A stretch of DNA of 64,000 nucleotides from the NCBI RefSeq assembly GCF_002909255.1, contig NZ_PIOB01000003.1:434001-498000 (forward strand). Reading direction: 5' to 3'. Under the pieces are notes generated by a model. It saw only the letters and a list, made by a program, of their open reading frames with translations. It made no database searches and had not been told where the DNA came from. This DNA is from Arenibacter hampyeongensis. GTDB lineage: Bacteria > Bacteroidota > Bacteroidia > Flavobacteriales > Flavobacteriaceae. Numbering within the stretch: the first letter of the stretch is position 1; each line of letters starts with the position of its first letter. The position numbers and the translations under genes are program-made. Positions 1 through 64,000 of this stretch are shown in pieces.

Positions 1-1536
1 GTTCATACTCCATACATAGCGCTGCATATTTCCCGTTAGGTTCAACAGTATGTCGTTTGTCGGCAAATCCGCATTGTAGGTGGTATTTTCCTTGGCCTTT
101 AAAAAGTCGTAGTTGAAATAAGTTTTACGAGTGTCGTAATTAAATGAGGAAGCATCCTGCTGCATCTTGGGTATATTGTGACCCATATGGCCTTTCATTT
201 TATCCGATGTTCCGTTATGGTTCATTGGCATCGAGTCTTTTTTCATTCCCGACCTATTGTCCATATTCATATGGTCACTTTTCACAGGCTTTTTATCATC
301 CATCTTCATTTCCATTTGATCATTCATCTTACCATTGTTCATCGACATCTTATCGTGCATCCCAATATTCATCTGACCGTCTTTCATATCCATCTTCATT
401 CCATACTTCTGCATTAAAAATTCAGGGGTGTTTTTCTTTTTATTACCAGCCATTGCAGGTGCTCCCATTTTCATATCCATTTTTGCCATTTGCTTCATCA
501 TTTCCACTTTGTCCGGTCTGTCAATCGTTTTTGCAGGATAAAGTGTCCCTTGTCCTAAACGCAATGATGTATGCCCAGAGCCATCTTGTGCTGTTGCCTT
601 AACTTCCAAAGTACCGTCAGGTATGGTAACGATTACATCATAGGTTTCGGCAACACCAAATAGAAATCGGCTTTTGGATACAGGTTGCACATCAATACCA
701 TCGCCGGAAACCACCATTGGGTTACCCCCTCCAAAATCCATCCAATAATAGGTAGAGGCCGAAGCATTGATAAAGCGAAGCCGCACCTTTTCCCCTGGAT
801 TGAATTCTGGATATTCTGCCAATATTTTCCCGTTGGTCAGAAATGCTGGATAATAGATATCGGCAATATCCGCTCCTTCCATACGGTCTCTCCAAAATTT
901 AAGTTGTGCACCAAAAGCACCTTCCTTGATGACCCTGCCCAAAGGGACCGCTGTACCTTTTTTAACTTGATACCATTCGTTTCCCCTTTTTAGGTTACGC
1001 AGTACGTTCATCGGTTTTTCGTTGGTCCAGTCAGACAGTACTACAACTAAATCTTTATCATAGTCCAAGGTTTTTTCCTTGGGCTGAATCATAATGGAAC
1101 CATACACACCTTTCTGTTCTTGTAGCATCGTATGGGAATGGTACCAATAGGTCCCTGACTGGTTGATAGGAATTCTGTACTGGAATGTTTCTCCAGGTTC
1201 AATAGGTGGTGTTGTCAAATACGGTACACCATCATAGAAATTTGGAAGAATCAATCCGTGCCAATGTACCGATGTTTCAACGTCCATTTTATTGGTTACG
1301 TTGATTATGGCAAGGTCACCTTCGGTAAATTTCAAGACTGGTCCGGGAATACTGCCATTGATGGTCATCCCGTGGGCAGTTATCCCTCCAAGCGTTATTT
1401 TATTGTTTTCTAAAATAAGGCTGTATTCCTTAACGGCACGTCCTTCTTCCTTTCTATCCTTACCATTGGTACCTACTTGGGCGATGCTCATAGATGTTAT
1501 GAGAAACACAAATAGTATTGTCATTTTTTTAATCAT
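1..1536 (-). CDS. CopA-type multicopper oxidase, 3' end beyond window
   Basis: Periplasmic multicopper oxidase, expected to oxidise Cu(I) to the less toxic Cu(II). The ATG at 1536 begins a signal peptide ending near SIAQ (residues 17-20), and the frame stays open to position 1, giving 512 visible codons. Copper ligand motifs HWHG (91-94) and HSH (133-135) lie in the first cupredoxin domain. A long Met/His/Lys-rich stretch with many DxMxM and HMxM patterns (about residues 355-455) sits in the linker before domain 3, as in CopA/PcoA oxidases that bind extra copper. The C-terminal type 1 copper site lies outside the window. It is the last visible gene of the minus-strand copper operon that starts near 9871. 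Confidence 0.93.
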   Translation of the reverse strand, partial: MIKKMTILFVFLITSMSIAQVGTNGKDRKEEGRAVKEYSLILENNKITLGGITAHGMTINGSIPGPVLKFTEGDLAIINVTNKMDVETSVHWHGLILPNFYDGVPYLTTPPIEPGETFQYRIPINQSGTYWYHSHTMLQEQKGVYGSIMIQPKEKTLDYDKDLVVVLSDWTNEKPMNVLRNLKRGNEWYQVKKGTAVPLGRVIKEGAFGAQLKFWRDRMEGADIADIYYPAFLTNGKILAEYPEFNPGEKVRLRFINASASTYYWMDFGGGNPMVVSGDGIDVQPVSKSRFLFGVAETYDVIVTIPDGTLEVKATAQDGSGHTSLRLGQGTLYPAKTIDRPDKVEMMKQMAKMDMKMGAPAMAGNKKKNTPEFLMQKYGMKMDMKDGQMNIGMHDKMSMNNGKMNDQMEMKMDDKKPVKSDHMNMDNRSGMKKDSMPMNHNGTSDKMKGHMGHNIPKMQQDASSFNYDTRKTYFNYDFLKAKENTTYNADLPTNDILLNLTGNMQRYVWSMN

Positions 1537-1686
1537 AGTTAATATTTTATTTTCTCAAGTTCATATTATTCCTTGGTTAGCACATATATTGGTTTGATTG
1601 ATTTTAAAGTTGTCTCATTATCCATTTCCGTAAGAAATAGAAACATATGGTTGAACATCATTGTATTTTCAATCAAACGCTATGTA

Positions 1687-1788
1687 TTACTCTGAACGGT
1701 CCGACCGTCCTTTGAACCTACCCACGACTATTGATATTATGAACACGAGAATACCAACACCCAAAGCCCACCAGTACATTTCCATCAT
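1687..1788 (-). CDS. 33-residue single-pass membrane peptide
   Basis: A short open frame lies between the multicopper oxidase and the TRASH-type lipoprotein. It starts at ATG 1788 with a second ATG directly after. It reads MMEMYWW, then a hydrophobic core of about 16 residues (ALGVGILVFIISIVVG), then a basic/polar tail GRFKGRSDRSE. This is the layout of a one-helix membrane peptide with positive residues inside. It fills an otherwise empty gap and is on the operon strand. No family is recognised. Coding is supported only by position, composition and the amphipathic layout, so chance remains possible. Confidence 0.5.
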   Translation of the reverse strand: MMEMYWWALGVGILVFIISIVVGRFKGRSDRSE

Positions 1789-1903
1789 TTCATAGTTTGT
1801 GTTCTTTTCTAATCATTTTGAAATTAATTTCGCTATCATTTTTCTGAATTTTTCACTAAGCTGATATTCGAAAATAAATCTCAATTTGTTATGGAGACTT
1901 GTC

Positions 1904-2335
1904 CTAATGGTCCATTCGGCTAACTTCTTTGAACTTTAAAAAATTCTCCTCTGATCCAAAGTAGGCAACTTTGTTGTCCACGCCCATCAGTACAATGAAT
2001 GCTTCTGTTTTATCGATTTTATGTTTACTAAAAGGGTCAATGCCCGTTCTGGCTTCATCATTGTTGTTCAATGTTTTAACACACATTTCGCAACAGCCAT
2101 AGTAAGTCTTGCCATTTACGGGAACGGGAATTTGCATTTTTCCCATGAAGGCATCATTTACCATACAGACCAACTCCTTTGGTACTTGGGAGCCCACCTG
2201 AGGATTTTTATTTATGATATCTTCAGGTTCTACAGTGGCAACCACTTGTTTAGTATCTTGTGCCGACACGTTCTTATTTTCTGATTTACAACCCATTAAG
2301 GTCAATACTAAAATTCCTGAAAGTAGTATTCGCAT
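1904..2335 (-). CDS. TRASH/YHS-like metal-binding lipoprotein
   Basis: The 143-residue protein is read from the internal ATG at 2335. The longer frame from 2365 adds ten charged residues before a normal signal peptide. It has a lipoprotein signal with lipobox LMGC. Mid-protein, residues CMVNDAF and YYGCCEMC supply a C-x(n)-CC-x2-C cluster like TRASH/YHS metal-sensing or metal-carrier domains. The C-terminal half (VLMGVDNKVAYFGS) resembles the compact fold of that family. It lies between the adaptor gene cusB and the multicopper oxidase, so a role in holding or handing over copper in the periplasm is inferred. Confidence 0.75.
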   Translation of the reverse strand: MRILLSGILVLTLMGCKSENKNVSAQDTKQVVATVEPEDIINKNPQVGSQVPKELVCMVNDAFMGKMQIPVPVNGKTYYGCCEMCVKTLNNNDEARTGIDPFSKHKIDKTEAFIVLMGVDNKVAYFGSEENFLKFKEVSRMDH

Positions 2336-2446
2336 TGTCTTATCATTTTTTGTTTTAATTTCCAATTAATATTTCTTACTGTAGAGGGTCCTAATTCTTT
2401 TATATGTCAACTTTAAGCTATATTTTAATTTTCTAAAATGTTATTG

Positions 2447-4294
2447 CTACTTACTGATGATAGCTTCCGTGGTGCCACATGTCAACATTTTGTTTCCCAT
2501 ATAAGGATTCCTGATTTCCTCATGGATACTAAGCCAATATGCCCCTTTTTCGTTATCTGCCATTGGGCAAAATTGCTCATATACTTCCTTGTTTACACCA
2601 AACAGGCGTACACCTTTTGATAAATGTGCCGATAGATGTTTAAAGTGACCCCTTTGCTTTTCAATATCAGAGGTTTTGCCAATAGCTTCTGAAGATGACT
2701 TGATCTCCTTTGAAATGGCCATCCAGTGATTATGGGCCTCCTGGTCGGTCAATTGTTTCATATCTACCTTTTTCAATGTGGCCAACAATTTATCGGCCCC
2801 CTTTTTTGCCGCAGTGGCCTCGTCCTTTACCAAGGCGTCTTTGAGGTCCAGATAGTTGTCAAAGACTTTCTCAAGCTGCCCAACAAAGATTTTTGACACT
2901 TCCATTCTCTTTTCCATACGGCTGTGGTCAGTCTTATCGGGCATTTCAGAATGGTCCGTAGATTCATTGGATCTCATTCCACTTTCCGATTCTTTTTCTC
3001 CTCCCTTATCCATACCTCCATGATTATGCCCTGTCATGGCTGGGCCCCCTTCGGGATTCATCATGCTGGGCTTGCCGGCAAGTTGTGCAGCGGCATCTAT
3101 GCTGAAGGTTCCGTTAATGGCAATTTCCTCACCTTCTTCCAGTCCTTCGTTCACTACGAAACTTTCGCCCAAAGCCGGGCCTAACGTGACGTCGCGCATC
3201 ATAAAATTTACACCTTTGTCCGAAATATTCTTTATATAGACCACAGAACGCTTTCCTGTCCACATGACCGCTGTTTTGGGAATAACGATTGCATCGGACT
3301 TTAAAGGCAATTTAGCCTCAACAGTGCCGGAAACGAACATTTCGGGTTTCAGTTGTAGATTCCGATTATTCACTTCTACCCTTGCTTTTGCAACCCTGGT
3401 CATAGGATCGATCACAGGGTCCAAATACGAAATCTTTCCTTTAAAGGTTTCGCCTGGTACAGATTGTACCGTAAAACTTACCTCATCACCCTTTTTTATC
3501 CAGACCATGTCGGATTCATAAACATCGAACAATATCCAAACAGTGCTCAGGTTGGCAATCTGGTATATAGGCATGCCTTTATTGACGTAGTCCCCAAGAT
3601 TGACCTTCTTTTCTGTCACATAGCCAGATATATCGGCCAGTATGTGGAGTTCTTCTTGAACTGTACCCGATTCCAGAATTTGTGTAATCTGGATATCCGA
3701 AAGCTTCCAGTTTTTAAGTTTTTCCTTTGCCGAGTTAAAAAGCATTGGCTGGGTCTCGACTATTTTTCGGGCCTCGAAAAGTTCTTCTTGGGCATTGACC
3801 AGATCTGGAGAATAAATAGAGGCGATTACCTGCCCTTTATTAACGTATTCGCCGGTAAAATTAACCATCAATTTTTCAATGCGGCCAGGAATATGGGAAG
3901 ATTGGGAATAGACCAACCGTTCATCGGCCTGTACCTTTCCATTCAATCGCAATAACTTTACAGGCTTGGTCTTTCCGACAATTTCTGTACCGACATTTGC
4001 AATCTGCATTGCGGTCCGAGACATGCTGATTGCCATGGGATCCAATTCAGCATTGCTATCGTTATCCAAAGGAATCAATTCCATGCCGCAGATGGGGCAG
4101 TTACCCGGTTCGTTCTGTCTGATCTGTGGGTGCATGGAGCAGGTCCAAATGGTCTCACTGACGATTTCGCCGTCGTGTTGGTGTTCGTCCACTGTCCTGT
4201 TTTCCGAACCTCCGAAAAACAGCCATCCAAGCAATAACCCTATGATCAAGGTAATTGCAGCTATACCTATTATTTTTTTAGTTTCTGTTTTCAT
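2447..4294 (-). CDS. cusB: CusB-type RND adaptor with heavy-metal-binding and DUF3347 domains
   Basis: Membrane fusion protein joining the RND pump to the outer-membrane channel for copper/silver export. An N-terminal membrane anchor (residues 8-27) is followed by a heavy-metal-binding motif C52-x2-H55 and C66-P-I-C69 with GMELIPL. Then come the barrel-sandwich, beta-barrel and membrane-proximal domains typical of CusB (about 95-400). A His/Met-rich linker (about 410-465) leads into a C-terminal DUF3347 domain whose end reads FCPMADN...NPYMGNKM. The same domain closes the protein at 19468-20283. At 615 residues it is longer than E. coli CusB because of these additions. It lies 4 bases downstream of the TolC gene in the operon. 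Confidence 0.93.
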   Translation of the reverse strand: MKTETKKIIGIAAITLIIGLLLGWLFFGGSENRTVDEHQHDGEIVSETIWTCSMHPQIRQNEPGNCPICGMELIPLDNDSNAELDPMAISMSRTAMQIANVGTEIVGKTKPVKLLRLNGKVQADERLVYSQSSHIPGRIEKLMVNFTGEYVNKGQVIASIYSPDLVNAQEELFEARKIVETQPMLFNSAKEKLKNWKLSDIQITQILESGTVQEELHILADISGYVTEKKVNLGDYVNKGMPIYQIANLSTVWILFDVYESDMVWIKKGDEVSFTVQSVPGETFKGKISYLDPVIDPMTRVAKARVEVNNRNLQLKPEMFVSGTVEAKLPLKSDAIVIPKTAVMWTGKRSVVYIKNISDKGVNFMMRDVTLGPALGESFVVNEGLEEGEEIAINGTFSIDAAAQLAGKPSMMNPEGGPAMTGHNHGGMDKGGEKESESGMRSNESTDHSEMPDKTDHSRMEKRMEVSKIFVGQLEKVFDNYLDLKDALVKDEATAAKKGADKLLATLKKVDMKQLTDQEAHNHWMAISKEIKSSSEAIGKTSDIEKQRGHFKHLSAHLSKGVRLFGVNKEVYEQFCPMADNEKGAYWLSIHEEIRNPYMGNKMLTCGTTEAIISK

Positions 4295-4298
4295 AGTA

Positions 4299-5522
4299 CT
4301 ATTTTTTTGCTGTGATGTAATTCAGTTTTGCTTGCGCAATGCGATATTGCGTAAATGCGGTTATTTTAAGTCTATCGTATTTAAGCAGTTGTTGCTGCAT
4401 CCGAAGTACCTCCTCGAAATCCTTTCCCGAGTTTCCATAAGACGTGAACAAGAGATTGAGAACTTGTTCTGATTCCGATATCTGCTGATCAAAAAGTGAA
4501 ATCAAATCGGTCTGTTGTCGTAAATCGAACAGTGCCATTTCATAATTTGAATTCAGCGCATTTACGGTTTCCGTTTTTTGAAGCGAATAACTTTCTTGCA
4601 TCAATTGCGCCTCTTTGACAGCTGCTTTGTACTTTCCCCTAAAGATGGGAAGGCTTACGGTTACCATTGGCATCAATACATCCTTCCCGTTGTCAGGCAA
4701 AGCCATATCGGTCCGTTCATCGACTATTACAAAATCCAACCCGAGCCCGAGCCTTGGAAAGCCTTGTTTTATTGCAGCATATTCAGATGCCTCGCTTGCC
4801 TTTATTTTTAATTCAAGTGAATTCAAAAGTGGATGGTCCACAACAAGGGAATCCTTCGCATAATCCAATAGTATATGATCTATTTCAATGGTATCGGCGA
4901 TAATAACTGGTTCTATCTCGTCGCGGTTCAATAGTTTATTGAACGATGCCAACAGGGGCGTCTCTTTTTTATTCAGAATTCCCAAATTTGTCTTTGCCTC
5001 TTTTAGCATGATATCCACTCTCAACACATCAACCAGTGTCCCATTACCATTTTTGAACTTTGAGTTGGAAATGGACTTATATGATTCTAGTATGGCAATG
5101 TTCCTTTCCTCGATTTTCATCCACTCCCTCAATTCGTATAAAGGAAAATAAGCCGTGGATACCTCAAAATAGAGTTTGTTTTTGGTATCTAAAAAAGATT
5201 GGTATCTTGCCTCTGCCATAAGTGTGGCCACATCGCCCTGGGCCTTCAGCGTGCCAAACCATGGGAACATTTGGGTCAATGAAAACCGTGCCTTTTGTGG
5301 CCCGACCCTTGTTTCTACCGGAGATATAAAATACCCGAAAGAAATGGATGGATCTGGCAAGGTGCTTACCTGTGGTACCTTTTCCAAAGCCGCTTCGAAC
5401 TCCTTATATTGGGAAAGTAGGCCCGGATTGTTGTCCGAAGCTATTTTGAAATAATCTTCCAATGTCTGTGCCTGCAATCCTAAACAGGTAAATAATAGTA
5501 ACAGTGCGATTATGTTCTTCAT
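4299..5522 (-). CDS. cusC: TolC-family outer-membrane efflux protein (CusC role)
   Basis: 407 residues with a signal peptide ending at LQAQ (about residue 19). Two long heptad-rich helical stretches follow, as in TolC-family trimeric channels (OEP repeats about 25-205 and 225-400). The early PDPSISFGYF and FSLTQMFPWFG segments are typical of the CusC/CzcC branch in Bacteroidota. Its first codon overlaps the stop of the pump gene (ATGA, 5519-5522), so translation is coupled. It should form the outer-membrane exit duct of the CusCBA-type pump. Confidence 0.93.
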   Translation of the reverse strand: MKNIIALLLLFTCLGLQAQTLEDYFKIASDNNPGLLSQYKEFEAALEKVPQVSTLPDPSISFGYFISPVETRVGPQKARFSLTQMFPWFGTLKAQGDVATLMAEARYQSFLDTKNKLYFEVSTAYFPLYELREWMKIEERNIAILESYKSISNSKFKNGNGTLVDVLRVDIMLKEAKTNLGILNKKETPLLASFNKLLNRDEIEPVIIADTIEIDHILLDYAKDSLVVDHPLLNSLELKIKASEASEYAAIKQGFPRLGLGLDFVIVDERTDMALPDNGKDVLMPMVTVSLPIFRGKYKAAVKEAQLMQESYSLQKTETVNALNSNYEMALFDLRQQTDLISLFDQQISESEQVLNLLFTSYGNSGKDFEEVLRMQQQLLKYDRLKITAFTQYRIAQAKLNYITAKK

Positions 5523-8500
5523 TTTATTCTATTTTTTTTGTTCTTATTATTAATGACCGTTTCCCTCCAAAACGACTGAAGAACTGGCACGACGAACATG
5601 GTCATGATCTGGATGGTCATTCCTCCAAAGGTGGGGATTGCCATGGGAATCATTACATCAGCGCCTTTACCAGTCGATGTCAATACTGGGAGGAGGGCAA
5701 TAATAGCAACGGCTGCGGTCATCATTGCCGGGCGGACCCTTTTTTTACCGGCCTCCAAAACAGCTGCCCTTACCCCTTCTATAGTATCTGGCTTTTTTTC
5801 CTCGAAAACTTGATGAATATAGGTCCCCATAATAACCCCGTCATCTGTTGCTATACCGAAGAGGGCAATAAATCCTACCCAAACAGCAACACTCAAATTG
5901 ATGGTGTGCATTTGAAAAAGATCTCGCATATTCACACCCGATATGGCAAAATTTAGGAACCAGTCCTGCCCATAGAGCCACAACATGATAAATCCGCCCG
6001 CAAATGCGACGAATACCCCCGAGAAGTGGATTGATGATGCAATAACTGTCTTAAATTGAAAGAACAGCAGCAAGAATATGACTACCAAACTGATCGGTAT
6101 TACTATAGACAATCTTTTGACCGCTCTTATCTGGTTTTCATAGCTGCCAGAAAATTTGTAGCTTATTCCCGCAGGGACCGTTAATTCCCCTGCATCGATT
6201 TTTTGTTGGATGGCATCTTGTGCATCGTTTACCACATCGACCTCCGCAAAACTATCCCTTTTGTCAAAAAGAACATAACCAACCAAAAATGTGTTTTCGC
6301 TCTTGATGGCCTGTGGCCCTCTTACATATTCAAAATCGACCACTTGTGAAAGCGGAATTTGGGCCCCCACGGGGGTAGGAATCAATATCTTACTTAAAGA
6401 TTCAGGATCATCCCTTAGTTCCCTTGGATAGCGCACTCTAATTGGGAACCGCTCCCTACCTTCGACGGTAGAGGATATTTTCATTCCTCCAATGGCGGTC
6501 TCAATGCTTTGTTGCACGTCCTCAACATTGAGACCATATCGTGATATTTCATCCCTATTGATATTGAGATGCAAATACGGTTTACCAACGATCCGATCGG
6601 CAAATACCGCTTCTGACTTTACGGAAGCGACTTCTTTTAATATCACTTCCAACTGCATCCCAAAATCTTCTATTGTTTTCAAATCCGGGCCGTAAACTTT
6701 GATACCCATAGGGGCGCGCATCCCTGTCTGGAGCATTACCAAACGAGTTTCTATAGGCTGCAATTTTGGTGCTGAAGTGATTCCGGGTATTTTGGTCACA
6801 CTGACGATTTCGTCCCAAATATCATCTGCCGATTTGATGTGGGGCCTCCAATTTCGATAAAATTCTCCATTTTCGTCCGCAATCAAGTCTTCTTCTGTAA
6901 TACCCCTTTCCAATGCCTCTCCATTGGTAAGGGTATCCTTTTGAACGGTAATGAACCGATCTTTACGGTCCACTTTAAAATGGACCCTATGACCTGCTTC
7001 GTTTAGGATAAATTCGGGTTTGTAGTTGATAATGGTCTCGAACATGGAAATAGGTGCAGGATCGAGTGCCGATTCCACACGTCCTAATTTTCCGACTGCC
7101 ATATCCACTTCTGGAATTCCATCAAGAAGCATATCCAATTGACCAATTACATTTCGGTTATATTCCACCCCTGAATGTGGCATTGAAGTTGGCATTAACA
7201 AATAGCTGCCTTCATTCAAAGATGGCATAAATTCAGAGCCTATTCCAGGAAATCTGTTTGAGGAAGCTTGCCAGCCAGAAGTTTGCCTGACGTTTTTCCA
7301 ACCTACGAATTCGAAACCTTTAGCTACAATTCCAAAAGTACTGTCGAACCCTAGCCATATCAATACTCCAAAAAATATGGTTACGAAGGGAATCAACATA
7401 AATTTCCCTTTGTTCTGCAAGCACCATTTGAGTACAGGTTCATAAAAATGCACTATCGCCATTAAGGCTGCCAATATGATTCCTATCAAAAACAATACGA
7501 AGAAGTAGTTGATTATAATGCCATTTTGAGGCCCTAAGGGCATCCATTCCTCCGTAAGGAAAAAAGAGGCTATAAAAATGGTAAGCCCTAAATTGATATA
7601 ATTGGGATATGCTTTATATTTTTTGGGCCACCTGGGTTCCAAAAGATTGTTTATTCCAATTAAAGTAAGTGCAAGTGGCAACAACATCGAGGCATAGACC
7701 GCAAAAATAATTCCAGCCACAATCAAAAGGATACCCCAGAACCTGCGGACCCTTTTCTTGTCATAGTTGATGCCGAAGATGAAATGTGCAAGGGCAGGTA
7801 ATACCACGAGACCAAGTACAAAAGCACTTAACAAGGCAAAAGTTTTGGTAAATGCCAATGGCCTAAAAAGTTTTCCCTCGGCAGATTCCATTGCAAAAAC
7901 AGGCACAAAACTGACCACGGTAGTAGCCAAGGCCGTTGTTATTGCCGATGCCACTTCAATGGTCGCCTTATAGATAACCTGCATGAGTTCCTTCCCCTTT
8001 ACACCATGGTTTTCTGGCATTTCTAGATGGCGAATAATATTTTCAATGAAAATAATCCCGACATCGACCATGACCCCGATAGCAATGGCAATACCCGAAA
8101 GTGCCACTACGTTGGCATCAACACCGGCATACCGCATAACAATGAAGGTCATTAAAACGCCAACGGGCAAAAGCCCTGAAATGATAATGGAGGCCCTTAG
8201 ATTAAGTACTAAAATCAATACTACAATAATACTTATAAGGATTTCATGGGATAGCGCATTTTCCAATGTCCCTATGGTCTCGTGGATAAGCTGCGTCCTG
8301 TCATAGAACGGAACGATGGTCAATTGGCTTTCCGTCCCGTTGGCCAACGTCTTCTTTGGAAGTCCCGGGGCAATTTCCTTGATCTTTTCTTTTAAATTGT
8401 TAATGACCGCCAATGGGTTGGAGCCATACCGGGCAACAACAACGCCCCCAACAACCTCTGCCCCTCCTTTATCAAGTACACCTCTTCTAGTGGCCGGGCC

Positions 8501-9352
8501 TAAACTTACGACACCAATGTCTTTGATTCGAACTGGAACGTTGTCCTGAACTGCAACGACCGCCTTTTCGATGTCCTCTGTCTTTTTAACATAGCCCAAG
8601 CCCCTAACCAAATATTCCGCTTGATTGATCTCTATGGTCTTTGCCCCAACATCTTTATTGGATTTCTGTACAGCCTGCATCACTTTGTGCAACGGGATAT
8701 TATAGGCCTTTAAGGCGTCGGGGTTCACGTCTATCTGGTATTCCTGAACATACCCTCCAATGGATGCCACTTCGGAGACACCTTCAACGGCATTTAGACC
8801 ATATTTAACATAAAAATCCTGAACGGTACGTATTTCGTGTAAGTCCCATCCACCCGTAGGATTGTTGTCCTTATCCCTACCTTCCAAGGTGTACCAATAG
8901 ACCTGGCCCAAAGCAGTGGCATCGGGCCCTAAGGTCGGCGTCACAGCATCCGGTAAGAGCCCGGCTGGGAGTGAATTTAGTTTTTCCAATATCCGGGAAC
9001 GCGACCAATAGAATTCTACATCATCGTTGAATATTATGTAGATACTGGAAAATCCGAATATCGAAGAACTACGGATAGTCTTAACGCCCGGTATCCCCAA
9101 TAAATAAGTAGTCATAGGGTAGGATATTTGATCTTCTATATCCTGTGGCGATCGTCCGGGCCATTGGGTAAAGACAATCTGCTGGTTTTCCCCAATATCA
9201 GGTATGGCATCGACAGGAACCGGGTCTTTGGGCAGGAATCCCGTATCCCAATTAAAGGGCGAGGTGGCAACGCCCCAGGTTATAATTGTTAATAGAATGA
9301 GAACCGTAACCAGCTTGTTCTCCAAAAAATATTTGATTAGTTTATTAAGCAT
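5519..9352 (-). CDS. cusA: CusA-type heavy-metal RND efflux pump
   Basis: Proton-driven inner-membrane pump of the HME-RND class, expected to export Cu(I)/Ag(I). I chose ATG 9352 (MLNKLIKYFLENK), the usual start of the family; the frame also opens 21 codons earlier at 9415. Landmarks are WPGRSPQDIEDQISYP in the porter domain, the TM4 segment IGVMVDVGIIFIENI with the acidic HME relay, and the late GIATDDGVIMGTYIHQ segment. At 1277 residues it is about 230 longer than E. coli CusA. The extra length is a hydrophobic insertion with about four membrane helices after the first transmembrane block (about residues 550-670), a layout I recall from other Bacteroidota CusA proteins. Confidence 0.95.
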   Translation of the reverse strand: MLNKLIKYFLENKLVTVLILLTIITWGVATSPFNWDTGFLPKDPVPVDAIPDIGENQQIVFTQWPGRSPQDIEDQISYPMTTYLLGIPGVKTIRSSSIFGFSSIYIIFNDDVEFYWSRSRILEKLNSLPAGLLPDAVTPTLGPDATALGQVYWYTLEGRDKDNNPTGGWDLHEIRTVQDFYVKYGLNAVEGVSEVASIGGYVQEYQIDVNPDALKAYNIPLHKVMQAVQKSNKDVGAKTIEINQAEYLVRGLGYVKKTEDIEKAVVAVQDNVPVRIKDIGVVSLGPATRRGVLDKGGAEVVGGVVVARYGSNPLAVINNLKEKIKEIAPGLPKKTLANGTESQLTIVPFYDRTQLIHETIGTLENALSHEILISIIVVLILVLNLRASIIISGLLPVGVLMTFIVMRYAGVDANVVALSGIAIAIGVMVDVGIIFIENIIRHLEMPENHGVKGKELMQVIYKATIEVASAITTALATTVVSFVPVFAMESAEGKLFRPLAFTKTFALLSAFVLGLVVLPALAHFIFGINYDKKRVRRFWGILLIVAGIIFAVYASMLLPLALTLIGINNLLEPRWPKKYKAYPNYINLGLTIFIASFFLTEEWMPLGPQNGIIINYFFVLFLIGIILAALMAIVHFYEPVLKWCLQNKGKFMLIPFVTIFFGVLIWLGFDSTFGIVAKGFEFVGWKNVRQTSGWQASSNRFPGIGSEFMPSLNEGSYLLMPTSMPHSGVEYNRNVIGQLDMLLDGIPEVDMAVGKLGRVESALDPAPISMFETIINYKPEFILNEAGHRVHFKVDRKDRFITVQKDTLTNGEALERGITEEDLIADENGEFYRNWRPHIKSADDIWDEIVSVTKIPGITSAPKLQPIETRLVMLQTGMRAPMGIKVYGPDLKTIEDFGMQLEVILKEVASVKSEAVFADRIVGKPYLHLNINRDEISRYGLNVEDVQQSIETAIGGMKISSTVEGRERFPIRVRYPRELRDDPESLSKILIPTPVGAQIPLSQVVDFEYVRGPQAIKSENTFLVGYVLFDKRDSFAEVDVVNDAQDAIQQKIDAGELTVPAGISYKFSGSYENQIRAVKRLSIVIPISLVVIFLLLFFQFKTVIASSIHFSGVFVAFAGGFIMLWLYGQDWFLNFAISGVNMRDLFQMHTINLSVAVWVGFIALFGIATDDGVIMGTYIHQVFEEKKPDTIEGVRAAVLEAGKKRVRPAMMTAAVAIIALLPVLTSTGKGADVMIPMAIPTFGGMTIQIMTMFVVPVLQSFWRETVINNKNKKNRIK

Positions 9353-9454
9353 ATTATGAAATGTTGATTTGGAATTAAAAGAAATGTTCCAAAGGCGAAA
9401 AATGCCTATAACCATACTAAATCAATAGCATGGTAATACTTCATAAAAATGCTC

Positions 9455-9871
9455 TTAAATAAGGAAGGTTTGATCTAGGATTTGAATATCCCTGACCAAA
9501 AGAGGTGGTGGGTAATGGCTGAAAGGAACTATATTTTCTTGCAGTCCCTCAAAAAGGTTTAGATAACTATAAACGAATGAAACAACGAACTGTTGTTGTT
9601 CAAAACTTAATTTTTCAAGTGAAAGTTTCAAGTCATTTTGTCCACTTATTGAAAGTGTTACATCGTCGCAGCAATCCTTTTTTACGAAATTGTGTTTGTG
9701 TGAATCCGAAGGTTGTTGAATCTCCATTCCGCAAGATTCCGCTTGGCCGAAGAAAGAGAAATCAACAAGATCATCACCACAATAATGTTGTGCAACCGTA
9801 AAAGAGAAGGTCGAGAACAACACTACAAGTGCCATTAAAAAAGATGATATTTGAAATAAAACTCTTTTCAT
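9455..9871 (-). CDS. HYC/CC-type small periplasmic protein (copy 1)
   Basis: 138 residues with a signal peptide ending near FTVA (residues 24-27). It is followed by HYC (29-31), a CC pair (67-68) and a C-terminal PPP plus terminal TFLI. These match the Bacteroidota family named for its HYC, CC and PP motifs, often found beside metal pumps. The His and Cys pattern suggests binding of soft metal ions in the periplasm, but no function is established that I know of. It is the first gene of the minus-strand operon, about 100 bases upstream of cusA. A paralogue lies at 14852-15271. Confidence 0.8.
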   Translation of the reverse strand: MKRVLFQISSFLMALVVLFSTFSFTVAQHYCGDDLVDFSFFGQAESCGMEIQQPSDSHKHNFVKKDCCDDVTLSISGQNDLKLSLEKLSFEQQQFVVSFVYSYLNLFEGLQENIVPFSHYPPPLLVRDIQILDQTFLI

Positions 9872-10355
9872 CAGATATGCAAAACTACAAAAATTTTAAC
9901 TCATGGTTTGTATTTAACAAAATTTTAGAATTAAATCAGTCAATTTTTTCAATAAGAATATTACATTTTCTACTAATGTCATAAACGTATTGGATAAAAC
10001 CTATGCGGTATCTAGGGTTCCGGCCGGACTAAGACCCGGTCACCCGTTTGGGATTAATTTTACTATGGCTTATGGGTTTTAATTGATTTAGTGATTTAAT
10101 GACGGCCTAAAACTGCACTAGTCCAATATTTATTTTGAAGGGACGACCAAAAATTTAAAAATATCTATTGCTATGTTCAGTATGTAAGTGCAGGCGAACA
10201 GGATAAGCAAAAAAAACACGGGAACAGATACAGTTCTTGGCACCCAACTTTTTAAAGGGCAGAGGCCGAAGCTGTTGATGAAGAAAAATAAGAAAGTATC
10301 TGTAAACAGTGAATAATATATATTGTTAAAAACAAATTGACCGATTAAGGAATAC
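9872..10355. other. 484-base intergenic region without a convincing gene
   Basis: This lies between the divergent HYC/cus operon and the DUF6503-like gene. It contains short GC-rich palindromes in an AT-rich setting (GACCCGGTC and CCGGCCGG near 10022-10045). A 75-codon minus-strand frame at 10130-10357 runs over the start of the next gene and shows no family features, so I treat it as chance. The promoters of both flanking transcripts are probably here. Confidence 0.5.
9880..9887 (-). promoter_or_regulatory. Candidate Bacteroidota -7 box upstream of the cus operon
   Basis: The minus strand reads TAGTTTTG, matching the Bacteroidota -7 consensus TAnnTTTG, eight bases before the start codon of the first operon gene. 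No TTG was found at the usual -33 spacing, and the leader would be very short. This is a weak candidate. Confidence 0.3.
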
Positions 10356-11120
10356 ATGAAACAAATAAATCATAAACTATCGCTTTTTTCGATTCCAGTA
10401 ATCGTATTCATACTATTATTTAACTTATCCATCGCACAAGAGAACATAGTTGATAAGGCCATCGAGGTTTCCGGAATGGTAAAAATGAGGAATGCCGAGG
10501 CTACCTTTATCTTCCGTGAAGATACCTATGAGTACAGACGTCAAAACGGACAATTTACTTATACAAGAATCGGTAAGAATAAAGAAAACAGACTGGTCCG
10601 CGATGTTTACACCAACAAAAATTTTGTCCGCCATGTTACCGATACGCTAGTAAACCTTACCGAGAAAAGAAAAAATGCCTATACCAATTCTGTGAATTCG
10701 GTCATCTGTTTTGCGTTTTTGCCCCTATGGCTAAAAGACCCAGCAGTCATTTTAGAAGATCAAGGTAGAAGTGTGATAAAAGGTAAGGAGTACCATAAAA
10801 TCCTTGTTACTTTCAAACAAGAGGGCGGTGGCCATGATTTTGAGGATGTGTTCCTATATTGGTTCGATGTTGAGGATTACAGTATGGACTATCTTGCGTA
10901 CAAATATTTTACCGGAAAAGGTGGAATGCGATTTCGGGAAGCTTATAATACTCGTAAGGTCAATGGTGTACTCCTACAGGATTACCGTAACCTACAGCCT
11001 AAAATAGAAGGAGGCATTGATTTTGATGAAATCGAGAAGGCTTTTGAAAACGAACAACTGGAGGAACTATCACTAATCATATTGAAAAATGTAAAAATCA
11101 AAACGATACCCAAACCTTAG
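10356..11120 (+). CDS. DUF6503-like exported protein
   Basis: 254 residues with a signal peptide (hydrophobic core about 10-25, cleavage near SIAQ). The mature part is beta-rich with patterns such as ATFIFREDTYEYRR, GKEYHKILVTF and VFLYWFDVEDYSMDYLAY. These resemble the Bacteroidota DUF6503 group of periplasmic proteins with an outer-membrane lipoprotein-carrier-like curved sheet. The function is unknown. It stands alone on the plus strand and converges with the Rieske gene 11 bases downstream. The family call is from memory of the pattern and is moderate. Confidence 0.65.
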   Translation: MKQINHKLSLFSIPVIVFILLFNLSIAQENIVDKAIEVSGMVKMRNAEATFIFREDTYEYRRQNGQFTYTRIGKNKENRLVRDVYTNKNFVRHVTDTLVNLTEKRKNAYTNSVNSVICFAFLPLWLKDPAVILEDQGRSVIKGKEYHKILVTFKQEGGGHDFEDVFLYWFDVEDYSMDYLAYKYFTGKGGMRFREAYNTRKVNGVLLQDYRNLQPKIEGGIDFDEIEKAFENEQLEELSLIILKNVKIKTIPKP

Positions 11121-11131
11121 CACAGTCTAAT

Positions 11132-11575
11132 TCATTCAAAAACCCGAAGTATGTTTCCCGAAAGTTCTGTCTGGAATATTTTCAAAGGGTTGCTCGTAAT
11201 ACTGTTCAAGGGCTTTCCGGTTTGGTCAAACCGCGCCCCATGGGTGGAACATTTATACACACCTCCATCCTTGGCTACAAACCTCACTTCCTCGGTCTGT
11301 TGATGGCTGCATACCTGACTTGCCGCCACATAATTACCTTCTAAATTTTTAACTACGACCACATAATTTTTTAATATAAAATCCCCATTGTTCTGCAGAC
11401 CCACTCCTTCATCGGAGCTAAGGTCTATATTAAAATCGATTCCGACAGGGATAGGCCTCATATCCTCTGGTGAAACGTCTCCGTTACCATCTTTGGAACA
11501 ACCTTGAACACATGGAAAAACAATTGCGAATGCCGCACCGGCCCCTAGACTTCTTAAAAACTGTTTTCTTTCCAT
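11132..11575 (-). CDS. Rieske [2Fe-2S] protein
   Basis: 147 residues. The N-terminus MERKQFLRSLGAGAAFA with a following GC looks like a Tat-like or lipoprotein export signal without a true twin arginine. The C-terminal half holds the two cluster-binding pairs, C-S-H (in QVCSHQQ) and C-x2-H (CSTHGARF), followed by the usual GKPLN turn. This is a single-domain periplasmic Rieske protein of the kind that passes electrons near dehydrogenases and cytochromes. It faces the GMC dehydrogenase genes (12204-14649) across a 628-base gap, so it may be their electron carrier; this is inferred. Confidence 0.88.
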   Translation of the reverse strand: MERKQFLRSLGAGAAFAIVFPCVQGCSKDGNGDVSPEDMRPIPVGIDFNIDLSSDEGVGLQNNGDFILKNYVVVVKNLEGNYVAASQVCSHQQTEEVRFVAKDGGVYKCSTHGARFDQTGKPLNSITSNPLKIFQTELSGNILRVFE

Positions 11576-11630
11576 AACATATAACTTTTAAATTTTAAAC
11601 GTCTTTTACTTGAAAATCGTATGCAGATAA

Positions 11631-11640
11631 CACATATGTG
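11631..11640. promoter_or_regulatory. 10-base palindrome upstream of the Rieske gene
   Basis: CACATATGTG is a perfect palindrome 56 bases upstream of the Rieske start codon and close to the larger inverted repeat at 11652-11681. It could be a regulator half-site; short palindromes also occur by chance. Confidence 0.3.
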
Positions 11641-11651
11641 GTCTTCAGTGC

Positions 11652-11681
11652 ATATTGTAAATGAAATAAAATTTACAATAT
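11652..11681. promoter_or_regulatory. Perfect 11-bp inverted repeat upstream of the Rieske gene
   Basis: ATATTGTAAAT and ATTTACAATAT flank an 8-base loop (11663-11670). The repeat lies 77 bases upstream of the Rieske start, where an operator would be expected. The arms are not followed by a T-run, so a terminator is less likely. It is the strongest regulatory candidate in this gap. Confidence 0.5.
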
Positions 11682-12121
11682 CTAGACATGGGCCAAATTT
11701 AAGTATTTGACCACCCCCATATATACTGTAATATGCCCAAAACCACACACCTATTTTTAGTGCTGTGCTGAGAGTGTTTATACAAAAACAACCATAGTCT
11801 TTTTTGAAAACCAAGAATTCAAGAGAAAGTACTAAAGAGAAATTATATAAAAAAGAAAGAAAATTATGTAGATAAAGGTTGCGGGGAACTAATACTTTTA
11901 ACAGCGGCCAAACAATAATGGCAAAAAAGGAAACGTAATAGATTGTAGGATTATCAGTTCAATACAATGTTCTGAAAATAGTAGAAAAGCTTTTGTCTTT
12001 TTATTGCCTATGTTCCCTTGGGGTGTAAACAAAAAATCTAGATGACGATATGCTAAGCATCTATAAATCTTTATGCTATTTAACGGAAAAGGAAACATAA
12101 TTCAAATCTATATTCCAAAGG

Positions 12122-12167
12122 CCTGTTCACCCAAGCCGAATGTGGGGTTTCGCTTAAAATGAACAGG
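12122..12167 (+). promoter_or_regulatory. Two-part stem-loop in the leader of the GMC operon
   Basis: The outer stem CCTGTTCA/TGAACAGG (12122-12129 with 12160-12167) is perfect. An inner stem AAGC(C)GAA/TTCGCTT (12133-12140 with 12149-12155) has one bulged C. The structure ends 36 bases before the GMC start codon and has no T-run, so it could be a leader RNA element or a bipartite operator rather than a terminator. Confidence 0.4.
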
Positions 12168-12203
12168 TCTTACTGCTAAGTATATTACAAAAGAAAAATT
12201 AAC

Positions 12204-13925
12204 ATGCAAATAAAGGAATCTTCGACACTATATGATGTAATCATAGTCGGCTCTGGGGCAGGCGGAGGCATGGCGACCAAAATACTTGCCGATTCAGGTC
12301 TAAAGGTTGCCGTTGTGGAGGCCGGGCCGTTCTTTGACCCTAAAGACCCGGAACAGATAACCCAATTAAAGTGGCCGTGGGAATCGCCTAGAAGAGGTGC
12401 AGGTACCGTCCGGCCTTTTGGCGATTTCGACAGCGCATACGGTGGGTGGGATATCGAGGGAGAACCCTACACAAATAGTAACGGAAGCAATTTTAGATGG
12501 TTCCGTTCGCGAATGTTGGGCGGTCGGACCAATCATTGGGGCAGGATTTCATTGCGCTTCGGGCCAAGGGATTTTAAACACAAAAATGAGGACGGGCTGG
12601 GCGATAATTGGCCTATAGGCTATGAAGATGTCAAACCCTATTATGACAAAGTAGATAAATTGATCGGGGTTTTCGGCACCAACGAGGGCCTGCCTAATGA
12701 TCCCGATGGTTTCTTTCTGCCACCACCGAAACCTCGGTTGCACGAGCTTTTTTACATCCGTGGGGCACGGAAATCAAATATTCCCGTTTATCCCTCAAGG
12801 ATGTCGATCCTGACCAAAATGATAAACGAGGATAGGGGCATCTGCTTTTATTGCGCGCAATGCTCCAGGGCATGTATGGTATATGCCGATTTCTCGTCGG
12901 AAACCTGTTTGATTTTCCCGGCACAAAAAAGCGGCGGTCAGATCGATCTGTTCCTGAATGCCATGGTAAGGGAGGTTACTACCAATCAAGAAGGTAAGGC
13001 AACGGGCGTTTCGTACATCAATAAAGAGGATAGAAAGGAATATAAGTTAAAAGGGAAGGTCGTAGTCCTTGCCGCATCCGCCTGCAGCTCGGCCCGGATA
13101 CTCTTGAATTCCAAAAGTGCCCAACATCCTAACGGATTGGGCAACAGCAGCGATATTGTTGGAAAATATCTTCACGATTCCACGGGAGCGAGCAGGGTGG
13201 CCTTCATTCCGGATCTGATGAACCGGAAAGTTTCCTATAACGAGGATGGCGTGGGGGGCATGCACGTATATTCCCCTTGGTGGGGCGACAACAGGAAATT
13301 GGACTTCCCCCGCGGATACCATATCGAGGTATGGGGCGGAATGGGCATGCCCAACTATGGGTTTGGTTTCAATGCGAACGAGTTCAATAAATTCTTCGGC
13401 ACAAAAGTGGGGGGCTATGGCAATGGCCTCAGGGACGATGTTAAAAAATACTATGGTGCCGTCCTTGGTTTTGGTGGCCGGGGAGAGTCCATCGCCATGA
13501 AGGATAACTATTGTGAAATAGATTCTACCAAAGTAGATGAGTTTGGAATTCCGGTACTTAGGTTTAATTACAAATGGTCCGACCACGAGCGAAAGCAGGC
13601 AAGGCACATGCAGGACACTTTTGAAGAACTGATCCACAACATGGGCGGAGAAGCTTTAGGAGAAAAACCCACCAAGGAACAAGATTATGGTATATCCCCA
13701 CCAGGGTGGATCATCCATGAAGTGGGTACGACAAGAATGGGCGATGATCCCAAGACCTCTGTAGTGAACAGGTTTCAGCAACTTCACGATACCGACAATG
13801 TATTTATCGTCGATGCCGGGCCTTTTGTGTCACAGGCCGACAAGAACCCCACTTGGACCATCCTAGCGCTAGCCTGGAGAACATCTGATTATATTGTAGA
13901 AAAATTGAAACAGCAAAATATATAG
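12204..13925 (+). CDS. GMC-family FAD dehydrogenase, gluconate/glucose dehydrogenase-like large subunit
   Basis: 573 residues. FAD-binding motif GSGAGG (16-21) is followed by an acidic end-of-strand E39, and the C-terminal GMC block includes the IIHEVGTTRMG and NPTWTILALAW segments. It probably oxidises a sugar, sugar acid or alcohol and feeds electrons to the respiratory chain. Four cysteines, C214, C217, C220 and C224 (C-x2-C-x2-C-x3-C), recall the iron-sulfur site in the catalytic subunit of bacterial FAD-dependent glucose dehydrogenases. No signal peptide is seen; the subunit-3 partner 4 bases downstream carries one and may co-export it. The substrate cannot be named from sequence alone. 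Confidence 0.9.
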   Translation: MQIKESSTLYDVIIVGSGAGGGMATKILADSGLKVAVVEAGPFFDPKDPEQITQLKWPWESPRRGAGTVRPFGDFDSAYGGWDIEGEPYTNSNGSNFRWFRSRMLGGRTNHWGRISLRFGPRDFKHKNEDGLGDNWPIGYEDVKPYYDKVDKLIGVFGTNEGLPNDPDGFFLPPPKPRLHELFYIRGARKSNIPVYPSRMSILTKMINEDRGICFYCAQCSRACMVYADFSSETCLIFPAQKSGGQIDLFLNAMVREVTTNQEGKATGVSYINKEDRKEYKLKGKVVVLAASACSSARILLNSKSAQHPNGLGNSSDIVGKYLHDSTGASRVAFIPDLMNRKVSYNEDGVGGMHVYSPWWGDNRKLDFPRGYHIEVWGGMGMPNYGFGFNANEFNKFFGTKVGGYGNGLRDDVKKYYGAVLGFGGRGESIAMKDNYCEIDSTKVDEFGIPVLRFNYKWSDHERKQARHMQDTFEELIHNMGGEALGEKPTKEQDYGISPPGWIIHEVGTTRMGDDPKTSVVNRFQQLHDTDNVFIVDAGPFVSQADKNPTWTILALAWRTSDYIVEKLKQQNI

Positions 13926-13929
13926 GAAA

Positions 13930-14649
13930 ATGGATAGAAGAAATAGTATAAAATCGATTATCATAGGGTCGGTCGCTGGCGGATTGGCAGTCCACGGCTG
14001 CAAACCTGAAGATGAGGCCAAAGCGGAGAACACTGAAGTGCTGCAGGGCTATAGTTACAAATATGGTCGGACCCAGAAGGAGAAAGAACGGATCATGGAA
14101 CTGGAAGCGGTACAATTTTTTAACGGACACGAGTTGGGGACTATTGCCGTTTTGAGTGATCTGATATTGCCTTCCAATGATAAATTTGGTAGTGCTACGG
14201 ACGCAGGAGTACCAAATTTTATAGAATTCATGGCCAAGGATATCCCAGAATTGCAAACGACCCTCAGGGGCGGCCTCATGTGGTTGGACCATGAGAGCAA
14301 TACCCAATTCGGTACCGAATTCAAATCGAGTGCTGAGGCTTGGCAAAAAAAACTATTGGATACTATAGCCTATCCCGATATATTAATTCCAGAGGGCGAA
14401 CGCCCCTTGGAAATACAGTTTTTTTCCATGTTGCGAAATCTGACGCTAACAGGTTATTACACATCGAAGATCGGCCTAGAGGATTTGGGGTATAAGGGCA
14501 ATACCCCAAATGTATGGGACGGAGTGCCCGCAGACGTATTGAAACAGCATGGCGTTGCCTATGAAGAAGAATGGTTGGCAAAATGTGTAGATCAAAGTCA
14601 AAGAGGGGTCATGGCAGAATGGGATGGCAATGGCAATCTACTTACATAG
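13930..14649 (+). CDS. Gluconate 2-dehydrogenase subunit 3-family protein
   Basis: 239 residues. The N-terminus MDRRNSIKSIIIGSVAGG is a twin-arginine-like signal ending in VHGC, so it is probably a Tat-exported lipoprotein. The mature region contains the LSDLILPSND segment and a C-terminal region with tyrosine/glycine motifs (TGYYTSKIGLEDLGYKGN) typical of the small subunit of gluconate 2-dehydrogenase-like complexes. It starts 4 bases after the GMC gene and should form a two-subunit periplasmic dehydrogenase with it, tethered to a membrane. Confidence 0.88.
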   Translation: MDRRNSIKSIIIGSVAGGLAVHGCKPEDEAKAENTEVLQGYSYKYGRTQKEKERIMELEAVQFFNGHELGTIAVLSDLILPSNDKFGSATDAGVPNFIEFMAKDIPELQTTLRGGLMWLDHESNTQFGTEFKSSAEAWQKKLLDTIAYPDILIPEGERPLEIQFFSMLRNLTLTGYYTSKIGLEDLGYKGNTPNVWDGVPADVLKQHGVAYEEEWLAKCVDQSQRGVMAEWDGNGNLLT

Positions 14650-14851
14650 GCCTTTAATAGAATGCCATCCAATTTCTAATTTAGGTTACCAATATGACAT
14701 TTATCATGTGATGGTTAAAAACCTTGTTCTACTTTTGATACTGTTCTTTGCATTTAGAACACGAACTATATTATTTTTAAAATAACTATGATTTTTTTGA
14801 AAATAATTTAATACCCGATACTGGAACAAAAAAAATTCAAATCTTTAGGAA

Positions 14852-15271
14852 GTGAAACAGATTTTGACCAAAATATTGTCCGTTACTCTAGCCTTCGCAG
14901 TGCTTTTTGCAACTTCGTCTTTCATGGTGGATATGCATTTTTGCTGCAACAAGTTGGTAGATGTTGCGGTTTTTGGCAAAGCAAAGCCTTGTAAAGATAA
15001 AAAGCAGAATTTATCAAAACCTTTTAAAAAATGTTCCATAGGGCAAATGGATTGCTGTAGCAATAAATCTATTGTAAAAAAGGCCGAAGACAATCTTAAA
15101 AAGTCACAAGTTGAACTGGATACGAATAAAATTGTTTTCCTACAGGCATTTTTCCATTCCTACGTAAATCTTTTTGAAGGACTTGAATTTAATGTGGTTT
15201 CCTTTATAAACTACAATCCACCTTGGATCGAGAAGGACATCCTTGTACTTCACGAAACTTTCTTAATTTGA
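14852..15271 (+). CDS. HYC/CC-type small periplasmic protein (copy 2)
   Basis: 139 residues starting at GTG 14852, preceded by AGGAA. The signal peptide ends about residue 25. Motifs HFC (29-31, in place of HYC), a following CN, a CC pair (68-69), PP (NPPWIEKD) and the same terminal TFLI show it is a paralogue of the protein at 9455-9871. Between the cysteine motifs it is lysine-rich. It opens the plus-strand metal series, and the hairpin at 15283-15305 follows. A periplasmic soft-metal-binding role is inferred from company and Cys/His content. Confidence 0.78.
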   Translation: MKQILTKILSVTLAFAVLFATSSFMVDMHFCCNKLVDVAVFGKAKPCKDKKQNLSKPFKKCSIGQMDCCSNKSIVKKAEDNLKKSQVELDTNKIVFLQAFFHSYVNLFEGLEFNVVSFINYNPPWIEKDILVLHETFLI

Positions 15272-15282
15272 ATATTATTGAG

Positions 15283-15305
15283 CAGATTATTGTCACGATA
15301 ATCTG
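15283..15305 (+). terminator. Hairpin after the second HYC gene
   Basis: CAGATTAT/ATAATCTG forms a perfect 8-bp stem with a 7-base loop, 12 bases after the stop codon. A clear T-run is missing, so termination would be weak or Rho-assisted. Confidence 0.4.
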
Positions 15306-15448
15306 TACTTCCTATTAGTCTGCAACAAGTTGTAGGCTACCTCATGTCGTACCCTTTTTCCAACGACAACCTTTTTCCAATTTTAATTTATCAGGGATTA
15401 AATACTCTGACGGACCTTATACTTAAGGAACAATAACATATTGTGAAC

Positions 15449-16030
15449 ATGGAATCCATAAAAACATATTGGGTCAAGAACATGGTTTGCAGGCGGTGCC
15501 TGAAAGTCATAAAACAGGAGCTTGAAGAGATCGATGTAGCAGTACTTTCCGTCGAATTGGGGAAACTTACTGTCCGTATCAGTACTGGTATTGACAATCT
15601 AATCGATTCGAATATAACCGAGGTTCTTCACTCCAACGGATTTGAAATCGCGAAAAACGAGGAGGAAATGATCGTTGAAAATATAAAGATTGCTTTGATT
15701 GAACTGGTAGGTGACCTGCCATTTCATATTAAGGAAAAGACCTCTGAACATTTGGCATCTGAACTTCATAGGGATTATAAGTTGTTGAGCAAAATATTCT
15801 CAAAAAATGAAAATACCACAATAGAAAAATACCTTATAAAATTAAAGGTTGAGAGAGCAAAGGAACTTATTCAATTGCAACAGCACACTTTTTCGGATAT
15901 AGCCTATTTGTTGGATTACAGCAGCATAAACCATTTATCGAGACAGTTTAAGACCATTACGGGATTAAGCATGACCGATTATAAAAATGGCCAAATGTGG
16001 GATAGAAGTTTCCTTGACGAAATTATATAA
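15449..16030 (+). CDS. AraC-type regulator with N-terminal HMA-like metal-binding domain
   Basis: 193 residues from ATG 15449; a GTG two codons earlier is an alternative. Residues 1-70 read as an HMA/CopZ-like fold with the metal-binding loop NMVCRRC (C14, C17) and VELGKLTV. A helical linker follows, then an AraC double helix-turn-helix (about 108-182) with the family signature DIAYLLDYSSINHLSRQFKTITG spread over 150-172. The protein could bind Cu(I) or another soft metal through the CxxC and switch the neighbouring metal genes. Its position upstream of the cytochrome/porin/Met-rich genes fits a local regulator. DNA targets are unknown. Confidence 0.85.
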   Translation: MESIKTYWVKNMVCRRCLKVIKQELEEIDVAVLSVELGKLTVRISTGIDNLIDSNITEVLHSNGFEIAKNEEEMIVENIKIALIELVGDLPFHIKEKTSEHLASELHRDYKLLSKIFSKNENTTIEKYLIKLKVERAKELIQLQQHTFSDIAYLLDYSSINHLSRQFKTITGLSMTDYKNGQMWDRSFLDEII

Positions 16031-16102
16031 ATATGAACGAAGATTATGCAGACGTAAACATTCAATAAGAAATAGATTTATTAACAATTAAATGCCAATA
16101 AA

Positions 16103-16510
16103 ATGAAGAAAAAAAGAATTTTTCCGGGTATGACCATAGTAATGGTTGTAAGTTTTTTATTCCTGGGATTCAATAGCCATTCCCAGGAAAAATGGGTAGC
16201 ACCCCTTAGTGCGGATAAGATTGTCAACCCATTAAAAGGTGATGTCAATGCGGCTGCCAACGGTCAAAAACTTTACAAAGTACTATGTGTTGTATGCCAC
16301 GGGGCAAAAGGAAAAGGTGATGGTGTGGCCGGTGCAGGTCTAACGCCAAAACCGACAAATTTGACCAGCGCAGAATTCCAATCCCAGAGCGATGGAGCCA
16401 TTTTTTGGAAAATTCAAATAGGACGGGCTCCAATGGCCTCATACGAAACCTCAATACCGGAGAACAAACGATGGGAAATTATTAATTATATCAGAACACT
16501 TAAAAAATGA
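16103..16510 (+). CDS. Exported monohaem cytochrome c
   Basis: 135 residues with a signal peptide (core about 11-24). The haem attachment motif is C62-V-V-C65-H66, and the likely axial Met is M111 in RAPMASYE. The segment KGKGDGVAGAGLTPKPTNLT is typical of class I cytochromes c of the cbb3/alcohol-dehydrogenase-associated type. It would carry electrons in the periplasm. Its stop overlaps the start of the porin gene by 4 bases. Confidence 0.9.
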   Translation: MKKKRIFPGMTIVMVVSFLFLGFNSHSQEKWVAPLSADKIVNPLKGDVNAAANGQKLYKVLCVVCHGAKGKGDGVAGAGLTPKPTNLTSAEFQSQSDGAIFWKIQIGRAPMASYETSIPENKRWEIINYIRTLKK

Positions 16511-17667
16511 AAAAGCTAATAATATTACTAACCGTAGTTGTTTTTGGTAATCCTATATATAGCCAAACATACAACAATTTTGAACCAAGTAAGACCCAGT
16601 TCATGATCCGTGGTTATGGACATACAGGGCTAAACTATATGAGTAACGGAGATGAAAAAGAATCCTCTTATGTAGGCTCGGCCTTCGCGCCGATCTTTTT
16701 ATTCAAACATTCGGACAAACTCATGTTTGAAGCCGAATTAGAGTTTGTTCTAGAAAGTAACGAACTTGAGGTGGGCTTGGAATATGCCGACGTTATGTAT
16801 GTCCTTAACAAGAACATGACCGTTAGGGCAGGAAAATTTTTACTTCCTTTCGGAACATTTATGGAGAGGCTTCATCCCGCATGGATAAACAGACTTCCGA
16901 CAAGACCTTTGGGCTTTGGCCATGATGGGATAGCTCCTGCCTCAGGGATCGGTGTTGAACTCAGAGGTGCCTTTGATCTTGGCGGTCCTTCTTTAAACTA
17001 TGCCATTTATTCTACCAACGGTCCGCGATTAAAGGACGGAAGTATTGAGCCGGAGGAAGCGGGAATGCTCATGTTTCAAAATTATGAAGATAATAATACA
17101 AGTAAGGCTTTTGGGGGCCGATTGGGGTTATTGCCATTTTCAGATTCTTCTACCGAATTAGGGATTTCGGCCTATTCAACAAATGGTGCCGGGGCAAAAG
17201 ATTCGCCATATGAGGACGTTGGTGCTTTCTTATATGCCATCGATTTTGCTTTTGTTAAACAAGTGTCGCCCCTTATTGGCTTTATTGACATTAAGGCTCA
17301 ATACAACAGTTCCAATGTGGACACGGCAACCTTCATTGAGATGCATGAGGATGGAGATGAGGAAGAATATTCGTTCGATAACCAAAGTAATTCCTTTTAT
17401 GGGCAATTGAGTTATCGACCTACCATGGCGGAGAGTGACTTCATGAAAAAATTGGAGTTTGTTGGAAGATATTCAAATTTCAATGCTCCGGAGGGTTCTG
17501 AATGGGAAGAGAAATCGACCCAATTTGCCTTTGGATTGAACTACTGGTTAACCTGGAGATCCCTTATCAAAATAAGTTATCAGACCACTGAAACCGAAGG
17601 TGGGCATGGCGGAGAAGGCATAACGACTACTAATGGGCTATTTCTCCACTGGGCAATAGGATTTTAA
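16507..17667 (+). CDS. Outer-membrane porin-like beta-barrel protein
   Basis: 386 residues with a signal peptide ending at IYSQ (about 20). The mature part is rich in alternating polar/hydrophobic strands and aromatic girdles, with VRAGKFLLPFGTF and a C-terminal strand ending HWAIGF. This matches phosphate-selective porin O/P-like barrels of Bacteroidota. Acidic loop segments (DGDEEEYS) may attract cations. Translation is coupled to the cytochrome gene upstream (ATGA overlap 16507-16510), and the next gene encodes another haem protein. The transported solute is not known. Confidence 0.8.
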   Translation: MKKLIILLTVVVFGNPIYSQTYNNFEPSKTQFMIRGYGHTGLNYMSNGDEKESSYVGSAFAPIFLFKHSDKLMFEAELEFVLESNELEVGLEYADVMYVLNKNMTVRAGKFLLPFGTFMERLHPAWINRLPTRPLGFGHDGIAPASGIGVELRGAFDLGGPSLNYAIYSTNGPRLKDGSIEPEEAGMLMFQNYEDNNTSKAFGGRLGLLPFSDSSTELGISAYSTNGAGAKDSPYEDVGAFLYAIDFAFVKQVSPLIGFIDIKAQYNSSNVDTATFIEMHEDGDEEEYSFDNQSNSFYGQLSYRPTMAESDFMKKLEFVGRYSNFNAPEGSEWEEKSTQFAFGLNYWLTWRSLIKISYQTTETEGGHGGEGITTTNGLFLHWAIGF

Positions 17668-17688
17668 GAATACATAAAAATAGAAAAC

Positions 17689-18009
17689 ATGAAGACAATA
17701 AATAAATTTTTAGTAATCGTGATGGTTTTCCTGACCATTGGAATAACCGTAGTTGCCTGTTCTTCTTCTAAGAAAACACTTACAGAAAATAATATTCCTG
17801 TTGTGGCAGGGGTGGAAGAGGAGTTCAAACTGGAAAAATCAGGAGCCCAATTATGGGGAGAAACCTGTAATCGATGCCATTTAGCACCTTCTCCAGCCGA
17901 TTATAACGACACGGATTGGGAAACCATCAGTTTGCACATGCGCGTAAGGGCCAATCTTACAGAAAAGGACGTTGCAAAAATCGAGGAATTTCTGAAATCC
18001 GCGAATTAA
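17689..18009 (+). CDS. Small cytochrome c-like lipoprotein
   Basis: 106 residues. The lipoprotein signal has acylation at C24 (VVAC). A haem motif C60-N-R-C63-H64 follows the GAQLWGET lead typical of mini cytochromes c, with M84 (LHMR) as a possible distal ligand. It is anchored in a membrane facing the periplasm and lies just after the porin gene. It probably forms an electron-transfer group with the cytochrome at 16103-16510. Confidence 0.85.
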   Translation: MKTINKFLVIVMVFLTIGITVVACSSSKKTLTENNIPVVAGVEEEFKLEKSGAQLWGETCNRCHLAPSPADYNDTDWETISLHMRVRANLTEKDVAKIEEFLKSAN

Positions 18010-18028
18010 TTGAATTGGTAAAGCACAT

Positions 18029-18046
18029 TTTCCATGAGAATGGAAA
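18029..18046 (+). terminator. Hairpin with GAGA loop between cytochrome and Met-rich genes
   Basis: TTTCCAT/ATGGAAA makes a perfect 7-bp stem closed by a GAGA tetraloop, 20 bases after the stop of the cytochrome-like lipoprotein gene. No strong T-run follows, so it may attenuate rather than end transcription. Confidence 0.4.
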
Positions 18047-18109
18047 TTTAGGGCTTTAGGGAAATGTACTTTAATAAAAAGAAATTAATATTAATTAAAA
18101 CTAAATACA

Positions 18110-18619
18110 ATGAAAACAGTAACAATGATTATTTCTGTCCTCGTACTGGTTATCCTATCCAGTTGCGATCAGAAATCAGACCCCACAGCAATCCTCGAAA
18201 ATCCGGAAACTAGAATGGAACTTTTTGAGGCGATTGCCAGCAACCACAGTTACATGGCGGAATTCATGGACAACATGCAAGATAACGATCATGCAATGCA
18301 GATGATGCAGGGTAACCATAAAATGATGGGCAATATGATGCAGAGTGGTGGAATGCAAACGATGTTGAAAGATAGCATGATGACGAAAAACATGATGCAA
18401 TCCATGATGAAAGATGGCAAGATGATGGGCAATATGATGAAAATGATGCACGAAAAAGGCATGATGAGCGAAGATTGTATGGAGTCGTGCAAGAAGATGA
18501 TGGGCAACAAGGGAATGGACATGAAAGGAATGGGATTGATGGAAGAAAATGAATTGGATGCCAAAGAACAAGGCGAACTCGAATTGAGCAAAAGCCAAAG
18601 CCATGGCGATCATCATTAA
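18110..18619 (+). CDS. Methionine/histidine-rich copper-binding-type lipoprotein
   Basis: 169 residues with a lipoprotein signal (LSSC, C19). After an N-terminal helical part (residues 25-65), the protein is built of MM and MxxM patterns, such as HKMMGNMM and KMMGNMMKMMHEKGMM. A C-x3-C pair (DCMESCKKMM) and a His-rich end, HGDHH, follow. Such sequences bind Cu(I) or Ag(I) through thioether sulfur. The N-terminal part resembles the lipoprotein at 20627-21067. A sponge or chaperone role for periplasmic copper is inferred. Confidence 0.82.
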   Translation: MKTVTMIISVLVLVILSSCDQKSDPTAILENPETRMELFEAIASNHSYMAEFMDNMQDNDHAMQMMQGNHKMMGNMMQSGGMQTMLKDSMMTKNMMQSMMKDGKMMGNMMKMMHEKGMMSEDCMESCKKMMGNKGMDMKGMGLMEENELDAKEQGELELSKSQSHGDHH

Positions 18620-18652
18620 AGAATATAACATTTAAACCTAAAAATAAAAATT

Positions 18653-18922
18653 ATGAAAGGTCACTGGATATGGATGGTTATCGGTTGTGGATTGCCGTTG
18701 TTACTAATATTTTTCGCTCCCTCACTGGGCATTACCGGATATAATGGGCTTTTTGGCTTCATAGTCCTAATGTTCATTTTTCATCTCTTTATGCCACATG
18801 GTGCACATGGCCACGGGGCGCATGACCATACGGAACAGAATAATAAGCAACACGAACATGGTAAAGAAAAACCATTGTCGGCAGAAACTAAGGAGGAGCA
18901 TAAGGGCCATAGTCACCATTAA
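18653..18922 (+). CDS. DUF2933-like membrane protein with His-rich tail
   Basis: 89 residues with two membrane helices (about 5-22 and 29-47), the second ending MPHGAHGHGAHDH. A hydrophilic tail follows with further histidines up to GHSHH. This layout matches the small DUF2933-type proteins common in heavy-metal islands. The tail could bind Cu, Zn or Ni at the membrane surface. It sits 3 bases before the HMA gene. Confidence 0.75.
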   Translation: MKGHWIWMVIGCGLPLLLIFFAPSLGITGYNGLFGFIVLMFIFHLFMPHGAHGHGAHDHTEQNNKQHEHGKEKPLSAETKEEHKGHSHH

Positions 18923-18924
18923 TA

Positions 18925-19152
18925 ATGGAAAAACAGATGAAACATAAATATCAAATAAACGGAATAAGCTGTGGCGGATGTGTGGCAAGGGTAAGAAAAA
19001 CCTTGGAAGAACATCCGGACATTGAGAAAACGGAAATCTTTTTGAACCCGAAAGGCAAAACGATCATCAGTATGAAAGAGAGGCTTTCAGTTGAGGAATT
19101 ACAACAGCAACTCAACAAACTTGAAGGTTATACCATTACGGAGATAATTTAA
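18925..19152 (+). CDS. HMA-domain copper chaperone, CopZ-like
   Basis: 75 residues forming one HMA (ferredoxin-like) domain. Metal loop GISCGGC (CxxC) is followed by the usual helix VARVRKTLEEHP and strands EKTEIFLNP and GKTIISM. It is a cytosolic Cu(I) carrier by family. ATG 18925 is used; a second ATG four codons later is also possible. It is co-oriented with the membrane proteins on both sides and likely supplies metal to the efflux systems in this window. Confidence 0.88.
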   Translation: MEKQMKHKYQINGISCGGCVARVRKTLEEHPDIEKTEIFLNPKGKTIISMKERLSVEELQQQLNKLEGYTITEII

Positions 19153-19179
19153 AATATTAATAATCTTAAAACTAAGAAT

Positions 19180-19410
19180 ATGTTCTATAACAATGGATTT
19201 TTTTGGGGAATGCACCTTATCTGGTGGACAATTTGGTTCATATTTTTATGGTGGATTTTCTTTACGCCCTCCAGCCCATCTTCCACAGAAACTAAGGAAG
19301 ATGATCTGTCCACAACTCTAAAAATAAGGTTCGCCAAGGGTGAGATCACTCAGGTAGAATACGAGGAATTAAAAAGAACATTAAAATCGGAAAATGAAAT
19401 AAAGCCCTAA
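19180..19410 (+). CDS. SHOCT-domain small membrane protein (copy 1)
   Basis: 76 residues. An N-terminal Trp-rich membrane helix (FFWGMHLIWWTIWFIFLWW, about 7-26) is followed by a linker. A C-terminal SHOCT domain then appears, with the signature LKIRFAKGEITQVEYEELK. SHOCT domains are short helical oligomerisation modules. It is paralogous to 20373-20588, and the two flank the DUF3347 gene. No specific function is known. Confidence 0.82.
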   Translation: MFYNNGFFWGMHLIWWTIWFIFLWWIFFTPSSPSSTETKEDDLSTTLKIRFAKGEITQVEYEELKRTLKSENEIKP

Positions 19411-19467
19411 AGAGGGATTTCAATACCTAAAATGAATAAGCCATAAACACACGCAAAAACAGTAACA

Positions 19468-20283
19468 ATGAAAAAACATCTCATCATGAGCCTTGTATTC
19501 CTGACTGGAATGCTGCTCTCGGTACAATCTATATCTGCACAGGCAAGCGATAAAACCAAAAGGCAGATGTATATCAACGGTAAAGGTGAAGTCTCGGACC
19601 GTGGTATAACCCTTGGCTATATAAGTAAGGAAGATATTGTGTTCAATAACCTGGGAAGGAAAATCGGTTTCATTAAAAACGGGAAGGTATATGATGCTGA
19701 GGGCAATTCCTTGGGAAAGGCAAAAAAAGGAGGTCAGTATTATAACGATAGTGGTGAGTTTGTGCTCTATGTTGAAGGAAATGATGAAAAATGTAAAATA
19801 TTGGATACTAAGGGCCATTCCTTGGGTTATATACATAAAAACTACAAACTTCATGCCTGTGCAGTACATTGCTTCTTTAAGGAGAAAAGTATAGAGGAGG
19901 ACATGGATTCAATTTTGGCGGGATATATGAACATCGAAAATGCATTGGCCGAAGATAATTACGAGTCCGTACAGGAAGCGGCAATAAAATTGATTAACGA
20001 CTCGACCGCCGTGAACGAGACCTACCTGAAAAAGACCTTGAATCAACTTTCCATAGCCTCCAGTCTTACTGAACAACGATTATACTTTGCAACATTGTCC
20101 AAACAACTGTACACTATTTTCAAGAAAAGGGATTTGAAGGGGAAAACACTTTATTGGAATCATTGTCCCATGGCCATGGATGGTAAGGGTGCAAATTGGC
20201 TAGCTCTGAGCGAAAAAATCAACAATCCCTATATGGGGCTGAAAATGCCCGGATGCGGTTCGGTAAAGGAGACCTTGAAATAG
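19468..20283 (+). CDS. Exported repeat protein with C-terminal DUF3347 domain
   Basis: 271 residues with a signal peptide (core 6-25, cut near ISAQ). The N-terminal part has short repeats around LGYISKED, IGFIKNGKVYD, SLGKAKKGG and SLGYIHKNY, giving a small beta-repeat module (about 30-130). Residues about 140-271 form a DUF3347 domain ending in CPMAMDGKGANWL, NPYMGLKMPGCG, nearly the same metal-site-like signature as at the C-terminus of the CusB-type adaptor. It may bind copper independently and work with the pump. The domain combination is unusual to me. Confidence 0.75.
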   Translation: MKKHLIMSLVFLTGMLLSVQSISAQASDKTKRQMYINGKGEVSDRGITLGYISKEDIVFNNLGRKIGFIKNGKVYDAEGNSLGKAKKGGQYYNDSGEFVLYVEGNDEKCKILDTKGHSLGYIHKNYKLHACAVHCFFKEKSIEEDMDSILAGYMNIENALAEDNYESVQEAAIKLINDSTAVNETYLKKTLNQLSIASSLTEQRLYFATLSKQLYTIFKKRDLKGKTLYWNHCPMAMDGKGANWLALSEKINNPYMGLKMPGCGSVKETLK

Positions 20284-20372
20284 TTTTTTAACGTAAAAAT
20301 AATTACAGAAAACAGTCAGTACATCAACAACAATTATTTAAGCAATAAGTCTAATCTTTAAAACTAAAAACT

Positions 20373-20588
20373 ATGCATTTTTTCAACGGACACTTTGGTG
20401 GTATGCACTTTTTATGGTGGATCATATGGTTCATCTTCTTAATATGGATATTCTTTGTTCCATATGATATCCCTTACCAAAAATCAAAAAAAGAAGACCC
20501 GCTCACAATTCTCAAAAAAAGATTTGCGAAAGGGGAGATTACAAAAGAGGAATATGAAGAATCAAAAAAGATTCTAAAATCCGAATAG
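20373..20588 (+). CDS. SHOCT-domain small membrane protein (copy 2)
   Basis: 71 residues. It has a Trp/Phe-rich membrane helix (about 9-28) and a C-terminal SHOCT module with LKKRFAKGEITKEEYEESK. It closely resembles the protein at 19180-19410 in length and layout, so it is a local duplication. No function is assigned. Confidence 0.82.
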   Translation: MHFFNGHFGGMHFLWWIIWFIFLIWIFFVPYDIPYQKSKKEDPLTILKKRFAKGEITKEEYEESKKILKSE

Positions 20589-20626
20589 GAAGTATCAACA
20601 AATTTTAACAATTAAAATTAATCGAA

Positions 20627-21067
20627 ATGAAATCAAAAATTAAAAAAGCAATAGGAATTGTTTTGGCCACTTTCACTTTGTCGGCTTGTGCACAAAAACA
20701 AGAAAGTTCTGTAAAGGATATGCTTAAAGACCCTTCACAACAAGAGAAGGTGTTGACATTGATGGTAGAAGACCACGATTTGGGCAAAAAGTATATTGCC
20801 AAGATGATGGAAAATGACCATGCCACGGGCATGATAGTAGATGAACTAGTAAGAACGGCTGCAAACGATACCATCCTGGCCGGTAAACTTAGCGATATGA
20901 TTACCAGATACCCTGACCTGATGCTCCTTACAACTCACCACTTTATGCCCGTCATAGCGGCTCACGGTGAATTAAGCGACACTTTTTGCGACCACACATT
21001 GGAACATGAAAATTTGGAAAAGACCTTGCACGAAAAGATGGATGGCAACAAAAAGATGGATCATTAA
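20627..21067 (+). CDS. Lipoprotein of the Met-rich metal-island type
   Basis: 146 residues. Lipoprotein signal with LSAC (about C21). The mature part is helical and has HHF, HDL, HAT and CDHTLEHEN segments and a His-ending tail MDGNKKMDH. Its N-terminal third (MLKDPSQQEKVLTLMVEDHDLGK) parallels the start of the Met-rich lipoprotein at 18110-18619, which suggests common origin. Periplasmic metal binding is inferred from the His/Met content and neighbours. Confidence 0.65.
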   Translation: MKSKIKKAIGIVLATFTLSACAQKQESSVKDMLKDPSQQEKVLTLMVEDHDLGKKYIAKMMENDHATGMIVDELVRTAANDTILAGKLSDMITRYPDLMLLTTHHFMPVIAAHGELSDTFCDHTLEHENLEKTLHEKMDGNKKMDH

Positions 21068-21144
21068 CAGGGACCTGTAAATAGTTTGTACGGGTTTCAA
21101 AAATTATATTTAAAAACTGGACAATTAATTTTAAAACAAGAATT

Positions 21145-21417
21145 ATGAATCGATTTAATGTAAAAAAATTAGGATTTGCTTTTGGCCTAACAGGCGCCTT
21201 AATTTATCTGGGCTGTATGATTGTAATGACAACAGCAGGTCAAGAAGGTACAATATCATTTTTCAACAGCCTTTTACACGGTTTGGATACTTCCAGTATT
21301 ATAAGAATGGATGTGCCGTTATCGGAAGCATTCTTCGGAATCATTCAAACTTTTATCCTTGGATGGCTTATTGGGGCCTGTATAGCGGCTTTTTACAATG
21401 TGCAACTAAAGAAATAA
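21145..21417 (+). CDS. DUF5676-like membrane protein
   Basis: 90 residues with two membrane helices (about 8-30 and 64-84) and the C-terminal pattern IIQTFILGWLIGACIAAFYN typical of DUF5676 small membrane proteins. Its stop codon is directly followed by the start of the lycopene-cyclase-like gene, so the two are likely translated together. Function unknown. Confidence 0.78.
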   Translation: MNRFNVKKLGFAFGLTGALIYLGCMIVMTTAGQEGTISFFNSLLHGLDTSSIIRMDVPLSEAFFGIIQTFILGWLIGACIAAFYNVQLKK

Positions 21418-22122
21418 ATGCAATACGTCTGGTTCATATGGTCCCTTATTCTCCTCGCCCTCTGGGGCCTGGTTTATCTTTTGAAAAAGGATTCTAGGAA
21501 AGAGATGCTCAAAATGAGTTGGATTACCATACCCTTTGGGCTTACAGAAACTTTGTTCGTCCCTGAATATTGGCATCCGCCGTCCCTTTTTGATTTAGCG
21601 ATAAAGACCGGCTTCGATATTGAAAGTCTCATCTTTTCATTCGCCATTGGGGGTATTGGTATGGTGTTATATAACCTTCTATTTAAGAGAAGATACATTG
21701 AAATGCCGCATACGGAACGCGGACATGCCATGCACAGACTTCACATATACATCCTTTTCGTCCCAGTTCTTGTGTTTTTGGTTTTGAGTCTCTTTACCGA
21801 TTTGAACCATATTTATTGCGGGATTTTGGCCATGTTCATGGGAGGTTTGACAACGCTGTATTGCCGGCCAGATCTAAAGGGGAAAATATGGGTTGGGGGT
21901 CTTTTGTTCACGCTGCTCTACTTTGTGTATTTTGGAAGTATTCTTCCCTTCTATCCAGATTATGTAGAACTGTACTGGAACCTAGAAAATCTGACCCAAA
22001 TCCTTGTTCTAGGTATCCCAATTGAGGAACTGCTGTTCGCGTTCACTTTCGGAATGTATTGGTCAGGGCTATACGAGCACTTGTATTGGAAAAAGTTAAT
22101 GAAGCCTATTATCATAAGTTGA
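21418..22122 (+). CDS. Lycopene cyclase-like (CarR/CrtYcd-type) integral membrane protein
   Basis: 234 residues with six to seven membrane helices arranged as an internal duplication. The first half has FDIESLIFSFAIGGIGMVLYN. The second has GIPIEELLFAFTFGMYWSGLYE, the PxEE-containing motif of heterodimer-type lycopene beta-cyclases. The PxEE acidic pair is kept only in the second half. No carotenoid genes are nearby. Its fixed pairing with the DUF5676 gene suggests a different membrane role in this context, or a scattered carotenoid step. Confidence 0.72.
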   Translation: MQYVWFIWSLILLALWGLVYLLKKDSRKEMLKMSWITIPFGLTETLFVPEYWHPPSLFDLAIKTGFDIESLIFSFAIGGIGMVLYNLLFKRRYIEMPHTERGHAMHRLHIYILFVPVLVFLVLSLFTDLNHIYCGILAMFMGGLTTLYCRPDLKGKIWVGGLLFTLLYFVYFGSILPFYPDYVELYWNLENLTQILVLGIPIEELLFAFTFGMYWSGLYEHLYWKKLMKPIIIS

Positions 22123-22169
22123 GATTAGGAGACATAGCGTAGATATAAACAAAAAATAAAAATCATAAG

Positions 22170-22616
22170 ATGAAAATAGTATTAGCAATAGACGGTTCTG
22201 ATTATAGCAAGATAGCCGTAAATGAACTTGGAGCGATGCCATTGCCTGCAGGCACGGAAGTATGTATATTAAATGTGTTCGAAAATCCCATGTTGGCCGT
22301 TCCAATGGGTGGCACGCTTGGTAATTATTACGAAGAAGCTATATCCAATGCAAGAAATTCGGCAGAGGCAATTGTTAATGATGCCTCAAAATTATTAAAA
22401 ATCGAAAATAACAAATTGTCGATTTCAACAGTAGTGGTCAATGGGATTCCCAAAAGTGCAATTCTAGAAAAGGCCGAAGCCTTTGATGCAGATTTAATCG
22501 TAGTCGGGTCTCAGGGCCATGGTGCATTCTCTAGATTTTTGCTTGGCTCGGTTTCCCAGTCCTTGGCAACACATGCGGACTGCTCGGTTTTGATTGTAAG
22601 AAAACGCAGCATATAA
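22170..22616 (+). CDS. Universal stress protein, UspA family
   Basis: 148 residues, one Usp domain. The N-terminal strand MKIVLAIDGSDYS and the C-terminal G-x2-G-x9-G(S/T) nucleotide motif (VGSQGHGAFSRFLLGSVSQS) are both present, so ATP binding is expected. The first of two Usp genes in the window; the other is the two-domain protein at 38221-39051. It is typically induced in growth arrest and anoxia. Confidence 0.93.
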   Translation: MKIVLAIDGSDYSKIAVNELGAMPLPAGTEVCILNVFENPMLAVPMGGTLGNYYEEAISNARNSAEAIVNDASKLLKIENNKLSISTVVVNGIPKSAILEKAEAFDADLIVVGSQGHGAFSRFLLGSVSQSLATHADCSVLIVRKRSI

Positions 22617-22692
22617 GAGAAAAAAGTTTAGTAAGTGCGGGTATGGACTATTTAAGCACTTGTATCGGAAAACGTATTAAAATCAATTTGGC

Positions 22693-24102
22693 ATGTGCAA
22701 TAATCAAATATTAGGCGGTATAGATCATGATAAATGTAAAGTGGAAGATGAAATTTGCTTGCCCGATTCCGAGCAACCGAGAATAGTTATAGTTGGAGGT
22801 GGCTTTGCGGGTTTGGCATTGGTGGAAGGACTAAAAAACAAAAATGTTCAGATAGTGCTTATAGACCGTAACAACTTTCATCAATTCCAGCCCTTATTTT
22901 ATCAGGTAGCTACGAGCGGCCTCGAACCCGATAGTATTGTATTTCCATTTAGGAAACAAATTAAAGGGTACAAAAACGTAAGCTTCAGACTGGCCGAGGT
23001 ACGGGAAATCCAGGCCTCTACTAATACTGTCATAACGGACAAAGGAAAACTTACCTATGATTATTTGGTACTGGCGACTGGAACTAAAACTAACTTTTTT
23101 GGTATGGAAGAAGTGGAAAGAAATAGTTTGGGCATGAAAGATATCCGGGATTCCCTAAATATCCGTCATATGATGTTGCAGAATTTGGAGCAGGCGGCAA
23201 TTACATGCGATGATGTGGAACGTGATGCCCTTACCAATTTTGTAATCGTGGGCGGTGGCCCTGCGGGAGTAGAAATGGCAGGTGCACTTGCTGAGTTTTG
23301 CAAATACATCCTTCCAAAGGACTATCCAGAATATCCTTCTTCAATAATGAATATTTTTTTGGTGGAAGCTATGGATAAACTACTTATAGCAATGTCCGAC
23401 AAAGCTTCTTCAAAAACATTGACCTATCTGGAAAATCTAAATGTGACTGTCTTGTTGAATGAATCCGTTAGCAATTATGACGGTAAAGTTGTCCAAACCA
23501 AAAACGGGAAGAGAATATTGGCCAAAAACCTTATTTGGACGGCAGGTGTAAAAGGGGACTTTCCAAAGGGTATCGATCAGAAGCATGTAGCTAAGGGCAA
23601 TCGCTTAAAAACTGATGCTTATTTGAAGGTTGAAGGGCAAGAAAACATTTATGCCATCGGGGATATTGCGGTTCTGATTTCCGAAGAGACTCCAAAAGGC
23701 CATCCCCAGGTAGCTCAGGCTGCGATTCAACAAGGAAATTATCTTGCCCTAATGTTGAACAACCTAAATAGCAACATACCATCAAAGCCTTTTAAATATA
23801 CTGATAAAGGGTCTTTGGCGACCGTTGGAAAGCGAAAAGCGGTAGCGGATCTGGGAAAACTAAAGTTTACCGGATACTTTGCATGGTTGTTATGGTCCGT
23901 GGTGCACTTGATGTCAATCAGTGGATTCAGAAATAAACTTTTGGTCGGCTTCAATTGGGCCATAAGTTATTTTTCTTATGAAAAGAGCAATAGGGTAATA
24001 ATCCGGAATTTCAAACGTGATTCTACCGTGGAAACTCCATCAAAAAACAATACTAGCAATGCTCAAGAAAAGGATACAAACACACAAAAAATCCAGCACT
24101 GA
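22693..24102 (+). CDS. ndh: Type II NADH dehydrogenase (NDH-2-like FAD oxidoreductase)
   Basis: 469 residues. An FAD-binding GGGFAG (35-40) starts the chain, a second dinucleotide fold IVGGGPAGVEMAG binds NADH, and IYAIGDIAV closes the FAD site. The QAAIQQGNYLA segment near the quinone site follows. It should pass electrons from NADH to quinone without pumping protons. The C-terminal 70 residues contain a hydrophobic patch for membrane attachment and a polar tail. The stop overlaps the nhaA start by one base (24102), linking NADH oxidation with Na+/H+ exchange. Confidence 0.9.
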   Translation: MCNNQILGGIDHDKCKVEDEICLPDSEQPRIVIVGGGFAGLALVEGLKNKNVQIVLIDRNNFHQFQPLFYQVATSGLEPDSIVFPFRKQIKGYKNVSFRLAEVREIQASTNTVITDKGKLTYDYLVLATGTKTNFFGMEEVERNSLGMKDIRDSLNIRHMMLQNLEQAAITCDDVERDALTNFVIVGGGPAGVEMAGALAEFCKYILPKDYPEYPSSIMNIFLVEAMDKLLIAMSDKASSKTLTYLENLNVTVLLNESVSNYDGKVVQTKNGKRILAKNLIWTAGVKGDFPKGIDQKHVAKGNRLKTDAYLKVEGQENIYAIGDIAVLISEETPKGHPQVAQAAIQQGNYLALMLNNLNSNIPSKPFKYTDKGSLATVGKRKAVADLGKLKFTGYFAWLLWSVVHLMSISGFRNKLLVGFNWAISYFSYEKSNRVIIRNFKRDSTVETPSKNNTSNAQEKDTNTQKIQH

Positions 24103-25430
24103 TGCATAAACAAGATACAAATAGCGGTATTATGAAATTCTTTGGCAACACGGCCAAAGAACTCAATAACAATGGTGTTATTCTATTTATCACTGTAGTC
24201 ATCGCAATGGTCTGGGCCAATTCGCCATGGAAGGAATATTATATCGACTTAATGCAAACCGATATTGCCTTCACTATTGGCACCCTTCAGCTATCGGAGC
24301 CGCTATTGTTATGGATCAACGATGGCCTAATGGCCCTATTCTTTCTACAAGTTGGCTTAGAGCTGAAACGTGAAATAATCGGCGGTAAACTTTCATCTCC
24401 AAAGAGTGCGGTATTACCTATTGGAGCGGCTATTGGAGGCATGGTACTTCCTGCCCTTATTTATTTTATGTTCAATAGCTCGGGCGAGGCATCAAATGGT
24501 TGGGGCATTCCCATGGCTACGGACATTGCCTTTTCTCTAGGGGTATTGGCCATTGTCGGAAAAAGACTGCCTTCCGCTTTGAGGGTCTTTCTTATTACTC
24601 TTGCTATAGTGGACGATTTGGGTGGTGTCTTGGTCATTGCGCTATTTTATACCTCCGGTATTTCCGAGATGGATCTACTTCATGGACTATTGTTCTTCGG
24701 AGCTTTGATTATCGGAAATTATGCGGGAGTAAGAAGCACATGGTTTTATGCCATTATTGGTATAGGTGGTGTTTGGCTGGCCTTCTTTTTCTCAGGAATA
24801 CATCCAACGATAGCTGGAATTCTTACCGCATTTGCAATTCCAGGCAGGGTAAAAATTAAGGAAAATACCTTTTTGAACCGTTTAGACAACTTACACAAAA
24901 AATTTCAAGAAACCAAGTCGATAAGGGGCGCGCTTATCTCAAAAACGCAGTTGGATATTTTGGAGGATATCAAGACTACAAGTTCAGAGGCGGAGACTCC
25001 CCTTCAAAAATTGGAAAGGTCCTTAAACCCAATAGTTAGCTTCATCATTCTCCCTTTGTTTGCTTTGGCAAACACAGGAATACATCTTCATGGTGATTTG
25101 TTGAAAGTACTATCCAGCCCCGTTAGTTTGGGGATTGGTCTGGGCCTGATTCTTGGAAAATTTATCGGTATTGCCGCTTTTTCAAGAATACTGGTCGCAC
25201 TTAAACTTGCAAAACTACCGGAAAAAGTGAATTGGAACATGATTTATGGTATAGCTTTTCTTGGAGGTATTGGTTTTACCATGTCATTGTTTATAAATGA
25301 GCTGGCCTTCACAGACGAGTCTTTGATATTCACGGCCAAGGTAAGTATCCTATTCGCTTCTATGTTAGCAGGTGTAATAGGCGCTATACTATTACATAGA
25401 AACAGTAAAAAATTAATAACAGTAAAATAA
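24102..25430 (+). CDS. nhaA: Na+/H+ antiporter NhaA
   Basis: 442 residues with about 12 membrane helices. Key motifs are FFLQVGLELKRE (helix 2), ATDIAFSLGVLA (D141) and the ion-binding pair D171-D172 in LAIVDDLGG. The late segment ALANTGIHLH and the GFTMSLFI helix are also typical. It exchanges Na+ for H+ to control internal pH and sodium. The cytosolic loop at about 262-310 is longer and more charged than in E. coli NhaA. It is translated in overlap with the NDH-2 gene. Confidence 0.95.
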   Translation: MHKQDTNSGIMKFFGNTAKELNNNGVILFITVVIAMVWANSPWKEYYIDLMQTDIAFTIGTLQLSEPLLLWINDGLMALFFLQVGLELKREIIGGKLSSPKSAVLPIGAAIGGMVLPALIYFMFNSSGEASNGWGIPMATDIAFSLGVLAIVGKRLPSALRVFLITLAIVDDLGGVLVIALFYTSGISEMDLLHGLLFFGALIIGNYAGVRSTWFYAIIGIGGVWLAFFFSGIHPTIAGILTAFAIPGRVKIKENTFLNRLDNLHKKFQETKSIRGALISKTQLDILEDIKTTSSEAETPLQKLERSLNPIVSFIILPLFALANTGIHLHGDLLKVLSSPVSLGIGLGLILGKFIGIAAFSRILVALKLAKLPEKVNWNMIYGIAFLGGIGFTMSLFINELAFTDESLIFTAKVSILFASMLAGVIGAILLHRNSKKLITVK

Positions 25431-25437
25431 TAAGGAT

Positions 25438-26451
25438 ATGAAAAGTATTGCAGTAGTAGGTTATGGGGTCATCGGAAAAAGAGTGGCCGACGCCATTAAT
25501 GTACAAGACGATATGAACTTGATCGGGGTTTGCGATGTCATCAGCGATTGGCGGATACAGAATGCCATAAGAAAAGAGTATGATATCTACGCGGCAACCG
25601 CCGAGGCCGAAAAAGAAATGAAGGCCGCAAGTATTCCAGCAAAGGGTAACCTGCAAGACCTGTTGAAAAAGACAGACTTAGTGGTGGATTGCACCCCAAA
25701 GAATATAGCGGCAAAGAATGTGGAAATATATAAAAAACTGAGTATAAAATTCATTCTTCAAGGTGGTGAAAAACACCATACTACTGGCCATTCCTTTAGT
25801 GCAGAAAATAATTATCAATCCGCGATAAATTTAGATGCTACAAGGGTAGTTTCTTGCAATACCACTTCTATTCTTCGAACCCTGACAACTTTGAAGAGAG
25901 CAGATCTATTGGACTATGCACGGGGAACATTATTAAGAAGGGCCACCGACCCATGGGAAAGCCATTTAGGTGGTATTATGAATACAATGGTTCCCGAAAA
26001 AGATATTCCAAGCCATCAAGGTCCTGACGCTAAAAGTGTGGATCCCGAACTGGATGTCATCACTGCCGCAGTAAAAGTGCCCGAAACATTGAGCCATATG
26101 CATTACTGGAACGTGAAATTAAAAAAACAAGCCACAAAAGAAGAAGTGCTAAATGCTTTTAAAACTTCTACAAGGATTAAGCTAATTAATTATGACCAAG
26201 GTTTGGTTTCAAACAATACAATAAAAGAAATGTTCTTGGATATGGGCAGGCCTTGGGGAGATATGTACGAGGTGGCCCTGTGGGAAGATATGCTTAAAGT
26301 AGTGGGTGATGAGCTTTTTTATGCTTATGTGGTGGATAACCAGGCGATTGTTATCCCAGAGACTATAGATGCCATTCGTGCACTTACTGGGATTGAGACA
26401 GATGCAGCAAAATCCATCGCCAAAACCAATATAAGTTTGGGAATCATATAA
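25438..26451 (+). CDS. Type II (archaeal-type) glyceraldehyde-3-phosphate dehydrogenase
   Basis: 337 residues. The N-terminal Rossmann motif [12 protein letters not shown] (6-17) and the catalytic VVSCNTTS (C140) place it in the phosphorylating, NADP/NAD-using type II family normally found in Archaea, rather than bacterial GapA. It converts glyceraldehyde 3-phosphate to 1,3-bisphosphoglycerate. The next gene is an aldolase, so the pair gives the middle of glycolysis or gluconeogenesis. An origin by transfer from archaea or from another bacterial island is likely. Confidence 0.88.
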
Positions 26452-26461
26452 ACATAGCGTT

Positions 26462-27523
26462 ATGAAAACATATGAAAATTTAGTGAATCATTTAGGGGAC
26501 AAAGCATCTTTCTATTTGGACCACGTAAGCGAAAGGATTACCAAGGATGAACTCCATTTGCCTGATGAAAATTTTGTCTCTAAAGTTTTTGTCAATAGTA
26601 ATCGGAATCCACAAGTGCTAAGAAGTCTTGCCCAGCTTTACGGGCATGGCAATCTGAAAGATACAGGATATTTAAGTATACTGCCCGTTGACCAAGGTAT
26701 TGAGCATAGTGCAGCCTTTTCCTTTTATAAGAATCCCGATTATTTTGATCCGGAAAATATCATAAAATTAGCCATCAGTGCTGGTTGTAATGGGGTCGTC
26801 TCAACCTTCGGGGCGTTGGGTCTCTATGCCCGTAAATATGCGCATAAAATTCCTTTCATTGTTAAGATAAACCATAACGAACTCCTGTCATACCCCAATG
26901 CCTACGACCAAACCTTATTCGGAAAGGTCAGGGAAGCTTGGAACATGGGTGCTATATCGATCGGGGCCACCATCTATTTTGGATCTAGGGAAAGTAATCG
27001 ACAGTTAAAGGAAATTTCGGATGCATTTGCCGAAGCCCATAGTCTTGGCATGGCTACGATCTTATGGTGCTACACCCGGAACGACGCTTTTAAAACGGAT
27101 AAAGTGGACTACCACGCAGCAGCAGATTTAACGGGGCAGGCCAATCACCTTGGGGTAACGATACAGGCAGATATCATCAAACAAAAGTTGCCCACCACAA
27201 ATTTTGGTTTTAAAGACCTGAAATTTGGAAAATACGACGATGCCATGTACGAGAATCTGACGACAGAGCACCCTATAGACCTTTGTCGATTACAGGTTGC
27301 CAATTGCTATATGGGCAAGATAGGATTGATAAATTCAGGTGGAGGTTCCAAAGGAGCATCCGATATGGCAGAAGCCATCACAACCGCAATCGTAAACAAA
27401 CGAGCCGGAGGATCGGGTTTAATTCTGGGAAGAAAGGCTTTTCAAAAACCCTTCAAGGATGGGGTGGAATTAATAAATGCGGTTCAGGGCGTTTACATTG
27501 AGAAAAGAATCACGGTAGCATAA
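26462..27523 (+). CDS. fbaB: Class I fructose-bisphosphate aldolase (FbaB/DhnA family)
   Basis: 353 residues. Motifs are LPVDQGIEH (75-82), the VKINHNE strand (134-140), the Schiff-base lysine region ADIIKQK (236-242) and the phosphate-binding GGGSKGASD loop near the C-terminus. It cleaves fructose 1,6-bisphosphate to triose phosphates without a metal ion. It starts 10 bases after the type II GAPDH gene; together they link hexose phosphates with lower glycolysis. It is unrelated to the class II zinc enzymes. Confidence 0.9.
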
Positions 27524-27536
27524 TACAGATAAAAGA

Positions 27537-28901
27537 ATGGTCGATACGGAAATAAAATCATTAAAATCCCTACACCACTACTTGCAAAAGTTGGTAGAAA
27601 ATAGGCTTTGGCTTAAGGTTATCATTGCTTTGTTTTTAGGTGTTGGTGTTGGCCTGTTGTTAAGTCCTCAAAATGGTTGGATAACCAAAAACACTGCCGA
27701 TGCATTAGGAAATTGGTTGGCCCTACCAGGTATGTTATTCCTAAAATTGGTACAAATGATCATGATTCCCTTGATCGTAGCATCAATCATTACTGGTATT
27801 GCAAGTAACAATAAGGAAAACCTGAAAAGGTTGGGTGGTGGTGTTCTATTATATTTTATATCAACAACCATTATTTCAGTGACAATAGGTACAATTCTTG
27901 CATTAATTTTTAGGCCTGGAAAGTATCTGCACCAACAGGCGGAAGTTGGTCATGCAAATGCAGTGGCCAATACTGCCGAAAGTTCGGAACTGTCATTTGG
28001 AATAAATGATATTCCGAACGCCATAACAAATTTGTTGCCTGAAAATCCATTGGCCTCTATGGTAAGCAGCGAAATGTTGAGTATCGTTATTTTTACTATT
28101 ATAATTGGAGTTGCCGTATTATCACTAACCGACGACTTGCTTAAACCGGTAAAGTTACTCCTAGGGGCCATTCAGGAAATATGTATGACCGTGGTCAAAT
28201 GGGCTATGTTATTAGTTCCGATCGCCGTATTCGGTTTAATGGCACAATTGACCTCCAGCGTCGGTTTGAACTCCCTAAGGGGTTTGGGCTTTTATGTGCT
28301 CGTGGTGCTAATAGGATTGCTAATATTGGTAGGTATTTACCTCGTGTTGGTAAGCATTCTTGGCCGGAGCAACCCATTGACATTTTTGCGAAAAATAACG
28401 GATGTTCAACTATTGGCATTCTCAACTACAAGTTCAGCCGCAGTAATGCCCCTATCTCTAAAAACAGCAGAGGAAGGGCTCATAGTGGATGCCTCCATCA
28501 GCAATTTCATTATTCCCATCGGGGCTACTGTAAATATGGATGGGACGGCCCTTTATCAGACCATTACGACTTTGTTCATAGCGCAGGCCTACGGATTGGA
28601 AATGGGCCTTCTGAATATTATTGTTGTAGTAGTTACCATAGTTGCAGCTTCCATTGGAACTCCGGCCATTCCAGGAGGTGGCGTCGTGATTTTGGCTTCT
28701 GTGCTATCCAGCGTAGGAATTCCCGCCGAAGGAATTATCATAATAATAGGGGTTGAGCGCTTGCTTGGAATGTTCCGAACAGCAGTCAACGTTACCGGTG
28801 ACCTAACAGCCTGTATGGTTTTCAATCGTTTTTACGGGAATAAAATGGAAGGATCCAAAGAGACTGATGTAAAAGCAAATACGGAATTTTCCACTATTTA
28901 A
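27537..28901 (+). CDS. Dicarboxylate/amino acid:cation symporter (DAACS family)
   Basis: 454 residues with about eight membrane helices and two re-entrant loops. The re-entrant serine-rich motif FSTTSSAAVMPLSL and the NMDGTALYQT cation/substrate helix are present, followed by GTPAIPGGGVVILAS. It imports C4-dicarboxylates or glutamate with Na+ or H+. The C-terminal tail is short and charged. Substrate preference cannot be fixed by reading. It is in line with the aldolase gene (13-base gap). Confidence 0.92.
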   Translation: MVDTEIKSLKSLHHYLQKLVENRLWLKVIIALFLGVGVGLLLSPQNGWITKNTADALGNWLALPGMLFLKLVQMIMIPLIVASIITGIASNNKENLKRLGGGVLLYFISTTIISVTIGTILALIFRPGKYLHQQAEVGHANAVANTAESSELSFGINDIPNAITNLLPENPLASMVSSEMLSIVIFTIIIGVAVLSLTDDLLKPVKLLLGAIQEICMTVVKWAMLLVPIAVFGLMAQLTSSVGLNSLRGLGFYVLVVLIGLLILVGIYLVLVSILGRSNPLTFLRKITDVQLLAFSTTSSAAVMPLSLKTAEEGLIVDASISNFIIPIGATVNMDGTALYQTITTLFIAQAYGLEMGLLNIIVVVVTIVAASIGTPAIPGGGVVILASVLSSVGIPAEGIIIIIGVERLLGMFRTAVNVTGDLTACMVFNRFYGNKMEGSKETDVKANTEFSTI

Positions 28902-28917
28902 ATATTTAAAGAAGAAG

Positions 28918-30603
28918 ATGATAAAATCAATTAACGAAATAGATTTTTCTCCAAAACCGGGCAAGGCCTACTGGGTAAACTGTCACAGGGAATGGCGGGA
29001 GGAGGTCATTTATTTTCTGATGGTCGACCGATTTCATGATAGTAGAAAACGACATTCTTTAAAGTTCGACATGAGACATCCCGGTTTCGGAAATGAAGAT
29101 CAATTGCAAAAGCCTTTTGGCGGTACCCTCCAAGGAATCATCAACAACATTGACTATATCAAAAATTTGGGCTGTACCGCCATTTGGTTAAGCCCTGTGT
29201 TTGAAAATAATCCAGAATCCTATCATGGATATGCCATCCAGAATTATATGGACGTGGACAAACGCTGGGGCAACAAGAAAGATTTGGAAAAACTAGTGGA
29301 CAAGGCACACGGGTTGGATATAAGGGTGTTCTTGGATATCGTTTTGCATCATTCCGGAGATAATTGGTCGTATCCTTTTGATTACAACTATTACTATTTT
29401 AACGGCCAGCGTTTTCCCTTGGACGAATGGCGGGAAAAAGATAGGCCAATTCCAGTTGAACTGAGAAATATGGAACTGTATAACCGTAAAGGGCAGATTA
29501 TAAATTTCGATAATTATCCCGAGACACAGGAAGGCGACTTCTTTACCTTAAAAACATTTAGAAACGATGGTTCCCCTGATAGTGAAGATTTACGGGAGAT
29601 ACTGGCCAAGATACATTGTTACTGGATTCGTGAGACAGATGTGGATGGTTTCCGTTTGGATGCCGTCAAACATATGAAGGGAAACGACATTAACCGTTTT
29701 TGCTCTACGATAAGGGAATATGCCTACTCCTTAGGCAAAAGAAACTTTTTTCTATTTGGTGAAATTATCGGGGACGATGAGACGGGTAATCCCTATATAG
29801 GTCCCAAAATACTGCCCGAGGACCGGAATATATATTACGGGCTTGATTCTATATTAGATCATCCATTACACAGTGTTTTAGCAGAAGTGATAAAAGGGAA
29901 TTCATCCCCGAATAGATTGATACAGAGGTATTCGGATTTGCAAAAGAATGCTCTAAGCCGAGGTAGGCATGGGGAGTTCCTCGTGACCTACATCGATGAC
30001 CATGATCAGGTGGGGATGGACTTTAAACACCGATTTGGCCATAACGCCACTACTGCACAAGTTGTTGCGGGAATGGGATTTCTTATTTGTGCCCTTGGCG
30101 CTCCGTGTATTTATTATGGTACCGAACAAGGTTTTGAGGGTAACGGCATGGATGACCGATATATTAGGGAAGGAATGTTCAATCCCGATGATAAGGAGTC
30201 GAACGTATTGAACCAAGAATCATGGATATTCAAGAGAATTGCTGTCTTGGCACATCTAAGACAAAAAGAGGCCATTCTAAAGTTCGGCAGAATGTATTTT
30301 CGGGAAACTTCAAAAAACGGACTCGATTTTCAGTTTCCTGATTGCGAGAAATGTCTTTTGGCATTTTCAAGGATTCTGCATACGGGTGAAATTCTCGTTG
30401 TTTATAATTCTTCCCCAAAAGATATCAAAGAGGAATATATAGCAATTGATACCACTATCAATAAAGAGGGTACACTTATGCAATGCATTTATGGGAACAA
30501 GAAAAAAATCAGGATAGAAAAAAATATAGATCAAGATGCTGACCGCCTTTTCATCAAGGTAAAGCTAAAACCCATGGAATTTTTGATATTCAAGAATCAT
30601 TAA
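28918..30603 (+). CDS. GH13 alpha-amylase-family glycosidase
   Basis: 561 residues with no signal peptide, so cytosolic. The GH13 active site is intact: VFLDIVLHH, nucleophile D248 in GFRLDAVKH, acid/base E282 in FLFGEIIGD, and H362-D363 in YIDDHDQVG. A C-terminal beta-sheet domain is present (about 470-561). It hydrolyses or transfers alpha-1,4-glucans such as glycogen or maltodextrin. It sits 36 bases before the glucan phosphorylase gene, so both probably break down internal glucan. Confidence 0.9.
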   Translation: MIKSINEIDFSPKPGKAYWVNCHREWREEVIYFLMVDRFHDSRKRHSLKFDMRHPGFGNEDQLQKPFGGTLQGIINNIDYIKNLGCTAIWLSPVFENNPESYHGYAIQNYMDVDKRWGNKKDLEKLVDKAHGLDIRVFLDIVLHHSGDNWSYPFDYNYYYFNGQRFPLDEWREKDRPIPVELRNMELYNRKGQIINFDNYPETQEGDFFTLKTFRNDGSPDSEDLREILAKIHCYWIRETDVDGFRLDAVKHMKGNDINRFCSTIREYAYSLGKRNFFLFGEIIGDDETGNPYIGPKILPEDRNIYYGLDSILDHPLHSVLAEVIKGNSSPNRLIQRYSDLQKNALSRGRHGEFLVTYIDDHDQVGMDFKHRFGHNATTAQVVAGMGFLICALGAPCIYYGTEQGFEGNGMDDRYIREGMFNPDDKESNVLNQESWIFKRIAVLAHLRQKEAILKFGRMYFRETSKNGLDFQFPDCEKCLLAFSRILHTGEILVVYNSSPKDIKEEYIAIDTTINKEGTLMQCIYGNKKKIRIEKNIDQDADRLFIKVKLKPMEFLIFKNH

Positions 30604-30638
30604 ATAAAGGAACTTAATAAAGAACAAGCATTACAAGC

Positions 30639-33179
30639 ATGAAAAAACAAAAATACAATGCAAATCAAATCTACGGATTAATGCACACAGACATCGAGGG
30701 AATCGATGCACTGATAGAACTGGCCCTGAACATACGATGGTCATGGAACCATGCCTCGGATGAACTATGGCAACAACTGGATCCGGAACTTTGGGAATTC
30801 ACGCAGAACCCATGGGTAATTTTGCAAACGATTTCACGAAATCGACTGGAGGAACATTTGGCAGATCCAGCTTTTCGGGAAAAGCTCGATGGCCTATTAA
30901 AGGCAAATGAGCAAGCGAATTCAACTCCCACTTGGTTTCAGAAAAAGCATCCGAAGACACCGCTTACCACTATTGCCTATTTTAGTATGGAATATATGCT
31001 TAATGAGGCCCTACCCATATATGCCGGAGGCCTCGGAAATGTAGCGGGTGATCAATTAAAATCAGCCAGTGATCTGGGGGTACCCGTTGTTGCCGTGGGA
31101 CTACTTTATGCCAAAGGCTATTTCCGTCAGGAAATTGACAAATATGGAACGCAAAATGCCTTATTTCCCTATAATGACCCGGGACAATTGCCCATTACGC
31201 CCTTACGTTTACCTAACGGGGAGTGGCTACGTATAAAGGTATCGTTGCCGGGTCACCCGATATGGCTCCGGGCATGGCAGGTACAGGTAGGACGGTCTAA
31301 GCTCTATCTGTTGGATAGCAACGACGCTGCCAACTTGCCCATACATCGTGGAATAACAGATGAGCTGTATGGGGGTGGGCCAGAACTCCGCATAAAACAG
31401 GAGATTATTTTGGGTATCGGGGGCTACCGGCTGCTTAAGGCCCTGGATATAATTCCCGAAGTTTGCCATATGAACGAAGGGCATGCCGCTTTTTTGGTCC
31501 TGGAACGAGCCAACGATTTTATGAAGGCGAACGGTACCTCGTTTGAAGAGGCACTTACCGTTACTCGAGCGGGCAACCTATTTACCACACACACTGCGGT
31601 TGCAGCTGGTTTTGATCATTTCAGTCATGAGTCTATGGAATACCATTTAGGTACTTATGCCAAAGAACAATTGGGCATAAACTTTCATGATTTGATGGCC
31701 TTGGGGCGGACAGACGCCAATAACCGATCGGAGAGTTTCAACATGGCCTATCTTGCCATTCGTGGCAGCGGGGGGGTAAATGGCGTTAGCCGATTGCACG
31801 GAGAGGTAAGTAGAACTCTTTTTAACAATCTTTTCCCGCGTTGGCCATTGGAGGAAGTTCCGATAAGCCATGTAACAAATGGAGTGCACATGCCATGCTG
31901 GGACTCCAAATATGCAGATGAAATCTGGACGGAATCCTGCGGAAAGGACCGCTGGAGGGGCGAACTCGATGATCATTCTGCACATATTTCAAAGTTATCC
32001 GATGAGCAGTTATGGCAATTTAGGACTAAATCCAGAAACAGGCTCGTCGGTTTTATAAGGCAAAGGTTTGAGAGACAGGCAATAGTCTCGGGCCTACCGT
32101 CGGAAGTGGTTGGTATCGCTAACCAAGTTTTTGACCCGGACACCTTGACATTGGGCTTTGCCCGCCGATTTGTGCCTTACAAAAGACCGGACCTCTTATT
32201 GCAGGATCCGGAACGTTTTGTACGAATTCTTACCCATCCAGAACATCCGGTACAATTGGTGTTGGCCGGTAAAGCACCCCCTTTCGATGAATCCGGGAAG
32301 GCCTTGATACGAAAATGGGTGCAATTTATCCAAGAACATAATTTGTACAAGCATGTCCTCTTTCTAAGTGATTACGACATTATGTTGGCGGAAAATTTGG
32401 TGCAAGGTGTCGATGTGTGGCTCAATACGCCGAGACGACCATGGGAAGCCAGTGGTACCAGTGGCATGAAAGTACTTGTAAATGGAGGCCTCAATTTGTC
32501 GGTACTGGACGGTTGGTGGGCCGAGGCATATAGTCCTGAAGTGGGTTGGGCATTGGGCGATGGCCAAGAACATGGAGATGATCCGGCATGGGACGCACAC
32601 GAGGCAGCAGAATTATATGAAATACTGGAACAACAGGTCGTCCCCGAATTTTACGCACGTAACAAAAAAGGGGTGTCGGAATCCTGGGTGGAACGCATGC
32701 GAAAAAGTATGGCGATCCTAACGCCTCGTTTTTCCGCCAATCGAACGGTTCGCGAATATACGGAGGACTATTATCTGCCAGCGGCAATCAACTATAAAAA
32801 ATGCGCAGCTAGGAAAGGAGCTAAAGGGAAAAGAATTGTCAGCGCAGGACATGATCTTAAAAATAAATGGGATACCATACAATTTGGGAGAGTCGAAATT
32901 GAAAGTGAACGCCAAAAGCACCACTTTAAAGTAGTCATATGGTTGAAAGGAATAGACCCCAAACATATTCAGGTAGAACTATTCGCGGAAGGCTTGAACG
33001 GTGAAGCGTCCGAAAGGATCAAAATGACATTTGATTGGTTGGGGGAAGATGGTGCACATAATTTTTATGCACAGGCAAATACTTCCCGACCTTCAGATCA
33101 TTATACCGTTCGTATTGTACCCAGCTACGAAGGCATTTCTGTACCATTAGAAGACAACTTGATTTTGTGGCAGTATTAG
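30639..33179 (+). CDS. glgP: Alpha-glucan phosphorylase (GlgP, DUF3417-containing type)
   Basis: 846 residues. It has the N-terminal DUF3417 region (LALNIRWSWNHASDELW), then YFSMEYMLNEALPIYAGGLGNVAGD, HMNEGHAAFLVLE and the PLP site SGTSGMKVLVNGGLN with K611. This is the alpha-glucan phosphorylase branch with an N-terminal extension, found in thermophiles, actinobacteria and many Bacteroidota. It releases glucose 1-phosphate from glycogen without ATP cost. The C-terminus (about 760-846) adds a beta domain. It works with the upstream GH13 enzyme. Confidence 0.93.
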   Translation: MKKQKYNANQIYGLMHTDIEGIDALIELALNIRWSWNHASDELWQQLDPELWEFTQNPWVILQTISRNRLEEHLADPAFREKLDGLLKANEQANSTPTWFQKKHPKTPLTTIAYFSMEYMLNEALPIYAGGLGNVAGDQLKSASDLGVPVVAVGLLYAKGYFRQEIDKYGTQNALFPYNDPGQLPITPLRLPNGEWLRIKVSLPGHPIWLRAWQVQVGRSKLYLLDSNDAANLPIHRGITDELYGGGPELRIKQEIILGIGGYRLLKALDIIPEVCHMNEGHAAFLVLERANDFMKANGTSFEEALTVTRAGNLFTTHTAVAAGFDHFSHESMEYHLGTYAKEQLGINFHDLMALGRTDANNRSESFNMAYLAIRGSGGVNGVSRLHGEVSRTLFNNLFPRWPLEEVPISHVTNGVHMPCWDSKYADEIWTESCGKDRWRGELDDHSAHISKLSDEQLWQFRTKSRNRLVGFIRQRFERQAIVSGLPSEVVGIANQVFDPDTLTLGFARRFVPYKRPDLLLQDPERFVRILTHPEHPVQLVLAGKAPPFDESGKALIRKWVQFIQEHNLYKHVLFLSDYDIMLAENLVQGVDVWLNTPRRPWEASGTSGMKVLVNGGLNLSVLDGWWAEAYSPEVGWALGDGQEHGDDPAWDAHEAAELYEILEQQVVPEFYARNKKGVSESWVERMRKSMAILTPRFSANRTVREYTEDYYLPAAINYKKCAARKGAKGKRIVSAGHDLKNKWDTIQFGRVEIESERQKHHFKVVIWLKGIDPKHIQVELFAEGLNGEASERIKMTFDWLGEDGAHNFYAQANTSRPSDHYTVRIVPSYEGISVPLEDNLILWQY

Positions 33180-33206
33180 AATAGAACTTAAAATATAAAA
33201 AGAAAA

Positions 33207-33386
33207 ATGGAGACACTGAAATATCATGAAACCATAATAAAAAAAGTCTGTTTCGACGAGGAGCTGTTGCAGATAGAACTGAAGAAGGCGGTTCGAAATA
33301 CCACTTGTTCCGAACAACCGGCATTATTGGAATGGTGCGTTATGAGCTTGGGGCGAAATATAAAGAAATGGCATCATCTTTTATGA
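33207..33386 (+). CDS. Small hypothetical protein, possibly frameshifted
   Basis: 59 codons between glgP and ackA. It starts at ATG 33207, 27 bases after glgP. It reads METLKYHETI..., then a helix-like stretch EELLQIELKKAV, then PALLEWCVMSLGRN. A different frame over 33277-33423 also reads sensibly (KYHLF, GIIGMVRYELGAKYKEMASS, ending FTYLDL and a stop). Either the 59-residue product is the true gene, or it is a longer gene broken by a frameshift. I recognise no family. Confidence 0.45.
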   Translation: METLKYHETIIKKVCFDEELLQIELKKAVRNTTCSEQPALLEWCVMSLGRNIKKWHHLL

Positions 33387-33496
33387 AAGAAAAGGATTGT
33401 GATTTTACTTATCTGGATTTATGATAGGATCCAAATAGCAATCACGTCATCAAAACCTTAGGTATAGATAATTTATAAATGTAAACTAGAAAATAA

Positions 33497-34714
33497 ATGC
33501 TTCCGGAAAATTCAAATATCTTAACGATCAATGGTGGTTCATCCAGCATCAAGTTCGCTATGTATGAAATGGCCAAAACTCCGAAACTCATATTTTCTGG
33601 GTGTATTAACCGAATTGGGTTGGCGACTACGACTTTCAATGTTTCCAATCTCGACCTTGATGAAAAGAAGGGATATGAAATATACTGTCCCGGTTTTTAC
33701 GAGGCAGCCATCTTTTTGATCCTTTGGTTAAAAAGGCAAGCTGGTTTTGATAGGGTCAAATGTATCGGCCATCGCATCGTCCACGGAAAGGCACATTCTT
33801 GTGCGGAGGTAATAGATGCAACTTTGTTAAAGGAATTAAAGCTAATAAAGGACTATGACCCGGAACATCTTCCTGCCGAAATCGAAATCATCGAACTTTT
33901 CAGGCAGCGATGCCTTGGAATATTTCAAGTAGCCTGTTTCGATACTGCCTTTCATGCAACATTACCACGCATAGCAAAGATTCTGCCCATACCAAGGCGC
34001 TTTGACCAAGCCGGCGTTCAAAAATACGGTTTTCACGGTCTATCGTATGCCTACCTCGTGGAAGAACTGAAAAAAACAATAGGTGTGGAAGAAGCTAAAG
34101 GGCGTATCATTCTTGCCCACTTGGGAAACGGGGCCAGTTTAGTGGCTTTGAAAGAAGGGAGGAGTGTCGAAACCACTATGGGATTTACCCCGGCAGGTGG
34201 GTGTGTCATGGGCTCCCGAAGTGGGGATTTGGATCCTGGGGTTGCTTGGTTTATGATGAAAAGCGAAGGTCTGAATACTAAACAGTTCAATCATTTGATC
34301 AATCATGAAGCTGGTCTCTTGGGGGTTTCGGAAACCAGTGCCGATATGCAGGACCTACTGCAAAAAGAAAGTTCAGACGAAAGGGCAGCTGAGGCGGTAG
34401 CCTTATTTTGTTATCAGATAAAAAAGTGGATCGGTTCATTTATGGCTGTATTAAGTGGACTTGATATATTGGTCTTCTCCGGCGGTATAGGTGAAAATGC
34501 CCCAATCATCCGTTCGAGAATCTGTAAAGGTTTGGGCTTTACAGGAATAGAATTGGATGAAGAGCAAAACGAACAAAATGGATTTCAAATCTCGAAGGCA
34601 GAGAGCAAAATAAAAGTATTGGTAATCCCTACTAACGAAGAGTTGATGATTGCAAAATGCACGGCAGATCTATACAACGATTTTAAAAGTAAAGAAAGAC
34701 AGCATAAAAATTAA
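33497..34714 (+). CDS. ackA: Acetate kinase
   Basis: 405 residues of the ASKHA fold. Phosphate 1 motif LTINGGSSSIKFAMYE, GHRIVHG, FDTAFHATLP, the KYGFHGLSY segment, HLGNGASLVA and FSGGIGENAP are all present. It makes ATP and acetate from acetyl phosphate. It stands directly before phosphoketolase (6-base gap), which makes the acetyl phosphate, so the two enzymes form a substrate-level ATP module. Confidence 0.95.
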   Translation: MLPENSNILTINGGSSSIKFAMYEMAKTPKLIFSGCINRIGLATTTFNVSNLDLDEKKGYEIYCPGFYEAAIFLILWLKRQAGFDRVKCIGHRIVHGKAHSCAEVIDATLLKELKLIKDYDPEHLPAEIEIIELFRQRCLGIFQVACFDTAFHATLPRIAKILPIPRRFDQAGVQKYGFHGLSYAYLVEELKKTIGVEEAKGRIILAHLGNGASLVALKEGRSVETTMGFTPAGGCVMGSRSGDLDPGVAWFMMKSEGLNTKQFNHLINHEAGLLGVSETSADMQDLLQKESSDERAAEAVALFCYQIKKWIGSFMAVLSGLDILVFSGGIGENAPIIRSRICKGLGFTGIELDEEQNEQNGFQISKAESKIKVLVIPTNEELMIAKCTADLYNDFKSKERQHKN

Positions 34715-34720
34715 TAAGAC

Positions 34721-37105
34721 ATGGAAAATCAAAATAGTGAATTAGGGTCAGTTCAAATAGCGCAGGAACTTTTGGATAAAATGGATGCGTACTGGCGGGC
34801 GGCGAATTATCTTTCCGTAGGCCAGATCTATTTAAGGGATAACCCCTTAATGCGACAACCCCTGAAGACGGAACATATTAAACCCATGTTATTGGGTCAT
34901 TGGGGCACTACCCCGGGCCAAAATTTCATATATGTTCATCTAAACCGTATCATCAAAAAATATGACCTGAACATGATTTATGTGTCGGGTCCTGGACATG
35001 GAGGACCCGCCATCGTCGGAAGCACTTATCTTGAGGGAACCTATAGTGAGGTATATCCTGATATTAGCCAAGACGAAGAGGGATTGAGAAAACTGTTTAC
35101 CCAATTTTCTTTTCCTGGCGGTATTCCCAGCCATGTATCCCCAGAATGCCCAGGATCAATTCATGAGGGGGGCGAGTTGGGCTATTCGCTCAGCCATGCT
35201 TTCGGGGCGGCCTTTGATAATCCAGATCTGATCGTGTCCTGTATAGTGGGCGACGGGGAAGCGGAAACAGGTCCTTTGGCTACCGCTTGGCACTCCAACA
35301 AATTTCTAAATCCTGTAACGGACGGTGTGGTACTTCCTATTCTGCACCTCAATGGGTATAAGATTGCCAACCCAACAATTCTTGCCCGGATCGGGGATAC
35401 AGAGCTGGAACAGCTTTTTTTAGGGTACGGCTGGAAGCCTTATTTCATCGAGGGCGATGAACCTATGACAATGCATCGGAAAATGGGGGCATTGTTGGAT
35501 AAAGTAATCGAGGAAATAAAAACGATTAAGGAGAATGCGGCTCAAAATGACAATTGGGAACGTCCCCATTGGCCAATGATTATTTTAAAATCCCCCAAAG
35601 GATGGACGGGCCCCAAGTTTGTGAATGGTTTGCCCGTGGAAAACCATTTTCGATCACATCAGGTGCCGTTGGCTGATGCTGCCAGTAATCAGGAACACCT
35701 TAAGCAACTTGAGACATGGTTCAAAAGCTACAGACCTGAAGAACTTTTTGATGAACAAGGGCATCTTTTGGCCGATCTGGTGGATTTGGCCCCTAAAGGT
35801 GAGCGGCGAATGGGTTCCAACCCGCATGCCAATGGAGGCATCTTACTGAAAGATCTTCGCATGCCCGATTTTAGGGGGTATGGCTTAAATGTATCGGTAC
35901 GTGGAGAGATGGGAAACGGCGATACTCGCGTTCTTGGAGAATTCGCAAGGGATATTATCAAGTTGAACGAAAAACAACGAAACTTTAGGATTTTTGGCCC
36001 TGATGAAACACTTTCAAACCGTTTGAATTCAGTTTTCGAGGCCACTAGTAGACAATGGGAAGCCGAGATCATGAAAACCGATGAACTTCTTAAAAAAGAC
36101 GGACGTGTAGTGGAAATGCTGAGCGAACACCAATGCGAGGGTTGGTTGGAAGGGTATCTCTTGACTGGACGACACGGTCTGTTTAATTGCTACGAGGCAT
36201 TTATCCATATTATAGATTCCATGTTCAACCAACATGCCAAATGGCTAAAAGTAACCTCAGAGTTACCTTGGCGCAGAAAAATTGCTTCCCTGAACATTCT
36301 TTTGGCCTCCCATGTATGGCGGCAAGACCATAACGGGTTTACCCATCAGGATCCAGGCTTTATTGATCATGTCGTAAATAAAAAAGCCGAAATAGTCCGG
36401 GTATATCTGCCACCGGATGCCAATTGTCTTTTATCCGTAATGGACCATTGTTTCCGCAGCAAACATTATGTAAATGTCGTGATAGCCGGTAAACATCCCG
36501 CACCCCAATGGCTTCCCATGGAAGAAGCGGTCATACATTGTGCCAAGGGCATCGGTATTTGGACCTGGGCGAGCACTGATAGAGATGCGGAACCCGATGT
36601 AGTTATGGCCTGCGCAGGGGATGTGCCAACTCTTGAAACGTTGGCAGCAGTGTCCATATTACGTGAAAAATTACCTTATCTGAAAATACGTGTTGTAAAT
36701 GTGGTGGATCTAATGAAGCTACAAACCGATACGGCGCATCCTCATGGATTAAAGGATGCCGATTTTGATATGTTGTTCACTAAAAACAAGCCTGTCATAT
36801 TCGCTTTTCACGGCTATCCTTGGCTTGTACACAGGCTAACCTATAATCGAACTAACCATGCCAATATTCACGTAAGGGGGTATAAGGAAGAAGGAACTAT
36901 CACGACCGCTTTTGATATGACGGTTCTAAATGATATGGATCGTTTTCATTTAGTACAGGATGTCTTGGACAGGTTGCCGAACCTAGGAGATGAAGTGGCC
37001 TATCTAAAACAGGAAATGCAGGACAAGCTGATCGAGCACAACTATTTCATACGGAAAAACGGTTTGGATATGCCCGAGATCAGAAACTGGAAATGGAAAA
37101 ACTAA
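34721..37105 (+). CDS. xfp: Phosphoketolase (xylulose-5-P/fructose-6-P)
   Basis: 794 residues, full length. Thiamine diphosphate-binding region [15 protein letters not shown], the family signatures [33 protein letters not shown] and the C-terminal [13 protein letters not shown] region are present. It splits xylulose 5-phosphate or fructose 6-phosphate with phosphate into acetyl phosphate plus a triose or tetrose phosphate. With acetate kinase it forms a short ATP-yielding bypass that needs no NADH oxidation. Confidence 0.95.
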
Positions 37106-37169
37106 ATGGGCTCTTTATAAGGACTATTAGAACTCCAAGAATTAGTACAATAAATTTTAATAAAACAAA

Positions 37170-38165
37170 ATGAAAACAACGGTATTCAGCACCCACAAAT
37201 TTGAAGAGCCCCATTTGGTAGCTGCAAACAAAGGCAAGCACGAGCTTAACCTACTTGATGTACGGCTGACCGAAATCACTGTTTCCTTGGCTCAGGGAGC
37301 AGATGCAGTGAGCCTATTTACGAGTGACGATGCTTCGGCCGAAGTACTTGATAAACTAAGTGCCTTTGGAATAAAATACATTGCCCTGCGAACCGCTGGA
37401 TACAACAATGTAAATACTAAAAAGGCCGCTGAATTGTGTATCAAAGTTTCACGCGTTCCATCCTACTCCCCTTATGCCATTGCTGAACATACCGTCGCCC
37501 TGATATTGGCCTTGAACAGAAAACTGATCAGGTCACACAATAGGGTGAGGGATATGAATTTCTCCTTGAACGGATTGACGGGTTTTGACCTGAATGGAAA
37601 GACGGTCGGGGTAATGGGCACCGGGAAAATCGGGGCTATCCTTGTTAAAATACTCCATGGTTTTGGCTGTAAAATAATGACCTTTGATACCTCCGAAGAT
37701 GAATCGCTCGTTGAAAAATATGGGGTTTGCTATACTGATTGTAAAACGCTATGCAGTGAATCTGATATCATTAGCTTACATGTCCCTTTAACTCCTTCCA
37801 CCAAACATTTGATCAATGACAAGCATATTTCTCTTATGAAACCAGGAGTAATGCTTATCAATACAAGTAGAGGTGGTTTGGTGGATACCAAAGCGGTTAT
37901 TCAAGGATTAAAATCAGGAAAAGTTGGTTATTTTGGGATGGATGTCTATGAAGAAGAGGAAGGACTCTTCTTTGAAGATCATTCGGATGAAATACTTCAG
38001 GATGATGTGATTGCGCGTTTAATGACTTTCAACAACGTTCTGATAACGAGCCACCAGGCCTTCTTGACCGATACTGCACTGACAAACATTGCGGACACCA
38101 CAATTTATAATCTGGATTGCTTTGAAAAACAAATCGATTCGGGAAACGAAGTTGCTAATAACTAA
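37170..38165 (+). CDS. ldhA: D-lactate dehydrogenase (2-hydroxyacid dehydrogenase family)
   Basis: 331 residues. The NAD-binding GTGKIGAILVKILHGFGCKIMTFD motif lies mid-chain. Catalytic residues are the Arg in NTSRGGLVDT, the Glu in MDVYEEEEGLFFED and the His in ITSHQAFLT. The last two motifs are those of LdhA-type D-lactate dehydrogenases. It reduces pyruvate to D-lactate and regenerates NAD+. Its place after the phosphoketolase/acetate kinase pair fits mixed acetate-lactate fermentation. Confidence 0.92.
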   Translation: MKTTVFSTHKFEEPHLVAANKGKHELNLLDVRLTEITVSLAQGADAVSLFTSDDASAEVLDKLSAFGIKYIALRTAGYNNVNTKKAAELCIKVSRVPSYSPYAIAEHTVALILALNRKLIRSHNRVRDMNFSLNGLTGFDLNGKTVGVMGTGKIGAILVKILHGFGCKIMTFDTSEDESLVEKYGVCYTDCKTLCSESDIISLHVPLTPSTKHLINDKHISLMKPGVMLINTSRGGLVDTKAVIQGLKSGKVGYFGMDVYEEEEGLFFEDHSDEILQDDVIARLMTFNNVLITSHQAFLTDTALTNIADTTIYNLDCFEKQIDSGNEVANN

Positions 38166-38220
38166 AAACGACAAGTTTCTTTTAATCGTTTAAATATATG
38201 AATCTTAAAAAACAATCACT

Positions 38221-39051
38221 ATGAAAAATATACTAGTACCTACCGATTTTTCCGAAAACTGTACCAAAGCAGCTAATTTGGGAATTGAAATGGCCAAGCT
38301 GTATGAAGCGGAAATCCATTTCTTTCACTTGATACATACCCCCGTAGACTGGGTAAAACTTGACAAGCTAAAAGAAAAAAGATACCCTGATACCTTGAGG
38401 GAAATCGGGTCGGCCAAATCCGCCTTACGGGAATTGGAAAAAAAGGCTGAAAAGGAAGGCTTAAAATGCCAGACATTCTTGGAATACCAAATAGAAACAA
38501 CCAATATTTTACGACATTCCGGTCATTTTCATCATGATTTTATCATAACGGGAAGCAGTGGTACCAAAGGGACCGTAAGGGAATTATTGGGTAGCAATGT
38601 GGAAAAAATCATTAGAAAATCAGATGTACCCGTAATCGTGGTGAAAGGAGATGACGTTGCGTTCCCTTTTAAAAATATAGTATTTGTTTCTGATTTTATG
38701 GAGGATGTGAGTGGTGCTTTCGAGCATGTAATTTCAATTGCGAAAAAATGCAATGCCCATATTCGTTTGTTGCGAATCAACACCGAAACTGATACCAATA
38801 GTATCGAAGCAGGTCTGGATCCGATTAAGAGATTTTTGGAGAAGTTTCCCGATTTGAAAAACTATTCCATGTACGTCAATAACGAACCGTCTGTGGAAAC
38901 TGGCATAAACACGTTCGTTAAACACGAACCAACGGATTTGATTGCTATGTCCACCCACGGCAGTACGGGATTTTTGAGTTTGTTTTCCAAAAGTATCGCT
39001 GAAGGAATGGCCAACCATTCCGCACTTCCGGTAATGACGATTAAAATTTAA
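38221..39051 (+). CDS. Two-domain universal stress protein
   Basis: 276 residues with two tandem Usp domains. The first (about 1-145) has ILVPTDFSENCTKAA and ITGSSGTKGTVRELLGSNVEKI. The second (about 150-276) has NIVFVSDFMEDVSGAFEHV and MSTHGSTGFLSLFSKSIAEGMANHSALPV. This is the two-domain form common in Bacteroidota. It lies between the fermentation genes and the K+ channel. A role in survival during energy limitation is inferred. Confidence 0.92.
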   Translation: MKNILVPTDFSENCTKAANLGIEMAKLYEAEIHFFHLIHTPVDWVKLDKLKEKRYPDTLREIGSAKSALRELEKKAEKEGLKCQTFLEYQIETTNILRHSGHFHHDFIITGSSGTKGTVRELLGSNVEKIIRKSDVPVIVVKGDDVAFPFKNIVFVSDFMEDVSGAFEHVISIAKKCNAHIRLLRINTETDTNSIEAGLDPIKRFLEKFPDLKNYSMYVNNEPSVETGINTFVKHEPTDLIAMSTHGSTGFLSLFSKSIAEGMANHSALPVMTIKI

Positions 39052-39067
39052 AAAAAAGTATAATTCA

Positions 39068-39622
39068 ATGTCGGATAGCTTAAATCAAATACAAAAAAAG
39101 CCCTTTTACAAATTATTGTTGGGAAGAACGGTCTTGCCACTCGTCACCATTTTGGGAATTGGCATCTTCTATGTTGTTTTAATGTCAACAATCGATCATA
39201 GTACTTTGCCATTCCACATTATCATAATAACAGCCGCATTGGGAAAGACCATAGTGATTACGATGACTACCTTGAAACGACTGTCAAAATTGATAAAAAT
39301 CTGTCATTCATTGGAGAGATTGCTTTGGGTTTTTGGATTGATAATCACCATAAGTATTTTCTCCTTTGCAACCGATTATGCCTGTCTTTTCCAATTCAGT
39401 CCTACCACATTTGAAGGTGTTCCCGATTATTCAAACTCTTACTTGTATAATTTGTACCACTTTTTTTACTTCAGTGTGATTACCTTTTCAACAGTAGGCT
39501 ACGGCGATATTATTCCAACTTCTGACGTAGCCAGATTCGTTGTTATGCTAGAAATATTTTTAAGTTTTTTCTTGATAGTCTTTGCTTTGGCCAATATTAA
39601 AAAAATACACATCAATGGATAA
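39068..39622 (+). CDS. Potassium channel-family membrane protein
   Basis: 184 residues with about four membrane helices (21-40, 49-68, 85-104, 155-177) and a pore loop. The selectivity filter TVGYGD (142-147) lies before the last helix, followed by IIPTSDVARFVV. It has no cytosolic RCK or ligand domain. It should conduct K+ across the inner membrane. The end overlaps the next gene by 8 bases (39615-39622). Confidence 0.9.
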   Translation: MSDSLNQIQKKPFYKLLLGRTVLPLVTILGIGIFYVVLMSTIDHSTLPFHIIIITAALGKTIVITMTTLKRLSKLIKICHSLERLLWVFGLIITISIFSFATDYACLFQFSPTTFEGVPDYSNSYLYNLYHFFYFSVITFSTVGYGDIIPTSDVARFVVMLEIFLSFFLIVFALANIKKIHING

Positions 39623-40454
39623 GATAAATATTATAAAAGCAAACGGGGACAAAGTACCTTTTGAAATAGAAAAGGTAAGAATTTCATTAGAACGAGCTGG
39701 AACCGATAAATTGTTGGTGGAAGAGATAGTTCAAGATATTGTAAAGGAAGTGTACGATGGAATGACTACCAAAAAGATATATCAAATGGCGTTCAGGATG
39801 CTCAAAGGCAAGGCTAGGGTAAATGCCTCTCGATATAAGCTTAAAAAGGCACTTATGGAACTTGGTCCTTCAGGTTATCCATTTGAAAAACTGGTAGGTA
39901 AACTATTGGCACACGAAGGTTTTGACACAAAAGTCGGAGTAATTGTTCAGGGCAATTGTGTACAGCACGAAGTGGATGTGATAGCCCAAAAAGACAATAA
40001 ACATTATATGATCGAATGCAAATATCATAGTGATCAGGGCAGGAACTGCAATGTAAAGATTCCACTCTACATCCAATCCAGATTTTTGGATGTAGAAAAA
40101 CAATGGGAGAAACAGCAGGGCCATGAAACCAAATTCCATCAAGGTGGTGTATATACTAACACCCGCTTCACGACAGATGCAATACAATATGGAACCTGTG
40201 TTGGGTTGTTGCTCACAAGTTGGGATTATCCAAAGGGGGACGGTCTAAAAGAACGGATAGACAGATCCGGCCTACATCCCTTAACCTCTTTAACAACATT
40301 GACAAAGATCGAGAAGTCCAAATTATTGGATAAAGGCATTGTGCTCTGCAAGGAAATTAACAAAAGCCCTTCACTATTGGAACAAATAGGTATATCCAAA
40401 CGGCGACAAAAAGACATTCTTGAAGATTCGGAAAAATTATGTACCACGCATTAA
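39615..40454 (+). CDS. ATP-cone plus Mrr/PD-(D/E)xK endonuclease-like protein
   Basis: 279 residues from ATG 39615; an ATG at 39582 would extend it deep into the channel gene. Residues 1-90 form an ATP-cone (INIIKANGDKVPFEIEKVRISLERAG, Val/Glu-rich second half), the nucleotide-sensing module of ribonucleotide reductase and NrdR. Residues about 95-200 hold an Mrr/holliday-type PD-(D/E)xK fold with HEVDVIA and YMIECKYH as the acidic and lysine residues. The C-terminal 50 residues look like a small helical DNA-binding or oligomerisation piece. A nucleotide-gated nuclease is inferred. Confidence 0.75.
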   Translation: MDKINIIKANGDKVPFEIEKVRISLERAGTDKLLVEEIVQDIVKEVYDGMTTKKIYQMAFRMLKGKARVNASRYKLKKALMELGPSGYPFEKLVGKLLAHEGFDTKVGVIVQGNCVQHEVDVIAQKDNKHYMIECKYHSDQGRNCNVKIPLYIQSRFLDVEKQWEKQQGHETKFHQGGVYTNTRFTTDAIQYGTCVGLLLTSWDYPKGDGLKERIDRSGLHPLTSLTTLTKIEKSKLLDKGIVLCKEINKSPSLLEQIGISKRRQKDILEDSEKLCTTH

Positions 40455-40502
40455 AATGAAAAATAAGTAAATAAACATTTATTAATCTTAAATAGAATAC
40501 AG

Positions 40503-40757
40503 ATGAAAACAGAAGCACTACAAAAACAGAACAAAATAGACCTTGAGCCATTTTACCAAGCATTGGAGGATGAACCAAGGTTACTTGAAGAGGCCTTTGA
40601 AACACTGTTGGAGATGGTAAACTCCGAGCCTAAATCCGCAAAGAAACTGGCACTTCTTATCAAAAAGGACTTTCATGAACTGTACAAAGAAATAGCGGAA
40701 TTATGCAAATCGGATGAAGACAAAGGGAACGCACCTTCCTGTTGTGGTGGACTTTAA
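40503..40757 (+). CDS. Small hypothetical protein with CCGG tail
   Basis: 84 residues, largely helical and acidic (PFYQALEDEPRLLEEAFETLLEMV), ending APSCCGGL. I do not recognise the family. The C-terminal double cysteine could bind metal or form a thiol site. It is preceded by a normal 45-base spacer and lies between the ATP-cone nuclease and the beta-CASP hydrolase. Confidence 0.6.
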   Translation: MKTEALQKQNKIDLEPFYQALEDEPRLLEEAFETLLEMVNSEPKSAKKLALLIKKDFHELYKEIAELCKSDEDKGNAPSCCGGL

Positions 40758-40910
40758 TATTTGGAATTGTGAAAGCACGAGCCTTGAAGTCCGTAAACAG
40801 GTGAATAAACAATAGTAATGGTTAGAAGGTAATAGTGATTCTGGATACTAGCAATAAAAAGATTTCAGAATAAACAGTAAAATTATTTACAGCACTTTTA
40901 AACTAAAAAA

Positions 40911-42287
40911 ATGAACAACAACAAAATAAACATTCACTTTTTGGGCGCAGCAGGTACTGTAACCGGTTCAAAATATTTAGTGGATACAGGGGATAAAAAA
41001 GTACTTATAGATTGCGGACTATTTCAAGGACTTAAGGATTTGCGGCTAAAAAATTGGGAATATCCGCCAGTGGTGGTTTCAGAAATCGATATGGTATTGC
41101 TTACCCATGGCCATATGGACCATACAGGTTATTTGCCAAGGTTGGTAAAACTAGGATTTAAAGGTCCCATTTACGGTACCAACCCAACATTGGACATTGC
41201 CAAAATCATTTTGAACGATAGTGCAAAAATCCAGGAACAAGAAGCTGAACGGGCAAATAAAGAAGGCTATTCCAAACATAGTCCCGCAGAACCACTTTAC
41301 GATTTAAAGGATGTTGAAAATACCATACCGCATTTTAAAGCGATTCCCCAATCTCAATGGATTCCATTGTTTGAAGGTATCAAAGCTCGTTTTCAGTATA
41401 ATGGACATATTTTGGGTGCAACGTTCATCGAGTTGGACGTAAACGGAAAACGTTTTGTCTTTTCTGGAGATATTGGTAGAACCAATGATTTATTACTCTA
41501 TCCGCCTTTAAAACCTAAAAAAGCTGATGTACTTTTTATAGAATCGACCTATGGTGGTAGGTTTCATCCTGACGAAGTGGAAGCCATTCCGCAGATTGAA
41601 AAATTGGTCAATGATACCATCAATAGAGGCGGCAGCCTGTTTATCCCAAGTTTTTCGGTAGAACGTGCCCAGTTGATGATGCTCATTTTCTGGAGGTTAT
41701 TAAAGGAAAACAAAATCCCTAAAGTCCCGATGATAATGGACAGCCCTATGGGAGCCAATGTTCTGGAATTATTCCATCGCACTAGGGATTGGCACAAACT
41801 AAAAGAAATTGAATGTGATGAGATGTGTTCATATTTCACCGTCGTAAGCAGCTATCGAGAAACTATGGAATTAAGAACCGACAACAAATCAAAAATTGTA
41901 ATTGCAGGTAGCGGAATGCTCACAGGAGGCAGAATGCTGAACTATCTTGAAACACAAGCTCAAAATCCCAATAATACGCTGCTGTTTATAGGTTATCAAG
42001 CGGAAGGTACTCGGGGAAGAAAATTGTTGGAAGGCAACAGGGAATTGAAAGTATATGGAAAAACAGTTCCTTTTCAAATGGAGGTAGCAGAAATAGAAGG
42101 TCTCTCGGCACACGCAGACCATACAGAGCTTATGGACTGGATGGATAAAATAAAGAATAAACCGGAGAGAATTTTCATTGTGCACGGGGAAAAAGAAGGT
42201 GCAGAAGCCCTTCAAAAGGGAATAAAAGAAACCTATGATTGGGATTCTGAAATTCCTCAGCTTTATAGCATTGAAAAAATAGGATAG
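40911..42287 (+). CDS. Beta-CASP metallo-beta-lactamase-fold hydrolase
   Basis: 458 residues. The metal site begins with H66-G-H68-M-D70-H71, and GHILGATF and SGDIGR supply further ligands. The beta-CASP cap (about 190-380) includes GSGMLTGGRML and the late SAHADHTELMDW and FIVHGEKEGA motifs. The family includes RNA-processing nucleases of the CPSF/YSH1 kind and related bacterial proteins. It lies directly before AMP phosphorylase, so RNA breakdown feeding nucleotide salvage is a reasonable inference. Confidence 0.88.
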   Translation: MNNNKINIHFLGAAGTVTGSKYLVDTGDKKVLIDCGLFQGLKDLRLKNWEYPPVVVSEIDMVLLTHGHMDHTGYLPRLVKLGFKGPIYGTNPTLDIAKIILNDSAKIQEQEAERANKEGYSKHSPAEPLYDLKDVENTIPHFKAIPQSQWIPLFEGIKARFQYNGHILGATFIELDVNGKRFVFSGDIGRTNDLLLYPPLKPKKADVLFIESTYGGRFHPDEVEAIPQIEKLVNDTINRGGSLFIPSFSVERAQLMMLIFWRLLKENKIPKVPMIMDSPMGANVLELFHRTRDWHKLKEIECDEMCSYFTVVSSYRETMELRTDNKSKIVIAGSGMLTGGRMLNYLETQAQNPNNTLLFIGYQAEGTRGRKLLEGNRELKVYGKTVPFQMEVAEIEGLSAHADHTELMDWMDKIKNKPERIFIVHGEKEGAEALQKGIKETYDWDSEIPQLYSIEKIG

Positions 42288-42316
42288 TTATAAAAATCTC
42301 AAAAACAACAGATAAT

Positions 42317-43819
42317 ATGGAACAACGGTCAAATATCCTAAAATACAAACACCTCGGTATTTACACACAGAACGAGCATGTGGTCTACATGCGAGAAGAT
42401 TGTCACGTTTGTATTTCCGAAGGGTTTGAAGCACTTACCAGAATTAGGGTTGCCAATACGACCAACTCTATAGTGGCTAACCTTAACGTAATAAATTCGG
42501 ACATTCTGTTGCCTCATGAAATTGGACTATCAGATGCGGCGGCAAAAAGATTAAAGGTATCCGGTAATGAAACATTAAGAGTATCCCATTTAGAACCCAT
42601 AGATTCATTAAGTCATGTAAGGGCCAAAATCTATAATCAAAAACTAGATTATACGGCCTTTAATGAGATTATTACCGATATCGTTGAAGGAGATTATTCC
42701 AACATTCATCTCTCTGCCTTTATTACCGCCTGTGCAGGAAATAGATTGGATGTCACTGAAATTTCAGACCTGACCAAGGCTATGATCGCTTCTGGAAAGC
42801 AATTGGATTGGAACAGGAAAATCATAGTCGATAAACATTGTATCGGTGGCTTGCCCGGTAACCGCACAACCCCTATCGTTGTGGCCATTGTTGCGGCTTA
42901 TGGACTTACAATGCCAAAAACATCATCGAGAGCGATAACTTCCCCGGCAGGAACAGCGGATACGATGGAGGTAATTACGAATGTTGCGCTCTCATCGGAA
43001 GAAATTAAAGCTGTGGTAGAAAAAGAAGGTGGATGTTTTGTGTGGGGAGGTACTGCACAATTAAGTCCGGCTGATGATATGCTTATCAAAATTGAAAAAG
43101 CCTTGGATATTGATAGTGAAGGGCAGTTGATTGCATCGGTACTTTCCAAAAAAGCGGCCGCTGGTTCTACCCATGTAGTTATTGATATTCCAGTAGGCGA
43201 GACAGCCAAAGTACGATCTTTGGCAACGGCACAACAACTGCAAGAACAATTGGAAAATGTTGGCAATACTGTAGGTTTAAAAGTAAAAGTAGTTATTACC
43301 GACGGCAGCCAGCCTGTTGGAAGGGGAATTGGCCCCAATTTGGAGGCCATCGATATTTTAAGTGTACTGCGCAATGAAGAAAGAGCACCAAAAGACCTCA
43401 AAGAAAGGGCCTTATTCTTGGCAGGGCAACTGCTCGAATTATCGGAAGAAGTTGTGAAAGATAAAGGCTACGAAACCGCGACGCAAATTTTGGGATCGGG
43501 AAAGGCCTATAAAAAATTCGAAGCCATTTGCAGGGCACAAGGAAGGTTTTCACGCCCCCTAAAGGCATCCTATTCGCATGAAATTCGGGCAGGAAAAAGA
43601 GGGGTACTTCAACGAATAAATAACCGAAAGGTTTCTAAACTCGCAAAACTATCGGGAGCTCCGCAATCCAAATCTGCGGGTATTTTATTGAACGTTCATT
43701 TGAACGATAAAATAGAAAAAGGCCAATTGCTCTATACGCTCTTTGCAGAATCTGAAGGCGAGTTGAATTATGCCTTGGAATATTATGAGAATCACAATGA
43801 TATTATAGTAATAGAATAA
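42317..43819 (+). CDS. AMP phosphorylase/thymidine phosphorylase-family protein
   Basis: 500 residues, the length of archaeal AMP phosphorylases. An extra N-terminal domain (about 1-85) precedes the nucleoside phosphorylase core with DKHCIGGLPGNRTTPIVVAI, KTSSRAITSPAGTADTMEV, CFVWGGTAQLSPADD and a C-terminal alpha/beta hammerhead. The reaction is AMP + phosphate to adenine + ribose 1,5-bisphosphate. A PRPP synthetase-like gene follows 12 bases on. No RuBisCO or R15P isomerase is in the window, so the fate of the product is open. Confidence 0.88.
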   Translation: MEQRSNILKYKHLGIYTQNEHVVYMREDCHVCISEGFEALTRIRVANTTNSIVANLNVINSDILLPHEIGLSDAAAKRLKVSGNETLRVSHLEPIDSLSHVRAKIYNQKLDYTAFNEIITDIVEGDYSNIHLSAFITACAGNRLDVTEISDLTKAMIASGKQLDWNRKIIVDKHCIGGLPGNRTTPIVVAIVAAYGLTMPKTSSRAITSPAGTADTMEVITNVALSSEEIKAVVEKEGGCFVWGGTAQLSPADDMLIKIEKALDIDSEGQLIASVLSKKAAAGSTHVVIDIPVGETAKVRSLATAQQLQEQLENVGNTVGLKVKVVITDGSQPVGRGIGPNLEAIDILSVLRNEERAPKDLKERALFLAGQLLELSEEVVKDKGYETATQILGSGKAYKKFEAICRAQGRFSRPLKASYSHEIRAGKRGVLQRINNRKVSKLAKLSGAPQSKSAGILLNVHLNDKIEKGQLLYTLFAESEGELNYALEYYENHNDIIVIE

Positions 43820-43831
43820 ATAAAAAGAAAA

Positions 43832-44725
43832 ATGAAAACTATATTATTCAGCCTTCCGGGAAACCAAGAATTCACGGAATTGTTAGCAAAAAAAATGAAA
43901 GCAGAAATAGGGGAATGTTCCATACGCAAATTTCCTGATGGGGAATCCTATACCCGCATCCTTTCCGATGTGAAGGGAAAGTGTGTGGTCATGATCTGCA
44001 CCTTGCACAATCCAGACGAAAAATTATTGCCTTTATATTTTTTGAGCCATACGGCCAAGTCATTGGGAGCCATGTGTACCTGCTTAGTGGCCCCCTATTT
44101 GGCTTACATGCGGCAAGACAAGGTGTTTCACGTAGGGGAAGGGGTAACCTCTACTTTTTTCGGAAAATTGATTTCTGGTTTTGCAGATAGCATCACGACC
44201 ATTGACCCTCATTTGCACAGAATAAGTTCTTTGAGCGAGGTATATGATATTCCGAACAGGGTCATCCATGCTGCAGATGAAATATCGAAATACATCAAGA
44301 CAAAGATTCACAATCCGGTACTTATCGGACCTGATTCCGAAAGTGAGCAATGGGTTTCCGATGTGGCAAAAAAAGCAGGGGCTCCTTTTATCGTATTACA
44401 AAAAGTTCGACATGGCGACCGTGACGTTGAAGTTTCTGTGCCAGATGTGGATAAATATAAAGAGTCCACACCTGTTTTGGTAGATGATATTATTTCTACC
44501 GCAAGGACCATGATTGAAACCGTATCTCATTTAAAAAATGTAGGAATGAAACCCCCGATATGTATAGGCATTCATGCCGTATTTTCAGGAAACGCCTATC
44601 AAGATTTGTGGGATGCCGATGTACAGGATATTATTACCTGCAATACCATCCCACACCAATCGAACGCCATTGATTTAAGCGATGTCATTGCAAAGGAAGT
44701 CACGGAATTGATGCGCCATTTATGA
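43832..44725 (+). CDS. Ribose-phosphate diphosphokinase-family protein (PRPP synthetase)
   Basis: 297 residues. The PRPP-binding loop VLVDDIISTARTM (215-227), the DPHLH metal site (125-129) and FPDGE are present. The protein is shorter than the housekeeping Prs (about 310-315) and closer to the archaeal/class III-like forms. It joins ATP and ribose 5-phosphate to AMP and PRPP, and the reaction is reversible. Its direct coupling to AMP phosphorylase suggests a specialised salvage role. Confidence 0.88.
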   Translation: MKTILFSLPGNQEFTELLAKKMKAEIGECSIRKFPDGESYTRILSDVKGKCVVMICTLHNPDEKLLPLYFLSHTAKSLGAMCTCLVAPYLAYMRQDKVFHVGEGVTSTFFGKLISGFADSITTIDPHLHRISSLSEVYDIPNRVIHAADEISKYIKTKIHNPVLIGPDSESEQWVSDVAKKAGAPFIVLQKVRHGDRDVEVSVPDVDKYKESTPVLVDDIISTARTMIETVSHLKNVGMKPPICIGIHAVFSGNAYQDLWDADVQDIITCNTIPHQSNAIDLSDVIAKEVTELMRHL

Positions 44726-45372
44726 AAATAGGATTACACTTAATATTATTCGTTTTAATGATTATTTCCGGCTATGCCCAAGACAAAATGTTGATCGGAC
44801 AATTGTCCGATAGGCTGGTGGTACGGGAAAATTTTGATAAAAATGGTAACTTTCTGAACAAACAAACCTTTGAGGCAGGTGAGCTTAAAGAAGCCGATGG
44901 ATATTATGAAATTCAGGTCGTGACCGAACTCTTTGATGAAAATGGTGCCTCCACCGATAAATTTACCACCACTTACCGATGTAAACCGGAAGAATCTAGT
45001 ATTATGATCATGGCCTTTCCTTTTTCAAAACCAAAATCAAAGGAAACCGAAATCAATACGGTGTCCAAAAATTTCAAGGAACTCTATGATTTGACAAACT
45101 TAGAAGATATTGAACTCGAAATGAGTTTTGATTCGGGATTGCTAAATTTTTTTGGTTCCAATAGTAAAATAAAAATTTATGACCGGGTGTTGGAATCCAA
45201 TGGGAATGGAAAAGAAATTAGATCTAAAATCAATATTAAAGCATACGCCATTGGAATACGAATTAAACAGTTAATTTATGTCGCAAGTGAAATATTGACG
45301 GACAAGGGTTTATTGACCTTTCAGAAATTTACCGAGGAAGACGGCAGCTATTTTATAATGACCTATAAATAA
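44722..45372 (+). CDS. Exported hypothetical protein
   Basis: 216 residues with a signal peptide (core 5-17, cut near GYAQ). The start overlaps the PRPP synthetase gene by 4 bases, so it is translationally coupled. The mature part is beta-rich with acidic stretches and no motif that I recognise. Function unknown. Confidence 0.7.
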   Translation: MKIGLHLILFVLMIISGYAQDKMLIGQLSDRLVVRENFDKNGNFLNKQTFEAGELKEADGYYEIQVVTELFDENGASTDKFTTTYRCKPEESSIMIMAFPFSKPKSKETEINTVSKNFKELYDLTNLEDIELEMSFDSGLLNFFGSNSKIKIYDRVLESNGNGKEIRSKINIKAYAIGIRIKQLIYVASEILTDKGLLTFQKFTEEDGSYFIMTYK

Positions 45373-45379
45373 TGAAAAG

Positions 45380-45673
45380 ATGAACAATTACGATACCCTT
45401 TCAGAAGCCATAAGCAATCTCCAGCAAAGAGGATATACTTATGATTTCAACTTAAAGCCAGAATGTCTGGAATGTGCGTCACTGAAAATAGAAATCCATC
45501 CGGAAGAATTTGAAGTAGATGAACTGCACCGTTTTGAAGGCATGAGCAGTACGGATGATAATAGTATCCTATATGCCATTTCTTCTAAAAACGGAGTCAA
45601 AGGCATTTTAGTGGATGCCTACGGAGTATATGCCGAGAATATCTCGGAAGAAATGCGAAAAAAATTGCGTTAA
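45380..45673 (+). CDS. Small Bacteroidota protein often labelled PRPP synthetase-related
   Basis: 97 residues with ECLECASLKIEIHPEEFEVDELHRFEGMSS split across 33-62 and the end YGVYAENISEEMRKKLR. I recall close relatives in many Bacteroidota that carry a phosphoribosylpyrophosphate-synthetase label without catalytic motifs. None of the PRPP-binding residues are seen here, so that label should not be trusted. A C-x2-C pair is visible. Confidence 0.7.
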   Translation: MNNYDTLSEAISNLQQRGYTYDFNLKPECLECASLKIEIHPEEFEVDELHRFEGMSSTDDNSILYAISSKNGVKGILVDAYGVYAENISEEMRKKLR

Positions 45674-45690
45674 CCCTTAAATAGAACAAT

Positions 45691-47946
45691 ATGGACAATA
45701 ACAAAGATCACAAGGACAAAAAAATGGACCACTCGAAGATGGACCATTCTAAAATGAATCACGACAAAGATGACCATTCAAAGATGGATCACTCGAAAAT
45801 GAATCACGATAAAGATGATCACCCAGAAATGGACCATTCAAACCTGCCTGCCGGCAAGGCAGGGATGGACCACTCGAAAATGGAAGACCCAAAATCGGAT
45901 GACCATAGTAAAATGGATCACTCAAAAATGGATCACAGTAAGATGAATCATGGTAATCATGATCATGGTAGCATCCCAATGGGCATGGCAGGCCACGACC
46001 ACCATAAAATGATGATTGCCGACTTTAGAAAACGGTTTTGGATTACGTTGATATTGTCGATACCTATCCTTTTCTTTTCCCCAATGATCCAAGATTTTTT
46101 TGGATATAGTTTACTGCTCCCTGGAAACCCATATATTTTGTTTGCACTTTCCAGCATTGTGTATTTCTATGGCGGTTGGCCTTTCCTCAAGGGATTCTGG
46201 TCCGAGGTAAAAAAAGCGGCTCCGGGAATGATGACCCTTATTGCCATGGCCATTAGCGTTGCCTATTTTTATAGTTCGGCGACTGTTTTTGGCTTAGCAG
46301 GGGTCGATTTCTTTTGGGAATTAGCTACCCTGATCGCCATTATGCTCCTTGGCCATTGGATAGAGATGAAAAGCGTCCTAGGAGCATCAAAAGCTTTACA
46401 ATTATTGGTCAGTATGATGCCTGCGGAAGCACATCGGGTGAAAGGTGAAACCATAGAAGATATCCAATTGGCTGATTTATTAAAAGATGATATCATCTTA
46501 GTAAAACCTGGTGAAAAAGTTCCTGCGGATGGAATAATTGTGGAAGGCTCCAGTTACTTGAACGAATCTATGCTTACAGGCGAATCCAAACCAGTTAAAA
46601 AAGAGTTGGACGATAAGGTAATCGGAGGTTCGGTAAACGGCAACAGCACCTTAAAAGTCAAAGTGGAACATACCGGTAAGGACAGCTATCTCAACAAGGT
46701 AATTACCATGGTCGAGGAAGCCCAAAAAACCAAATCCAAAATGCAGAACCTTTCCGATAGGGCCGCAAAATGGTTGACTTATATAGCACTGACCATTGGT
46801 TTTGGCACTTTGGCAGTTTGGTTGATTTTAGGCTTTCCATTTGTGTATGCCTTGGAGAGAATGGTTACCGTAATGGTCATTGCCTGCCCACATGCCCTAG
46901 GTTTGGCTATCCCCTTAGTAGTGGCTATATCCACCGCAGTTTCTGCACAAAATGGTTTGTTGATTCGCAACAGAACTGCCTTTGAGGAATCACGAAAAAT
47001 ATCGGTATTGCTCTTTGATAAAACAGGAACATTGACCAAAGGTGATTTTGGCGTTACCCGTATTGAATCGGCTGATAAAAAGTATTCACCCGATGAAGTC
47101 TTGAGGCTTGCAAGTGCATTGGAACAAAGTTCGGAACATCCCATTGCCATTGGAATTATAAAAAAGGTAAAGGAAGATAAAGTTGCCATCCCAAAACCTG
47201 AAAATTTTCAAGCGATTACCGGCAAAGGTGTGGAAGCAAATGTAGAGGGCAAAAAAGTAAAAGTGGTCAGTCCCGGATATTTAAGGGACGAGAAAATAAC
47301 CATTCCCAAGGATGCCTATAGTGATGCCGCTGAAACCGTGGTTTTTGTTCTAATCGATGGAAAATTGGCTGGATATATTGCCTTGGCAGATGAGATCAGG
47401 CCGGAATCAGCAGAAGCTATAAAAATATTCAAAAAGAACAATATTAAAGTGTTGATGGCCACTGGGGATAATGAAAAAACTGCAAAGGCCGTAAGTGATA
47501 AATTGGGGTTGGATGGATATTATGCCGAAGTTCTTCCCCATCAAAAAGTCGAAATCGTTAAAGAACTACAAGGTAAAAATGAATTTGTCGCGATGACTGG
47601 AGATGGAGTGAATGATGCTCCTGCTTTGGCACAAGCCAATGTTGGAATAGCCGTAGGCTCCGGTACCGATGTAGCTGCTGAAACTGCCGATATTATTTTG
47701 GTCAATAGCAACCCGCAGGATATCGCCAACCTGATTTTATTCGGGAAAGCTACCTATAACAAGATGATCCAGAACCTCATTTGGGCTACGGGCTATAATG
47801 TAGTGGCCATACCTCTGGCGGCCGGTGTGTTGTACTCATCAGGCTTTGTTCTTGGTCCTGCCGTGGGTGCGATATTTATGAGTTTGAGCACCATTATAGT
47901 AGCCATTAATGCACAATTATTGAAAAGGAAAATAGGAAAAAAATAA
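45691..47946 (+). CDS. copB: CopB-type copper-translocating P-type ATPase
   Basis: 751 residues. The first 108 residues are a His/Met-rich metal-binding tail of DHSKM/NHSKM-like repeats, in place of HMA domains. The core shows LTGES, C399-P-H401 (CPH, typical of CopB), phosphorylated D443 in DKTGTLT and GDGVNDAPA. CPH pumps export Cu(II) or Cu(I)/Ag(I). A peptide LPAGKAG (52-58) interrupts the repeat tail and is encoded by a palindromic element (45843-45863). It starts the second copper block and ends one base into the MFS gene. Confidence 0.95.
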   Translation: MDNNKDHKDKKMDHSKMDHSKMNHDKDDHSKMDHSKMNHDKDDHPEMDHSNLPAGKAGMDHSKMEDPKSDDHSKMDHSKMDHSKMNHGNHDHGSIPMGMAGHDHHKMMIADFRKRFWITLILSIPILFFSPMIQDFFGYSLLLPGNPYILFALSSIVYFYGGWPFLKGFWSEVKKAAPGMMTLIAMAISVAYFYSSATVFGLAGVDFFWELATLIAIMLLGHWIEMKSVLGASKALQLLVSMMPAEAHRVKGETIEDIQLADLLKDDIILVKPGEKVPADGIIVEGSSYLNESMLTGESKPVKKELDDKVIGGSVNGNSTLKVKVEHTGKDSYLNKVITMVEEAQKTKSKMQNLSDRAAKWLTYIALTIGFGTLAVWLILGFPFVYALERMVTVMVIACPHALGLAIPLVVAISTAVSAQNGLLIRNRTAFEESRKISVLLFDKTGTLTKGDFGVTRIESADKKYSPDEVLRLASALEQSSEHPIAIGIIKKVKEDKVAIPKPENFQAITGKGVEANVEGKKVKVVSPGYLRDEKITIPKDAYSDAAETVVFVLIDGKLAGYIALADEIRPESAEAIKIFKKNNIKVLMATGDNEKTAKAVSDKLGLDGYYAEVLPHQKVEIVKELQGKNEFVAMTGDGVNDAPALAQANVGIAVGSGTDVAAETADIILVNSNPQDIANLILFGKATYNKMIQNLIWATGYNVVAIPLAAGVLYSSGFVLGPAVGAIFMSLSTIIVAINAQLLKRKIGKK
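45709..45960 (+). repeat. Degenerate tandem repeat encoding His/Met units of the ATPase tail
   Basis: Short near-identical units around ATGGACCATTCNAAR and AATCACGA(C/T)AAAGAT recur about a dozen times, coding (M)DHSKM and MNHDKDD. They explain the length freedom of this metal-binding tail through slippage or recombination. Confidence 0.75.
45843..45863. repeat. Palindromic GC-rich insertion in the ATPase gene
   Basis: CCTGCC (45843-45848) pairs with GGCAGG (45858-45863) around a perfect TGCCGGCA core, with one unpaired A. The element is far more GC-rich than its surroundings, keeps the reading frame, and adds LPAGKAG. I recall similar palindromes scattered in Bacteroidota genomes. Confidence 0.6.
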
Positions 47947-49205
47947 TGAATAATAAGGAAAAGCTCAACAGGATAATTTTAGTCCTGTTGAGCTTATTTG
48001 TGGTAATGTTGGGGTACGGTATATTATTACCAACCCTACCCTATTACACTGAAAGATTAGCGCTAAAAGACAATCTAGATAAGGATCTGATCAACTTTCA
48101 TATTGGAATGTTGACCAGTATTTATCCGCTGTTCCAGCTTTTGTTTGTAATCGTTTGGGGGAAGCTTTCCGATAAATATGGTCGTAAGCCCTTAATTGTA
48201 ATCGGTCTATTTGGTTTTGTAGTGATGAACTTGTTAACGGGTCTGGCCACGTCACTTACAATGCTTTATATTGCCCGAATCGTAGGTGGCATATTTACAT
48301 CATCTGTCATTCCGGTCAGTAATGCTTATTTAAGTGATATTACTTCAGAAAAGCGACGTACAAAAATAATGGCATGGTCCGGGGTGGCTATCAGTTCGGG
48401 CCTTATTTTTGGGCCTGTTTTGGGAGGATTTCTGTCGCAAACGAACCTTCACTTTAAATTTTCCTTCGGAGTATTTCATTTAGATCGTTTTTCGGTTCCT
48501 TTTATTTTTGCTGCTCTTTTGGGCTTTATTGTAGTACTGATCATAGTAAAATGGTTGAAGAATACTGAAATAAAAAGTCGTATTGCTTCGGAGGTAGTTA
48601 AATTCAGTTTTTCGCTAAGTAAATATTTTATCATTTTGTTGCTGCTATCCTTTGTTATGCAATTTGTGGTTACTTTATTTGAAACCGTGTTTTCTATTTA
48701 TGGGAAGGATGAGTTGGCATTTACAAGCAATCAAGTCGGTATTGGATTTATGCTTTGTGGTTCAGTTATGGCCGTTTTACAGCCTGTATTCGCGACCTAT
48801 GGCGAAAAAATATTGACCTCAAAACAACAAATTACACTAGGTCTGTTAATATCCGGAGTCTCGTTAATTGTGTTCCCTTACTTAAGTAATGAGCTATACG
48901 TATATATTACGATAGTAACATTTGCGGCCGGAGGAGCTATGGTAACACCTAATCTGCTTTCAGCAGTTTCCTTAATTTCCAAGCAGAACACGGGAAGAAA
49001 TATATCCATACAAAGTTCCACTAACAGTATCGGTCAAATATTGGGCCCGGTATTGGGAACTTGGCTGATTGGAGGTGGATTTTATTATCCCTTCATCATT
49101 TCCGGGGCAACCGTTTTGGGCGCTATGGGACTGGTTTATTTATTGAATCATCAAGAAAAAGAGATTGATCCAGTTTTATTGGCCGACCAACATAAAAAAA
49201 TATAG
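47946..49205 (+). CDS. MFS drug/cation-type exporter (TetA-like)
   Basis: 419 residues with 12 predicted membrane helices. The motif A loop GKLSDKYGRKPLIV follows helix 2, and a repeat-like GEKILTSKQQ sits in the central loop. A P-x-S-x-AYLSDIT segment and the GPVLGGFLS motif C are those of DHA1-type antiporters. The substrate is unknown. Its start codon overlaps the ATPase stop, so both are in one operon. Confidence 0.88.
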   Translation: MNNKEKLNRIILVLLSLFVVMLGYGILLPTLPYYTERLALKDNLDKDLINFHIGMLTSIYPLFQLLFVIVWGKLSDKYGRKPLIVIGLFGFVVMNLLTGLATSLTMLYIARIVGGIFTSSVIPVSNAYLSDITSEKRRTKIMAWSGVAISSGLIFGPVLGGFLSQTNLHFKFSFGVFHLDRFSVPFIFAALLGFIVVLIIVKWLKNTEIKSRIASEVVKFSFSLSKYFIILLLLSFVMQFVVTLFETVFSIYGKDELAFTSNQVGIGFMLCGSVMAVLQPVFATYGEKILTSKQQITLGLLISGVSLIVFPYLSNELYVYITIVTFAAGGAMVTPNLLSAVSLISKQNTGRNISIQSSTNSIGQILGPVLGTWLIGGGFYYPFIISGATVLGAMGLVYLLNHQEKEIDPVLLADQHKKI

Positions 49206-49207
49206 TA

Positions 49208-50401
49208 ATGGACCATAAATCAACAACAAAAAGACATAGTAAAACGGCATTTTTAAATTCTGTCGACAATACTAAATATATTGAGTTGGTCCATTCGGGA
49301 GAAGACTATTTTGTACGGTTAAAGGAAATTATAGATAAGTCCAAAAAGGAAATCCATTTACAGACTTATATTTTTGAAAACGATGAAACTGGAAACAGTA
49401 TAGCTGCAAGTCTGAAGGAAGCCGCTCAAAGAAAGGTGAAGGTATACGTCTTATTGGATGCTTATGGTAGTGCAGCATTGCCCAATAGTTTTGTTGAGGA
49501 TTTGATACAGCATGGAGTTTTACTTCGTTTTTTTTCGCCTTTATTCTCTTTGAACAATTTTTATATCGGAAGACGAATGCACCATAAAATATTTGTCGCC
49601 GATGAAAAAGTAGCATTGATCGGTGGAATAAACATTGCCGATAAATACCACGGAACAGTAGCTTCGGAGCCTTGGTTGGACTATGCTGTTCAGCTCAACT
49701 GCCCGGCAGCCAGGAATCTGCAAAAGCTATGCAGCGATTACTTTTTCAAAAAAGGAAGCTTCAAAAAAATACCACCTGTGTTACATTCGGCCGGTAGCGC
49801 ACTTGTGGGAATTTTACAAAACGACTGGCTACATCGAAAAACAGAAGTCTGTGATGCCTACACAAATGCCTTAATTCATGCTGAAAAAGAAATAGTAATC
49901 GTAGGCTCTTATTTCTTGCCTGGTAGCATTATGGCAAAGGCTTTGAAAAAAGCCTGTAAAAAAGGCATAAAAACAACGGTGATCCTAGCTGGCATTAGCG
50001 ATGTACCTTTGGTACGTAGGGCAACCGAACACTTGTATTCGTCCTTTTTAAGTCATCATATGAGGATCTATGAATGGAACAAGTCCGTTGTGCATGGTAA
50101 AGCGACAGTAGTTGATAATAAATGGTCTACTATCGGCTCATTTAACCTGAACAGTCTTAGTTGCTATGGCAGTATTGAAATGAACGTAGAAATTCACTCC
50201 GAAGAATTTGCCGAAAATCTTAAGGTTCACTTTGAAAAAGTTATAAGCCAGTGTAACGAAGTTACATCAGATACTATAAGTCATAGAGCGGGTATTTTCA
50301 AAGTGTTAGCCAATTGGGTTTCCTATCAAATGGTACGTACAGCGATGCTTTTTCTTACTTTTCTTCCACATTTAAGGTTTTTGAAAAACTATAGGATTTA
50401 A
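49208..50401 (+). CDS. Phospholipase D/cardiolipin synthase-family protein
   Basis: 397 residues with two HKD motifs, the first H125-x-K127-x4-D132 (HHKIFVADEKVALIGG) and the second in VHGKATVVDNKWSTIGSFNLN. No N-terminal membrane helices are present, but the C-terminus (about 360-390) is hydrophobic and could bind the membrane. It could make cardiolipin or remodel other phospholipids. It follows the MFS gene by 2 bases, forming the third gene of the copper ATPase operon. Confidence 0.88.
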   Translation: MDHKSTTKRHSKTAFLNSVDNTKYIELVHSGEDYFVRLKEIIDKSKKEIHLQTYIFENDETGNSIAASLKEAAQRKVKVYVLLDAYGSAALPNSFVEDLIQHGVLLRFFSPLFSLNNFYIGRRMHHKIFVADEKVALIGGINIADKYHGTVASEPWLDYAVQLNCPAARNLQKLCSDYFFKKGSFKKIPPVLHSAGSALVGILQNDWLHRKTEVCDAYTNALIHAEKEIVIVGSYFLPGSIMAKALKKACKKGIKTTVILAGISDVPLVRRATEHLYSSFLSHHMRIYEWNKSVVHGKATVVDNKWSTIGSFNLNSLSCYGSIEMNVEIHSEEFAENLKVHFEKVISQCNEVTSDTISHRAGIFKVLANWVSYQMVRTAMLFLTFLPHLRFLKNYRI

Positions 50402-50571
50402 GGTGTTGGCAAATGATTAAATAATCTTTGGTGCCCTGGTGGATTACTTGTTGTTTTAGGCAAAACAGGTGATACATTTCAAGAAGAATTGCTCTTAACA
50501 AGAATTGCCTCCATTTTTGATGGTGAAATATGTAACTTTATTTAGAAACAAAAAATAATTGCAACACGGAT

Positions 50572-51058
50572 ATGAAGTTACTAAGTTACATTTCAATACT
50601 ATTTATGCTTATTTCTTGTGGTAAACCTAATAAATTCAATGGCCTGGACAAAGAGCGTACGGCAAAAGAAGTTTATCTTATGCTTCAGGAGTACCATAGG
50701 GATATTGGTAAGGAAGGATTGATAGCGGAGTTTAAATATTTTGGATGATTCTCCTGATTTTTTTTGGGTTCCTCCTGGCTACAGTTCGGCCCTATCATTC
50801 GATTCGGTGGAGATAATTTTGAATGCTAGCCATAAGGCACTTCAATCGGTTAAAATGGAATGGGATACCCTGCAAATATTTCCATTAACAAACGAAATTG
50901 CAAATTATTTCGGAATTGTTGAAGGGGTTATGGTAGATACATCTGGACTCGAATCAGCAATATCAATAATAGAATCGGGAACAATCATAAAACGGGAAAG
51001 CGGGTGGAAATTGTTGAGTGGCCAGTCGGAAATACTCGATAGCCCATCCAAAAACTAA
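50572..51058 (+). pseudogene. Frameshifted NTF2/DUF4440-like lipoprotein gene
   Basis: The first part begins at ATG 50572 with a lipoprotein signal (LISC) and reads to ...AEFKYF, then hits a stop at 50746. The second part continues in another frame from about 50741, as DDSPDFFWVPPGYSSAL through VKMEWDTLQIFPLTNEIANYFG to GWKLLSGQSEIL. Removing one T from the TTTT run at 50739-50742 joins both into one protein of about 161 residues. The joined product resembles NTF2-like/DUF4440 lipoproteins. A true mutation or a base-calling error in a homopolymer are both possible. Confidence 0.75.
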
Positions 51059-51131
51059 AACCTAAATACATAGGCGTAGATGGTATAATGACCATTCAGT
51101 AGAATCGCTTAAAGTTTAAATAATCGTTGGC

Positions 51132-51569
51132 ATGATAGATAATATTTCCAATAGTTATGTAGTTCTTGAACTTCCAGTACAATGGGGTGATATGGATGCT
51201 GCACAACACGTGAACAACACCGTCTACCTTCGTTGGATAGAATCGGCACGTATTGAGATGTTTCAAAAAATGCATAAAGGCGATTTCAAATTTAAAAAGA
51301 TAGTTCCTATACTGGCCTGGCAGGATTGTAAGTATGTCTTTCCCCTGACCTATCCCGATCAAGTTGTCATTTCTTTGGATATAATTGAATTGTTGGAAGA
51401 TAGAGTGCTTTGCGAAGGAAAAATCTACAGTATAAAACATGAACGAATTGTGGCAATATCTAAATCGTTGTTAATGGCCTATGATATGGAGAAATTAAAA
51501 AAACATCCCTTTCCTCAACCTTGGAAAAAATCATTCACAGATTTTTATGGGGAATCGATTTTAAAATAA
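51132..51569 (+). CDS. Acyl-CoA thioesterase (4HBT hotdog family)
   Basis: 145 residues. The catalytic segment VQWGDMDAAQHVNNTVYLRWIESARIEMF has the Asp and helix of the 4-hydroxybenzoyl-CoA thioesterase branch. It hydrolyses acyl-CoA of unknown chain length. It is the last plus-strand gene before the conjugation module and converges with the amidase gene. Confidence 0.9.
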   Translation: MIDNISNSYVVLELPVQWGDMDAAQHVNNTVYLRWIESARIEMFQKMHKGDFKFKKIVPILAWQDCKYVFPLTYPDQVVISLDIIELLEDRVLCEGKIYSIKHERIVAISKSLLMAYDMEKLKKHPFPQPWKKSFTDFYGESILK

Positions 51570-51709
51570 TTCATATGCCCAACATAGTTCAATTAAATAA
51601 TTAAAGAATATAGATTCATAGTTCTTAAAAAGAGATACAAATCTTATGAATAATTTGTAGTAATTGTTATTGCCCGCTGATAATTATTATTGATAATCTA
51701 ACCAGAATT

Positions 51710-52372
51710 CTAATAATATTCTGCATCTATTAACTGATATAATGCCTGAATAATAACCATCGCATATCCCCTAACACTCTCCTTCCTTCTACTGTGCTCC
51801 GCCTCCTCCCAATTAGATAAAAATCCTATTTCCAAAAGTACCCCTGGACTATCGTATTGGGTTTCTCGGAGCACTTGAAAATTGGCATACTTTATACCCC
51901 TAATTTTAAACCCCAAAGCCTGATCGAATTCTAACAAGATGGCTTCTGACAAGTTTTCGGATACGAATTGTAGTTCTGAGCTCATGGAAGTATTGTGTTG
52001 CTGCACATAGACCTCAATTCCTTGTGCTGCCTTCCTTGCTGCCTGATTACAATGAATAGAAATAAAAACATCAGGTTGCAATACTTTCACCAATTTGGTC
52101 CTATTACTCAAAGAAATTAAAGTGTCTTTATATCTGGTCAAATAGATATCTAGGGTGTTTCCAAACAATTCCTTGTTCAATCGGATGGCTTCTTTCGCAA
52201 CTTCCAGAACTATATCCTTTTCCTTTATTCCATTAATTCCAATCGCTCCGGAATCCATTCCGCCATGTCCGGGATCAAGGATTACCATTTGTCTTCTATT
52301 TTCCTGTGCCTGTGTGCGATTGCAAAACAGAGCAAAACCTATCCAAAGGCAAACTATCCAAAGGCGTTTCAT
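51710..52372 (-). CDS. N-acetylmuramoyl-L-alanine amidase
   Basis: 220 residues with a signal peptide (core 5-17, cut near TQAQ). Amidase_3 motifs are complete: ILDPGHGGMDSGAIG (first Zn His), the Glu of KEKDIVLEVAK, DVFISIHCNQA (second Zn His) and catalytic VLLEIGFLSN. It cuts the bond between MurNAc and the stem peptide. It is divergent from the tra operon with a 202-base shared region. A job in opening the wall for the conjugation channel is inferred. Confidence 0.92.
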   Translation of the reverse strand: MKRLWIVCLWIGFALFCNRTQAQENRRQMVILDPGHGGMDSGAIGINGIKEKDIVLEVAKEAIRLNKELFGNTLDIYLTRYKDTLISLSNRTKLVKVLQPDVFISIHCNQAARKAAQGIEVYVQQHNTSMSSELQFVSENLSEAILLEFDQALGFKIRGIKYANFQVLRETQYDSPGVLLEIGFLSNWEEAEHSRRKESVRGYAMVIIQALYQLIDAEYY

Positions 52373-52440
52373 TTTGTTCGATTTTTAATGTGCGTGTTGC
52401 ACAATTTTCATCGTTTCGTCGAATTCGCTTCCAATCCGTG

Positions 52441-52470
52441 AAATTTTAACGCTTTCAACTGTTAAAATTT
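52441..52470. promoter_or_regulatory. Perfect 10-bp inverted repeat between amidase and tra operon
   Basis: AAATTTTAAC and GTTAAAATTT flank a 10-base spacer. It lies 69 bases from the amidase start and 104 bases before the pilin start, in a divergent promoter region. One repressor bound here could control both the amidase and the whole transfer operon. A weaker repeat TGTGC/GCACA lies at 52389-52403. Confidence 0.5.
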
Positions 52471-52574
52471 ATTCGATTCCTATCAATTTCTACCATCCTT
52501 TGGAAATTCCATAACGAATAATTCATCAATCGGTCTTTCCAACATTATTAGGGGAGCATAAAAAACAAACAGTC

Positions 52575-52862
52575 ATGAATAAACCTCTTAAAACTCTTTT
52601 CCTCTTACTTATGACGACGGGATCAACATTTGCCCAAATCGGGGGAATAGAAGACTCTGTCAATGATGTTTCGGATACCATTAGGACCATTTTTCCCATT
52701 ATCCTAGGTGTCATTTTCCTTATCGGCTTCCTGTTCAATGCCGGCCATTTCTTTGGCGAAAATTCAGATCTTAAAAAGGGTATAACCAGGGTACTGGTCT
52801 TTGTCCTTATCGCAGGTGCCGTGGTGGGCATCTTTACGTACCTAATTGGAATAGTCGTTTAA
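52575..52862 (+). CDS. Conjugative pilin-like protein (VirB2/TraE-like)
   Basis: 95 residues. A signal peptide (cut near TFAQ, about 21) is followed by a helix and two hydrophobic segments (about 39-54 and 72-95), the shape of VirB2/TrbC pilins. It is the first gene of the transfer operon. The stop codon overlaps the next start by one base. Confidence 0.75.
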   Translation: MNKPLKTLFLLLMTTGSTFAQIGGIEDSVNDVSDTIRTIFPIILGVIFLIGFLFNAGHFFGENSDLKKGITRVLVFVLIAGAVVGIFTYLIGIVV

Positions 52863-53146
52863 TGAAAAGGTTCGAGGTATATCGCAACATCAGAAAACAG
52901 GCCGTGATATTCGGCCTATCCATCTCCTTTTTTGCCCTACAAATGATTTGCGTGGTCGGTTCTTTAATGGTTATCATTTTCTCGTTCAGTCTTGCGATGA
53001 TCATGGGTGTATTGGTATTCAATGCTGGCCTTTATGTAGCCTTGATCAGGATTTCAAACAACCCACAATCAATTACACTTTGGGGGGTATATCCAAAAAT
53101 CATCAGCAATAAAAAATCGTCATTAATTAGCTATGGACAAGATTAA
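52862..53146 (+). CDS. VirB3/TraF-like transfer protein
   Basis: 94 residues with two membrane helices (about 15-34 and 37-58) followed by a basic cytosolic tail with the NPQSITLWGVYPK segment. It has the size and position of VirB3/DUF4133-type TraF, and it precedes and overlaps the VirB4-like ATPase gene (53133-53146), as expected for the pair. Confidence 0.72.
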   Translation: MKRFEVYRNIRKQAVIFGLSISFFALQMICVVGSLMVIIFSFSLAMIMGVLVFNAGLYVALIRISNNPQSITLWGVYPKIISNKKSSLISYGQD

Positions 53147-55547
53147 TCTTTCGGCACACCATCCTATTGCGGATATTAGATCCAATATGGTCTTTGCCAA
53201 TAATGGCAATGTAATCCTGTGTTATGAGGGTTCCTTACCCGAGATCTATTCCCTTTCCGAGAAGGATTTTGAGGATATCCATGGTACTTGGTTCCAGGCT
53301 ATCAAATCCTTACCCATCGGATGTGTAATCCACAAACAGGATGTTTATTTAAAGAAACAGTACACTTCTGAAAATTTGCCCAATACCACGTTTCTGGCCA
53401 AGGCTACACATAAGCATTTCAAAGGACGTGATTATATAGAACATAGGTGTTTTGTGTTTTTTATCCTTACCAAGAACAAGGCATTAAACAATGCCAAATA
53501 TGTGAACCCGTTCCGAAAAGTTCCCCAAGGGATTCCCCAGGAACTGAACGATCAGATTAAAAGTTTTATGGACTCAGTAAACGACTCCGTTTCCTATATC
53601 AACAACAGTCGAAAAATGCAGTTTGTCCCTTTGACCGAAAAGGAAATCCTAACCCTTACCGACAACTATTTCAACGGGTTCAATGAGGGTTTTGATACCG
53701 ACATCCTCTTGGACCGGTCCAAGATTTCCATTGGGGAGAATCTCTTTGATGTTTTGGCCATAAACAGTGAGCTTTGCTTTGGGGAGAATGTCCAGAGCAG
53801 CAAGACCAATGAACGTTTTACCTCGGACGATTTTGTGTTCCATCAGGGGTTCATCGATGGAATAGGACTCGCGTTGAACGAAAACCATATCGTAAACCAG
53901 ATCATCTACCTGGACGATAAACATAAATGGCGCAAGCTGTTGGACAAGAAGATCGAAGATCTTAAAAAAAGTTCCAATTTCGGTTCCCAGAACAAGGTAA
54001 CGCTTTCAAAAGTCCAACTGATTCTTGACCAGATCAATAACGATGACAGCTCGCGCATCATCCGTGGCCATCTCAATGTCATCTTTTGGAATCCCGAAGC
54101 CAAGGGCCTTGCTAAAATAGGTTCAAAAATAAGGACCGAGTTCAAAGAGCTTGATATTGTCCCCTACTACCCCAGGGGGGAGGAACGCAAAAATTATATC
54201 CTCAATAGTTATTTCTGTTTCTCCCCCAATTTTTCTGACGAGGACCTATATGTGACCGACCTGAAACATGCCCTGTGTTTGTACATAAACAATAGCAACT
54301 ACAAATCGGATGCTACGGGAATCATCTTCAATGACCGGGAACACAACATTCCGGTACTAAAGGATGTCTGGGATGAAAGAAAAAAACGAATCAAAGCACG
54401 GAATTTTGCCATTTTCGCGCCAACGGGAGAAGGCAAGTCCTTTCTGGCCAATAATATACTCCGTCAATACTTCGAGGCCGGAGTCCGGCTGGTCATCATC
54501 GACCTTGGAGGGTCCTACACCAAGTTTGCGAAACTTTATCCCGAACAATACACCGTACTGAGATATGAGAGCGGTAAAAACCTGGGCATCAATCCATTTT
54601 ACGTTCAAAATCCTGAAGACCTTACCCCGGAGCGATTGGAGGACCTTTCGGTATTTCTTTTTGAATTGTTGGCCTCTGAGCTAAAAGCCACTAAAGCCCA
54701 GTCGGTCTCCATAAAAAAGATACTACTGTATTATTATCAGATAATTGGGGAGAACCATTCCTTGGACAGCTTCTATCGCTTCATAGAGGAACATCAAAAG
54801 GGTTTGTTGGACGAACTTAAAATACAGGCCGATTACTTCAATATCCCCGGCTTCCTCCATATTATGTCCGAATATGTTGGCAATGGACTGTACAGCTTCC
54901 TTTTCGAGGTCAGCGAGGACCAGACCTTTAAGATCGAAGACAAACGCTTGATCGTTTTTGAGCTGGACGAAGTAAAGGACAATAAAGAAATCCTTTCGGT
55001 AATGTTGAAACTTATCAAGTCCGCCATCCAAAGAACCATTTGGAAAAATCGAGCGGAAAAGGGCATCATCCTTTTCGATGAGTTTGCCAAACAACTGAAA
55101 TTCGAGAATGTCCTGGAAAGCGTGGAATTCTACTATCAGGCCATCCGGAAACAGAACGGGGCCATAGGGATCATCCTGCAATCCATCAACCAATTGCCAA
55201 ATAATTCTACTTCGGCGAGCATACTGGAAAACACCCAGGTCATTTATAGCCTAAACAACGAAAAGGGCTATGGGGAACTGAAGAACAGGCTGAACCTGTC
55301 CAGCCATGACCTAAACCAATTAAAATCCATCAAGAATAATCTTTCCGGGCCACGCAAGTACACGGAAATGTTTATCAAGATAGGGAAGGAAAGCAACATT
55401 TTCAGGTTGGAAGTACCCCCTGAAGTCTATGCCGCCTATTTAACCGATGGCGAAGAAAACGCCCGCATAATGCGGATTTATGAAAATACCAATGATATGG
55501 AGAAAGCTATAACCGAATTTATTAACCCAAATAACAAGAAAACATGA
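53133..55547 (+). CDS. traG: TraG/VirB4-type conjugation ATPase
   Basis: 804 residues. Walker A APTGEGKS (429-436) is followed by VIIDLGGSYTKFA, and the Walker B GIILFDEFAK lies in the C-terminal half, with the IGIILQSINQLPN sensor region. The N-terminal part (1-390) is the usual VirB4 membrane-associated domain. It powers pilus assembly and substrate transfer through the type IV secretion system. It overlaps both neighbours, 14 bases upstream and 4 downstream. Confidence 0.92.
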   Translation: MDKINLSAHHPIADIRSNMVFANNGNVILCYEGSLPEIYSLSEKDFEDIHGTWFQAIKSLPIGCVIHKQDVYLKKQYTSENLPNTTFLAKATHKHFKGRDYIEHRCFVFFILTKNKALNNAKYVNPFRKVPQGIPQELNDQIKSFMDSVNDSVSYINNSRKMQFVPLTEKEILTLTDNYFNGFNEGFDTDILLDRSKISIGENLFDVLAINSELCFGENVQSSKTNERFTSDDFVFHQGFIDGIGLALNENHIVNQIIYLDDKHKWRKLLDKKIEDLKKSSNFGSQNKVTLSKVQLILDQINNDDSSRIIRGHLNVIFWNPEAKGLAKIGSKIRTEFKELDIVPYYPRGEERKNYILNSYFCFSPNFSDEDLYVTDLKHALCLYINNSNYKSDATGIIFNDREHNIPVLKDVWDERKKRIKARNFAIFAPTGEGKSFLANNILRQYFEAGVRLVIIDLGGSYTKFAKLYPEQYTVLRYESGKNLGINPFYVQNPEDLTPERLEDLSVFLFELLASELKATKAQSVSIKKILLYYYQIIGENHSLDSFYRFIEEHQKGLLDELKIQADYFNIPGFLHIMSEYVGNGLYSFLFEVSEDQTFKIEDKRLIVFELDEVKDNKEILSVMLKLIKSAIQRTIWKNRAEKGIILFDEFAKQLKFENVLESVEFYYQAIRKQNGAIGIILQSINQLPNNSTSASILENTQVIYSLNNEKGYGELKNRLNLSSHDLNQLKSIKNNLSGPRKYTEMFIKIGKESNIFRLEVPPEVYAAYLTDGEENARIMRIYENTNDMEKAITEFINPNNKKT

Positions 55548-56200
55548 AATTTTCAAAAAAAATTCACGAACACTTCGGCAATAGATTCGCCGTGAGTAAA
55601 ACATATGAGAAACAAACCTTTAAGAAAAGCGTACTTACCATGGTCATTGCCCTGACCATGGCCATATTATTGCCAGGCCGTGCCACGGCCCAAGGAGTGC
55701 CGGTCTACGACAACACCAATTTCATCTCCTTTATGAAATCCCTTCTAGAGTCGGGAAAACAGACCTCACAATTGTTAAAGACTGTCAAGTTTTTAAAACA
55801 ACAGAAGGAAAACGTAGATAAGGTCAATGATGTGATCAAACAACTAAAGGCCGTAAAGGAACTCGCCAATAGCAACCAACGTCTGTTCGATTTCGTACAG
55901 GACGACCTGAGGGAGATTTTCAACTCTCCCTATATCAAACCTGATGAAGTTACCCGTATCTCGGATTCCTTCAACGACATCATAGAAAACTCTCTGTCCG
56001 GCATGGATTATATAGAAGAGGTGCTGTCCAGTGACAACCTGAGAATGACCGATGCCGAACGGGCTGCGGTCCTCAAGGAAAAGGAACTGCAATCCAAGGA
56101 AATGGTGGCCGAAATAGAGGCCAAAACACGCCGTTATCGAGAAATAATCGCCTTTAGGGAAATGCAGGACAAGATCAATAACCGAGAAGCCAAGTATTAA
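55544..56200 (+). CDS. TraI/VirB5-like transfer protein
   Basis: 218 residues. A basic N-terminus and hydrophobic segment (residues about 30-48, ending TAQG) suggest export. The remainder is alpha-helical with coiled-coil-like stretches (FLKQQKENVDKVNDVIKQLK, ERAAVLKEKELQSKEM). It sits in the place of TraI (DUF4141-like) in Bacteroidota operons, and it overlaps the ATPase gene by 4 bases. Pilus-tip or periplasmic scaffold function is inferred. Confidence 0.72.
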   Translation: MKFSKKIHEHFGNRFAVSKTYEKQTFKKSVLTMVIALTMAILLPGRATAQGVPVYDNTNFISFMKSLLESGKQTSQLLKTVKFLKQQKENVDKVNDVIKQLKAVKELANSNQRLFDFVQDDLREIFNSPYIKPDEVTRISDSFNDIIENSLSGMDYIEEVLSSDNLRMTDAERAAVLKEKELQSKEMVAEIEAKTRRYREIIAFREMQDKINNREAKY

Positions 56201-57042
56201 TGTCGGACATTTTTTTAGGTATCGGTCTGGAATATGTGGACACTGTTTTTCAAGCCATTAAGAACAGTGAATTCTCACGGTACACCATTACGGGAATGAA
56301 GACCCTTGCGGTACTGTTCTTTCTGATCAATATTCTAAAAAAATACAATGAAGGCGTGGCCAATAATGAAGGTTACACCTGGGGACTGACCCCTGCCGAA
56401 CTGGCCAAGAATTTTGCGGTAATCATTATTGTCATTTTTTCCACTCAGGTGCTGGGGGTTTTCGACTCAATTTTGGTGGCCGTTGAGTCTCAATATAGGG
56501 ACACGGCCCCTGCCCTACTTCCCTTGCAGATGCAGGAAATTGACATAGAACAGGATGTGGGGGCGATCGAAGCAGCAAAAAAGGCTATGGCACTTTTATA
56601 TGAGGCTTTGGTGACACCCTTGTTCGGCCTAAAGATTTTGGCGTTCATAATTGGATTGTTTCTTTGGTTGATGGACCTGTTCATCTATCCTTTGTTTTTG
56701 GCAGAACGTTTCTTTCTCTTGGGGATAATGCAGGCCTTTTTTCCATTGATCATCAGCCTAGCCGTATTCGAAAAGTTTAGGTCATTGGCATACAATTTCT
56801 TTAAGCTCTATGCAGGGGTTTATATGTTGGTGCCGGCATTTTTCTTGGTCAATGTATTTGTCAACTTTATATATACCGAGCTGAACACCAACTTTTGGTC
56901 AAGTCTGTTCGGAACGGACTGGGGAAGCCAATTCTTTGCGCCTGTAATACAGTTGGGGTCCATAGGATTTATTGTGTTCTTAAAATTCAAATTGTACCGT
57001 AGGGCTATCTCGTTTACGTTGAAACTATTTAGCGGTATATAA
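56200..57042 (+). CDS. traJ: TraJ/VirB6-type inner-membrane transfer protein
   Basis: 280 residues with six or so membrane helices, including LKILAFIIGLFLWLMDLFIY and MLVPAFFLVNVFVNF. The arrangement matches the polytopic VirB6/TraJ component that forms the inner-membrane pore base. It overlaps the previous stop by one base and is followed by the TraK gene 18 bases on. Confidence 0.82.
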   Translation: MSDIFLGIGLEYVDTVFQAIKNSEFSRYTITGMKTLAVLFFLINILKKYNEGVANNEGYTWGLTPAELAKNFAVIIIVIFSTQVLGVFDSILVAVESQYRDTAPALLPLQMQEIDIEQDVGAIEAAKKAMALLYEALVTPLFGLKILAFIIGLFLWLMDLFIYPLFLAERFFLLGIMQAFFPLIISLAVFEKFRSLAYNFFKLYAGVYMLVPAFFLVNVFVNFIYTELNTNFWSSLFGTDWGSQFFAPVIQLGSIGFIVFLKFKLYRRAISFTLKLFSGI

Positions 57043-57059
57043 ACAATAAAAAACCACTG

Positions 57060-57674
57060 ATGAAAACACCTTATAAAAATATTTACAAAATCCTGAACCA
57101 AAATCGTTTTATCGTTTTGTCCGTAGTTGTAGCTGCAACCTTAACTAGCATCTTTTCCATATGCATGGTCATAAAACTGCATAGGGAAACTGTCAACAAG
57201 GCCTTTATGGTCAATACCGATGGAAATGTAATCCCCTTAAAATTGGTTTCCCAAAAAGAAAATTTGGGAGTAGAAGTTTTGTCCCATTTGGAATTGTTCC
57301 ACACTTATTTTTACAATATAGACCCAAGCAACTATGAAAAGAACTTGGAAAAAGCACTTTGGTTGGGCAACAGTTCGGTGGATGCCCTATATAGACAGAA
57401 AAAATCGGACGGGGTCTATAATCGGTTATTGCAGTATTCCTTGGTCCAAAAGGTACTCCAGATCGAATCCGAAATAGAGATTTCCCAAGAACCTTATACC
57501 TTCCGTACCACAACCCTATTCGAAATCAATCGGGGTCAGGTAACGGACATCTACGAATTGGTGACAACCGGCAATCTGATTCACGTGGACCGGAACTTTC
57601 CAAAAAATACCCATGGGCTTTTGATCACCAACTATTTCGAAAACTCGTTAAAAAAAATACAGGATGAAAATTGA
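57060..57674 (+). CDS. traK: TraK/VirB8-type transfer protein
   Basis: 204 residues. A single N-terminal membrane helix (about 15-37) is followed by a periplasmic VirB8/NTF2-like domain with the LELFHTYFYNIDP start and a C-terminal FRTTTLFEINRG sheet. This is the TraK of Bacteroidota transposons, a scaffold of the inner-membrane complex. No TraL-like gene stands between it and the next one; the stop lies 11 bases inside that frame. Confidence 0.88.
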   Translation: MKTPYKNIYKILNQNRFIVLSVVVAATLTSIFSICMVIKLHRETVNKAFMVNTDGNVIPLKLVSQKENLGVEVLSHLELFHTYFYNIDPSNYEKNLEKALWLGNSSVDALYRQKKSDGVYNRLLQYSLVQKVLQIESEIEISQEPYTFRTTTLFEINRGQVTDIYELVTTGNLIHVDRNFPKNTHGLLITNYFENSLKKIQDEN

Positions 57675-58596
57675 AAAGAACAAGATCGTGTTTGGGTCGG
57701 TAATTCTGGTCATTGTACTGTTCATTGGGGGATATACCATGATGGTTATAGGAAACGATGAGAATTCGGAAGAGTCTTTGGAACAGACCGAAGTACCCCA
57801 ATTGGAAGAACAACAAAATGAGTACAAATCCAAACTGGAAGCTGTAGACAATATCCCAGAAGAACGCGTGAAAAATGCACCCAGCGTATATGATGAAAGG
57901 TTTTTGGATTCTACCGGGCTATATGATCCCGATTTTTTGGACAGGGATAAACAACGTATCGTTGATAGCATCTACAGCCAAGGGCGGATCGACTATTCAG
58001 AAAGCAGGTACCGGAAAGTGGAAACCAAAAAAGCTAAGGTGGTTGCACCCATAGAGAAGGATACTATTGAACTTGAAGCTGAGCTACCTATTTCTACTAA
58101 GGAATTGGCGTTGGAGCACCAGCTCTTTTTTGCTGCGGATCCAAAATCAAATCCTATATCCCTTGCTCTCGATCCCCCTGTTGTTAAAGTAGAAGTGGAT
58201 GGCAGTCAAGTGGTACGGGCATACAGCCGGCTGCAGCTGCGCCTACTGCAAGAAGTACAATTGGGCAATACAAAAATTCCTAAGAATACTTTGATCTATG
58301 GCATTGTCAGCTTTAAGCCCAACCGGACACTCCTTAAAATTGATAATATCAATCATATTCCTGTTAAGCTCAAGGCCTTCGATCTACAGGACGGACTGGA
58401 GGGCATTTATGTGGAGAACAGTTTTCGGGGCGAAGTAGCAAACGAGGTGGTTGATGATGTCCTGGACGATATCAACATCGCTGGGGTACCACAGGTAAGC
58501 GGTATCAAAAAAGTCTTTCAACGGAATAACAGAAAAACAAAAGTAGCCGTGCTCAACAATTATAAACTCATTTTAAAAGCTCCTATGGGGCAATAA
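57664..58596 (+). CDS. traM: TraM/VirB10-type transfer protein
   Basis: 310 residues. A membrane helix (8-26) is followed by an acidic, low-complexity periplasmic linker (30-150). A C-terminal VirB10/TraM domain then appears, with VVRAYSRLQLRLLQEVQL and KNTLIYGIVSFKPNRTLLKI. It spans the periplasm and couples the inner complex with the outer core. It overlaps traK by 11 bases. Confidence 0.88.
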   Translation: MKIEKNKIVFGSVILVIVLFIGGYTMMVIGNDENSEESLEQTEVPQLEEQQNEYKSKLEAVDNIPEERVKNAPSVYDERFLDSTGLYDPDFLDRDKQRIVDSIYSQGRIDYSESRYRKVETKKAKVVAPIEKDTIELEAELPISTKELALEHQLFFAADPKSNPISLALDPPVVKVEVDGSQVVRAYSRLQLRLLQEVQLGNTKIPKNTLIYGIVSFKPNRTLLKIDNINHIPVKLKAFDLQDGLEGIYVENSFRGEVANEVVDDVLDDINIAGVPQVSGIKKVFQRNNRKTKVAVLNNYKLILKAPMGQ

Positions 58597-58608
58597 ACTT
58601 ACATTCTT

Positions 58609-59430
58609 ATGAAAAAATTGATACCCTTGCTCGGTCTTCTGATCATTATGGCCACTTTAGAGGCGCAAAATGGAAAAGTCATCGACACCATTTATGCAAA
58701 TGAACAAAAGACGGTATCCCTGTTCTTTCCAGGTCCCATTCGACAGGGAGTTACAGGGGCCTCCAATTTCGCCTTTAGCTTCAATAGGGAAAAAGCACAG
58801 TACTTTGGGCTGCTACAGGCCACTCCCGGCGAGGAAAGTAATCTTTTGGTAGTAACCCAGGACGGTGGGATCTATTCCTATCTGCTACGGTATTCCCAAA
58901 AATTGGAAAGGCTCAATTATTTTATTGCCGGATCCGAGAGTATAGGCAATGAAAGGACGGGCCCCACTATATTGCCACATCAGGAATTGTCTTCGATTGA
59001 TTTGGACACCATCCCAAACTCAGATAAAGCTTTGGACTATCCCAAGCTGTGTTCTCAATTGCTTCGAAATCCCAGGCCTTTTGATCAGATAAAATATAAG
59101 GATGGAGTCACTATTGGCATGACGAAAAGTATCTATTATCTTAACGAGGTCTATGTGGTCTTTGAAATTGATAACGATTCCCAAATTGATTTCGAAATCA
59201 ACACCTTGAACCTGTACAAAGCAAACGGCACCAAAAAACGAAAGGCTTCCTACCAGGAACTACTCCTTTCGCCTATTTATCAGTATAAGGTGCCACTAAC
59301 GGTTCCAAAAGGCCAGCAAGTACAATTTGTATGTGTATATCCTAAATTTACTTTAGGGGTCCGTGAAAAGCTATTAGTTAAATTGGAGGAATTGAATGGG
59401 GCTAGAGATGTTTTGGTAAAACGTCCATAA
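58609..59430 (+). CDS. traN: TraN/VirB9-type transfer protein
   Basis: 273 residues with a signal peptide (core 4-16, cut near LEAQ). It begins with TIYANEQKTVSLFFPGPIRQGVTG, the strand pattern of VirB9/TraN, and the C-terminal half carries the YLNEVYVVFEIDNDS and IYQYKVPLTVPKGQQVQF strands. It should form the outer-membrane core ring with TraM. It is the last tra gene in the window; the usual TraO-TraQ genes do not follow. Confidence 0.88.
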   Translation: MKKLIPLLGLLIIMATLEAQNGKVIDTIYANEQKTVSLFFPGPIRQGVTGASNFAFSFNREKAQYFGLLQATPGEESNLLVVTQDGGIYSYLLRYSQKLERLNYFIAGSESIGNERTGPTILPHQELSSIDLDTIPNSDKALDYPKLCSQLLRNPRPFDQIKYKDGVTIGMTKSIYYLNEVYVVFEIDNDSQIDFEINTLNLYKANGTKKRKASYQELLLSPIYQYKVPLTVPKGQQVQFVCVYPKFTLGVREKLLVKLEELNGARDVLVKRP

Positions 59431-59504
59431 TAAACTTCACTCTGTGGTGAAAATATTACTCCTGTTATACATAAATAAAATTATAGTACATATATGCTTG
59501 TGTT

Positions 59505-59598
59505 GTAAAACGGCGCATACCGTGTATTTGATATAATTGTAGATATAGCGACACACCAGTGTTCTATATCGTCAACAATTATGTCAAAGCCGTTTTAC
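59505..59598. repeat. Long imperfect hairpin after the tra operon
   Basis: The outer arms GTAAAACGGC (59505-59514) and GCCGTTTTAC (59589-59598) are perfect. Inside, the 14-base arm at 59527-59540 pairs with 59575-59588 with one mismatch, then GATATAG (59542-59548) with CTATATC (59564-59570), then ACAC (59551-59554) with GTGT (59559-59562). Bulges are 12 bases at left (59515-59526) and 4 at right (59571-59574). Over 30 base pairs in 94 bases cannot be chance. Confidence 0.8.
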
Positions 59599-59837
59599 TG
59601 AAAAGTTTGTTCATATTAGTAAGCTATAATTCTATTATATCAAATATCCCTCGACGTTTCGTCAATTAAGCGAATTATGAACAGGGTCATTAAACTTATA
59701 AGCGGTTTGCTTCGCAGAGTTATTTAAAACATTATGTATCTATAATTAGCCGTTATGTAAAATAGCCGCTACCAAGCGCTCGATTGTTTTATAAAATCAA
59801 ATTGCTCTGCAGCCGCATCGTCTCGCACGAAAAATCA

Positions 59838-59854
59838 AAAGTCTACTAGACTTT
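59838..59854. repeat. Odd palindrome
   Basis: AAAGTCTA-C-TAGACTTT is a perfect 8-bp inverted repeat around a single central base, in the gene-free region. This symmetry is like a recombinase or repressor site, but no recombinase gene is nearby. Confidence 0.4.
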
Positions 59855-60099
59855 CACTTTTTACGTCGTATTTTAAACACACTTATCCAACGCTTGCCAA
59901 CGCCAAAATAAAAGCTAACCTTTTTGCACTTATTAAAATCGCGTATTCGATAAAATGTACGTAATAAAAAAATTTACGAGATTCTCGTGAGCTTGCCACA
60001 AGAGTATAAAATTTTCCCTTGCTCAAATCCTTGCTTAAAAATTTCTATACACTTGTTAACGGTAGAACTTCAATTAATCTTTTTTTCTTCTTTCATTAT

Positions 60100-60119
60100 C
60101 TTTTGTCTTGAAACAAAAG
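60100..60119. repeat. Stem CTTTTGT/ACAAAAG, possible dispersed Flavobacteria repeat
   Basis: A perfect 7-bp stem with a 6-base loop, followed by AAACAAAAATTCAAGGCTGC. I recall very similar text in intergenic regions of other Flavobacteria, which suggests a dispersed element; this is from memory and not checked. Confidence 0.35.
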
Positions 60120-60320
60120 AAACAAAAATTCAAGGCTGCATATAATTTTGGAAACAATTAACGGCTCATTCGCTATATTTTAGGAAACATTGTAACTAAT
60201 TAAGATTGCTCTGAAGTTATTATGTAATTATAACTCTTAAGAAACTGTATTACTAAACCCCTAAAATATAAACGCTTATTTCACCTATTATTTAACCAAA
60301 ATTATATGAGGCCAAGAAAA

Positions 60321-61811
60321 TTAAAAACTAAGCAAGGAATTTATAGATTCTTTTAAAAAAGCATAAAATCCTTTGTTCTTTTTATTTACTAACGAATTTT
60401 CATGCTTAATTCTGCTATTCTCAGCTGCTAAATGATTTATTATCAAAGATTTATTTATTTCATCTGCACTACCAAGTAAACCTTGAGAAATTGAACAATC
60501 ATTCCTGCATTCATTGTCAAATTCGAAATCTATATTTCCTGTATTAAAATCCATTTCTTTTGGACCATAATAAATCCCTCTAGGTTTCAAAATCAAGGAT
60601 AAGAATTGTTGTATTTCCATTCCTGCCAAACTTAAACTAAAACCAAAAACATTTTCACCTCTATTAATAAAATGATTCTTTGGTAAGCCTTTAATATAGT
60701 TAGGATTATCCAACTCTCCAGACATTTCCAACGCAGCATCTTCGGGTTTATATTGCCCTAAACATTGCATACAGATTCTTTCAGGTCCTATTGTGTGAGC
60801 CTTCCATCTTGCTTGATCTATATTTGATAAATCTTCCTTTGGATTTGTATCAATTCCTCCATCAATTACAGGAATTAAATTAGCAAATGATAAACAATCT
60901 AAAGTGTATCTCGGCAAAGGCATATCTACACAAGAAAATAATATATCGCAATCTAGAGCCGCATCCTGTCCTTCTTTTTCAGTAATGCTAAATGTGACAG
61001 CATTAATACTTAAATCTGAAATAAGCTCAGTACTTAAAAGACGTTCTTTTAGAACATCTACTTTAAATTTGCCTACATCTACTCTATTTACTGCTAATAA
61101 TCTATCTAAATTTTTCAATTCAACTACATCAAAATCTATAAAGGTTAAGTTTTTTATACCAGTCCTTAAAAGAGCTTCAGCAACAATGGAACCAACACTA
61201 CCTAATCCAACTATTCCAATTTTTAACCTAGTAATTTCATGCTGTTTTAAATCTCCCCAAGATGAAATAGTACGTTTAAACTCTTCTCCGAAATTAGATT
61301 TTGGCAAAATATCATCACAAAAATATGTTTTTAGAGACTTCCCTACTACTCTTACAGATTCACACCAATAACGTTCATAAGTATTTGGAGCTTCTTTAAT
61401 CCAAAAGCGAGCACTCCAATAGTTATCTGTTCCAAGTGTCATTCCAATTAAAGGTAATCCTGTAACGGCCTTAACTCTTGGTGCTAACATTTTTTCTGCT
61501 TCTATGTCATCAAAGCTCATTCCTTGCCAACCTGGATAAGGATGGCTATGTATAAAACAGATTCCTAAATTATTAGCTAACGCATAAGAAGTCACTTTAT
61601 CAAAATAAACTGAATTAAAACTTACGTTTCCATGTACATTTCTGTCCCCAAATTCTGGTAAAATCACCTCATTAATTACTCCTGTTTTTCTTGATTTTCC
61701 AGAAGATAATTTATAAAAAGCAAAGCATAAATCTTCTTGACCATCCTCTCTAATGAGGTGTTCAAAAAATATCCTATTGACATTTTCTGTCATTGTTATG
61801 CTGTACTTCAT
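60321..61811 (-). CDS. JAB protease-E1 (ThiF) fusion protein
   Basis: 496 residues in two parts. The N-terminal JAB/JAMM isopeptidase (about 1-150) has the metal motif H88-S-H90-P and S99-x2-D102, with E48 or E53 as the general base. The E1/ThiF adenylation domain (about 190-420) has GLGSVGS (202-208), the acidic strand end D226/D228, R237 and D296. Cysteine pairs C347/C350 and C435/C439 likely bind zinc. E1 would activate a Ubl tail and JAB would trim or remove it. The start overlaps the E2-like stop by 4 bases. No separate catalytic E1 cysteine is obvious. Confidence 0.88.
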   Translation of the reverse strand: MKYSITMTENVNRIFFEHLIREDGQEDLCFAFYKLSSGKSRKTGVINEVILPEFGDRNVHGNVSFNSVYFDKVTSYALANNLGICFIHSHPYPGWQGMSFDDIEAEKMLAPRVKAVTGLPLIGMTLGTDNYWSARFWIKEAPNTYERYWCESVRVVGKSLKTYFCDDILPKSNFGEEFKRTISSWGDLKQHEITRLKIGIVGLGSVGSIVAEALLRTGIKNLTFIDFDVVELKNLDRLLAVNRVDVGKFKVDVLKERLLSTELISDLSINAVTFSITEKEGQDAALDCDILFSCVDMPLPRYTLDCLSFANLIPVIDGGIDTNPKEDLSNIDQARWKAHTIGPERICMQCLGQYKPEDAALEMSGELDNPNYIKGLPKNHFINRGENVFGFSLSLAGMEIQQFLSLILKPRGIYYGPKEMDFNTGNIDFEFDNECRNDCSISQGLLGSADEINKSLIINHLAAENSRIKHENSLVNKKNKGFYAFLKESINSLLSF

Positions 61812-62167
61812 TCGAAATCTAATAATGTTCTTAAGAACGCTAAATAGTCATCCGCAGTCATACCAGAAGTCCAACCTCTAAATGGTCGACTCCAATACTG
61901 ATATTCTGGTGTAGGAACTTTTCTGTCATGTATTCCACCAAAAGGATGTACTCCTCCACCTCCACTAATTGGAAGTAAATGTGGTTTAATATGTGGTCCC
62001 GAAGGTGGTAATAATGGAAATTGAAGACCTTGTAAAGCTATTTCAATTTCTTGTCCTTTAAACCTTCCTAATGGTACGATAAACTTGAAGCACACAAAGT
62101 TATTTGTGTGCATCCAAGTTTCGAGTCCTTTGCTTTGCAACTGACTCATCAACTCTTGATTTCCCAT
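61808..62167 (-). CDS. E2-like (prokaryotic E2 family E-type) protein lacking a catalytic cysteine
   Basis: 119 residues. Helix-strand start, then LGRFKGQEIEIALQGLQFPLLPPSGPHIKP as the beta-sheet and PxxPP turn of an E2 fold, then HPFGGIHD and a final WSRPFRGW...DDYLAFLRTLL helix. These match the prokaryotic E2 family E as I remember it. The only cysteine is C26, in an early strand, not at the usual active site after the HPF segment. It may carry the Ubl by another residue or act as an adaptor. It lies 2 bases after the Ubl gene. Confidence 0.72.
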   Translation of the reverse strand: MGNQELMSQLQSKGLETWMHTNNFVCFKFIVPLGRFKGQEIEIALQGLQFPLLPPSGPHIKPHLLPISGGGGVHPFGGIHDRKVPTPEYQYWSRPFRGWTSGMTADDYLAFLRTLLDFE

Positions 62168-62169
62168 AA

Positions 62170-62613
62170 CTATGAAACAGTTGTAGGTTCAAGCTTGCAA
62201 GAACTAAATTTAAGACCATTTTTAATTGCTATTTTATGTTCTCTGTCATTCTTATAACTAACTTCTTTATGCCCACTAATTTGTTTTAAATAAAACCCAT
62301 TAGCATCTTTTCCTGCAGTAGTTAATATTTCATTTGGTGTCATGAAACATTCATCAACTTCTAAAGGTTCATCATCAATATAAATTATTAGCTTCTTATA
62401 AGGTTTTGCAAAAAAACCTTCAATTCCAGCGCCTTTTAAATCAATTTTTTCATCTAATTGAACTGGTTCGAAACCTTTTTCGTTTACCTTAATTAATAAC
62501 TCGTAATCTTCTACAGGTAATAAACTAGCTATTTCTAAAATTTCTTTACCTGTAATAATTGCGTTAACAGATTCAAATTTTTGTCTGTTAACTTTAAATA
62601 TAAACTTCTCCAT
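62170..62613 (-). CDS. Two-domain multiubiquitin-type protein
   Basis: 147 residues from ATG 62613; a GTG at 62637 would add eight mostly lysine residues. Two beta-grasp Ubl repeats are visible. The first (about 2-70) has FKVNRQKFESVNAIITGKEIL and LDEKIDLKGAGIEGFF. The second (about 73-140) has LIIYIDDEPLEVDECFMTPNEIL and GLKFSSCKL. The pattern, with TGKEIL/TPNEIL after the second strand, fits the multiubiquitin family. The C-terminus ends PTTVS without a di-glycine, so any conjugation signal is not the classic one. It is the first gene of the three-gene operon. Confidence 0.8.
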   Translation of the reverse strand: MEKFIFKVNRQKFESVNAIITGKEILEIASLLPVEDYELLIKVNEKGFEPVQLDEKIDLKGAGIEGFFAKPYKKLIIYIDDEPLEVDECFMTPNEILTTAGKDANGFYLKQISGHKEVSYKNDREHKIAIKNGLKFSSCKLEPTTVS

Positions 62614-62800
62614 TTTTTCTTTTTTTTTATGGATCACCTCACTTTTTTAAAACAGTTTGAGTATACTGTTCAGACAAGATATTGGTCGTTATACTTGTGT
62701 AGATTACAAAAAAATACTACTATTGTATAACAAAACAAAGGAATTGTTAAGGTGATAAGCCTTAATACTAGAGTGTCGAAACTTTTATTCCTATTACTAT

Positions 62801-62834
62801 AATCCAATTTATTGTTGTCGCAATAAATTGGATT
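62801..62834. terminator. Perfect 14-bp hairpin between subtilase and Ubl operon
   Basis: AATCCAATTTATTG and CAATAAATTGGATT flank TTGTCG. On the plus strand eight T's follow, so it is a good terminator for plus-direction transcription. On the minus strand, the direction of both neighbouring genes, the hairpin is preceded by A's and has no T-run after it, so it would terminate less well. Confidence 0.55.
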
Positions 62835-62878
62835 TTTTTTCTTATCAGCTATTTTTTTTTAAAATTAAACATATATAA

Positions 62879-64000
62879 TTATCTTACCCAACCAAGCGCT
62901 AATAGTTTATCAATATTGCCATTGATGCCAGATTGTATTAATTTATTACTATCCAATTTATTAATTTCCATTTTTCTAATTTCTTCATCTAATGGCATAG
63001 AATTAATTGCTTCTTTCTCAACTTGACCTTCCAAATACGTGGTTAGTGTATCTAGATTGTTTGCTGTGAATCCTTCTATATTATTCTCAAAATCATATTC
63101 GAAAATCAATAAATTATCTTCTAAATCAAGTTGAGCTCTATTCATTAGTAATTCAGCTCTTTTAATTGCCTCAATTTCCCAAAGTTGTAGCTCATCGTTA
63201 ACAGTTTTTGTACCTATTGAAGCATCAACCTCTATTCGCACTTCTTCCCTTATTTTTATATTAGAGTGCAGAAAGTTTCTATCAGCCAATAACCTAGACA
63301 CTTCATTGTAAACTTGTTGTTGTCCTTTGGTATCTCGTATGGTCACTATCAAAGTAAAATCTTGATTTAAAACTTCGCCATCTTCTTTTGACCTTGTTTC
63401 GGCAAATTCTCTATATTCCCCTTTAATTTTAACATACCATTTTCTTCCGTTTGTTAAACTGTCTCTTTGTCTAGCAGCTGTCATTTCATCTAGGTTTATT
63501 GAGTATTTTTTAACAGGCTGATATTTTTTACCGTAGTTTAAAAGCATTCGTTCTCTAGCATAATCACTTGTCGTATCCTTCTTATAATAGCTGCCATAGT
63601 TCGAATCTAGTATTACATTTTTTGGGTCCTCTGGTCCAATTGGATTTAGAATATTTGATTTAGTTGTATCTCTATTTTTTATGTCATCATAAGTGCCAAA
63701 TTGTAATTTTAGATTTGATTGACAGTATTCAGCTCCTTGTTTCTCCCTTAGTACGGGCTGTGCAACTAATGTTATCTTAACTTCACCATAAAAGAAACCA
63801 TTCTCATCGATTAAGCTTTCTGGAAAGGGGAAATCAAGAATTTCTATAAATTCTCCTTTGTTAATATTCTCCTGTAATATTAAAGTAATTTCGTGTGGGT
63901 CGTTATAGATAATGTCATCTGCAGACGAAGCAACTCCAAAACCCATTTGATTTACTTTTTCGCTAATAGAAAAATCTACTCCTATTGGATATTTTGCTGA
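62879..64000 (-). CDS. Subtilase-family (S8) protease, C-terminal region; 5' end beyond window
   Basis: 373 visible codons; the frame is open to the right edge, so the N-terminus with the catalytic Asp/His/Ser is not seen. The visible part begins in FSISEKVNQMGFG and contains the ITLILQE, DFPFPESL, YGEVKITLVAQPVL and GAEYCQSNLKLQFGTYDD segments. These are typical of the C-terminal domain of defence-associated S8 peptidases, often found with an AAA+ ATPase (the IetAS type). If so, an ATPase gene should lie just beyond 64000. It is AT-rich like the Ubl operon downstream. Confidence 0.7.
   Translation of the reverse strand, partial: SAKYPIGVDFSISEKVNQMGFGVASSADDIIYNDPHEITLILQENINKGEFIEILDFPFPESLIDENGFFYGEVKITLVAQPVLREKQGAEYCQSNLKLQFGTYDDIKNRDTTKSNILNPIGPEDPKNVILDSNYGSYYKKDTTSDYARERMLLNYGKKYQPVKKYSINLDEMTAARQRDSLTNGRKWYVKIKGEYREFAETRSKEDGEVLNQDFTLIVTIRDTKGQQQVYNEVSRLLADRNFLHSNIKIREEVRIEVDASIGTKTVNDELQLWEIEAIKRAELLMNRAQLDLEDNLLIFEYDFENNIEGFTANNLDTLTTYLEGQVEKEAINSMPLDEEIRKMEINKLDSNKLIQSGINGNIDKLLALGWVR

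Follow-up and report, generated by a model that had tools for sequence, protein, structure and literature searches.

Does the compact gene cluster near one end of the window encode a system that attaches and removes a ubiquitin-like protein (Ubl), and if so, to which of the known bacterial systems is it closest? The window is the whole stretch of DNA that was analysed, 64 kb of a 5.4-Mb genome, and the features that bear on this question are the following.

62170..62613, minus strand: Ubl of 147 aa with two beta-grasp domains and the C-terminus ...LEPTTVS, BubA-like (Multi_ubiq, predicted model and C-terminal motif)
61808..62167, minus strand: E2-fold protein of 119 aa, BubB-like (Ser93 in a WSR motif, His59, Trp99)
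60321..61811, minus strand: JAB-E1 fusion of 496 aa, BubCD-like (N-terminal JAMM peptidase and ThiF/E1 adenylation domain)
62879..64000, minus strand: 3' part of ietS (S8 protease), a neighbouring system outside the conjugation operon (PADLOC IetS)
53133..59430, plus strand: conjugative transposon genes, including those for a TraG-type ATPase, TraM and a DUF4138 protein (Pfam TraG P-loop, Transposon_TraM, DUF4138)

The operon (60321-62613) is transcribed on the minus strand in the order Ubl, E2-fold protein, JAB-E1. Two bases separate the Ubl stop codon from the E2 start, and the E2 and JAB-E1 genes overlap by four bases. The three conjugative transposon genes scanned are convergent with the operon. 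Scanning the window for Rfam families and tRNAs gave nothing of use. The original prediction was that three adjacent or overlapping genes encode a tandem Ubl, an E2-like protein and a JAB-E1 fusion, and both sequence and predicted structure confirm this. Among the family profiles that it named, Multi_ubiq matched the first domain of the Ubl (E 3.9e-13) and ThiF matched the JAB-E1 protein (E 1.2e-30), while direct Pfam matches to Prok-E2_E (0/9 members scanned) and to JAB were not found, the latter although the JAMM motif is complete. The predicted model of the Ubl (pLDDT 88) best matched BilA (8u38) and the Citrobacter multi-Ubl, and the BilA match spans both domains; there were AlphaFold/VIA matches as well. 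The model and profile of the E2-fold protein matched BubB/Prok-E2_E, with the UEV domains of TSG101 also among the structural matches. No Pfam model matched the E2s of the clade described below, E2 sequence searches of the PDB (single sequence and profile) and of plasmids gave nothing of use, and Foldseek alone found no E2 match below 0.001. The JAB-E1 protein matched Citrobacter BubCD (9ea4) with an E of 2.8e-16, and of 1.1e-64 by profile. Its JAMM residues (E26, H88, H90, S99, D102) and five residues of the adenylation domain (D226, D228, R237, K250, D296) were kept in 47/47 aligned JAB-E1 rows, 34 of the window type and 13 from a sister group.

The architecture of the operon is already known, because type 6e and Bub operons have a polyUbl, a cysteine-less E2 and a JAB-E1 protein. 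According to Iyer et al. (2006, PMC1779556), type 6e operons combine a polyUbl, a cysteine-less E2/RWD-like domain, JAB-E1 and a metal-binding protein; the JAB domain is fused to the E1 N-terminus "in most cases", and the E2/RWD-like domain sometimes stands alone, sandwiched before JAB-E1. The window likewise has a polyUbl, a stand-alone cysteine-less E2-like gene and then a JAB-E1 fusion. The fusion had been taken as the mark of a reduced operon, a view that we abandon since it is the usual type 6e form and Citrobacter BubCD has it too. There are differences as well: row 6e includes a putative zinc-finger protein, Y, which we infer to be DUF6527 and which has no counterpart in the window operon, and the row 6e phyletic list, in the portion of the source available, does not include Bacteroidetes, whereas the window comes from a member of the Bacteroidota.

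The type 6e arrangement was later named Bub, for bacterial ubiquitination-like, and the PDB holds Citrobacter BubA/BubB/BubCD structures (9ea4, 9ea5, 9ea8, 9eae, 9eav). Citrobacter Bub resembles the window operon in its multi-domain Ubl, its E2 with a WSR motif and its JAB domain ahead of E1, and it gave the best sequence or structure matches of both the JAB-E1 protein and the E2. A two-domain Ubl, within the Bub/type 6e range of one to three beta-grasp domains, an E2 fold without a conserved Cys and the JAB-E1 fusion are all found in the window, but its clade lacks DUF6527 (protein Y) and the C-terminal Gly of the Ubl, and its E2s have no Pfam Prok-E2_E match. That a C-terminal Gly defines Bub is our assumption, and the Citrobacter BubA terminus was only partly seen.

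The BilABCD systems, which are antiphage and ISG15-like, also carry Ubl, E2, E1 and JAB in one operon, and the window Ubl matches the M. brachiatum multi-Ubl protein named Ubl-BilA in the PDB (8u38). Bil systems have four separate genes; their E2 has a catalytic Cys (CEHH motif) and their E1 a Cys domain (PMC11354881). In contrast, the window JAB has no gene of its own but is fused to E1, and the clade E2s have no conserved Cys, so membership in Bil was rejected. As for a Bil-type E1 cysteine, the clade E1 cysteines outside the zinc-pair type are kept, by sequence, in at most 28/34 rows. They include C150, C288 and C294 (28, 28 and 27 of 34), and since they are kept to this extent, part of the clade may have an E1 cysteine step. 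The zinc-pair-type cysteines 347, 350, 439 and 435 are kept in 34, 33, 33 and 29 of 34 rows, and we take these pairs to be of the kind seen in MoeB and ThiF. Type II CBASS (Cap2/Cap3) does not fit either, as the E2 is separate and there is no CD-NTase among the scanned neighbours. The nearest system to the window operon is Bub, not Bil.

A scan of genome contigs found 30 loci. The E2 was beside JAB-E1, or fused before it, in all 30, and 29 of these loci also yielded a Ubl. Five actinobacterial plasmid loci had the same gene order, and together with the window these make up 36 clade loci from about 11 phyla, many of them from metagenome bins. The counts exclude L001, L002 and L004-L007 (the window's own genome, a weak paralogue and relatives; L005 and L006 are near-copies of L019 and L037). 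The locus in which no Ubl was found, L041, has an E2 without the usual start, and in L034 (1725-3151), on a metagenome contig, the JAB-E1 gene is in two frames. Close relatives are scattered and rare: they occurred in 4/395 genomes sampled by phylum, one of them that of the window itself (E 1e-25), and in 1/296 genomes sampled by order, again the window's own (E 1e-30). The nearest named JAB-E1 match is from Zobellia barbeyronii (99%). In this locus (L014) JAB-E1 is 99% identical to that of the window while the Ubl and E2 are 93% identical, and the gene context is different; patchy exchange of the operon is possible.

For comparison we used 13 plasmid loci with DUF6527 in the operon and two haloarchaeal loci, all from plasmids and picked by hand from the plasmid hit list. 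Group labels were fixed before the tree was made, from the source lists and the presence of DUF6527. The JAB-E1 tree had 49 rows; L034 and L042 (truncated by its contig end) were excluded from it and from the JAB-E1 counts. A branch supported at 99/99 set the 34 window-type rows apart from the rest, and another, at 100/100, the 13 DUF6527 rows. The window clade thus lies on a separate branch from the DUF6527 group, in a tree from which Citrobacter itself is absent. By these JAB-E1 sequences, the window operon is a member of a clade that is, with good support, sister to the operons with DUF6527 (the Bub type). A DUF6527 profile found its protein in 13/13 sister loci, ten of which had seeded it and three of which had not, and in 0/36 clade loci, 32 of them with at least 2.3 kb downstream. 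The haloarchaeal plasmid loci (L050, 2683-5015; L057, 1770-4539) form a divergent third branch with a JAB-E1-like protein. Two small hypothetical genes precede this protein and were taken as Ubl- and E2-like from their position; no family match was found for the E2-like protein of L050.

Ubiquitin-like tags usually attach by their C-terminal glycine, by way of cysteine thioesters. We read the clade Ubls through to the stop codon (n=35, L041 having none found). The last residue is Ala or Ser in every one of the 30 that stand alone, and 22 of them end in T-P/T-V-S/A, as does the window Ubl with TTVS. In an alignment of 30 Ubls, which excludes the actinobacterial ones, T144 and V146 of this ending are among five nearly invariant columns, another of which is the start Met. 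The same motif is internal, at the junction, in four natural Ubl-E2 fusions and in one Ubl with a six-residue tail. This position suggests that the motif is the mature end, which would be freed by the predicted JAB cleavage. In the sister group, the three of 13 Ubls without a tail or fusion all end in TTTEG, and the other ten have, by reading, a Gly before the tail or the E2 domain, least clearly in L013 and L056. Because of these different termini, the Gly position of the sister group is Ser or Ala in the window clade. A search of the open-licence literature, little focused on the terminus, found no description of a bacterial Ubl ending in Ser or Ala. What sets the window operon apart is its place in a sister clade without DUF6527, with a Ser/Ala end of the Ubl and with E2s that are unmatched by Pfam and have no conserved Cys.

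The E2-fold protein has an invariant residue of another kind. Only G34 and S93 are invariant in the 31 E2s aligned, followed by P51 and H59 (30/31 each) and W99 (29/31). No column has Cys in more than 9/31, and ten E2s are entirely without Cys. The equivalent of Ser93 is in a WSR motif in the seven sister-group E2s aligned and in Citrobacter BubB. By eye, Ser93 is followed six residues on by Trp99 and then by the last helix. In eukaryotic E2s of the UBE2D layout, the catalytic Cys is followed eight residues on by a Trp and then by a helix. Because the two orders resemble each other and Ser93 is invariant, we think that Ser93 may replace the catalytic Cys of eukaryotic E2s. Non-thioester chemistry has reportedly been proposed for Bub by Ye et al. 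in 2026.

The operon probably encodes reversible Ubl conjugation of the Bub/type 6e kind, carried as cargo of an integrative conjugative element. The E1 domain would adenylate the C-terminus of the two-domain Ubl, and the activated carboxylate in the window clade would be that of Ser or Ala, not Gly. The Ubl would then be passed to the invariant E2 serine as an oxyester instead of a Cys thioester and moved from there to a target. Stripping the Ubl from targets would fall to the N-terminal JAB metallopeptidase, which would also mature the Ubl where a relative has it fused to E2 or extended by a C-terminal tail. The most likely role would be in phage defence or in a stress response linked to DNA damage. 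The data show the folds (from sequence or model), the motifs and the terminal motif, the conserved operon, its clade and its neighbours, while the activity, the serine chemistry, the use of the Ser/Ala terminus, the target and the antiphage role are our inferences. We suggest more tentatively, and with some doubt, that the combination of a Ser/Ala-ended Ubl, MoeB-like E1 adenylation, an E2-serine oxyester and no DUF6527 partner amounts to an unusual conjugation chemistry. A Ser/Ala-ended tag may join its targets in an unusual way, and a broad clade in which such an end is conserved and one E2 serine is invariant would probe the limits of Ubl chemistry. The role of the DUF6527 protein also comes into question, because its absence goes along with that of the Gly terminus. 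Annotation pipelines may overlook the clade, since all five actinobacterial plasmid records examined call the E2 a "hypothetical protein".

An E2-fold protein without a conserved cysteine might also be catalytically dead. It would then be an RWD/UEV-like holder of the Ubl, with E1 tagging targets directly or the Ubl assembling non-covalently into filaments. The type 6e domain was termed inactive by Iyer et al. (2006, PMC1779556), and the TSG101 matches agree with such a role; direct transfer could use the E1 cysteines outside the zinc pairs, and multi-Ubl filament structures are known for M. brachiatum and Citrobacter. However, the invariant serine and the near-invariant His59 and Trp99 are unexpected for a scaffold, and the WSR motif is also found in the sister family. 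We therefore consider a dead E2 unlikely and prefer conjugation through the E2 serine.

A putative defence protease had been predicted next to the operon, and it proved to be IetS of the IetAS system. The ietS gene lies 265 bp upstream of the Ubl gene, with ietA before it on the same strand. The PADLOC IetS model gave an E of 4.5e-116 for the part in the window; for the whole protein, in L003, its E is listed as 0 and the match spans residues 1-781 of 895. The IetA model covered residues 1-360 of 362. Beyond ietA (L003) are Pycsar genes (PycC, E 2.6e-134; PycTM, 5e-33), along with genes for a CapP-like protease (7.5e-57) and a short E2-like protein (PADLOC E2). Since IetAS, Pycsar and CapP-like genes and the conjugative transposon genes flank the operon, we read it as cargo of a defence island on an integrative conjugative element, and an antiphage use is plausible. 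In the accessible part of PMC13373217, 544 Bub operons are reported, 219 with CapW or CapH+CapP and 59 with CapK+CapS, and phage protection by Bub is not shown.

The operon and IetAS might even form one unit, in which the Ubl marks targets for the IetS protease. In both the window and L017, the ietA-ietS pair is directly upstream of the operon and read from the same strand. S8 peptidase and AAA ATPase pairs, by annotation, flank the DUF6527-type operons of rhizobial L052 (4739-7335) and L053 (1-1872). By BLAST, the S8 protein of L052 matched IetS (23%, 3e-18) and the AAA protein of L053 matched IetA (35%, 2e-61), while the second member of either pair had no match, owing to the end of the stretch or to divergence. 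Rhizobial CP135082 (280545-283936) has an IetS-like stretch at a distance of 0.7 kb from a Bub-type JAB-E1 gene, among listed matches that cover 60 of 114 and 60 of 152 records. But BLAST of the 36 clade loci with the window IetS and IetA (E 1e-4; several contigs are short, L016 is uninformative and a diverged IetS could escape) otherwise found only a 28% IetA-like protein alone in L038. The operons of L014 and L015, whose JAB-E1 proteins are 99% and 90% identical to that of the window, had no IetAS by BLAST. Therefore, the adjacency appears to be variable, and an obligatory pairing was rejected. As defence genes cluster anyway, a single unit is improbable. That the Ubl is a ThiS/MoaD-like sulfur carrier or cofactor protein of a biosynthetic operon, which the ThiF-type E1 with its presumably MoeB/ThiF-like cysteine pairs could recall, is very improbable and was rejected in view of the tandem Ubl, the E2 fold, the Ubl end without Gly-Gly, the BubCD match across JAB and E1 and the defence-island setting.

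An ImmA/IrrE-type gene lies at most 5 kb upstream of JAB-E1 in 19/36 clade loci by a loose BLAST/profile criterion. Another 14 loci, one of them that of the window, have 4 kb or more of room and no such gene, and three contigs are too short to judge. PADLOC capP was the best match for nine of the ten ImmA/IrrE-type proteins scanned, which include one from the sister group (L013); the exception was that of L014. Outside the window, upstream of ietA (L003, 10643-12415), a sigma-70-like gene (Pfam region 2, E 0.005, below the cut-off), a 132-aa gene and the CapP-like ImmA/IrrE protease are divergent to Pycsar. The Bub-type operon of L013 has a divergent trio that matches this one in order and sizes, and by BLAST the L013 genes have counterparts in a trio of L030 (23-32%) and in a sigma-like gene on the edge of the L034 contig (49%). 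Sigma profiles seeded with the L003, L013, L030 and L034 genes had one unseeded match, in L049. Gene position and weak sigma matches point to similar three-gene sets in L019, L021, L023 and L029, and more clearly in L010. It is possible that the trio is a sigma-factor version of the CapH+CapP controllers. Beyond the defence genes (L004, 3791-12588) are genes for a CusA/CzcA-type efflux protein, a Fur-family-like regulator and a P-type metal ATPase, which from their ORF translations look like metal-resistance cargo.
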